Translations under genes and position numbers: made by a program
The notes under the pieces: generated by a model
The model's database searches: none
What the model was told of the DNA's origin: nothing
What the model saw: the letters and a program-made list of their open reading frames with translations, nothing else
From: Methanomassiliicoccaceae archaeon
GTDB lineage: Archaea > Thermoplasmatota > Thermoplasmata > Methanomassiliicoccales > Methanomethylophilaceae
DNA length: 33,875 bases
Reading direction: 5' to 3'
Assembly (NCBI GenBank): GCA_009784745.1
Contig: WQXR01000002.1
Coordinates: forward strand, 1-33,875
Shown: one piece after another, positions 1-33,875 of the stretch
How the letters are laid out: each line of letters begins with the position of its first letter
Numbering within the stretch: position 1 is the stretch's first letter

Positions 1-384
1 AAAGACCGCATCCATAAGCATTCTCTCAACCATTACGATTATTGTGCTCTGTGCAATCTGGTGGTTCAAGAATTCATTTAACTGGCGGAGTTCCCATACC
101 AAAAAATCCGCAATCGGGAATTCGGCATCCAAGAATGATCGGAGGTCAGACAATTCCGTACTCGGATCTTTGTCATAATAAACGCCCTTAGCAGCATCCG
201 GCGAGGTTGCTATGTATAGATTTTCTCCCACATTTTCGACCAAATGACATGAGATCATTTTTGAAAAATGTCGGTTGAACGACCCAGAATTATATCTCGG
301 GTCTTCCTTCAATAAAGCATTTAGCACATCCTGTCTGCAGAATACATCGCCGTCAATGTTCTTCAGTACCGTTGCATATCTCAT
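1..384 (-). CDS. AbiEi/DUF6577-like protein, N-terminal part (runs off the window)
   Basis: An open frame of 128 codons on the minus strand starts at an ATG preceded by a good Shine-Dalgarno site (GGAAGTGATC) and is cut by the window edge. It is absent from the supplied ORF track because it has no stop inside the window. The visible protein begins MRYATVLKNIDGDVFC and looks like a winged-helix N-terminus. It continues with a segment (VWELRQLNEFLNHQ, then VMVERMLMDAVF) resembling the DUF6577/AbiEi-like family as I recall it; those proteins are often the regulatory partner of an AbiEii-type nucleotidyltransferase toxin. The partner, if present, would lie beyond base 1. The family assignment is from memory of a short motif, so it is moderate; that a gene is present is well supported. 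Confidence 0.55.
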   Translation of the reverse strand, partial: MRYATVLKNIDGDVFCRQDVLNALLKEDPRYNSGSFNRHFSKMISCHLVENVGENLYIATSPDAAKGVYYDKDPSTELSDLRSFLDAEFPIADFLVWELRQLNEFLNHQIAQSTIIVMVERMLMDAVF

Positions 385-669
385 CAGATCACTTCCTGTG
401 ATACATATTTCCGTTCGTCAAGAACTGATATATTAAAGGTGTATTAAGCAATAAAAATATAAATTTTGCTGAACACATAATAAAATGTCAGATCGATGTT
501 CAGTTCAGATGGTTCTGCGGTTTCAAAGAAAAGATGCAAAGTTTGAATGCCGATACCCCCAGGTAATCACGCGGTCGGCATAATGATCCGTAAAAGAGAA
601 CGTCTGAGAATGAAAGGCATGAAAGTTTATTCCGACATCGTTATTATTGTGTTTACTTTACAGACAAAC

Positions 670-1512
670 GTGGTAACGATACTCATACGCTATTCCGAGA
701 TAGGTTTGAAAAGCAAACCTATTCGAAAAAGATTCGAGACGCAATTAAAGGACAACATAATAAAAATGCTCTCTAACGACGGAATAGAAGGATTGGTAAC
801 ATCAGACGGTTCTCGATTATACGCGAACGTCGCTGACGCAGAGAATGCGACACGTTCGATAAAAAGAGTATTTGGCGTATCTTCGTTATCCGTTACAGAA
901 ACATGCGGCTCATCAATGAATGAGATATGCGAAACGGCAGCAAAGTATTCTGTATCACGAATAAAAGAAGGACAAACGTTCGCAGTACGTGCAAGAAGGG
1001 AAGGAACTCATCCGTACAATAGTATGGAATTAGGAAAGGAAGCAGGATCTGCGATATTCTTAGCAAATAAAAATATCAAAGTGAATTTAACAGATCCAGA
1101 TGTTACGTTCTACATCGAGGTACGAAATAATAGGACGTTCATATTCGATTCTTACATAAGATCTCACGCAGGTCTGCCTTTGGGAAGTCAGGGTCGAGTG
1201 ATAGCGGAAGTTAACGATGACCGCGGATTGCTTTCAGCGTGGTTAATGATGAAAAGAGGCTGCAGAACGATAATCGTCGGTAATTACGATATTAACGTAT
1301 TGAGAGCGTTCGACCCTTCGTTGAAAGTTGTTGCCGAAAGCGAACGCGATCGTTACAGAAAGGATATCTTAGGAAATGTTCTCGGAACTTCCTTGGAAAA
1401 TTTCGTTACAATTGACGTAAAAGAATATGATGTTCCCGTTTATTTTCCGACCATAGGCATGAGCGATAACGAAGTATCGGAAATGCTTGATATCATACGC
1501 TCAGAGATATGA
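670..1512 (+). CDS. ThiI-like THUMP-domain protein with degenerate PP-loop
   Basis: ThiI makes 4-thiouridine at tRNA position 8, using an N-terminal ferredoxin-like plus THUMP region to bind tRNA and a C-terminal PP-loop ATPase. The N-terminus here (ILIRYSEIGLKSKPIRKRFE) is typical of ThiI and a THUMP-like stretch follows to about residue 165. The next part aligns with the start of the PP-loop domain (GSQGRVIAEV...AWLMMKRGC), but the SGGxDS nucleotide loop is replaced by NDDRGL. At 280 residues the protein is about 100 shorter than archaeal ThiI proteins. It may bind tRNA without thiolating it. The track ORF begins at 547; I prefer GTG 670 because homology starts there, but ATG 610 or 619 are possible. 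It is convergent with rpl15e. Confidence 0.72.
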   Translation: MVTILIRYSEIGLKSKPIRKRFETQLKDNIIKMLSNDGIEGLVTSDGSRLYANVADAENATRSIKRVFGVSSLSVTETCGSSMNEICETAAKYSVSRIKEGQTFAVRARREGTHPYNSMELGKEAGSAIFLANKNIKVNLTDPDVTFYIEVRNNRTFIFDSYIRSHAGLPLGSQGRVIAEVNDDRGLLSAWLMMKRGCRTIIVGNYDINVLRAFDPSLKVVAESERDRYRKDILGNVLGTSLENFVTIDVKEYDVPVYFPTIGMSDNEVSEMLDIIRSEI

Positions 1513-1547
1513 AATTTTCAATTTCAAGGTCTTGAAATTGAAAATTT
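1512..1547. terminator. Perfect AT-rich inverted repeat between convergent genes
   Basis: Arms AAATTTTCAATTTCAAG and its exact complement (17 bases each) are separated by only GT. The repeat begins in the stop codon of the ThiI-like gene and lies about 45 bases past the end of rpl15e on the other strand. A shared transcription end for the two convergent genes is the simplest reading. Its AT-rich stem is unlike a GC-rich intrinsic terminator, so the function is inferred. Confidence 0.5.
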
Positions 1548-1592
1548 GAAAAGAGAAAAGGTTTGGACGTAAAAAAGGAATTAAAAAGGAAA

Positions 1593-2219
1593 TTACTTCC
1601 CTTTTCCGCCTTTAGCGTTTATCGACGGTCTGCACTTTTCCACGCCTTTGCCTTTCTTGTGCAGTCCTCTTCCTCTCTGTCCCGCGGACGTCTTTCCGCG
1701 GTACACACGTCCGCTCTGGTTCGGATCACATATCCAGTTAATTTTTGAATCGGACATTATGACCGGATGATGCGGATCAACGAGTATGACCTCATACCAT
1801 TCGTACTGACCGTCCATCCCTACCCAGTATGAGTTCAGAACTTCCAGGTTCGGATATCTTTTCTGTGCCCTTTCCTCAGCAATTCTCTGCAAACTCTTGC
1901 CGACGGTTATCTTGGTGATACCCTTTCTCTTCGCTCTGCGTCCGCCTTTGATCGTTCTTTTGTTGAAAGTACCTTTTCTTACTCTTCCGCGTACGATGAC
2001 GTAGCCTTGTTTCGCTTTATACCCTAAACTTCTGGCCCTGTCCAAACGCGTAGGACGTTCAACGCGGCAGAAGTTCTCTTCCCTTCTCCACTGATAACGT
2101 CTCTCTTTGTTGAGTTCTTTCAAATAACTTTTGTCAGGATTCTTCCATGCATCGGCGATGTATCGGTACATGCTCTTTCCGCTTACCGATGCGGCGCCTT
2201 CTTCTTTCTTATCTGCCAT
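1593..2219 (-). CDS. rpl15e: 50S ribosomal protein L15e
   Basis: A 208-residue basic protein matching archaeal/eukaryotic L15e over its full length, for example [20 protein letters not shown] near the start, RRYQWRREE, and the glycine/lysine-rich tail ([14 protein letters not shown]). It is a component of the large ribosomal subunit, bound to 23S rRNA. The start ATG has a strong Shine-Dalgarno site (AAAGGTGATC) just upstream and a TATA element (CTTTATATAC) about 90 bases upstream, so it is expressed on its own from a leader of roughly 60 bases. L15e has no bacterial counterpart, which supports an archaeal source. Confidence 0.95.
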
Positions 2220-2241
2220 TTAGATCACCTTTCCGGATTCA

Positions 2242-2252
2242 CCCCTTCGGGG
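2242..2252 (-). promoter_or_regulatory. Leader hairpin of rpl15e
   Basis: CCCC-GAA-GGGG in the minus-strand leader lies between the TATA element and the Shine-Dalgarno site of rpl15e. It is a small, stable hairpin in the untranslated leader of a ribosomal protein gene. A role in autoregulation is possible but unproven. Confidence 0.3.
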
Positions 2253-2303
2253 CACATCTCCGTCATAACGTTGCGTTACGTAGCGTCCGCATACAACTGA
2301 CCT

Positions 2304-2313
2304 GTATATAAAG
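2304..2313 (-). promoter_or_regulatory. TATA element of rpl15e
   Basis: CTTTATATAC on the minus strand, placed so that transcription would begin near base 2282. That gives a leader of about 60 bases containing the CCCC/GGGG hairpin and the Shine-Dalgarno site. Confidence 0.45.
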
Positions 2314-2386
2314 TTTTAAGAAAAGAATGATTCTGTTCGCGTATGCGCCCAAACCCTTTTTATTATCGGAATATAATGCGGCAGAC

Positions 2387-2764
2387 ATGCGCAGGATAAC
2401 CGTGGATCGTCTTATGGTTGTGCACAGATCCGCGATAGTGTCTGGTATGATGGACGAATTGAAACTGAAGGACGCCGTCAGAGACATCGGAACGCTGGAA
2501 TACATTGTGGAGAAAGCAAACAGTATTCGCGACGATCTCAGCAGAGCGGCCTTTTTGTTATACAGTATTGCGAACTACCATCCGTTCGTTGAAGGGAATA
2601 AACGGACAGCTTTCCTCATGGCAGGAGTGGTGTCTAAAAAGTGTGATCTCAAAGAAGAGGCTCACGAAAGCAATATCATGATCCGCAAAATTGCCGCAGG
2701 AGAAATGGATGAAGAAGGAGTCAAAAGGTGGATCGAAGAAAAGTTCTTTAAGACGACTCACTGA
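2387..2764 (+). CDS. Doc-type Fic-domain protein
   Basis: This 125-residue protein is the size of Doc toxins. It carries the Fic/Doc active-site signature HPFVEGNKR and a Doc-like N-terminus (ITVDRLMVVHRSAI). Doc proteins transfer a phosphate from a nucleotide to elongation factor Tu, and other Fic proteins transfer AMP. The ORF track starts at 2327, but ATG 2387 fits Doc length, and a TATA-like CTTTTTATTA sits about 25 bases upstream, suggesting a leaderless transcript. No Phd-like antitoxin precedes it, so it is an orphan in this window. Its 3' end overlaps by 7 bases the end of a small convergent ORF. Whether it is an active toxin cannot be told. Confidence 0.78.
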   Translation: MRRITVDRLMVVHRSAIVSGMMDELKLKDAVRDIGTLEYIVEKANSIRDDLSRAAFLLYSIANYHPFVEGNKRTAFLMAGVVSKKCDLKEEAHESNIMIRKIAAGEMDEEGVKRWIEEKFFKTTH

Positions 2765-2922
2765 CTTAAAAGCATCAGGAGTTCCTTATGTTTCTCGAGC
2801 ATATATTTCAGTCTTGCCCTATCCTCTGCCGAGAGTACCGACTCCTGTTTGAGATCGGGTGTAATGTCTATCGACATGGATGACTGTGTAACGCGCTCTT
2901 CATCAAGCATTATATGACCCAT
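2758..2922 (-). CDS. Small hypothetical protein, 54 residues
   Basis: This ORF is too short for the supplied track. It reads MGHIMLDEERVTQSS at the start and ends KYMLEKHKELLMLLSQ, predicted to be a charged amphipathic helix. It converges on the Doc-like gene and overlaps its last 7 bases. No clear Shine-Dalgarno site is present (GATGA lies just upstream). I do not recognise a family. The coding case rests on plausible amino-acid composition and on filling an otherwise empty gap. Confidence 0.4.
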   Translation of the reverse strand: MGHIMLDEERVTQSSMSIDITPDLKQESVLSAEDRARLKYMLEKHKELLMLLSQ

Positions 2923-3121
2923 GGGTCATCAGATATTTGAAAATATGGAATGAGGAGCATTCGGCGGATCCTTCACAGTATGACATCAATTATCAGTTAA
3001 CATTAAATACTACAAAACTCAGAATATCACCTATTCAGAGAAACTGTTTAATATAGGCACTAAAATTAAATACGGTTCCGCGGATAACACAGCAAGCATA
3101 TAATCAATGCAGGCGATAATT

Positions 3122-4510
3122 ATGGCAGCAGCAAAACCCTTATCGGTGTTCGAAGTGTACGACAGATTTCAGAACGGTAAAAAAGTAAGGGAGGAGATAT
3201 GGGATTATTCCACTATACCGGAGAACGCCGCCGCATTCAAAGAGAAATATAAATTAAGATTCGGGAAGAACGTAATTCCTGAAGATAAGGACATCAAGAA
3301 CCGTTTGTTCAACGCAGGAGTGGAGATGCTCGTCGAAACGGGATTCTTCAATCCCGATATCGGAAGGGTGATGTACATAACCGAATCAGAGATATTCGAA
3401 GGATTGAAGAGATCAACGAAAAGATTAAGATTGGGTACAGGAAGGGAAGAGGTCATATGCGGCCGCCGCCACGGTAACAGTTCCGTGAGGCCGGTGATAC
3501 AAGGCGGACCCACCGGTACACCTGTATCGGAAGATGTTTTCGTACCTATGATGCAGGCGTATGCACAGGAATCCATGATCGATACGCTGGCAAGCGGTGT
3601 CATGGCAACGATAGAAGGTCATCCTGCAACAGCAAATACGCCGTGGGAGATCAAAGCGACACTTGCCGAGATAAGATCAATAAAAGAGGGAATGATACGT
3701 GCCGGACGCCCCGGAATGGGGATCAAGGGGCCGGATACTCCGCTTTCCGCGGCCGGAAGGCTCATATCGGGATCGGGATCGGGAACGGGTCTCGCTCGGA
3801 ACGATCTTCATTTGTGTTCGCAACTGAACGAACTGAAGATGGACATGATGGGACTGAACGTGATAGCGGGATGGGCATCGGACGGCGATACCGTAATGGT
3901 TGAACAGATGCCGATGTTCGGCGGTTACTGCGGCGGTATCGAGGAAACGGCGATATGCAGCGTCGCAACAACACTTGCATCGGCGGCGCTGTTCGATGCC
4001 GATATACACTTGGACGGTACGATCAACATGAGCCTCGGTATTACAACGGCAAGAGAAGCGTTACAGATAGCAGCCCACGTCGCAGCAGCGATGGATGCGA
4101 ACACGGACATGCTTCTTGCCAATCAGTATTACACAGCCGCAGGCCCGTGCACAGAAATGTGCCTGTTCGAGGTCGCGGCGCAGGCGATATGTGATACAGC
4201 GTCAGGAAGAGAACTGATATCCGGTACCGCGTCAGCAAAAGGTATCGCAAGGGACAAGACAACACCGCTGGAAGCGAAGATGATGGCCGAATCATCGGCA
4301 GCGGCGGCAGGTATGAAGGTAACGGAAGTGAATCACATACTCGATATAATCATCCCAATGTACAGCGAAGGATTCCCGCAGCCGCCCAAAGGCAAGCGTT
4401 TTCAGGACTGTTATGACCTGAGAACGGTAACGCCGTCTGAGGAATATTTAGGGATATATGACAAAACAATACTGTCGTTGAAGGAGATAGGTCTCGATAT
4501 CAGATATTAA
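3122..4510 (+). CDS. Monomethylamine methyltransferase MtmB paralogue with Lys in place of pyrrolysine
   Basis: A full-length (462-residue) member of the MtmB family, about 60-65% identical by eye to the Pyl-containing mtmB at 7162-8547. MtmB moves the methyl group of monomethylamine to the corrinoid protein MtmC, using pyrrolysine 202 as electrophile. Here codon 202 is AAG (bases 3725-3727) in the otherwise conserved context GRPGMGI-K-GPDTPLSAAG, where the other copy has TAG. The active-site Glu229 of MtmB (SHEVSQLNEL) is Leu here (LHLCSQLNEL), with a two-residue insertion just before. EQMPMFGG (Glu259) and NQYY (Gln333 region) are kept. The start at 3122 matches the paralogue's N-terminus and has a GGCGAT site; the track start is 3107. 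No mtmC adjoins it; tRNA-Pyl and pylC follow. It cannot use the known chemistry unchanged, so its role is open. Confidence 0.88.
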   Translation: MAAAKPLSVFEVYDRFQNGKKVREEIWDYSTIPENAAAFKEKYKLRFGKNVIPEDKDIKNRLFNAGVEMLVETGFFNPDIGRVMYITESEIFEGLKRSTKRLRLGTGREEVICGRRHGNSSVRPVIQGGPTGTPVSEDVFVPMMQAYAQESMIDTLASGVMATIEGHPATANTPWEIKATLAEIRSIKEGMIRAGRPGMGIKGPDTPLSAAGRLISGSGSGTGLARNDLHLCSQLNELKMDMMGLNVIAGWASDGDTVMVEQMPMFGGYCGGIEETAICSVATTLASAALFDADIHLDGTINMSLGITTAREALQIAAHVAAAMDANTDMLLANQYYTAAGPCTEMCLFEVAAQAICDTASGRELISGTASAKGIARDKTTPLEAKMMAESSAAAAGMKVTEVNHILDIIIPMYSEGFPQPPKGKRFQDCYDLRTVTPSEEYLGIYDKTILSLKEIGLDIRY

Positions 4511-4547
4511 AACGTTTCTGTTATTGTACGTATTTTTAGAAACGTTT
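4510..4547. promoter_or_regulatory. Inverted repeat AAACGTTTCT / AGAAACGTTT
   Basis: Two perfect 10-base arms, each containing the self-palindromic AAACGTTT, are separated by 18 bases. They begin in the stop codon of the mtmB paralogue and lie about 80 bases upstream of tRNA-Pyl. The repeat could be a terminator hairpin or paired operator half-sites for the pylT-pylC unit. The sequence does not decide. Confidence 0.4.
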
Positions 4548-4590
4548 AAATATCTAATCAGCAGAAAATCATCCAATAGACAGAAACTGA

Positions 4591-4599
4591 TATATATTT
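4591..4599 (+). promoter_or_regulatory. TATA element of tRNA-Pyl / pylC
   Basis: TATATATTT lies about 30 bases before the mature tRNA-Pyl 5' end. That is the expected position for a promoter starting transcription just upstream of the tRNA. No other promoter-like element is seen before pylC, which begins 16 bases after the tRNA, so the two are probably one transcript. Confidence 0.45.
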
Positions 4600-4627
4600 G
4601 ATACCACAAGTCCCCAAAGCAACACAC

Positions 4628-4694
4628 GGGGGACGGTCTGGGACCGGTAGGCCTCTACAGCCGCGCTAGCGGGGTTCAATTCCCCGGTCCCTCG
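4628..4694 (+). tRNA. pylT: tRNA-Pyl (CUA)
   Basis: The acceptor arms GGGGGAC/GTCCCTC form 7 pairs (one G-U). The D-arm GGTC-TGG-GACC starts directly after the acceptor, with no bases 8-9 and only a 3-base loop. The anticodon loop is CTCTACA with anticodon CTA. The T-arm is CGGGG-TTCAATT-CCCCG, and the variable region is 3 bases. CCA is not encoded. The anticodon stem is interrupted: three pairs (GGC/GCC) next to the loop, an A opposite GC, then two outer pairs. This closely follows the compact tRNA-Pyl of Methanomethylophilus alvus as I recall it, and it reads the UAG codon of mtmB. It is tightly linked to pylC. Confidence 0.9.
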
Positions 4695-4710
4695 CTTGCT
4701 AGGGATCAGC

Positions 4711-5856
4711 ATGAAAATAGCAATAGTCGGCGGGGCGCTCCAAGGCATGGAGGCGGTATATCTTGCAAAGAAAGCAGGATTCAAAACGCTCGTATTAGAT
4801 AAAAGCAACAATGCGCCTGCGTTCTCGATGTCCGATGAATTCGAAACGATCGATATACTTGAAAGAGAGAGCGACGCGAGAAAGATATTCAGGAAATGTG
4901 ATGCCGTATTACCGGCATGCGAAAACATGAGAGCATTATTGAAATTGGATGAGATGTTCCGATATTCGGATATTCCTTTACTGTTCGACATGCGTTCTTA
5001 TAAGATATCATCGTCAAAGAACGCATCCAACGCCATGATGGAAAAGATAGGGATACCTATGCCGAAGAAATGGCAGGAATGCGATCTTCCCGTCATCGTA
5101 AAACCGTCGTCACAAAGCGGAAGCGTCGGTGTCACAGTTGCTTACACCAAGGACGAACTGAACGAAGGGATACGCAAAGTAATGGGTCTCGGCGATGAGC
5201 CGGTGATACAGGAATTCGTCCGCGGAAAGAATGTATCCGTCGAGGTCATAGGCGACGGCGAGGAATTCCGATCTTTCGTTACCACGGAAATAATGTTAAG
5301 CAAGGATCGTGACTGCAAAAGAGTAAAGTGCTCACCAGAAATTCTCAGCGAACAAAGAGAGCAGGAATTCAAAAGGATCGCGGAAAGAACGGCAAGAAGC
5401 ATCGATCTGAGATCGCTGATGGATGTTGAGGCGATAGAAACGAAGAACGGACTGAAAGTATTGGAAATAGATGCGCGCATCCCAAGCCAAACGCCGGCCG
5501 CGGTATTGGCGGCCACAGGCATCAATCTGCTGGAAGAGATGATACATCCGTCATCGGCGGTAAATGAAGGAAAGGCATCGTCGTATGAACATTTTATCGT
5601 AAGATATGGAAAGATGATGACCTGCGGCGAAAAGGAATTCGCCAATGTCCGTGATCCTAAGATCATCCGCGGACTGTTCGGCGCGGACGAGATGATAACC
5701 GATCATGAGAACGGATCCAATATATGGAGATGTACGATGATAAATTCCGCCGCCGATGAAAAAGAGCTGGAAAAGAAACGTGCCAGATGTATAAACGCAA
5801 TAATAAAAGAATGCGAAATATACGAATTCGCCGACGAGTCGCCGGCTATATCGTGA
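4711..5856 (+). CDS. pylC: 3-methylornithine--L-lysine ligase PylC
   Basis: PylC is an ATP-grasp enzyme that joins (3R)-3-methyl-D-ornithine to the epsilon-amine of lysine, the middle step of pyrrolysine biosynthesis (PylB, PylC, PylD). The 381-residue protein has the PylC N-terminus (MKIAIVGGALQGMEAVYLAKKAG), an ATP-grasp core (VIVKPSSQSGSVGV, VIQEFVRGKNVSVEVIGDG) and the late signature LKVLEIDARIPSQTPAAVLAATGINL. I start it at ATG 4711 rather than the track's 4696, because the upstream TTG abuts the tRNA and homology starts at MKIAIVGG. It begins 16 bases after tRNA-Pyl. pylB, pylD and pylS are not in the window, so the pyl genes are dispersed here. A hairpin/T-run terminator follows. Confidence 0.93.
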   Translation: MKIAIVGGALQGMEAVYLAKKAGFKTLVLDKSNNAPAFSMSDEFETIDILERESDARKIFRKCDAVLPACENMRALLKLDEMFRYSDIPLLFDMRSYKISSSKNASNAMMEKIGIPMPKKWQECDLPVIVKPSSQSGSVGVTVAYTKDELNEGIRKVMGLGDEPVIQEFVRGKNVSVEVIGDGEEFRSFVTTEIMLSKDRDCKRVKCSPEILSEQREQEFKRIAERTARSIDLRSLMDVEAIETKNGLKVLEIDARIPSQTPAAVLAATGINLLEEMIHPSSAVNEGKASSYEHFIVRYGKMMTCGEKEFANVRDPKIIRGLFGADEMITDHENGSNIWRCTMINSAADEKELEKKRARCINAIIKECEIYEFADESPAIS

Positions 5857-5878
5857 ATGAAGAAAAAAAGAAAAGGAT

Positions 5879-5912
5879 GCATCCTTCCGGATGCTGTCCT
5901 ATGGTGTTTTTT
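5879..5912. terminator. Hairpin terminator between pylC and amt
   Basis: Stem GCATCC-TTCC-GGATGC is followed 12 bases later by TTTTTT on the plus strand. On the minus strand the same hairpin is followed by a CTTTTCTTTTTTT tract. It could therefore end both pylC and the convergent mtmC-mtmB-amt operon. Confidence 0.6.
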
Positions 5913-5913
5913 G

Positions 5914-7110
5914 TCAGATCATCGGCTCTTCATTCTTTATGAAATCCGCATCATCGCTGAACAGTTCGTCATCACACATGCATCCGCGGGTCATCTTCAG
6001 TACAATTCCGGAAACGATCCCCAGCGAAAGCGCAGCAACGAATACAATGAGACCAACCGCAATGTTAGCCAATGCCCAGTTGACAGCGCCGTAGAGCAGC
6101 ATTACCAATGATGATGCGGCAACACCCACCCATCCGGCGACGCCGTGCAGATTATGGACACCCATGACATCCCTCGCTCCCAGCCAATCACAAAGCCGCG
6201 GCTGCAGATATATGAACGATAAAGCGGAAACAATACCCGCAACAATACCTACGGCAAGAGCAGCCCACGGTCCGACCATCAGGAGAGGCGCACCTATTGC
6301 AACAGGGCCCGCAAGCATTGCATACGTGTATACAAGCGGATCCACCTTCTTCTGTATCTTATAACAAACGATCCATGCGCTTATCACGGAACCGATACCG
6401 GCAAGATAGCAGGTGATCATTCCGATCGTCACAAGATCCATCGGAAGCAAAGCGGTAACGAACGCAGGCCAAAGCACCCACAGCAACATTGCCGCAAGCC
6501 ATACGAATGAGACGCTGTGTGTTGTCGTATACATCGGTTCTTTGAATGTTCTTTTCTCCCTCAATGCAACAGCAACACCAAGACCAAAGTATGCGGCGCA
6601 CATGTGCACCAGTATGGATCCTCCTGGATCCTGCGCAAATGCTCCGAATAACGTCACATTTCCGATGAACCATTCTATAAGCACGTAAGAAGGTGCGAAA
6701 AGTATCCCTATCAAAAGATATTGCCACATCTTCACCGTTCCGAGGAAACAGCCTATCGCTATCACCAACGTTATAGAACATATCACCGCGCCAAGCATCA
6801 GATCTTGGTTCCACGCGTCTTTGAAATATACGTCATGAATGAACAGATACACAACAAAACTTCCCGCCGCCGCCAGAAGTACTGCGAGAGCAACACCCCA
6901 TTCATACTTTTTCACGAATATCATCAGGAACGCGACGAGCATCAGCATGAACCATATCATCACGTTCTTCACGAACTTGAGGTTCTCCCAGACCTCATCA
7001 TGTACCGCCGCCGGCCCGCCTGTTCCCGGGATACCGGAAAAGAAGAACAGGAGGGCTGCGGCAACGGTAAACAGAATGACGAAACATAATATTTTCAAAT
7101 CGATCTTCAT
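5914..7110 (-). CDS. amt: Ammonium channel, Amt/Rh family (Rh-like)
   Basis: A 398-residue polytopic membrane protein with about 11-12 hydrophobic segments and a charged cytoplasmic tail (CMCDDELFSDDADF). Two pore histidines are visible: DPGGSILVHMCAAYFGLG in mid-protein and GVHNLHGVAGWVG near the end. AYFGL and VHNLHG are more typical of Rh proteins than of AmtB. The family conducts NH3/NH4+ across the membrane. The start has a GGTGGTC site. It lies 51 bases after mtmB(Pyl) on the same strand and is probably the last gene of mtmC-mtmB-amt, which suggests it handles ammonium released from monomethylamine. The direction of transport is inferred. No GlnK gene is adjacent. Confidence 0.85.
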   Translation of the reverse strand: MKIDLKILCFVILFTVAAALLFFFSGIPGTGGPAAVHDEVWENLKFVKNVMIWFMLMLVAFLMIFVKKYEWGVALAVLLAAAGSFVVYLFIHDVYFKDAWNQDLMLGAVICSITLVIAIGCFLGTVKMWQYLLIGILFAPSYVLIEWFIGNVTLFGAFAQDPGGSILVHMCAAYFGLGVAVALREKRTFKEPMYTTTHSVSFVWLAAMLLWVLWPAFVTALLPMDLVTIGMITCYLAGIGSVISAWIVCYKIQKKVDPLVYTYAMLAGPVAIGAPLLMVGPWAALAVGIVAGIVSALSFIYLQPRLCDWLGARDVMGVHNLHGVAGWVGVAASSLVMLLYGAVNWALANIAVGLIVFVAALSLGIVSGIVLKMTRGCMCDDELFSDDADFIKNEEPMI

Positions 7111-7161
7111 TTGACCACCGTATCTTTTTTTAAGAAAATGGTAAGAGGTTTAGGTGAGGTA

Positions 7162-8547
7162 TCAGTCCATCATATCCAGACCTGCAGCGTTCAGTTTCTT
7201 TACCGCATTATCGTAAATTCTGCGGTATTCCTCCGTCGGCTTTACGGTAAGGACGTCGTAGCACTCGCGGAATGTCTTTCCGGCAGGCGCTTTTGCGTAA
7301 TCCTTCTCGTATCCTGCGATAAGTTTTTCCAATATTCTGTTAACTTCCGGTATCTTCATACCGGCTGTCGCAATGGCCGCTTCGCCCATGATCCTTGCTT
7401 CCATGCCTGTCGTCTTATCCTGAGCAACACCCTTTGCAGCCGCGGAACCTGAAAGAAGTTCTCTTCCGGATGCAGTATCACAAACTGCCTGCGCTGCCGT
7501 TTCTATCAAGCACATTTCTGTGCACGGGCCTGCAGCAGTGTAATACTGGTTAGCAAGAAGAAGATCCGTATTCGCATCTATCGCCGCTGCGACGTGGGCT
7601 GCTATCTGTAACGTTTCCCGAGAGGTCGTGATGCCCCATCTTATGTGTATCGGGCCGTCCAGATGGAAATTGCCGCTGAACAGTGCGAACGATGCCAATG
7701 TTGTCGCTACGTCGCATATGGCCGTTTCTTCAACGCCACCGCAGTAGCCGCCGAATATCGGCATCTGTTCGATCATTATCGTATTGCCGTTGGCTGTCCA
7801 TCCGGCAAGCATGTTCAGTCCCGCCATATCTATCTTCAGTTCATTCAGTTGCGAGCACTCATGCGAATCGCATACCCTCATTCCGGTGGATGCCATATCT
7901 GCGGCGAGACGTCCGGCTGCGGACAGCGGCGTCTCAGGTCCCTATATCGCGAGTCCGGGACGTCCGGCGCGTATGCGTGCTTCCCTTACCGCACGGACCT
8001 CGGCCATCAGCGCACGTATCTCGTACGGTGTGTTCGTTGTTGCAGGATGACCTTCTATCGTTGCCATCACACCGTTCACAAGCGTATCAACTACTGATTC
8101 CTGTGCATAACTCTGCATGACCTGTACGAAAATATCTTCCGACACGGGCGCACCCGTGGGTCCGCCCTGTATCATCGGTTTCACGGAACTGTTGCCGCGG
8201 CGCGGATAGAATCTGGCAACGTCCCTTCCTTCACCTAACATCAATTGTTTCGGTGTTTTCTTTATTCCCTCTTTTATCTCGGATTCCGTCACATACATGA
8301 CCCTTTTCAGATCAGTGTTGTAAAATCCCGTTCTGACAAGCATTTCCATTCCTGCATTGAACAGGCTGTTCATTGTTGCCTTATCCTCAGGTATTATCTT
8401 ATCACCGAAGTTCAGTTTGTATTTGTTCTTCAATTCCGTCGCATTCGTCGGTATTATCGAATAATCCCATTCATCCTCCGGAACTTTCTTTCCGCTGACA
8501 AAGCGATCGTACACATCAAAGATGTTCAATGCCCTTTCTGTCGCCAT
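7162..8547 (-). CDS. mtmB: Monomethylamine:corrinoid methyltransferase MtmB, with in-frame pyrrolysine (UAG)
   Basis: The ORF track splits this gene in two (7942-8547 and 7162-7896). Read together they form one 461-residue frame interrupted only by TAG at 7944-7942, codon 202, in the context GRPGLAI-TAG-GPETPLSAAG. This is exactly the Pyl202 position of MtmB. The enzyme transfers the methyl group of monomethylamine to MtmC, releasing ammonium. The active-site residues corresponding to Glu229 (DSHECSQLNEL), Glu259 (IEQMPIFGGYCGG) and the Gln333/Tyr335 region (ANQYYTAAGP) are present. The start has a GGAAGTGATC site lying over the end of mtmC, 4 bases upstream. It is the second gene of mtmC-mtmB-amt. 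It must not be called a pseudogene. Confidence 0.96.
7942..7944 (-). other. Amber codon read as pyrrolysine in mtmB
   Basis: TAG at codon 202 is followed by 259 further in-frame codons homologous to MtmB. The matching tRNA-Pyl(CUA) is encoded about 3.2 kb away at 4628-4694. The gene's own stop is TGA. Confidence 0.95.
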
Positions 8548-8551
8548 ATGA

Positions 8552-9193
8552 TCACTTCCTCATGAGTTTGTTCACGAGTTCAACTATCTCCGCTCCATTC
8601 TCAGAGTAACCGTCAGCGTTTATCTGGTCGCACCATTTCTGTGTGACGGGAGCGCCTCCGACGATAACTTTGAAAGAGGCGTCCGCTTCTTTTACAGCTT
8701 TTACCAATTCGCCCTGTACCTGCATTGTCGTGGTCATAAGCGCAGATCCTCCGAGCACGTCCGCTTTGTGCTCCGCACCTGCATCCATGAACTTGTCCGG
8801 AGAGACATCCGGTCCGAGGTCCATGACCTTGTATCCCGCTCCTCGGAGCATTGCACAGCACACGTTCTTTCCTATCTCGTGGATATCGCCTTCGACGGTG
8901 CCCATTATTACCGTTCCGCGGAGAACATTCTCGCCGGCCTGCATCAGAGGTGCAAGCAGTTTCAGCGCAAGTTCCATTGTTTTCGATGCCGCGACCACTT
9001 GCGGCAAGTATATCTCAGCTTTATCGAATCTTTCTCCGATCGTTTCCATTCCTTTTCCGAGGCCGTTCTGAACGATGGCCCTCGGCTCAATACCTGCTTC
9101 AATGGCCATTTTTGTGGCGCTCTCCGCAAGTTTCAGGTTCCATGTTTCGACCGATTCCTTAAGATCGCGCAATATTTTTTCATTATCGCTCAT
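8552..9193 (-). CDS. mtmC: Monomethylamine corrinoid protein MtmC
   Basis: A 213-residue methanogenic corrinoid protein that carries the methyl group from MtmB towards coenzyme M through a MtbA-type methyltransferase not seen here. It has an N-terminal helical domain (residues 1-90) and a C-terminal B12-binding domain. The B12 domain shows GDIHEIGKN (DxHxxG; His105 is the lower cobalt ligand), GGSALMTTTM (SxL) and VIVGGAP (GG). The track ORF starts at 9295; the real start is ATG 9193, preceded by GGTGAT. It ends 4 bases before mtmB, and upstream lies a leader of 200 or more bases with strong hairpins. Confidence 0.95.
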   Translation of the reverse strand: MSDNEKILRDLKESVETWNLKLAESATKMAIEAGIEPRAIVQNGLGKGMETIGERFDKAEIYLPQVVAASKTMELALKLLAPLMQAGENVLRGTVIMGTVEGDIHEIGKNVCCAMLRGAGYKVMDLGPDVSPDKFMDAGAEHKADVLGGSALMTTTMQVQGELVKAVKEADASFKVIVGGAPVTQKWCDQINADGYSENGAEIVELVNKLMRK

Positions 9194-9215
9194 TTCATCA
9201 CCAAACCTATGTGCG

Positions 9216-9265
9216 CGCCCGAGCCCCGGAACCTGTGACCAGTATCCGGGGCCCGATCGCGGGCG
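9216..9265 (-). promoter_or_regulatory. GC-rich structured element in the mtmC leader
   Basis: Outer arms CGCCCG/CGGGCG and inner arms GCCCCGGA/TCCGGGGC enclose a 14-base loop. The element lies 22-72 bases upstream of the mtmC ATG in an otherwise AT-rich intergenic region. In RNA it would be very stable and just upstream of the ribosome binding site. Weaker hairpins further upstream (GCATC/GATGC near 9301-9320; CGGTA..GAGT/ACTC..TACCG near 9380-9405) suggest a structured leader. I recognise no known riboswitch class. Confidence 0.45.
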
Positions 9266-9426
9266 ACAGAAGGCGGTCTCACCGAACATGTACAAAGAAC
9301 AGCATCTCCAACGATGCGCAGCTTTGAGGAAACATGGCTTTTTCCATTCCCGATGCTGTTTCTGTCATACATTTCATCGGTACGAGAGTATTACTCTACC
9401 GACACGCCCTCAAAGCCAAAGGATAG

Positions 9427-9535
9427 ATTAGATATCTAATATATAATTGTATCTAATTTACTATCATTTTAATATTAACATGTATATAAATGTATCTAAA
9501 TTAGTCACTTTACAAACCTTAACGTATATAAATAA
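9427..9535 (-). promoter_or_regulatory. AT-rich promoter/operator region of mtmC-mtmB-amt
   Basis: The region contains the perfect 14-base palindrome ATTAGATATCTAAT (9427-9440), two further GTATCTAA copies (9449-9456 and 9492-9499), and two GTATATAAAT elements (9482-9491 and 9524-9533). The GTATATAAAT elements can serve as TATA boxes in the minus direction. They place the mtmC transcription start around 9455-9505 and imply a leader of 260-310 bases. Together with the structured element downstream it accounts for most of the 390-base gap to polB. Confidence 0.45.
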
Positions 9536-9583
9536 TGTCACTTAGCACATCAATTCGCCGCGAGGCCGCATATACAAAAAAGG

Positions 9584-11983
9584 TCAGAAGAAATCTGATA
9601 AGGAGGTCTTTTTCGAAACGATGCTCTTTTTGTCCGATCTCTTTTCTTCTGTTCTGACATTCGGCATAGGGGATGTTTGGAAATCGCCGTCAAAAAGTGT
9701 TGCCTGCTGACTTCCGAGCATAAGATCCTTCTCAGACCATCCGAATACCTCGGTAATACGCGAGGCCATGTTCGCCAAGCGTTCCGCGTAATATTTGTGA
9801 TCGGGCCTCGATAAAAATTCCTTGCCGCTGATGTACGGTTCGACCGTCTGCGGCGTTCTCGAAGAATCTGTGACTATCCATGATACTTTCATCCCGGGAA
9901 TGAACTCGTAACCCATTTCCATCATTTTTTTGGTTGCCTGAACATTTGCCATTCTGTCAGGCGACTCATATTTTCCGAAATCCCTGCACGTTCTTGATAT
10001 GACGAGGTCGGAAACGTCAACTTTTCCCGTAATGGTATCCTGTACTGTCCTTTTCACCAATGCGACAGCCTCCTCGTTCTTCTCATCCAGTATCTTTTCG
10101 AACAGTTCTGTGAGCAGTCTGCTTTGAAGATCGAAGGAATCCGATCGCCTTACCTCATAACCGCGTATCAGTAACTCTTCCTTAGGCCAGACCACTTTTC
10201 CGACATACCTTTTCTTCTTACCGTGCGAGAACAGCGGTTCCATTATCTTCTCGAATTCCAACTGGCGGCCTTCTGCGGAGTAACGTTTCGCTATCGCAGT
10301 ACCGAAGTTCAGAGTATCTTTAAGATCATCATAAGGAGAGCGTATGAAAACGGAATCCGTATCTGAATAAATTACCTGTATCCCCTCGTTCCCGAGCTCT
10401 TCTATTATCCCTTTCACAGTAGCGCGCGCGAACGATGTTATCGATCCGCCAATGCTCTTATCCGTGAAACGGTAGAACGATGATGCAAAAACACCGTAAA
10501 AAGAGTTCATTAACACCTTGACCGCATTCTGAAGGCCGTCCAGATAATGATATTCGTCTCCGGAAGAATCTTTCATCCTTTTCTTTATGCTGTCCCTTTC
10601 TTTCATTAAATTATCTAGTATTCCGGGAAGGATGCCGACTTTCTTCTCCTTGGAAACGAACCTTACTCCGTTGGGGCTTTCTATATCTCCGTCCTTTGAT
10701 ATTGTCGTGAAACATATGTTCTTTGATATTATCAGGGAAGGATACATCGATTTGAAATCGAGCACGCACACCCAGTGATATAATCCCGGGGTTATCGTAT
10801 GCACGTAACCTCCTTCTATCTGCTCGCCTCTGCTGAAATCTCCTGTCAACGGGACGCCGACATTAAGGCGATCCGCTTTTCTTATGAGTATCGAGTCTAT
10901 CAGTTGCGACGATCCGGATGTGAGGACATCCTCTAACGGAAGTTTGGAAACAGCCGCGAGATCCATTCCTTTTCTCACAGTTCCCAATGTGTTCAATATC
11001 CTTAACGAAAGTTCTGCGTCCTTTACGCAATATTTCATAACTTTCTCTTTATCGTCCTTCCATTCCTGATCCATCTTCTTCGGATCCACGTCCATCTTCT
11101 GTTCGCCCAACAGTTGAAGTGAAACAGCGTTCAACGTTTCCTGTTTCGGACGCAATTCCCTTCTGACCGCCCACCATGCGTCTATTACAAGTCTTCCCTT
11201 CAACCGCCAGAACTTTTCACTTACGACCCGCGGGTGACCGCGGTCACGACCCCATTTAAGTTCGTGTATCTTGTTCTTTTCCGCTCTTTCGACGATCATC
11301 TTGATGTCGTAATTATCAATATTGTATCCCGTTATAACGTCAGGATCCTCTTTCAGTATGTGTTCAGAGAATTTTTCTATGATGTCCTTTTCGTTGCCGT
11401 ATATCGGTTCGCATTCTCTTATCTTATCATCTTCGCCTATCACCGAACAAATAGTATATATCGTTCCGTCAGAGATGCTGTTCTCAATATCGAACGACAG
11501 TATCTTCAGACCGGGATCGAAAGGTTCTATGTTCTCAAATGATAATAATTCGACGGAAAGGTCTGCGGCGTGTTCATTCTCTGTTTCGTTGCCGATGACG
11601 GATATACAGGAATTCATGTCGTTATCGTAAAGGTAACGATGATGGAACGGGATGTCCGCAGCCAGTATGTCATATTCCCTTTTCCATCGGTTCCTGTACG
11701 AAGGTACCGTCCAAGGATACTTTATCGTAACTTTGATGGTATCGCGTTCTTTGCCGCGGTGGAAGAGTTTTTTCTCTTCTATTGAAATGACGTCTTTATC
11801 TTTATTCAGTTCACTGCGTACGTTCTCTCTCGGTTCAACTATAAAAAAATAAGGTCTGGCTCTTTTATCTGATATTACAATGGATCTTTTGTCGCGGGTC
11901 TTGCCGAAGAGTTCTATTACAATGTCATCGCCGCTCTGTCTGTATGATGCGCTTATGAGCCTGACATCCCATTTTCCCGTCAT
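9584..11983 (-). CDS. polB: DNA polymerase, family B (PolB)
   Basis: A replicative or repair family-B DNA polymerase of 799 residues. The 3'-5' exonuclease motifs are present: Exo I ILSFDIEN near residue 165, Exo II TGYNIDNYDIKMI, and Exo III YCVKDAELS. So are the polymerase motifs A (DFKSMYPSLI, about 409), B (NSFYGVFAS, about 493) and C (YSDTDSVF, about 545), plus KKKRYVGKV. The C-terminus SLSDFF resembles a PCNA-interacting peptide. The start ATG lies one base after the ychF stop and has GGAAGGT upstream, so it is translated from the same message. A TTTTTT tract follows about 6 bases after the stop (minus strand). Confidence 0.96.
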   Translation of the reverse strand: MTGKWDVRLISASYRQSGDDIVIELFGKTRDKRSIVISDKRARPYFFIVEPRENVRSELNKDKDVISIEEKKLFHRGKERDTIKVTIKYPWTVPSYRNRWKREYDILAADIPFHHRYLYDNDMNSCISVIGNETENEHAADLSVELLSFENIEPFDPGLKILSFDIENSISDGTIYTICSVIGEDDKIRECEPIYGNEKDIIEKFSEHILKEDPDVITGYNIDNYDIKMIVERAEKNKIHELKWGRDRGHPRVVSEKFWRLKGRLVIDAWWAVRRELRPKQETLNAVSLQLLGEQKMDVDPKKMDQEWKDDKEKVMKYCVKDAELSLRILNTLGTVRKGMDLAAVSKLPLEDVLTSGSSQLIDSILIRKADRLNVGVPLTGDFSRGEQIEGGYVHTITPGLYHWVCVLDFKSMYPSLIISKNICFTTISKDGDIESPNGVRFVSKEKKVGILPGILDNLMKERDSIKKRMKDSSGDEYHYLDGLQNAVKVLMNSFYGVFASSFYRFTDKSIGGSITSFARATVKGIIEELGNEGIQVIYSDTDSVFIRSPYDDLKDTLNFGTAIAKRYSAEGRQLEFEKIMEPLFSHGKKKRYVGKVVWPKEELLIRGYEVRRSDSFDLQSRLLTELFEKILDEKNEEAVALVKRTVQDTITGKVDVSDLVISRTCRDFGKYESPDRMANVQATKKMMEMGYEFIPGMKVSWIVTDSSRTPQTVEPYISGKEFLSRPDHKYYAERLANMASRITEVFGWSEKDLMLGSQQATLFDGDFQTSPMPNVRTEEKRSDKKSIVSKKTSLSDFF

Positions 11984-11984
11984 A

Positions 11985-13172
11985 TTACCTTCCGGACATT
12001 ATCTTTATGATGTCGCCGTCCTCCAATATATGATCGGCACCGACAGTACGTTTTGTTCTTGCGTTCACTGCCCTTATGAACTTTTCTCCGAGTTCCGTAT
12101 GAACGCGGTAAGCAAGTTCTCTTGCTGTTGAACCCCTCGGCAGAAGTATCGCATCCGGCAAGACGCGATCGTGATGATCCGTGAATTTATTCTCATCTTC
12201 GACCGGATACACAGCGATAAGGTCAAGCATCCCGAACGCGGCGGCCTCAAGACATGCCTGCACCCCCGTTCCGTTGTGTTCCTTAATTTTTTCGGAAATG
12301 CGGTCAAGCGCTCTCTTTTGATTATCATTGAGTTTTTCTGCGTTGCTTATTGTGAATGCCTTATCGCCGGGCGCATATCTTATGAGACCTGCGGCATTGG
12401 CCTTTTTCAATGCCAATTCAGATTCTGACATTGTAACGATCGCTTTGTCACCCAACTCCTTTACTTTTTCAATATTTCCGTTGGGAGCGATATCCGCTTT
12501 ATTCATTGCAATGAGCATCGGTTTGCTCAATTCTCTTAATCTCACGGCTATTGAAAGGAGAGTATCATCATCCCATTTTGTAGGGTCCTCAGGAGGAGAG
12601 ACATCACGAAGCGCCTGTTTTATCTGTGCTTCCGTTATGTTCAATCCCATCAGACGATTATGAACGGCCGTTTCTATCTTGTCGCCCTGCATCTTCGTCT
12701 GTCTTGCGATCTTGTTAAAACCGTTCTTTAATATCTCGCGTATCCAGAATTCTATCTCCTTCCTCAGGAAGATGATATCATCACGCGGGTCATGATCTCC
12801 GGGTTTTCCCGGATTTCCCTCCAGATCCGTGGATCCGCTTACGTCTATTACATTTATCAGCGCATCCGCCTGCCTCAGATCATCCAAGAACTGATTTCCT
12901 AATCCTTTTCCCTGCCACGCATCCGGAACGAGACCGGCAACATCAAGCAGTTCCACCGGTACGGAACGTATGCCGTCGTTGCACGCTGAATTGTTGGGAT
13001 TGCATTTAATTCCTAATTCTTTGCAAGGGCACGGCGTTCTTATGTATGCGATACCTTTGTTCGCATGTATCGTCGTGAACGGATAGTTGGCTATCTCCGC
13101 CGGTGCCATTGTGGCCGCTGCGAAGAACGTTGATTTCCCGACATTCGGTTTGCCTACGATCCCTATCTGCAT
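11985..13172 (-). CDS. ychF: OBG-type nucleotide-binding protein YchF
   Basis: A 395-residue TRAFAC-class P-loop protein of the YchF/Ola1 family, which hydrolyses ATP and associates with ribosomes. G1 is GKPNVGKST at the N-terminus, followed by PFTTIHANKG (switch I region), DVAGLVPDAWQGKGLGNQF (G3 and switch II) and NKAD (G4 position). A C-terminal TGS domain follows (LPRGSTARELAYRVH). A cysteine-containing insertion (CPCKELGIKCNPNNSAC) after switch I is typical of archaeal copies. It lies between ksgA (16 bases) and polB (1 base) in the information operon. Confidence 0.93.
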   Translation of the reverse strand: MQIGIVGKPNVGKSTFFAAATMAPAEIANYPFTTIHANKGIAYIRTPCPCKELGIKCNPNNSACNDGIRSVPVELLDVAGLVPDAWQGKGLGNQFLDDLRQADALINVIDVSGSTDLEGNPGKPGDHDPRDDIIFLRKEIEFWIREILKNGFNKIARQTKMQGDKIETAVHNRLMGLNITEAQIKQALRDVSPPEDPTKWDDDTLLSIAVRLRELSKPMLIAMNKADIAPNGNIEKVKELGDKAIVTMSESELALKKANAAGLIRYAPGDKAFTISNAEKLNDNQKRALDRISEKIKEHNGTGVQACLEAAAFGMLDLIAVYPVEDENKFTDHHDRVLPDAILLPRGSTARELAYRVHTELGEKFIRAVNARTKRTVGADHILEDGDIIKIMSGR

Positions 13173-13188
13173 GATATACGGATAAGCA

Positions 13189-13992
13189 TCAATCAGTTAT
13201 ATCTTTCCGCATTTCAAACACCGCATCCGCTAATTTTCCGATATCTTCCGGAGAAAGAATTTCCATGCGGTCATCAAGATAAGGAATATTCGCCTCTTCC
13301 CGTATGAAAATGCCTTCTGTTCTCAGCGCAGAACGTATCTTCTTCCTTCTGTGCAGAAAACCTGCGTCGACAACATTGAAGAAAGTATCTTCATCTTTGA
13401 CATTGAACGGCGCCGGCCTCGGAATTATCTCGACGATGGCGGAATCAACTTTCGGACGTGGTTTGAACCTCGATGCCGGAACATTCTCAAGTATGCGGCA
13501 TTCCGCACGGTAATAGACGTTCACCGTTAATCTGGAATAGTCCACCTCTCCGCGTTTGGCGACCATTCGTTCCGCAAATTCTTTTTGCACCATCACCACG
13601 GCTTTCTTGAAATTGTAAGAAAGTAACTTGAATATCACCGGAGTGGAGATGCTGTACGGTAAATTACTTACAAATCTGTCGAACTTCGGCCACTGAACTT
13701 CCAGCGCGTCGCCCCTTATCAGTTTAACACGGTCACCGAACGTTCCTTCAATATGATCGGCAAGTTTCTCATCAATTTCTATTACAGTAACATCACCGGA
13801 AACGTCAGCAAGTTTTTCTGTGAGCATTCCGAGTCCCGGACCTATCTCCAATATGCGGTCGTTCTTGTCTATTGACGCAAAATCTATCTGACGGAACGCA
13901 ACACGGTCGTCAATAAGAAAATTCTGGCCTTTGCTTTTCTTAGGTTTGACGCTGTGTTCGGCCATCAGCCTTGACGTTTCATTGCGATTCAT
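13189..13992 (-). CDS. ksgA: 16S rRNA dimethyladenosine transferase KsgA/Dim1
   Basis: A 267-residue SAM-dependent methyltransferase that dimethylates two adjacent adenosines in the 3'-terminal hairpin of 16S rRNA. The signatures are KSKGQNFLIDD near the N-terminus, motif I LEIGPGLGMLTEKL, the acidic loop VIEIDEKLADHI, and the catalytic NLPYSIS. The ATG overlaps the TGA of the preceding DUF655 gene (ATGA), indicating coupled translation. This DUF655-ksgA pairing is common in euryarchaea. Confidence 0.95.
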   Translation of the reverse strand: MNRNETSRLMAEHSVKPKKSKGQNFLIDDRVAFRQIDFASIDKNDRILEIGPGLGMLTEKLADVSGDVTVIEIDEKLADHIEGTFGDRVKLIRGDALEVQWPKFDRFVSNLPYSISTPVIFKLLSYNFKKAVVMVQKEFAERMVAKRGEVDYSRLTVNVYYRAECRILENVPASRFKPRPKVDSAIVEIIPRPAPFNVKDEDTFFNVVDAGFLHRRKKIRSALRTEGIFIREEANIPYLDDRMEILSPEDIGKLADAVFEMRKDITD

Positions 13993-14534
13993 CTTACAAA
14001 GATATAATGCTTCAGCGAAAGATCCGATAATTCCTGTATGATACGTCTGACTATCAGTTTTTCCGGCCCTTTCAATAACGGAACTCTGTTCGCAAATTCC
14101 GTGAAATCCTTGAACTTTCCTTTCTTGCGTTCATCCAGTATCGCCATTAACGTCTTTTTCCCGAGACCCGGGAGTTCTTCGAGCATATGTTTTCTCAGTG
14201 ATATCGCTTCCGCAACGTTATAAAAACTTATGAATCTCGCCTGGTCGTTCATAACGATGCTCAAAATAACGAATTCCAGTTCCGCTTTTGCAGCGCTCGT
14301 CAATTCGTCAAAACTTACGCGTCTCTTTATATGGTCAACATGCGTTCGCAATGACGGTTCCTTTCCTATATACACACGGTCGCACGGATTCATCGCAACA
14401 TTCGCTTTAGGAACGATCTCGAACAGTTTGAACTCTTCTTCACCCACCGCATAGCACAAAGGCTCACGTTTGGCGTAACCGCTCGTGGGCAGACCCTGCG
14501 CCAGGTAATCTAAGATATACGCATATTCTTCCAT
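13989..14534 (-). CDS. DUF655 family protein (putative nucleic-acid-binding)
   Basis: A 181-residue protein with an N-terminal region (MEEYAYILDYL...) and a C-terminal helix-hairpin-helix-like stretch (LEELPGLGKKTLMAILDERKKGKF). It matches DUF655, an archaeal family usually encoded between RNA polymerase subunit F and ksgA, exactly as here. The HhH-like GLGKK segment suggests nucleic-acid binding. A role in rRNA or tRNA metabolism is inferred from the neighbours only. Confidence 0.85.
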   Translation of the reverse strand: MEEYAYILDYLAQGLPTSGYAKREPLCYAVGEEEFKLFEIVPKANVAMNPCDRVYIGKEPSLRTHVDHIKRRVSFDELTSAAKAELEFVILSIVMNDQARFISFYNVAEAISLRKHMLEELPGLGKKTLMAILDERKKGKFKDFTEFANRVPLLKGPEKLIVRRIIQELSDLSLKHYIFVR

Positions 14535-14555
14535 TGTGAGACCTCCCGTACAAAC

Positions 14556-14873
14556 TCAAAGGTACTTTCCCACTATTTCTATTATCTGTTTGACGTCCTC
14601 TGCTGAAAGATTCACTCTTTCCTTTGCGAATATCGCACGGACGTCCTCCGGATATCTCGGCAGGATGTCGCCGATCTTATTTGCGGCGTAGTCAGTCACA
14701 AAACTAAGCGCACGGATATCATCGGTAAGCGCTTTCACGTCCTCTGCGGACAATGATACCATGGACTGAGAATGTTCCAAAGCGGACCGCTGTACGGTTC
14801 CCAATTCTCGCTTGCTGCCTTCTGCGTCAAGCATGACCTTGACATCTGCCAAACTTACGTAATTCTCAGCCAT
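14556..14873 (-). CDS. rpoF: DNA-directed RNA polymerase subunit Rpo4 (RpoF)
   Basis: A 105-residue subunit that with Rpo7 forms the stalk of archaeal RNA polymerase (counterpart of eukaryotic Rpb4). The protein begins MAENYVSLADVK and ends in the Rpb4-type helical repeat NLSAEDVKQIIEIVGKYL. The track start (GTG 14882) lies inside the Shine-Dalgarno area (GAGTGATAAG), so I use ATG 14873. It is placed between rpl21e and DUF655, the usual archaeal order. Confidence 0.9.
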   Translation of the reverse strand: MAENYVSLADVKVMLDAEGSKRELGTVQRSALEHSQSMVSLSAEDVKALTDDIRALSFVTDYAANKIGDILPRYPEDVRAIFAKERVNLSAEDVKQIIEIVGKYL

Positions 14874-14885
14874 TCTTATCACTCA

Positions 14886-15176
14886 TCAGTTATTTCTTTT
14901 CAGGTGCTCCGGACGAGCCACCACCATTTTTAATTTGTTGCCGTCGTAGACATTGACCTCATATGCCGATCCCCTCTGTCCCACCACCACACCGGTGAGT
15001 CCGTGGAACCTTGAGAACGGCATCCCGTTGTGGACGCTCGGGTCTATGATGATATTCACCTTATCACCTTCCGCGAACTCCTGGAACCCTCTCGTTATCG
15101 GCGAAAGTCCGCGTGCTCTCGGTCTCTTGGACATGAGCGTACGGGTCTTTGTCCTTGTGCCTTTAGATGCTTTCAT
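14886..15176 (-). CDS. rpl21e: 50S ribosomal protein L21e
   Basis: A 96-residue basic protein with the L21e pattern: KGTRTKTRTLMSKRPRARGLSP at the N-terminus, then an SH3-like core (EGDKVNIIIDPSVHNGMPFSRFHGLTG). It is part of the large ribosomal subunit. Its ATG overlaps the pus10 stop (ATGA) and it ends 12 bases before rpoF, so translation is coupled through the cluster. Confidence 0.95.
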   Translation of the reverse strand: MKASKGTRTKTRTLMSKRPRARGLSPITRGFQEFAEGDKVNIIIDPSVHNGMPFSRFHGLTGVVVGQRGSAYEVNVYDGNKLKMVVARPEHLKRNN

Positions 15177-16405
15177 CTGATTACCTCGTGATCGTTGATC
15201 GCCAACACATCAAGCGTCTCCACACGGCATTGAACACCGAGAACTTCGGAGAAGTTCGGTCTGCTCCTGCCATCGTCGCCGGATACGAATTCTTTTACAT
15301 ATGTTCCCGAGCCCGTTTCAAGGGTCAGGTTGAATGTATCGTCATCGATCCAGTCGGCCTCGACCCAGAGGATCTCCCTTTTTCTTACGAGATCGGCACG
15401 TCTGTGCTCGACTCTCGCAGGGGTCCTCTGTTCAATACAGAGATTCCTGAATGTCCGGGCTACCTCATTTACTCTCTCTTTATTAACTTTACCATCTGCC
15501 TTCACTTTTACTTTATATGTTTTAGTGGGCGTCATTTCCTTTATTTTCTGAACGGAACCCCTTGAAACGAACCGGAGGCTGTTGAATTTCGCAAGTTCGG
15601 AAAGATTCGCTCTTTTCTCTAATTCGTCGAGATCTATCGCTCTTTTCCGAGGTGTGCTTATCTCAAGCACGAACGGTCTTCCCGTTCCGAGCGTCAGTGC
15701 ATCAATGTCCTCACGTCCCATGCCGTGAAGGAAATGTTCCGAACCGTCGCTCATCTCTAACGCAATGTCACCTATTATCTCCTGCACGGAGGTAAGATAC
15801 ATCTTGCCGGCGCCTTTGCATCTCGGACATCCTTTTCCTTTACAGACCCTGCACGGCCAGATCGTTTGCGGTATCTCTCTTGAAAGTTTGTTATACCTTC
15901 CGTAGATGAATATCGGCGCTATGTCCAATGTAACATCAGCGAAACGAACGTCAACGCATGCGACCACCTGAGGACTTTTGAATTCAACGGCACGGTTTAT
16001 CTTCGGTAATGCAAGTTTCCCTATCTCTCTGTTCAGTTCCGTTTTCAATGATTCTGCATTCTCCGTTCCCAGTTCTTCCCACAGCGCCTTCTCTTTGTCG
16101 GCCGTTCCCGGATCGATACGGGAACCTATGAGGAAATTTTCCGTATCTATCGACAAAATACTTTCTGCGCATGCGTCCGCAAATCTGTCGAGAATAAGAA
16201 AGACGTCATCGCACAGCGAACAGTTCTTCGGAACGTTCGTATCGATGCCCCTTGATGAAAGCGCATCCCTTATCATGCGTCCGCGCTCATCGTTGGTCAT
16301 CCCCGTTCCCAATTTGCCGAACAGACGTCCGAGGCAGTGATCGCATAATCCTTTCTTCACAGCCATCTCGGCAATAGAAAGATTATCATATACCCAGTCA
16401 TTCAA
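15173..16405 (-). CDS. pus10: tRNA pseudouridine synthase Pus10
   Basis: Pus10 makes pseudouridine 54 and 55 in the T-loop of archaeal tRNAs. The protein (410 residues from the proposed start) has an N-terminal zinc module (CDHCLGRLFGKLGTG with a later CSLC pair), a second CxxC pair (CRVCKGKGCPRCKGAG) and the catalytic core. The core contains GMGREDIDALTLGTGRPFV, whose Asp is the nucleophile, and KEFVSGDDGRSRPNFSE near the end. The track ORF begins at 16495 inside the KH gene. I prefer TTG 16405, which has GAGGCGAT four bases upstream and begins just after the KH stop. ATG 16366 is an alternative. Confidence 0.92.
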   Translation of the reverse strand: MNDWVYDNLSIAEMAVKKGLCDHCLGRLFGKLGTGMTNDERGRMIRDALSSRGIDTNVPKNCSLCDDVFLILDRFADACAESILSIDTENFLIGSRIDPGTADKEKALWEELGTENAESLKTELNREIGKLALPKINRAVEFKSPQVVACVDVRFADVTLDIAPIFIYGRYNKLSREIPQTIWPCRVCKGKGCPRCKGAGKMYLTSVQEIIGDIALEMSDGSEHFLHGMGREDIDALTLGTGRPFVLEISTPRKRAIDLDELEKRANLSELAKFNSLRFVSRGSVQKIKEMTPTKTYKVKVKADGKVNKERVNEVARTFRNLCIEQRTPARVEHRRADLVRKREILWVEADWIDDDTFNLTLETGSGTYVKEFVSGDDGRSRPNFSEVLGVQCRVETLDVLAINDHEVIR

Positions 16406-16415
16406 ATTTATCGCC

Positions 16416-16958
16416 TCAGATATCGAATCCCATCTCAGCGATCCTGAGTTTAGGGCGTTGTCCTTCAAGGTATCTGTACACGGTCGAATGCTCACTTCCG
16501 TTCAGTAATAATTCGATAGCATGCTTCGCCACCGGCAGACCGACAGATGATCCTATGAGCGCTATGGTATTGCCGTAAACTGACATACTGACGCCCGCAA
16601 GGTCCTCTATCAGGCTTCGTGTCCTTCCGCCTTGTCCTATGACACGGCCCCGTACGCGGGCCAGCTGATTATTGCGGCCGCCGACAAATTCCTTCAGATC
16701 GATAACTTCCAAATATTCATCATCGGTGAACAGTCTCATCGCACGTTCCGGTGAGAAGCCGCGGCCTATCGCCTTTACGACGTCCATCAGTTCCAGTACC
16801 GCAAGCGGATCCTTTGCCTTATCGTCATGTATCAGGACCTCTCCTTCCTCGTCAACATCTATCTTGACGCCTGCTTTCTTCGAAAGCATCCTTTTCGTCT
16901 CGCCTTTGTTCCCTATTATCGCTCCGATACGGTCGCTCGGTATCCTGATGGATCTCAT
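16416..16958 (-). CDS. KH-domain rRNA-processing protein (Dim2/Pno1 type)
   Basis: A 180-residue protein with two KH-like modules. The first has RIGAIIGNKGETKRMLSKKAGVKIDVD. The second has RGRVIGQGGRTRSLIEDLAGVSMSVYGNTIALIG, the pattern of archaeal Dim2/Pno1 proteins that bind the 3' end of 16S rRNA during small-subunit assembly. Its ATG overlaps the rio1 stop (ATGA). The neighbours Rio1 and KsgA also act in late 16S maturation, which supports this role. Confidence 0.92.
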   Translation of the reverse strand: MRSIRIPSDRIGAIIGNKGETKRMLSKKAGVKIDVDEEGEVLIHDDKAKDPLAVLELMDVVKAIGRGFSPERAMRLFTDDEYLEVIDLKEFVGGRNNQLARVRGRVIGQGGRTRSLIEDLAGVSMSVYGNTIALIGSSVGLPVAKHAIELLLNGSEHSTVYRYLEGQRPKLRIAEMGFDI

Positions 16959-17734
16959 TCCTCTTCCTCCGTGTTCAGGGTCTCTTTCATTATCACGTCC
17001 GATTTAATTATATCGGCACCGCGATTCTTGAAAAAGCGGTTCACGTTCTCAATGTCACGTAACAAGAATTCCTTGGCGTTGAAGTGATCGGCGGTCATCG
17101 CTTGGCCGCAGTCTATCAGTATCGGCCCCTCTTCCGGCATCAAGATGTTATATTCGCTCATGTCGCCGTGAACAAGGTGCGCCTCCTGCCATCCGTCGAT
17201 TATGAAAGAGATCACTTCATCATAAGTTTCGGTGGGCTCTTCAAGTATCACATCTTTGAGTTGCGGCGCAGGGCCGTTCTCGTTGCCTATGTATTCCGTT
17301 ACTAAGCAATTCTTAGCATATGATACCGGTTCAGGTACAGGGATCTCCGCTTCATAATATCGTTGAAGATTTCTGAACTCTTTGTTCGTCCAAGCGTATA
17401 TCATCTTCCTTCTGTTTCCCGTCAATCCCTTGAATCTCGGATCACCTTCGATATATTTCCCGAAATGTTTGAACGTTGACGTGGACGTTCTGAATATCTT
17501 CAGCGCGAACGGTTCTCCTTCCTCCGATTCAGCATAAAAGACATTGCCTTCCTTTCCTGTTGATATGGGAAATTTTACGGAATCGATGATACCGGAGGTC
17601 ATCATATCATATATCGTCAGAAGCGTCTGTTTATCAAATACCTCATCAACTGTCTGGCGTTCATCGCCGGTACGGTTGGTTTTAAGCGCATCGACACGCG
17701 CTTCCAGATAAGAGTACATCTCGTCGTATGACAT
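16955..17734 (-). CDS. rio1: RIO-type serine/threonine kinase Rio1
   Basis: A 259-residue atypical kinase acting in late small-subunit maturation. The visible motifs are the nucleotide loop STGKEGNVFYA, ALKIFR (lysine), the RIO insert (YIEGDPRFKGLTGNRRKMIYAWTNKEFRNL), catalytic LVHGDMSEYNIL and metal-binding ILIDCGQA. The tail is acidic (NTEEEE). The track ORF extends to 17944 across the upstream gene; the real start is ATG 17734, 8 bases after the aIF1A stop. Confidence 0.95.
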   Translation of the reverse strand: MSYDEMYSYLEARVDALKTNRTGDERQTVDEVFDKQTLLTIYDMMTSGIIDSVKFPISTGKEGNVFYAESEEGEPFALKIFRTSTSTFKHFGKYIEGDPRFKGLTGNRRKMIYAWTNKEFRNLQRYYEAEIPVPEPVSYAKNCLVTEYIGNENGPAPQLKDVILEEPTETYDEVISFIIDGWQEAHLVHGDMSEYNILMPEEGPILIDCGQAMTADHFNAKEFLLRDIENVNRFFKNRGADIIKSDVIMKETLNTEEEE

Positions 17735-17742
17735 TTTAACGC

Positions 17743-18072
17743 TCAGAATATGTCGAGGTTCTTGGGGACCTTCCCTCTTTTGCTCAGATTCACGGCTTGT
17801 GTCTTCGTGTATCGGAACCTTACATCGCATTTGTCCGGCTGGAAATCCCAAAGCGAGATTATCAGCAGATCGCCTTCGCGTATCCACATCCTTTTCTTTA
17901 TCTTCCCGGGGATACGGCCCATTCTCGAAACGCCGTCCTCGCACATCACTTTTATCTTGGATGCTCCGAGCAGCTGATCCGCTATGCCGAACATCTCACC
18001 TTCCTTTATGTTCGGGAGGCGTACACGTGAAACATCCTCGTCCGGACTCTCCAGCGGCTCATGGTCACTCAT
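17743..18072 (-). CDS. Translation initiation factor aIF1A
   Basis: A 109-residue OB-fold protein of the eIF1A family, which binds the A-site of the small subunit and promotes initiator tRNA binding. Family features are MFGIADQLLGASKIKVMCEDG, MGRIPGKIKKRMWIREGD and the hydrophobic DLLIISLWDF. The track starts at 18087. I prefer ATG 18072 (MSDHEPLESPDED), because the TATA element TTTTAAATA at 18102-18110 predicts transcription starting close to 18080. It is the first gene of the ten-gene minus-strand information operon. Confidence 0.92.
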   Translation of the reverse strand: MSDHEPLESPDEDVSRVRLPNIKEGEMFGIADQLLGASKIKVMCEDGVSRMGRIPGKIKKRMWIREGDLLIISLWDFQPDKCDVRFRYTKTQAVNLSKRGKVPKNLDIF

Positions 18073-18101
18073 TGTTATCGTTCGCATCCATCATATGGAC
18101 G

Positions 18102-18110
18102 TATTTAAAA
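18102..18110 (-). promoter_or_regulatory. TATA element of the aIF1A-to-polB operon
   Basis: TTTTAAATA on the minus strand lies about 26 bases before the predicted start near 18080, giving a nearly leaderless aIF1A message. No comparable promoter was noticed in the short gaps within the operon down to polB. Confidence 0.4.
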
Positions 18111-18218
18111 TATTCTCAGCGTTCACCGTATACGCGTATCATCGGTCCTTGTTACTAAAAGTAAGCATATGGTGTTCATTATCCTCGGAACGTAACAATC
18201 TTTTAATGTTTTCTGATC

Positions 18219-18270
18219 GTTCGTTCGCAAGAGGTTCGACGCTATCGAAAGTGCTTCCGGACGGACGAAC
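18219..18270. other. Imperfect hairpin, possible terminator or small RNA
   Basis: GTTCGTTCG pairs with CGGACGAAC (9 pairs, one G-U), with an inner TTCGA-CGCTA-TCGAA hairpin. AAATTTTAAGG follows on the plus strand. It sits in the 550-base gap between aIF1A and pgk, separate from the larger structured RNA. No homology is recognised. Confidence 0.3.
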
Positions 18271-18332
18271 AAATTTTAAGGAGCCAGATGTTAAATATTA
18301 AACACTGATTACGAGACAAAAGTGATAATCGC

Positions 18333-18343
18333 CGTTTAAAATA
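18333..18343 (+). promoter_or_regulatory. TATA element for the structured RNA
   Basis: GTTTAAAATAA on the plus strand would start transcription near 18362-18368. That is just upstream of the first strong hairpin of the structured RNA and about 95 bases before the mini-ORF. Confidence 0.35.
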
Positions 18344-18361
18344 AAATTCATATAATCAGAC

Positions 18362-18600
18362 GAATATGCCGCGATTACCGGGAAAAACGGGAAGCTCCGG
18401 ATACCGCCGCGAGTTTCCAGCAGTGGCGGTATCCGGAACCGTTACGGAGGAGGTGATATCTATGCGCCGAATTCTACGGATTCGGATCACCGTTATTATC
18501 GGTGACCTCAAGATCATTATCGATCTTGAAGTACCTTGAGACCGGTCGTCTAGCCCGCGTTACGGGCTCGGTCCTTCGGGCCGTTACTTCCTCCCAGTTT
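18362..18600 (+). ncRNA. Unrecognised structured RNA between aIF1A and pgk
   Basis: The region opens with a perfect 13-pair hairpin (TCCGGATACCGCC / GGCGGTATCCGGA, 18396-18437). A long-range helix GGAGGAGGT/ACTTCCTCC (18446-18454 with 18586-18594) then encloses five consecutive hairpins: CCGAAT/ATTCGG, TCACCG/CGGTGA, TCAAGATC/GATCTTGA, AGCCCG/CGGGCT and GGTCC/GGGCC. A TATA element precedes it on the plus strand. I compared it by eye with RNase P RNA (no GAGGAAAGTC) and SRP RNA (no GGAAG..AGCA helix 8) and found neither. The outer helix covers a perfect Shine-Dalgarno site for a 25-codon ORF, so it may be a regulated small message rather than a pure non-coding RNA. Confidence 0.5.
18462..18539 (+). 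CDS. Mini-ORF, 25 residues, inside the structured RNA
   Basis: ATG is preceded by a full-length Shine-Dalgarno site GGAGGTGAT, four bases upstream, the best ribosome binding site noticed in the window. The peptide starts MRRILRIRITVIIGDL and ends DLEVP: basic at the N-terminus, then alternating hydrophobic residues. The coding bases themselves form three hairpins, which may mean the reading frame is incidental to RNA structure. No family is recognised. It could be a leader peptide, a small membrane-active peptide, or not translated. Confidence 0.3.
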   Translation: MRRILRIRITVIIGDLKIIIDLEVP

Positions 18601-18639
18601 ATCATGCATATCGATGTATATAAATTCATTCGGTCCCGA

Positions 18640-19863
18640 TCAGAACTTCTTGAACGAATACCTTAACGCTTCCACCGCCGGTAATTCTTTTCCTAAAAGG
18701 AATGTCTCCAATGCGCCTCCGGCCGTGCTTACGTATGAAAAACCATCGGTCATGTCGAACATATCGGCAGCGCCTATCGTATGGCCGCCTCCGATGACGG
18801 ACTGACCTTTGCTCTCTGTCATCGCCATCATCAATTCTTTCGTGCCTTTTCCGAATCCTTCTTTTTCGTACAGTCCCGCAGGGCCGGACATGAATGACGT
18901 TCTCGATGATGTTAACACTTTACCGAACTTTTCAATGGAATCGTCACCTATGTCAAGCGCCGCCTCCGGTACCGGAAGATCACCGACCCTTACATTCACA
19001 CGTTTGCCGTTACGTTCAACGGCAACATCCGCAGGCAACAGGATCCTTTGACCGTACCTTGTCATCATATCCTTGGCAGCATTCACATTCTCAGGGGTCA
19101 TCTCTTCCTTGAGGAATTCCATGCTTCCGGGGCCGAGGTCAACGCCCCTTGCCGAAAGGAACGCATTTCCTGCAAGTCCCGTAAGTATCACAGTATCGGC
19201 GGTATTGCTTCCCAGAACATGATCTATCATCGGCGACACATCGCCGAACTTGGCACCGCCCAGAACGAACACGGAAGGTCTTCTCGGTTCTCCGAATATC
19301 GACCGGAGCGCGTATATCTCCTTCGCCATGAGCCTTCCGGATGCCGACCTCACCTTTACAGGAAAACCGACGAGCGAGCATTGTGACCTGTGAGCGGCGC
19401 CGAACGCGTCGCATATGTAATAATCAATGAACGGGACCAGCTCGTTGACCAATTCCGAATCAGCGTGACCGTTCATGTCCAATTTCAAAGTTTCGCATTC
19501 AAGCCCGCGGACATTCTCAAGCATAAGTACATCTCCCGCGGAAAGTGATCTTATTCTCTCCTTCGCGTCGTTCCCGATTATATCGTTAACGTACTGGACG
19601 CAATGATTAAGATGTTCCGAAAGTCTTTTCGAATGCTGTTCCATGGGAATGAAATCCCATTTTCCTTTCCTGCTCTGGTGCGCCAGTATGACTACTTTTG
19701 CTTTCTTTCCCATAAGTTCCCTGACCGTCGGAACTATCCTGCGTATCCTGGAATCATTTATGATCTGTAAAGTTCCCTTATCAAGCGGGCAGTTGATGTC
19801 CACCCTCAATAATACTGTCTTTTCCTTGAGGTCGAGATCTTCCAAGGTGTGAAAATCTTTCAT
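18640..19863 (-). CDS. pgk: Phosphoglycerate kinase
   Basis: A 407-residue enzyme that interconverts 1,3-bisphosphoglycerate and 3-phosphoglycerate with ADP/ATP. Archaeal PGK motifs are VLLRVDINCPLDKG near the N-terminus, LAHQSRKG, LENVRGLECE, VLGGAKFGDV and the C-terminal VIGGGHTIGAADMF with STAGGALETFLLG. The ATG at 19863 has GAGGATC just upstream. The track ATG at 19875 overlaps the gap stop and is the alternative. It is co-transcribed with gap, giving a two-gene lower glycolysis/gluconeogenesis unit. Confidence 0.95.
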   Translation of the reverse strand: MKDFHTLEDLDLKEKTVLLRVDINCPLDKGTLQIINDSRIRRIVPTVRELMGKKAKVVILAHQSRKGKWDFIPMEQHSKRLSEHLNHCVQYVNDIIGNDAKERIRSLSAGDVLMLENVRGLECETLKLDMNGHADSELVNELVPFIDYYICDAFGAAHRSQCSLVGFPVKVRSASGRLMAKEIYALRSIFGEPRRPSVFVLGGAKFGDVSPMIDHVLGSNTADTVILTGLAGNAFLSARGVDLGPGSMEFLKEEMTPENVNAAKDMMTRYGQRILLPADVAVERNGKRVNVRVGDLPVPEAALDIGDDSIEKFGKVLTSSRTSFMSGPAGLYEKEGFGKGTKELMMAMTESKGQSVIGGGHTIGAADMFDMTDGFSYVSTAGGALETFLLGKELPAVEALRYSFKKF

Positions 19864-19871
19864 ATTGATCC

Positions 19872-20882
19872 TCATATCCCCATTGCCTTATCCGTCCTGC
19901 TCATAGACGCAGAAGCATTCTCCTCCGTTTTGCACATGGATCGTATGCAATCTATTATCTCGGGGATGACATCACTTTCCTGATGTACCGCCTGATAATA
20001 GTACAGAGTATCGCCGACAACTTTCACGCCGTCCTCCCAAACAACGATCTCAAACATGTCGCCTCTCGATCTTCCGAGGTCTCGGGCAAGTTCCATTATC
20101 TGCGCCGATGATTTTATCCCGCTCTTTCCTTTGACGAGTTTCACGCGTTTCGTGTCCCTCCATAATGCAATTACATCTTCTGTGGAGGCCTCTGCGTTCA
20201 GTTTTACCATTATCGTGTGGAGATGCATTATCGTCGTCGGTACTTTCACGGCCATTGTCTGAATATTAAGCCAAGGCATTATGCTTTGAACATCCGGTCC
20301 GTGATGTGTCGGTATCTTCAATGACGGCTCTATGGCATTTATCGGACCGCTCTTGCTGTTGCCCGGGTCGGCGCTTCTCCTTATCAGAGTTGCGAACACA
20401 TTCTGTATCCCGTATCTCTTATCCAAAGGATATAACGTCCTTATCAGTCCGGTGGTGTTGCATGAGACCACACGCGAGAACTGTGCGCCCCATGATTCTT
20501 TGTAGTTCGCGGATGCGTTGAATGATATTCCCGTGAGGCTGTGATCCTCTCCGCCTTGGAATATTCCTTTCACACCGGCATCAGCATACTCTTTTTTGTA
20601 TCCTTCAGCAACATCTCCTGGTGTGCAATCAACGATGATATCAACTTTTTTGTACATGTCCCTTATCAGACCGGCCACTTTTATTCCGGCCTTCTTGAAT
20701 TCCGCCTTCGCTTCCTCATCAGGAACGTAAAGCGGATATCCGAGATCGTTCGCAGTATACGCTTCGAACGTCGGTCTTGTTTTTGTCACGCCGACAACCA
20801 TCATGTCATCTTGCTGTTCTATCGCCGTGGCAGCCCTTTTTCCTATCGTGCCGAACCCGTTTATACCGACCTTGACCTTCAT
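19872..20882 (-). CDS. gap: Glyceraldehyde-3-phosphate dehydrogenase, archaeal type II
   Basis: A 336-residue phosphorylating GAPDH of the archaeal class. The N-terminal Rossmann motif is KVGINGFGTIGKRAA, the catalytic cysteine lies in VVSCNTTGLIRTLYPL, and the archaeal stretch FATLIRRSADPGNSKSGPINAI follows. It feeds phosphoglycerate kinase, encoded next. No Shine-Dalgarno site precedes the ATG. An AT-rich element (CTTATCTTATG) lies about 25-30 bases upstream, so a leaderless transcript is likely. Confidence 0.95.
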   Translation of the reverse strand: MKVKVGINGFGTIGKRAATAIEQQDDMMVVGVTKTRPTFEAYTANDLGYPLYVPDEEAKAEFKKAGIKVAGLIRDMYKKVDIIVDCTPGDVAEGYKKEYADAGVKGIFQGGEDHSLTGISFNASANYKESWGAQFSRVVSCNTTGLIRTLYPLDKRYGIQNVFATLIRRSADPGNSKSGPINAIEPSLKIPTHHGPDVQSIMPWLNIQTMAVKVPTTIMHLHTIMVKLNAEASTEDVIALWRDTKRVKLVKGKSGIKSSAQIMELARDLGRSRGDMFEIVVWEDGVKVVGDTLYYYQAVHQESDVIPEIIDCIRSMCKTEENASASMSRTDKAMGI

Positions 20883-20966
20883 AATATCTTGGTGCGCGTA
20901 TGCGGTAGCATAAGATAAGGTTTTACTTCACCGAATACAAATTTTTCGTTCTTTCGGTACGTATGA

Positions 20967-21953
20967 TCAAATGTTCCAATGTCTTTTGAGGAATTTTCTG
21001 ACATTTTCCACGGCGATCACTCCGCCGAGGCCGTCCTCCATATCTTCGTTGTACTCCGGAACGATCTCTTTTCCCTCGAACGCCGCCAATACGCCGGCGA
21101 CCACTTCCGCGGTCGCACGCAGATGATATCCTCCTTCCAGAACGAATGCGATCTTTCCGTCAACGCTCTCTTTGATGAGCGCCTTGCACGCGTCAACGTA
21201 ACCTTGGGTGCTTAATCTTAAATTTGAATTCGGATCGCAGTAATGTGCGTCCACTCCTAAAGATACGACAATAAGTTCCGGTCCGTACTCCCTTATTATA
21301 GGTATGATGATCTCATTCATCGCTTTCCGGTATGCCCTGTTCCCAGATCCGGGGGGAAGCGGGATGTTGATCGTATATCCTTCACCGGAATGCGTTCCGA
21401 GATCCTCTTTCTGTCCGGTGCCCGTATACAGTTCAGATTCGTGACAATCGATGAACAGAACATCGTCGCGTCCGTAGAATATCTCTTCCGTTCCGTTGCC
21501 GTGATGCGCATCCAGATCGATTATTGCGGTTCTTACGCCGGCCGCTTCTACGGCAATGGCAACATTATTCAGATAACAGAATCCGCCTGCATATTCACGT
21601 TCGGCATGATGTCCAGGCGGACGCGTGATCGCAAGTGTCGGAACGCCGCTTAACGCAACTCCTACCGCAGTTTTGGCGATGGATGCGGACAGCATCGCAA
21701 GTCCGTACGTTCTTTTCGTCTGCAAGGTATCTTGGTCGCGCATGACGTTCTCGCTGCACTTCAGCGATGCGAGATGATCTTCCGTGTGAACTTTCAGAAC
21801 ATCCTCATCATTTATCATTATCGGCGATATGACGTCTCCCCACAAACGTTCCTTCTTCAGTTTCTTCGTTAACGTTTTTATTCTGAACGGGGACTCAGGG
21901 TGATCCTCCCATTGCACATGCTCCAAGACCTTACTGTGATAGACTATCGCCAT
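20967..21953 (-). CDS. Histone deacetylase / acetoin-utilisation family deacetylase
   Basis: A 328-residue zinc-dependent deacetylase of the arginase/HDAC fold, class II-like. The catalytic signatures are all present: TRPPGHHAEREYAGGFCYLNN, the zinc-binding DLDAHHGNGTEEIFY, and a later Asp in SLGVDAHYCDPN. ALVLEGGYHL-type residues (FVLEGGYHLRATAEVV) bind near the active site. The substrate may be acetylated protein or a small molecule such as an acetylpolyamine, which cannot be decided here. The start at 21953 matches the family N-terminus (MAIVYHSKVLEHVQW) and has GGAAGAC upstream; the track uses 21989. It is divergent from ilvB. Confidence 0.9.
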   Translation of the reverse strand: MAIVYHSKVLEHVQWEDHPESPFRIKTLTKKLKKERLWGDVISPIMINDEDVLKVHTEDHLASLKCSENVMRDQDTLQTKRTYGLAMLSASIAKTAVGVALSGVPTLAITRPPGHHAEREYAGGFCYLNNVAIAVEAAGVRTAIIDLDAHHGNGTEEIFYGRDDVLFIDCHESELYTGTGQKEDLGTHSGEGYTINIPLPPGSGNRAYRKAMNEIIIPIIREYGPELIVVSLGVDAHYCDPNSNLRLSTQGYVDACKALIKESVDGKIAFVLEGGYHLRATAEVVAGVLAAFEGKEIVPEYNEDMEDGLGGVIAVENVRKFLKRHWNI

Positions 21954-22038
21954 GGAATGTCTTCCTGTTTCCTCCGTTAATACAATCATATTAAATAAGT
22001 ATTAGTTTTCTTGTTGACACGAAACCGGAAGTGATGGC

Positions 22039-23709
22039 ATGAAAGGCTCGAGAGCGCTCCTGAAAATGTTGGAAGACAAAGGGGTAGGAACGATGTTCGG
22101 TTACCCCGGAGGTCAAGTGATACCTATATTCGACGAGATCCTCAATTCAACCGTAAGGCACGTGCTCGTAAGGCATGAACAATGCGCTGCGCACATGGCC
22201 GACGGCTATGCCCGCGCATCCGGCAGACCCGGGGTATGTTTGGCGACATCCGGACCGGGCGCAACGAATCTTGTCACAGGAGTGGCAACGGCATTTGCAG
22301 ATTCCGTTCCAATGATAGTGCTCACAGGACAGGTGGCAACACGTGTTCTCGGGATGGGTGCGTTCCAAGAAGTGGATGCGTTCAGTCTCATGATGCCCGT
22401 TACAAAATACAATTATCGGGTGCTCGATCTGCAGATGCTTCCCGAGGCCGTATCAAGGGGATGGGACATAGCATTGAGCGGAAGGCAGGGTCCGGTGCAC
22501 ATAGACCTTCCGGTCGACGCGATAAATTCCGAGATCGATGAATCATTATTGAGCAGAAAGTTCGATCCCGTTGAGGTCAACGAAGATATTTCCAAACTGC
22601 CGTATGCGATATCATTGATAGGAAAGGCACAGCGGCCGCTGATAATCGCAGGCGGCGGCGTAATATCATCCAACTCCTCGAATGAGTTGATACAACTTGC
22701 GGAGTTGATACAGGCACCCGTCATAATGCCGCTGATGGGTCTCGGTTCCATACCTGCGGACCATCCGTTATCGTTCGGTTCGATGGGCATGCACGGGAAG
22801 ATGTGCACGCTCAACGCACTGAAGGAAGCAGACCTCGTCATTGCAATAGGAACAAGGTTCTCCGACAGGTCGCACAGTGCGCACAATCAAATGTCCCAGA
22901 AGTGCAAGGTCATACAAATTGACATAGATCGAGTTGAGTTCAATAAACACTCTCAAACGGCGGTCAATATACTTGCAGATGCAAAAAAAGCAATGAATCT
23001 GATAATAATGCAATTGAAGCAATACCGCGCATCCGCGGTGTGGAACGAGAGGGCAAAGGAACTGAAGAAGAGATGTTCATGCGACTTCATTGACGATCCG
23101 ACATATCCTATATCCCCAAGACGTGTGATGGCCGAGATAAACAAGATATTGGACGACGACATGATAATAACAACGGACGTAGGTCAAAATCAGATGTGGG
23201 CGATGCATCATCTCAAGATACGTCATCCGAGACAACTGATATCATCCGGCGGAATGGGAACGATGGGCTTCGGTCTTCCGTCAGCTATGGGCGCCAAGGT
23301 CGCCAGACCTGATAAGAAAGTGATGACGATAACCGGCGACGGCGGTCTGCTAATGGTGATACAGGAATTGGCAACAGCAGTTGCCGAGGACATCAACGTG
23401 GTGATATGCCTAATGAACAACGGATGGTTGGGAATGGTGAAGCAATGGCAGAAACTGTTCTGGAATGAACGGTACTCGGGAACGTCGCTCTATCAGTCAA
23501 ATCCTGATTTTGTGAAATTAGCGGAATCATTCGGAGCGAAAGGCATACGCGTTGAACGTCCGTCCGAAATAGGAAAAGCGTTCAAAGAAGCGTTCGCATC
23601 AGACAAGGTATGTTTGGTGGATATGATGATAGACCAGAACGAAGCGGTACTTCCTATGCTTCCGCCAAACCCGACATTGCCGATAATAAAAGGAAATTGT
23701 CCGTTCTGA
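22039..23709 (+). CDS. ilvB: Acetolactate synthase large subunit
   Basis: A ThDP-dependent enzyme of 556 residues that condenses two pyruvates to 2-acetolactate, or pyruvate with 2-ketobutyrate, in branched-chain amino acid synthesis. The visible elements are the catalytic glutamate in VRHEQCAAHMADGYARASG, ATSGPGATNLVTG, the central FAD-type domain (LSFGSMGMHG), and the ThDP motif GDGGLLM...MNNGWLGM. The ATG has GGAAGTGAT close upstream. The regulatory subunit gene ilvN does not follow. Instead a toxin-antitoxin pair lies between ilvB and ilvC. Confidence 0.95.
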   Translation: MKGSRALLKMLEDKGVGTMFGYPGGQVIPIFDEILNSTVRHVLVRHEQCAAHMADGYARASGRPGVCLATSGPGATNLVTGVATAFADSVPMIVLTGQVATRVLGMGAFQEVDAFSLMMPVTKYNYRVLDLQMLPEAVSRGWDIALSGRQGPVHIDLPVDAINSEIDESLLSRKFDPVEVNEDISKLPYAISLIGKAQRPLIIAGGGVISSNSSNELIQLAELIQAPVIMPLMGLGSIPADHPLSFGSMGMHGKMCTLNALKEADLVIAIGTRFSDRSHSAHNQMSQKCKVIQIDIDRVEFNKHSQTAVNILADAKKAMNLIIMQLKQYRASAVWNERAKELKKRCSCDFIDDPTYPISPRRVMAEINKILDDDMIITTDVGQNQMWAMHHLKIRHPRQLISSGGMGTMGFGLPSAMGAKVARPDKKVMTITGDGGLLMVIQELATAVAEDINVVICLMNNGWLGMVKQWQKLFWNERYSGTSLYQSNPDFVKLAESFGAKGIRVERPSEIGKAFKEAFASDKVCLVDMMIDQNEAVLPMLPPNPTLPIIKGNCPF

Positions 23710-23747
23710 TATCGATCGGAATTAAACGCCGAGCATCGAGAAAAGTT

Positions 23748-23763
23748 ATATTACATGTAATAT
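23748..23763. promoter_or_regulatory. 16-base perfect palindrome, probable operator of the TA module
   Basis: ATATTACATGTAATAT lies about 48 bases before the antitoxin start, in the promoter region after ilvB. Type II antitoxin genes commonly carry such palindromes for autorepression. That the antitoxin binds it is inference. Confidence 0.5.
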
Positions 23764-23810
23764 TCTCCTGTTAAATAGAACAAAATTCCTCGACGAAACA
23801 GGTGAAAAAA

Positions 23811-24062
23811 ATGGCAACAAAGTCATTCGATGAGATGATGGTGATAGACACACCGGAGGCGGCGAGGAATTTAGAAAAGGCGTACTACGAAGCGTTAGAA
23901 AGGGGGCCAATGAAATTCGACGGCCCGAGCATCGATGAGATACTCGAACGCGGAAGAGAATTCCGCAGGAATAATCCCAACTGGTTCAAAGAAGCGGCCG
24001 CGAAGGCAAAAGAGAGGGCCATAGCAAGAGGGGAGGACATTTCCGATATAACGGATGAATGA
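23811..24062 (+). CDS. Probable antitoxin of a GNAT-toxin module
   Basis: An 83-residue, highly charged protein (MATKSFDEMMVIDTPEAARNL...GREFRRNN). The VIDTPEAARNLEKAYYEA stretch resembles small proteins encoded before GNAT-type toxins, as far as I can recall. The track begins at GTG 23802. I prefer ATG 23811, which has AGGTGA about six bases upstream. It lies 75 bases before the GNAT gene and is preceded by a 16-base palindrome. The order (small acidic/basic protein then acetyltransferase) fits a type II toxin-antitoxin pair. The DNA-binding fold is not recognisable by eye. Confidence 0.55.
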   Translation: MATKSFDEMMVIDTPEAARNLEKAYYEALERGPMKFDGPSIDEILERGREFRRNNPNWFKEAAAKAKERAIARGEDISDITDE

Positions 24063-24075
24063 TCCTTTTTCAGAA

Positions 24076-24093
24076 GACCCTATAAAAAGGGTC
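24076..24093 (+). promoter_or_regulatory. Hairpin between antitoxin and toxin genes
   Basis: GACCCT-ATAAAA-AGGGTC lies 13 bases after the antitoxin stop and 44 bases before the toxin ATG. It could attenuate transcription or change message stability, lowering toxin relative to antitoxin. Confidence 0.35.
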
Positions 24094-24137
24094 ATCGGAA
24101 ATTCATACGGGACAGTGGTAACTAAAGAGATGATCGC

Positions 24138-24665
24138 ATGAGAACAGAGACACACCAATTAAGCGAACTGATGGAAGAAATGGATGAAAAGGAACTTTCA
24201 TTTCTGTTGAATGATTTCAAATGCTCCAGAAACAAAGACAGCGAGCGTTTTCTCAAGAAAGTAGCATTGAAGCATGAGAAAAGAGACATTTCGAGAACAT
24301 ATCTTGTGATCGATCCGAACAAAGGAATGGTCGTCGGATATTACACCCTGGCGCTCAAATGCCTCAGTTTCGACGAGCAGGATGTGGATCCGGATCTTGC
24401 TGAACTGATGAACCTGAAAGATAATGTGGCGCAAGCATACTTGATCGGACAACTGGCAAGAGCGGATGAAGCGGAAAAAGGTTCAGGGAGGATAATGATC
24501 GACGAGGCACTGAAGACGTTCGATGAAGGCAAAAGGAAATTCGGATGCCGCATGGTGCGTTTAGATTGTCGCGATGAATTGATAGATTACTACCGATCGA
24601 ACAAATTTCGGCACATAAGGAAGAACTGTGAAAAAGATCTGAACCAAATGGCCACATTCATATGA
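24138..24665 (+). CDS. GNAT-family acetyltransferase, probable TacT-like toxin
   Basis: A 175-residue GNAT protein with the layout of toxins that acetylate aminoacyl-tRNA. It has an early FKCSRNKDSERFLKKVAL segment, ISRTYLVIDPNKGMVVGYYTLAL (beta strands), AYLIGQLARADEAEKGSGRIMIDEAL (acetyl-CoA binding loop; usually Q/RxxGxG/A, here EKGSGR), GCRMVRLDCRDELIDYYRSNKF, and a C-terminal beta bulge. It follows the probable antitoxin. A housekeeping acetyltransferase is possible, but the gene pair, palindrome and length favour a toxin. No Shine-Dalgarno site better than AAGAGATGATC is seen. Confidence 0.7.
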   Translation: MRTETHQLSELMEEMDEKELSFLLNDFKCSRNKDSERFLKKVALKHEKRDISRTYLVIDPNKGMVVGYYTLALKCLSFDEQDVDPDLAELMNLKDNVAQAYLIGQLARADEAEKGSGRIMIDEALKTFDEGKRKFGCRMVRLDCRDELIDYYRSNKFRHIRKNCEKDLNQMATFI

Positions 24666-24766
24666 TCGTTGCCGATGGCCGTACGATCTGTCGTCGTAGA
24701 CAATGGGGTGTTGAAGAGATATCTTTTTGTTCTATGAGCACATGCGTGCGGTACGAGGTGTGGCAA

Positions 24767-25753
24767 ATGGACATCTATCACGATTCGGACGCAGACCTGA
24801 ATGTTCTCAAAGGCAAAAAAATAGCAGTATTAGGATACGGAGCGCAGGGCAGAGCGCAGGCGTTATGTCTCCATGATTCCGGTTTGGATGTGACAGTAGG
24901 AGCAAGAAAGAAGGGCGCTTCGTGGAACAAGGTAAAGGAGGACGGACTGAAAGTGGCGGAGATAACGGACGCGGTAAAGGACGCGGACGTGGTCATGATG
25001 CTCCTTCCGGACGAGGTCCAGCCGGAATTGTATGATGAATTGGTCAGACCGAACATGAAAAAAGGTGCGGCACTGGAATTCGCTCACGGTTTTTCGATAA
25101 CATATAAGTTGATATCTCCTCCGGAAGGTATCGACGTGATAATGGTCGCCCCCAAATCACCGGGGGATATTGAAAGAATTGCATACCTGGAAGGGTTCGG
25201 CGTTCCGGCGCTTATATCGGTGTACAAAGATTTCACGGGCAACGCGAAGAACATTGCGCTGGCATTGGCAAAAGGCATAGGATCGACGAGAGCGGGTGTT
25301 TTTGAAACATCCTTTGATTTTGAGACGAAATCCGATCTCTTCGGTGAACAGGCGGTATTGTGCGGCGGAGTAACGGCAATGATAAAAGCAGGATACGAGA
25401 CGCTCAGAGAAGGCGGATATCCGCCGGAGATAGCGTATTTTGAGGTATTGCACGAGGTCAAGTTGATAACAGACCTGATACAGGCCGGCGGTTTCTCAAA
25501 GATGTGGTACGTTGTCTCGAATACAGCGGAATACGGCGGCCTGACCAGACGTGACCGCGTCATAACGAAAGAGTCCAAAGAAGGGATGAGATCCATTCTC
25601 AAAGATATTGAATCCGGAAAGTTCAAGGACGAGTGGCGCGCAGAGTGGAAGAACGGTCTGAAAGATCTGAAGAGAATGGAAGCGGAAGACTCCTCTCTTG
25701 AGTTGGAAATAATAGGAAAGGACATAAGGTCACTTTTCGAAAGAAAGAAGTGA
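24767..25753 (+). CDS. ilvC: Ketol-acid reductoisomerase
   Basis: A 328-residue class I enzyme that converts acetolactate to dihydroxyisovalerate with NAD(P)H and Mg2+. The Rossmann motif is KIAVLGYGAQGRAQAL, with the AHGFSI and VIMVAPKSPG segments of the active site. The C-terminal knotted domain provides the metal ligands (SDLFGEQAVLCGG, YFEVLHEVKLI). The track start is 24662, but ATG 24767 carries GAGGTG upstream and matches the family N-terminus (MDIYHDSDADLNVLKGKKIAV). It is on the same strand as ilvB but separated from it by the toxin-antitoxin pair. Confidence 0.94.
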   Translation: MDIYHDSDADLNVLKGKKIAVLGYGAQGRAQALCLHDSGLDVTVGARKKGASWNKVKEDGLKVAEITDAVKDADVVMMLLPDEVQPELYDELVRPNMKKGAALEFAHGFSITYKLISPPEGIDVIMVAPKSPGDIERIAYLEGFGVPALISVYKDFTGNAKNIALALAKGIGSTRAGVFETSFDFETKSDLFGEQAVLCGGVTAMIKAGYETLREGGYPPEIAYFEVLHEVKLITDLIQAGGFSKMWYVVSNTAEYGGLTRRDRVITKESKEGMRSILKDIESGKFKDEWRAEWKNGLKDLKRMEAEDSSLELEIIGKDIRSLFERKK

Positions 25754-25772
25754 ATTCCGTTCAGGATAACCT

Positions 25773-26144
25773 ATGAACAACATCAAGATAAGGACAAGGA
25801 GCGGAGAATGGTCCGCCGTCCTTGATGATTCGGACGCATCCAACGAGATATGGTTATCGCTGCCGTTCTCCGCCGACATCAACATGCTTGGCTCTCAGAT
25901 CTATTTTGTAATGCCGCTTGAAAGCAAGGAAAAAGGTAATTCAAAGATATTCGAGAAAGGCGACATCGCATATTGGTATGAAGCGGATGCGTTGTGCATC
26001 TTCTTCGGCCCGACGCCGCTGAGTACCGACGAAAGACCCGTTTCTTCGCACCCGATGAAAAAGATAGGCAGCGTTACAGGAGAATGTTCCGGCATGGAAA
26101 CATCAGGCGACAGGACGAGAATAACAATGGAACGTTCCTTTTAA
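25773..26144 (+). CDS. Cyclophilin-like fold protein (DUF369 type)
   Basis: A 123-residue protein with the pattern of archaeal cyclophilin-like DUF369 proteins: IYFVMPLESKEKGN, then GDIAYWYEADALCIFFGPTPLS, then a final strand with a glycine turn. The function of the family is unknown; a cis-trans isomerase activity should not be assumed. It starts 19 bases after ilvC, with GGATAA upstream, so it is probably the last gene of that transcript. Its stop overlaps by 4 bases the end of the convergent tldE. Confidence 0.7.
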   Translation: MNNIKIRTRSGEWSAVLDDSDASNEIWLSLPFSADINMLGSQIYFVMPLESKEKGNSKIFEKGDIAYWYEADALCIFFGPTPLSTDERPVSSHPMKKIGSVTGECSGMETSGDRTRITMERSF

Positions 26145-27460
26145 TTTCCCGCCAATTTAACGCCGGAAAAACTCATCGTCGGTGTTGTGATACACCCCTG
26201 ATTCACAGCATCATTGCCAATGAACTCAATATGAGCCAGCGCATCGAACATGTTTCCCATGAGCAACGCATTATTGATGGTGTCCGTTATCTTTCCGTTC
26301 CTGATTATGTGACCGCATCTGACCTCCAATCCGAATCTTCCCGTAAGAGGGTCCGCTTCAGGCCATGCGAATTTTTCCACAAGGATGCCGTTCTTCGTTT
26401 GTTCGATCATGTCGTCGCATGAGCATCTTCCGGAACGGACGATCATATTCATCGGTTTTATGGTAACTCCTGAAGAGTAGATATTCTGTGCGTCCTCAGA
26501 GTTCCGACGCATCCCGTTTCCGGTGCTGTTACCGATGAAACTGTCGTTTATGTACCCATTCAGGATGCCGTTCTCAATAAGCACCTTCTTTTGTGACGGT
26601 GTTCCTTCATCATCGAACGCAGAACACAAAGGTCCGGGAACGTTCGGATCATCGGTCAGCGTAAGAATATCGGACGCAACCTTCTTTCCGACCATATCGG
26701 TCCACGGACTTCGTTTGTAGAACACGTTCTCTCCGTTGAGCGCCGAACCTGCGGACGACATGATCATATCGCCGAGCTCACACGGCGGCAATATCATGGT
26801 CAACGTTTCTTTTCCTTTGAACGGTATCGCCGACGCCGATGCTTTTGCTTTCCGCTCCAGTTCTTCGCCGATATGTTCTGCGTCGATGTTCAGGAACGCG
26901 CCGTGTACCGACCCTGTACCTTCGCCGTTCCTTTTTCCGCGGAACATGGATGTGAAATGTGCATACACCATCGTACTTTCGTGTTCGGTCAAAAGGCCGT
27001 TGCTGTTCGCAACAACAGATCTTATCGTCGAGAGACGGACAGAACCGCGAGGTATCTCAGCCTTACACGCACCGATGACGGATGATAATATGCTCTTCAA
27101 TTCCCTTTCATCGATGTCATTTATCTTTTTATCGAACACATCCGCTTTTACGGACGGCCGAGACGGCAAAGGATATCCTTTGAACATATTGTTCTTCGGT
27201 GAGAACGAAGAAACGCGTATCGCGGATCGAACACATTTTTCTGTCGGATCTTTGTTATTGAGAGTTACGCATGCCCTTCCGAGTTTGTTATTTTTTGCAA
27301 CTCTTACAGACATTCCGGAATCGATCTTCGTTTCTACATTGCTTATACGCGATCCGTCGATGTATGCTGAATGCGTCAAACTCTCAATAACGTAGCACTC
27401 AGCATGTTCCATTTCTTTCGCATGTCTCAGAGCATCGGCGGCTATGTCATGTATGTTCAT
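26141..27460 (-). CDS. tldE: TldE/PmbA-family protein
   Basis: A 439-residue member of the TldD/PmbA family lacking the HExxxH zinc site, as expected for TldE (PmbA), the structural partner of TldD. The family blocks are VGKKVASDILTLTDDPNVPG, FDDEGTPSQKKVLIENGILNGYINDSF, NSTGNGMR and the C-terminal FGLEVRCGHIIRNGKIT...MGNMFDAL. TldD/E heterodimers cleave unfolded peptides and mature some ribosomal peptides. It starts immediately after the tldD stop and shares its message. No obvious small peptide precursor was seen next to it. Confidence 0.9.
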   Translation of the reverse strand: MNIHDIAADALRHAKEMEHAECYVIESLTHSAYIDGSRISNVETKIDSGMSVRVAKNNKLGRACVTLNNKDPTEKCVRSAIRVSSFSPKNNMFKGYPLPSRPSVKADVFDKKINDIDERELKSILSSVIGACKAEIPRGSVRLSTIRSVVANSNGLLTEHESTMVYAHFTSMFRGKRNGEGTGSVHGAFLNIDAEHIGEELERKAKASASAIPFKGKETLTMILPPCELGDMIMSSAGSALNGENVFYKRSPWTDMVGKKVASDILTLTDDPNVPGPLCSAFDDEGTPSQKKVLIENGILNGYINDSFIGNSTGNGMRRNSEDAQNIYSSGVTIKPMNMIVRSGRCSCDDMIEQTKNGILVEKFAWPEADPLTGRFGLEVRCGHIIRNGKITDTINNALLMGNMFDALAHIEFIGNDAVNQGCITTPTMSFSGVKLAGN

Positions 27461-28825
27461 TTAACCGCCGCCTACGATTATATCGGATCTGCAGTACGGG
27501 CCGCCGGAAGATACGTTCACCCAATCCTCAATGCCCTTTCCGCACATGCCGCCGTCAAATTCCACGTTCTTGGTGGCAGCATCGGTTGTTCTCAATATTT
27601 CCAGTGCGCGGCCGGTAAGCGTGAAGGATCGTAACATATTTGTTATCTTTCCGTTCTTTATCAGAAATCCCCGCAGAACTTTGGCCTCAAATCCTCCTCC
27701 GACGGGATCTTCCATGCCGTTGACCATCTTGTCGCACAGAATTCCGTGTTTTGTATCTGCGATGATGTCATCCAATGTCCTGTCGCCGGGGCCGAAAAAG
27801 GTATTCGTCATCCTTGCCCAGATCCTTTTTCCAAAATTTTCCGCCCTTCCGTTCCCTGTGGGTTCGGAGTTCATAAGGGATGCGGATTCAAGGGTGTGCA
27901 TGTATCCTTTGTAAACACCGTTCTCAATGATGCACGTGTTTGAAGCGGGAGTCCCCTCGTCATCATATAATATCGTACCGTGAGCCTTGTCAACAGTGCC
28001 GTTGTCGTACATCGAGATGACGTCGGACGCAACCTTCTTTCCTACCGCATCCGAAAGAAAAGATCTCTTTTTTACAACTTCATCGGCTTCGGACGCATGT
28101 CCCATCACCTCGTGCGCAAGCAATCCGGATACCATCGGGTCCGTTATAACGGTCATCGATCCGCTGGGAGGGCGCTTCGCCTTCAGCGTAAGTATCGCTT
28201 CATCGGCGACACTTCTTCCAAGTGCTTCGATGTCAATACTTTTCACAAGTTCGAATCCGCATGTTCCGTCCGGCCCGCCGTAGTAGCGTTCCATCTTCTT
28301 GCCGTCGGATGCGACGCTCATCGCTCTGAATCTTGTTCTCACTTCTTCCCACTCTATCTCGGAACCGACGGAATTTATCAGGATATTTTTACTGACCTCT
28401 TCTCCGTACGCTCCGATACGGTTCAATATCTTGTCACGGACCTGTGAAGAATCGACATCCAGAACCGCATTCACTTTTTCTTTCATATCCGCATTGTCAG
28501 GATGTATCTTCACGTTCTGCGTTCTTTTGCTTTTTATTTCCTTTACGTTGAGTTCGATCCTTTCTCTCGGATATCCGGACGCGTTCTTCACCGCAGTTGC
28601 GGCAGCCTCATGTATATCGTCTAAAAAAGTGGTCGTATAATATCCCCATCTGCCGTTCATCCATGCCCGTAAACATACGCCGCCTACCGTTTTATCGGAA
28701 AGGTGACGGATATCTCCGTTCACGGAACGTATGTCAATGTTCTTTATGATCTGCGATCTTGCATCGCAGAATTCCGCACCGTTCTTCTGCATCATCCTCA
28801 CTGCTTTCAGAAGGGCATCGTGCAT
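27461..28825 (-). CDS. tldD: Zinc metalloprotease TldD
   Basis: A 454-residue TldD protein with the metal-binding motif HEVMGH (LLAHEVMGHASEADEV, about residue 240). Family blocks include DDEGTPASNTCIIENGVYKGYMHTLESA, GNGRAENF and MEDPVGGGFEAKVLRGFLIKNGKITNML. With TldE it forms a heterodimeric exopeptidase-like enzyme. The start ATG overlaps the pepQ TGA (TGATG) and has GGTGATC upstream. The gene set pepQ-tldD-tldE suggests peptide turnover, or maturation of a peptide encoded elsewhere. Confidence 0.93.
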   Translation of the reverse strand: MHDALLKAVRMMQKNGAEFCDARSQIIKNIDIRSVNGDIRHLSDKTVGGVCLRAWMNGRWGYYTTTFLDDIHEAAATAVKNASGYPRERIELNVKEIKSKRTQNVKIHPDNADMKEKVNAVLDVDSSQVRDKILNRIGAYGEEVSKNILINSVGSEIEWEEVRTRFRAMSVASDGKKMERYYGGPDGTCGFELVKSIDIEALGRSVADEAILTLKAKRPPSGSMTVITDPMVSGLLAHEVMGHASEADEVVKKRSFLSDAVGKKVASDVISMYDNGTVDKAHGTILYDDEGTPASNTCIIENGVYKGYMHTLESASLMNSEPTGNGRAENFGKRIWARMTNTFFGPGDRTLDDIIADTKHGILCDKMVNGMEDPVGGGFEAKVLRGFLIKNGKITNMLRSFTLTGRALEILRTTDAATKNVEFDGGMCGKGIEDWVNVSSGGPYCRSDIIVGGG

Positions 28826-29901
28826 CAGATCACCGTTAGATCTTTGTCAAATATTGTTAATGGTTCGGCACCGTCCTTTGTTATCAGGACGGTATCCTCT
28901 ATCCTTATTCCGCCTATTCCCGGGATATATATTCCAGGTTCTGCGGTAACGACCATACCTTCTTTCAGGATATCTTTCGAAACACGCGAGATCGACGGAC
29001 CTTCGTGTGCATTCATTCCCACTCCGTGACCGAATGAATGTATGAATCTTCCTTTGAATTCGCTTTTATCGATGATCTTCCTTGCGGCGATGTCCGCATT
29101 CTTCGCGGGCGCGCCGCACAGCATTTCTTTGATCCCTGCTTCCTGTGCTTTGAGAACAACATCATATGCTCTTTTCAAAATATCATCGGGTTCGCCGAAG
29201 AACACCGTTCTCGTAAGGTCGGAACAATACATCCCATACTTGGAACCGAAGTCAAAAAGCGCAGTATCGCCTTTTTTCAATGTACGTTCCGAAGGGCGCC
29301 AATGGGGTTCCGCCGAATTCTCGCCGAAGGCGGATATCGTTTCAAATGCGTTCCCGCTGCCGTTGTCATTCCTCATAGAAGAATCAATGAGCCACGCAAC
29401 CTCTTTTTCTGTTATTCCTTCGCGCAGGAACTCAGGTATCTTCTTTGCGGCCTTTGATGATATGGAACATGCTTTCCTTATTTCGGTGATCTCTTGTCCA
29501 TCCTTAACGGAAACGACATCCGCCATCTTATCCGAAACATCGAAAAGTTTTGCATCCGTTATTTTTTTGATATATTCTGACGTATTCCTTGTTATCGCTC
29601 TTCCCGATACGCCGATGCGTCTGCACCCTTTCAGAAGTTCCGCAAGTATCGTCATCCTTTCTTTGCGATCCCTGAATATGTGAACATTTCCCTTTCCGCT
29701 CTTTGCGGCCGCTCCTTCAAGTTCGTTCGTCACGACATCAAGCGAACCGTCTTTGGATATCACGGCAAAAGAACCTTCGAAAGAACCGGAACGCTGTTCC
29801 GTAACATACCAAAAAACGGGATCAAGAAAGGGCATACCGCCGTTCGCTATGACAACGGCATCCTTTTTTGCACTGTCCGCGATCCTCTGTGCTCTGTCCA
29901 T
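28825..29901 (-). CDS. pepQ: M24B Xaa-Pro dipeptidase/aminopeptidase
   Basis: A 358-residue pita-bread peptidase that removes residues next to proline. The dinuclear metal ligands are visible: two Asp in ALFDFGSKYGMYCSDLTRTVFFG, His in HSFGHGVGMNAHEGPSI, Glu in VVTAEPGIYIPG and Glu in GGIRIEDTVLI. An N-terminal creatinase-like domain covers about the first 130 residues. The start at 29901 (MDRAQRIADSAKKD) overlaps the nadX stop as TGATG; the track start 29916 lies deeper in nadX. Both ends overlap neighbours, showing tight co-translation. Confidence 0.9.
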   Translation of the reverse strand: MDRAQRIADSAKKDAVVIANGGMPFLDPVFWYVTEQRSGSFEGSFAVISKDGSLDVVTNELEGAAAKSGKGNVHIFRDRKERMTILAELLKGCRRIGVSGRAITRNTSEYIKKITDAKLFDVSDKMADVVSVKDGQEITEIRKACSISSKAAKKIPEFLREGITEKEVAWLIDSSMRNDNGSGNAFETISAFGENSAEPHWRPSERTLKKGDTALFDFGSKYGMYCSDLTRTVFFGEPDDILKRAYDVVLKAQEAGIKEMLCGAPAKNADIAARKIIDKSEFKGRFIHSFGHGVGMNAHEGPSISRVSKDILKEGMVVTAEPGIYIPGIGGIRIEDTVLITKDGAEPLTIFDKDLTVI

Positions 29902-30704
29902 CAGATGCCTACCCAATCGTTCCTTATAACTCGTTTCAATGCAGATATGGCGGAAAGCGCAGCCAAATGACTGGTCGCAGGATTATCCGGCGACGGGACA
30001 TTCTTCGTCTTTGACGATATCTCTCCGAATTCACCGCGAACGATGAGTTCGTGCGAATTGAAATGCGTTTCAGGATCTACTATTATTTTCACTTTGGTCT
30101 TGTCGAAACCTATGCCCATTATGCTTACGGTCGCAGCAACGTTAACATTCTTCGGAAATAATTTCACTGCTTCTCTGGCGACGCCTTCGTATACGATCGT
30201 TGGTTTCTTTATCTCAACGCCCGAATACCTTTCCTTCAGATACGGAACATCGATGAAACTTTCCATGTTCTTTGTCATGACAAGTTCAACATCGTCTATT
30301 CTTCCGACAGATGCCGAACTCAGTCCGTCCGTGCCGCATAATGCTCCCGACGGCACCAGTATGCGCGCTCCGGTGCCTTTTGCGATATCATATACACTTT
30401 TTCTGTAATCGTCATCCACCAGTGCGCCGACCGACATTATCATAATGTCCACGCCTCTTCCGACGACCTTAGGTATTATCTCTCTCGCGGCCGCTTGGCT
30501 TGCCGCTTCGATCATAAGGTCGCAGTGATATAATTCCTGTTCAACGGAATGAACCGCTGCCGCTTTTTTCAATTCCGCCGCAAGTTTCTCCGCAGCGGCA
30601 TCATCCTGATCGATGAGGTATATCTTTTTGACCTCACTCATATTGTCAGCGGCTCTTGCGAGTTCGCTTCCTATCGATCCGCAACCGACGATCGCCAAGC
30701 GCAT
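29901..30704 (-). CDS. nadX: L-aspartate dehydrogenase
   Basis: A 267-residue NAD(P)-dependent enzyme that oxidises L-aspartate to iminoaspartate for quinolinate and NAD synthesis. It has an N-terminal Rossmann motif (LAIVGCGSIGSELA) and the family segments LVPSGALCGTDGLSSA (substrate loop), FPKNVNVAATVSIMGIGFDKTKVKIIVDP and FGEISSKTKNVPSPDNPATSHLAALSA. nadA and nadC are not in the window. It is first in the nadX-pepQ-tldD-tldE operon and is leaderless or nearly so, beginning 28 bases from the centre of a palindromic TATA element shared with archease. Confidence 0.93.
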   Translation of the reverse strand: MRLAIVGCGSIGSELARAADNMSEVKKIYLIDQDDAAAEKLAAELKKAAAVHSVEQELYHCDLMIEAASQAAAREIIPKVVGRGVDIMIMSVGALVDDDYRKSVYDIAKGTGARILVPSGALCGTDGLSSASVGRIDDVELVMTKNMESFIDVPYLKERYSGVEIKKPTIVYEGVAREAVKLFPKNVNVAATVSIMGIGFDKTKVKIIVDPETHFNSHELIVRGEFGEISSKTKNVPSPDNPATSHLAALSAISALKRVIRNDWVGI

Positions 30705-30724
30705 AGCGCCGAAGACCGCTTTTC

Positions 30725-30739
30725 ATGTATTTAATACAT
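30725..30739. promoter_or_regulatory. Palindromic bidirectional TATA element between nadX and archease
   Basis: ATGTATT-T-AATACAT is a near-perfect palindrome centred on 30732. The archease ATG (30758) lies 26 bases to the right and the nadX ATG (30704) 28 bases to the left. Both match the spacing of a TATA box to the start of a leaderless transcript. Confidence 0.55.
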
Positions 30740-30757
30740 TATTTTCGCGCACAGCGC

Positions 30758-31210
30758 ATGAGCGCCGGCGAAATGAAGATTAAGATGATATGTATCTCCG
30801 TAACAATGCCTTACGAAACGTTGGAACACACGGCGGACATTCTGGTCAAATGCACCGGAAGAACGATGGAAGAATGTTTTGAAAGCGCAGCATACGCGTT
30901 ATTCGACCAGATGGTCGACACCGGAACGATAGAAAAAAAGATGAGGATATCTTTCGAAACGGAAGCGGAACACATCGAAGATCGATTATACTCATTCCTT
31001 TCTTGTTTACTGAGCATAATGGACTCGGATTCTTCGGTATTTTCTGAATTCATCGTAAAATTCAACGGAAATAAGATAACATGTGACGCGTACGGCGAAA
31101 CTCTCGATCTGAAAAAACACAGGCCGAGAACGGAGATCAAGGCGATAACGTATCATATGATGCACATTGATGAAAAAGGACCGTCCGTTACAGTGTTATT
31201 CGATGTGTAG
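30758..31210 (+). CDS. Archease (RtcB ligase activator)
   Basis: Archease speeds up the RtcB RNA ligase in tRNA splicing. The 150-residue protein has the family opening YETLEHTADILVKCTGRTMEECFESAAYALFD, the middle LYSFLSCLLSIMDSD, and the closing GETLDLKKHRPRTEIKAITYHMM, which includes calcium-binding acidic residues. The start is uncertain. ATG 30758 is correctly placed for a leaderless message, whereas ATG 30806 (MPYETLEHTADI) matches most homologues; the track uses 30725. The stop is TAG, one of only two genes in the window that end in amber. rtcB is not in the window. Confidence 0.9.
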   Translation: MSAGEMKIKMICISVTMPYETLEHTADILVKCTGRTMEECFESAAYALFDQMVDTGTIEKKMRISFETEAEHIEDRLYSFLSCLLSIMDSDSSVFSEFIVKFNGNKITCDAYGETLDLKKHRPRTEIKAITYHMMHIDEKGPSVTVLFDV

Positions 31211-31238
31211 ATATACTCAAAAAGTATTTGTGAATGAT

Positions 31239-32054
31239 ATGTTAAAACTGGGCTGGTTCTCCACCGGACGCGGACAAGGGTCACGGGATCTTTTGAGAAC
31301 GGTGATGGAAAAGAAGAATTCCGATGACATCGATATGAAAATAGAATTCGTCTTCTGCAACTGGGATAACAAAGAGGAACCGAACTCAAGGAAAGAACAG
31401 AGAGAGATGTTCTTCGATCTTGTCAAAAGTTATGACATTCCGTTGGTAACGTTATCGTGGAAGACATTCCGTCCGGATATTTGGGAAAGCGATCAGGTAA
31501 CGTGGAGGAACGAGTACGGAAAGGAAATGAGAAAATTACTTTCAAAATATGATTTCGATATCGGCGTACTTGCGGGTTATATGCTTTGGGTCGATGATGA
31601 GACGTGTGAAACATACGATCTGATAAATCTTCATCCGGCTCTGCCGGACGGTCCGAAAGGAACATGGCAGGAAGTTATTTGGCAACTGATAAATGATGAT
31701 GCAAAAGAACAGGGAGCAATGATACATCTCTGCACGAAGGAATGGGATCGCGGTGCTGCGCTGACATACTGCGGATTCCCGATACGCGGTATCGGGTACG
31801 ATGAACTCTGGAATGATATGTACAGGAAATTAACAACAAGGACGTTAGACCGGATAAAAGCGGAAGAGGGAGAAAAAGAACCTCTTTTCGCAAAGATCAG
31901 AGCAGACGGCGCAAAACGGGAACTGCCGCTGATAGTATCGACGATAGAAAGGTTTGCATGCGGCGACCTTAAGATGGTGAAACAAAAAGCATTCTTCAAA
32001 GGCGAACGTCTGAAGGGAGCGTTCGACCTTTCCGATGATGTAAACAAAAAGTGA
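31239..32054 (+). CDS. PurN-like formyltransferase family protein
   Basis: A 271-residue protein of the formyltransferase fold. It has the N-terminal LGWFSTGRGQGSRDLL, then GVLAGYMLWVDDETCETYDLINLHPALPDGPKGTWQEVIW, where LHPALP is the family's active-site block (Asn-x-His). The C-terminal part is longer than in bacterial PurN, and related proteins are usually annotated as phosphoribosylglycinamide formyltransferase. If so it would act in purine synthesis with a formyl-folate-like donor; the donor in a methanogen is unclear. The start is ATG 31239, with GTGAATGAT directly upstream. The track start 31167 lies inside archease. Confidence 0.72.
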   Translation: MLKLGWFSTGRGQGSRDLLRTVMEKKNSDDIDMKIEFVFCNWDNKEEPNSRKEQREMFFDLVKSYDIPLVTLSWKTFRPDIWESDQVTWRNEYGKEMRKLLSKYDFDIGVLAGYMLWVDDETCETYDLINLHPALPDGPKGTWQEVIWQLINDDAKEQGAMIHLCTKEWDRGAALTYCGFPIRGIGYDELWNDMYRKLTTRTLDRIKAEEGEKEPLFAKIRADGAKRELPLIVSTIERFACGDLKMVKQKAFFKGERLKGAFDLSDDVNKK

Positions 32055-32059
32055 AAGAA

Positions 32060-33142
32060 ATGGAATACAATCATATGGAAGAACTGGGGTTCAGCGAAGA
32101 TAAACAATTAGTGTGCAACATGTCAGGATTTCTGGATCAGGGAAGATCGATGAGGAATATGTGCGACCGGTTCATCCGCAACGGCGGAAGGTTGTATGAT
32201 GTTCTCACAGCATGCGACAGCATTATGATGTACACACAGGATGATGAGAACACAGGTTCGGACGGAACACTGAGGTCGATGGCGGCGTTCCTGAAGGCCT
32301 ATGGTGTTACAGATATCTCACTTAACGATTTTTTCAAAAATGATATAAAACTCATGCAGGGTTCGGATGTGATCCATTATCTGGATGAACTTATGACCGT
32401 GACCGTCCTCTCAGAAACGTATGAGCATCACGTTTCCGTTCTTTGCGATCTCATTGAGATGCCGTATAACAGGGTCAAATGTACACAGGTGTCATTCGAC
32501 GGCTCGGATCTGGAGGTCAATGATGCAAAATGGTTAAGGGAAGTTGCGGAAGAGATATCAAAGATGGATATTCCGAAAATAACGACATCAGGTACGAACC
32601 AGTATCTGGAGCAGAAGGATCAGATGATCATCGAAACGGTCGGCCGGATGACGAAAAGGATATCCAAAAAGGTCTTTGCGCGCAGTGTCGGGTCCATGGG
32701 AGGAAGCGAAAAATCGCACGCGCTGCTTGATGCGGGAAGAAGAACGAATGTAAATTACGATTGTACCGCATACATAGGTACCAACGCTACAGACCATATT
32801 GCAATGGATGTCGTCCGCAGCAATGAAGGATTAGCAATATCATTCAACGGTGACGGTTATGCGGTCAAAGGTTCGAATGTTGCGGTAATGTCATCAAATT
32901 CCATAGTCCCCGCTGTCCTTGTATCAGAATTCTACATAAACGGACTGGAAGCGGTCTATTCGATGATAGGGTCATGGGATCGTAAGGAATTGATGAGAAG
33001 AGAATGCTCTGATAAGAATCTGATGAATGCGATGCTTGCCGCATTCCCGTCAAAGTTGCCGGAAGTTGTCATCGTTGATGATAATAATTTGAACGATGTG
33101 ATGCGTGAGAGTGAAAGATACAGGCGAAAACTTACTATTTAG
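32060..33142 (+). CDS. EhaR-type HAD-superfamily protein, catalytic motifs lost
   Basis: A 360-residue protein that aligns, from memory, with archaeal HAD proteins of the EhaR type: RLYDVLTACD, FLKAYGVTDISLNDFF, SETYEHHVSVLCDLIEMPYNRVKCT, VGSMGGSEKSHALL and GLAISFNGDGYAVKGSNVAVMSSNSIVPAVLV. The HAD nucleophile motif (DxD near residue 20; SDCEGP in homologues) reads CNMSGF here, and the late GDSxTD motif reads GTNATD. It is therefore probably not a phosphatase. No Eha hydrogenase genes are nearby. ATG 32060 has AGTGA upstream; the track GTG 32051 overlaps the previous stop. The gene ends in TAG. Confidence 0.6.
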   Translation: MEYNHMEELGFSEDKQLVCNMSGFLDQGRSMRNMCDRFIRNGGRLYDVLTACDSIMMYTQDDENTGSDGTLRSMAAFLKAYGVTDISLNDFFKNDIKLMQGSDVIHYLDELMTVTVLSETYEHHVSVLCDLIEMPYNRVKCTQVSFDGSDLEVNDAKWLREVAEEISKMDIPKITTSGTNQYLEQKDQMIIETVGRMTKRISKKVFARSVGSMGGSEKSHALLDAGRRTNVNYDCTAYIGTNATDHIAMDVVRSNEGLAISFNGDGYAVKGSNVAVMSSNSIVPAVLVSEFYINGLEAVYSMIGSWDRKELMRRECSDKNLMNAMLAAFPSKLPEVVIVDDNNLNDVMRESERYRRKLTI

Positions 33143-33175
33143 CGTAACACCAGCACTCGCGCGTATCGAAATGAC

Positions 33176-33181
33176 AAAAAA
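33176..33181 (-). terminator. T-run after tRNA-Glu
   Basis: TTTTTT on the minus strand begins one base beyond the discriminator of tRNA-Glu, typical of a short archaeal tRNA transcription end. Confidence 0.45.
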
Positions 33182-33182
33182 G

Positions 33183-33255
33183 TGCTCACGCCGGGATTTG
33201 AACCCGGGTGTCCACCTCGAAAGGGTGGAATGATTGGCCGCTACACTACGTGAGC
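33183..33255 (-). tRNA. tRNA-Glu (UUC)
   Basis: The acceptor arms GCTCACG/CGTGAGC form 7 perfect pairs. The anticodon arm is CCACC-CTTTCGA-GGTGG with anticodon TTC, and the T-arm is CCGGG-TTCAAAT-CCCGG with the usual TTCAAAT loop. The discriminator is A and CCA is not encoded. No intron is present. It lies between the HAD-like gene and the MORN gene. Confidence 0.95.
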
Positions 33256-33294
33256 CTTGACTGCCCATAATAGAATTGGTTAATAATGGTTTCC

Positions 33295-33789
33295 TTACCT
33301 GAGGAATATCCCGTTCTCCCATTTTCCGGTCTGTGATGTCCCTTTCTCAAAGTATAACGTCCCTTTGCCGTTTCTGGTGCCGTCCTTGAAGTCGCCTTCA
33401 TATCTGTCACCGTTGGCCCAGTAGAATATGCCTTTGCCCTCTCTTTTGTCGTTCTTGAAGTCGCCTTCATACCGATCCTTGTTGGAATAGTAGTAAACAC
33501 CTTTCCCGTTCTTCTTGTTGTTCTTGAACTCGCCTTCATATCTGTCGCCGCTCGTGTAACGGTATACGCCTTTGCCGTTCATCTTGTTGTTCTTGAACTC
33601 GCCTTCGTATATGTTGCCGTCGGAATGGAAGTACTTTCCTTTGCCTTCCATGTTGTTGTCCTTATATTCGCCTTCATATCTGGAGCCGCCGGCAAAATAA
33701 TACTTCCCTTTGCCGTTCCTCTTACCGTCCTCGAACTCGCCTTTGTACCTGCTGCCGTCGAAATATTTTACTTCCCTTATCTTAGGTAT
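33295..33789 (-). CDS. MORN-repeat protein
   Basis: Six tandem 23-residue MORN repeats (YEGEFKNNKMNGKGVY pattern) and a partial seventh (TGKWENGIF) fill almost the whole protein. MORN repeats form elongated beta-sheets that often act as scaffolds or lipid/protein contacts. The track shows only 33295-33651, starting at an internal Met in repeat 2. The frame is open further upstream through a first complete repeat (YKGEFEDGKRNGKGKYYFAG) to a stop at about 33810, with no ATG, GTG or TTG. ATA at 33789, five bases after GGGGGAG, is the best-placed start, so I extend to it. No signal peptide is seen. Confidence 0.72.
   Translation of the reverse strand: MPKIREVKYFDGSRYKGEFEDGKRNGKGKYYFAGGSRYEGEYKDNNMEGKGKYFHSDGNIYEGEFKNNKMNGKGVYRYTSGDRYEGEFKNNKKNGKGVYYYSNKDRYEGDFKNDKREGKGIFYWANGDRYEGDFKDGTRNGKGTLYFEKGTSQTGKWENGIFLR
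33300..33744 (-). repeat. 69-base tandem repeats encoding MORN units
   Basis: Six copies of a 69-base unit plus a partial one. Each contains a TATGAAGGCGA-like block (plus strand TCGCCTTCATA) and AAYGGCAAAGGC. The copies differ at many positions, more so in the outer ones, so the array is not recent in full. The central copies are most alike. Confidence 0.8.
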
Positions 33790-33812
33790 GACTACTCCCC
33801 CTTCACCTGATC

Positions 33813-33828
33813 ATTACGTTATCGTAAT
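33813..33828. promoter_or_regulatory. Inverted repeat upstream of the MORN gene
   Basis: ATTACG-TTAT-CGTAAT lies just upstream of the MORN ribosome binding region (AGGTGA, GGGGGAG). It could be an operator or part of the promoter. The remaining bases to 33875 show no gene I can support. Confidence 0.3.
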
Positions 33829-33875
33829 AGGTGTTAATATCTTTTCCACATGCCCGTGCTCAGAGGAACGGAAGT

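Follow-up and report, generated by a model that had tools for sequence, protein, structure and literature searches.

What is the function of a structured RNA that appears to conceal a perfect ribosome-binding site and carries a 25-codon open reading frame between two housekeeping genes of a Methanomassiliicoccaceae archaeon? The question was raised by an original prediction which, from the letters of the window (the whole 33,875-nucleotide stretch of contig WQXR01000002.1 analysed here), placed such an RNA at 18362-18600. These coordinates were correct. The region 18362-18610 has a minimum free energy of -106.5 kcal/mol, compared with -79.5 ± 5.2 kcal/mol for dinucleotide shuffles (z = -5.2), and none of 200 shuffles was as low. 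Positions 18377-18594 constitute one copy of an unannotated RNA-peptide family in which a 5' hairpin, a Shine-Dalgarno site (SD) and an ORF are followed by a two-hairpin 3' domain with an anti-SD at its end. The 5' hairpin, the long-range helix enclosing five hairpins and overlapping the SD, the three hairpins within the mini-ORF and the upstream TATA element that had been described were all recovered (Table 1), and the mini-ORF itself is real, with homologues in relatives and purifying selection. The repeats of the element in the same genome, the inverted TATA box that borders it on the 3' side and the conservation of the ORF go beyond what had been proposed. In many copies the ACCGG strand of a short closing helix could pair with a CCGGT just upstream of the SD, as judged by eye in the alignments; this pairing is weaker in the window copy.

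Table 1. Features of the window copy (window coordinates).
Feature	Position	Strand	Basis or remark
TATA-like element TCATATAA	18348-18355	+	sequence; ~22-30 nt upstream of the first helix of the RNA
5' strand of short closing helix (ACCGG)	18377-18382	+	by eye in alignments
5' hairpin P1, 12-14 pairs	18397-18408 with 18425-18436	+	predicted fold
Long-range helix, GGAGGAGGT with anti-SD ACTTCCTCC	18446-18454 with 18586-18594	+	predicted fold; SD hidden
Perfect SD GGAGGTGAT	18449-18457	+	complementary to 16S rRNA 3' end
Micropeptide ORF, 25 codons, MRRILRIRITVIIGDLKIIIDLEVP, stop TGA	18462-18539	+	homologues in other copies
ORF hairpin 1	18467-18474/18478-18485 (whole 18467-18485)	+	predicted fold
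ORF hairpin 2	18487-18492/18500-18505 (whole 18487-18505)	+	predicted fold
ORF hairpin 3	18509-18515/18522-18528 (whole 18508-18529)	+	predicted fold
3' domain hairpin P6, AGCCCG-CGTTA-CGGGCT	18552-18557/18563-18568	+	predicted fold, covariation
3' domain hairpin P7, CGGTCC-TTC-GGGCCG	18569-18574/18578-18583	+	predicted fold, covariation
Inverted TATA box TTTATATA (as read on minus strand), pointing inward	18617-18624	-	candidate antisense promoter

When 41 related genomes were searched at the DNA level, further copies, diverged to ~70% identity, were detected in the genome of the window itself and in two relatives; over the family the similarity between copies is only ~60-70%. Once oriented, all copies share the 5' hairpin, GAACCG, AGGAGGTG, the ORF and the 3' domain. 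A peptide profile located 27 places in two genera and weaker ones in other genera. With a covariance model (R1) built from the 3' domain alone and used at E up to 0.01, 124 matches were obtained in 44 of 147 Methanomassiliicoccales genomes, distributed over seven genera of two families with at most 10 per genome. Among 400 genomes drawn from the whole class, R1 gave zero matches outside the same two families of the order, a confinement that doubles as a false-positive control. The hosts, by their named records, are Methanomassiliicoccales, including Candidatus Methanoplasma, and most are metagenome-assembled genomes. Genomes of the genus to which the window belongs carry 0 to 6 copies, and in another genus the number reaches 10.

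The element was compared with known families. Among the 4227 Rfam families at curated score, the only match in the window was a tRNA located elsewhere, with nothing credible for the element at E ≤ 10, and its other copies were likewise without an Rfam match. The proposed check against Rfam thus gave no covariance-model match, in agreement with the claim that the RNA is not RNase P RNA, SRP RNA or tmRNA. The window also carries an ordinary minus-strand tRNA-Glu (TTC) at 33182-33255. Protein-family searches gave no convincing match for 27 members; the isolated weak ones (E 0.005-0.06) were NinD (0.006), IvbL (0.06) and phrog_8091 (0.005), each in a single member. A sequence search of the PDB with the peptide and a search of phage and plasmid collections with the element were negative. 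When three patterns were searched in viral contigs, two had no match and the third led to a phage contig sharing only the palindrome; a viral origin was rejected, no convincing relative being present in these contigs. The element thus belongs to a new RNA family that spans the order, covaries strongly and encodes a conserved micropeptide; it has no entry in Rfam and no convincing protein-family match.

Pair-preserving changes in relatives, the other check that had been proposed, were found in the 3' domain. Among the first 30 copies, both sides have changed in 9 of the domain's 13 pairs, with 35 double-change cells against 9.9 ± 2.3 after shuffling, and every slid control collapses. In 75 distinct rows, most of them outside the model building and aligned by a fit to the model that leans towards it, double changes affect 12 of 13 pairs (156 cells against 46 ± 6 expected). 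They concern 6 of 6 pairs in P6 and, in the wide set, 6 of 7 in P7. G.U pairs are commoner than A.C in these helices (35 versus 12 and 29 versus 12), which points to the plus strand as the one that folds. P1 is kept in nearly all g1/g5 copies by means of many different complementary sequences, and of 90 leaders, 87 form a main stem at least 10 pairs long.

An SD-like site is present in 94 of 111 copies and the family has a near-invariant anti-16S stretch, GGAGGTGA. In 90 copies the pairing of the SD with the 3' tail exceeds that with shuffled tails (z = -1.51 ± 0.18); it is only slightly better than with swapped tails (mean rank 0.42), as expected since the SD hardly varies. The ORF folds better than its synonymous recodings (mean z -1.96 ± 0.13, 33 copies), and the third ORF hairpin, which lies over the I-V-I-D codons, covaries above synonymous permutation (z = 3.5). 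A small hairpin linking the GUG of the SD with the start codon is enriched without being general (10 of 32 at p < 0.1).

In most of the 111 copies examined the ORF ends at, or adjoining, the start of the 3' domain, and many peptides finish with a Pro-stop directly before it. An iterated profile gave 72 candidate frames at E < 0.05, and most of the others either follow the alternating pattern too or carry a frameshift. Most copies, whose peptides span ~25-33 residues over the family, conform to [GR]-x-R-[IL]-T-I-x-x-G-D-x-x-I-V-I-D-x. All 24 core sequences keep an open plus frame, and its substitutions are more conservative than column shuffles (BLOSUM 2.10 versus 1.95). For close pairs, the pN/pS values of four classes that overlap in part are 0.40, 0.45, 0.48 and 0.25; judged from these substitutions, purifying selection acts on the ORF in each of the classes. 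The alternative of a purely non-coding RNA is not compatible with this protein-level selection. A conserved-looking minus-strand ORF (KIDNDLDVPKDN...) was rejected: its BLOSUM score is 0.73 versus 0.86 after column shuffling, it has no start, and its apparent conservation is due to the complementary frame being open as well. AlphaFold2 (five sequences) was run on the window peptide with a 30-residue input that began five codons before the ATG; residues 10-18 and 21-29 were modelled as strands, with a mean pLDDT of at least 90 there, which predicts a beta-hairpin.

The codon found at a fixed place after the SD, tallied in 78 copies with a simple rule that gets its place wrong in a few, is ATG in 27, ACG in 9, ATC in 9, TTG in 8, GTG in 7, ATA in 6, CTG in 3 and ATT in 2, with 7 left without assignment, several of them GTA. 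A canonical ATG, GTG or TTG is missing there in about half of the copies. In the mostly non-AUG class, pN/pS in close pairs is 0.45 and BLOSUM is 2.9 on the plus strand and 0.04 on the minus strand. Copies with ACG, ATC, ATA, ATT or GTA at the start place, such as L007, L019, L009, L021, L143 and L151, have an intact and selected ORF. These starts could be explained, for example, by weak initiation at a perfect SD, and they make near-cognate initiation in archaea directly testable.

Promoter-like signals flank the element on both sides. A minus-strand TATA score of at least 7/8 was obtained in 50 of 111 copies versus 14 in shuffles, and all 50 boxes lie at +75 to +99 from the stop codon and point inward. 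On the plus strand the same score was reached in 29 of 100 copies versus 13.6 in shuffles, most of them at -93 to -110 from the SD. The inverted box could instead be an AT-rich 3'-end signal, against which terminator-like T-runs are not prominent at the copies. In several g1/g5 copies (L011, L013, L015, L022, L029 and L033) a palindromic motif, TACATGTA, is found just upstream of the plus-strand TATA and, as a sequence, looks like a transcription-factor site.

The copies are inserted between unrelated housekeeping genes in every orientation, and their neighbours differ in identity and strand. The window copy lies between the genes of aIF1A and PGK, the latter on the opposite strand. In the congeners G001 and G005 this gap is ~60-75 nt and element-free; in G003 it holds a membrane protein and an XRE-like regulator, and in G006 two ATPase-like genes and more. 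The aIF1A-PGK junction (window 18087-18640; L086, L087) is an insertion hot spot in the genus, where G000 has the element. No terminal inverted repeats or target-site duplication were seen by eye when the window copy was compared with the empty sites. Tandem copies occur (G000:C16 and G065:C138), as do decayed ones: the ORF is frameshifted by one base in L099 (G001:C6), the sole copy found in G001, and in L174, and the SD is lost in L161. Other sites are kept across species, namely the Sir2/ABC-transporter junction in G058, G061 and G071 and an orthologous diphthine-synthase/acyl-CoA-synthetase junction in g4. As read from these loci, the copies are autonomous, sometimes tandem, and gained and lost. 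Together the data define a real, previously undescribed and order-wide RNA-peptide family.

The best reading in our analysis, to which we give a probability of about 0.45, is that of a self-silenced micropeptide mRNA with a candidate antisense promoter, which would work like a type I toxin-antitoxin locus; membership of that class is not claimed. The antisense RNA, the translational gating and the toxicity are what we infer. Each autonomous gene would produce a structured mRNA of ~220-250 nt encoding a beta-hairpin peptide of ~25-30 residues. The full-length mRNA would fold 5' to 3', hide its own SD and be translationally silent, and an antisense RNA from the inward minus-strand promoter at the 3' end would pair with the mRNA and hold it off. 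Once the 3' end or the antisense RNA is lost, the SD would become exposed and give rise to a burst of peptide, which may harm or growth-arrest its own cell, as for AapA/IsoA or hok/sok. The small toxic peptide locus and the riboregulator of the original prediction may both hold. The hidden SD, the opposite promoter-like box, the tiny ORF, the autonomous multi-copy loci and the decayed copies match type I logic. The covariation of the 3' domain, the G.U excess and purifying selection on the plus strand, the SD:tail pairing above shuffles, the minus-strand TATA at a fixed distance and the window site being empty in two congeners also argue for it. Against it count the predicted beta-hairpin, where a membrane helix is typical of type I toxins, the lack of an ATG, GTG or TTG start in about half of the copies, the small own-tail advantage in SD pairing and the restriction of reported type I systems to bacteria (PMC12390103).

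Conservation at the protein level across at least two families and orthologous sites kept across species would also be in agreement with the gene of a useful, non-toxic small beta-hairpin protein, for example one binding the ribosome, RNA or a protein, with an mRNA structure that tunes expression and an opposite TATA that is incidental or drives the neighbour. We consider this rather unlikely, as copy number varies widely between related genomes, sites are gained and decayed, and neither a 3' end hiding the SD nor an opposite TATA at fixed distance would be predicted. It is less probable still that a functional RNA comes first, binding for instance the 16S rRNA 3' end or a protein, with an ORF weakly translated to remodel the RNA and a peptide of little importance. 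The very strong RNA covariation, the near-invariant anti-16S stretch, the frequent ATC, ACG, ATA or GTA starts and the selection of ORF hairpins beyond the peptide speak for it, but selection at the amino-acid level is found in all classes, the mostly non-AUG one included.

The multi-copy, sporadic occurrence and a site that is filled here but vacant in relatives could be explained by the spread of a small selfish repeat, MITE-like or transposon-related. This is improbable: terminal repeats and target duplication were not seen by eye in the window copy, copies are just ~60-70% alike, every copy has coding and RNA constraint, and the phage and plasmid collections had no match and the viral contigs no convincing relative. 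Hardly any weight is left for a leader-peptide attenuator, in which a ribosome stalled by the C-terminal VIDIP-stop would control the downstream gene. The Pro-stop directly before the 3' domain in many peptides recalls such leaders, but the downstream genes vary and occupy either strand, PGK being on the opposite strand in the window. A cis attenuator or riboswitch was rejected for want of a constant same-strand downstream gene, and the attenuator first suggested for this locus does not fit neighbours of differing identity and orientation. TnaC-type attenuators share the short ORF, often with a Pro-stop adjoining RNA hairpins, whereas the archaeal element is without a constant downstream gene.

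The toxin-antitoxin-like reading was compared with described systems, the closest of which appears to be aapA3/IsoA3 of Helicobacter pylori, where a 3' anti-SD, a long-distance interaction and an antisense promoter on the other strand are known (PMC6733600). The likeness of aapA/IsoA to the archaeal element extends to a ~30-codon ORF, a small structured mRNA, an SD hidden by a 3'-terminal anti-SD, an opposite-strand promoter (a candidate in the archaeal element) and several copies per genome (PMC6733600). Unlike aapA/IsoA, the element is predicted to encode an amphipathic beta-hairpin in place of a membrane helix, has a unique covarying 3' domain and many non-AUG starts, and bears its opposite candidate promoter at its 3' end. 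No homologous membrane-helix toxin of the AapA/IsoA or Hok/Sok family was found, the protein-family searches giving no convincing match. In hok/sok, the 3' end folds back onto the 5' region, the toxin mRNA is highly structured and the chromosomal loci are autonomous and multi-copy, all of which the archaeal element resembles in its own fold-back, structured mRNA and loci. Unlike hok/sok, it has an archaeal host and neither a coupled mok-like ORF nor a sequence relation, and the Hok peptide is longer and contains a membrane helix.

Type I loci carry a small toxin ORF (below ~60 aa) in its own transcription unit; the ORF described here corresponds in size and autonomy (25-33 aa, selected, no constant neighbour), the toxin nature being putative. 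An SD-hiding mRNA structure is indicated by the predicted fold of the window copy and by the SD:tail pairing in the family. As the predicted peptide fold is unlike that of helical type I toxins (PMC8309996), it was assigned to no known toxin family. A 2025 article reports type I systems only from Proteobacteria, Firmicutes and Tenericutes (PMC12390103). It is possible, though on balance doubtful, that the element is the first archaeal type I-like toxin-antitoxin family, with RNA-silenced beta-hairpin micropeptides, at most 10 detected copies per genome in gut methanogens and near-cognate starts (ACG, AUC, AUA, GUA) from a perfect SD as a built-in brake. If the toxin-antitoxin reading is true, antisense-controlled toxin systems, described in the literature consulted as bacterial only, would reach archaea. 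Rumen, human-gut and termite-gut methanogens belong to the Methanomassiliicoccales, and termite-type records are among the element-bearing hosts. A self-encoded growth-arrest switch in gut methanogens would, given their place in this order, be useful as a tool and possibly as a target.

In the single-contig genome G011 (1,488,669 bases), the 5' regions of the copies L016 and L065 are nearly identical to each other, and a different hairpin, CATAAATGGGGGTGTAGGCCCCAATTTATG, stands there in place of the usual one.
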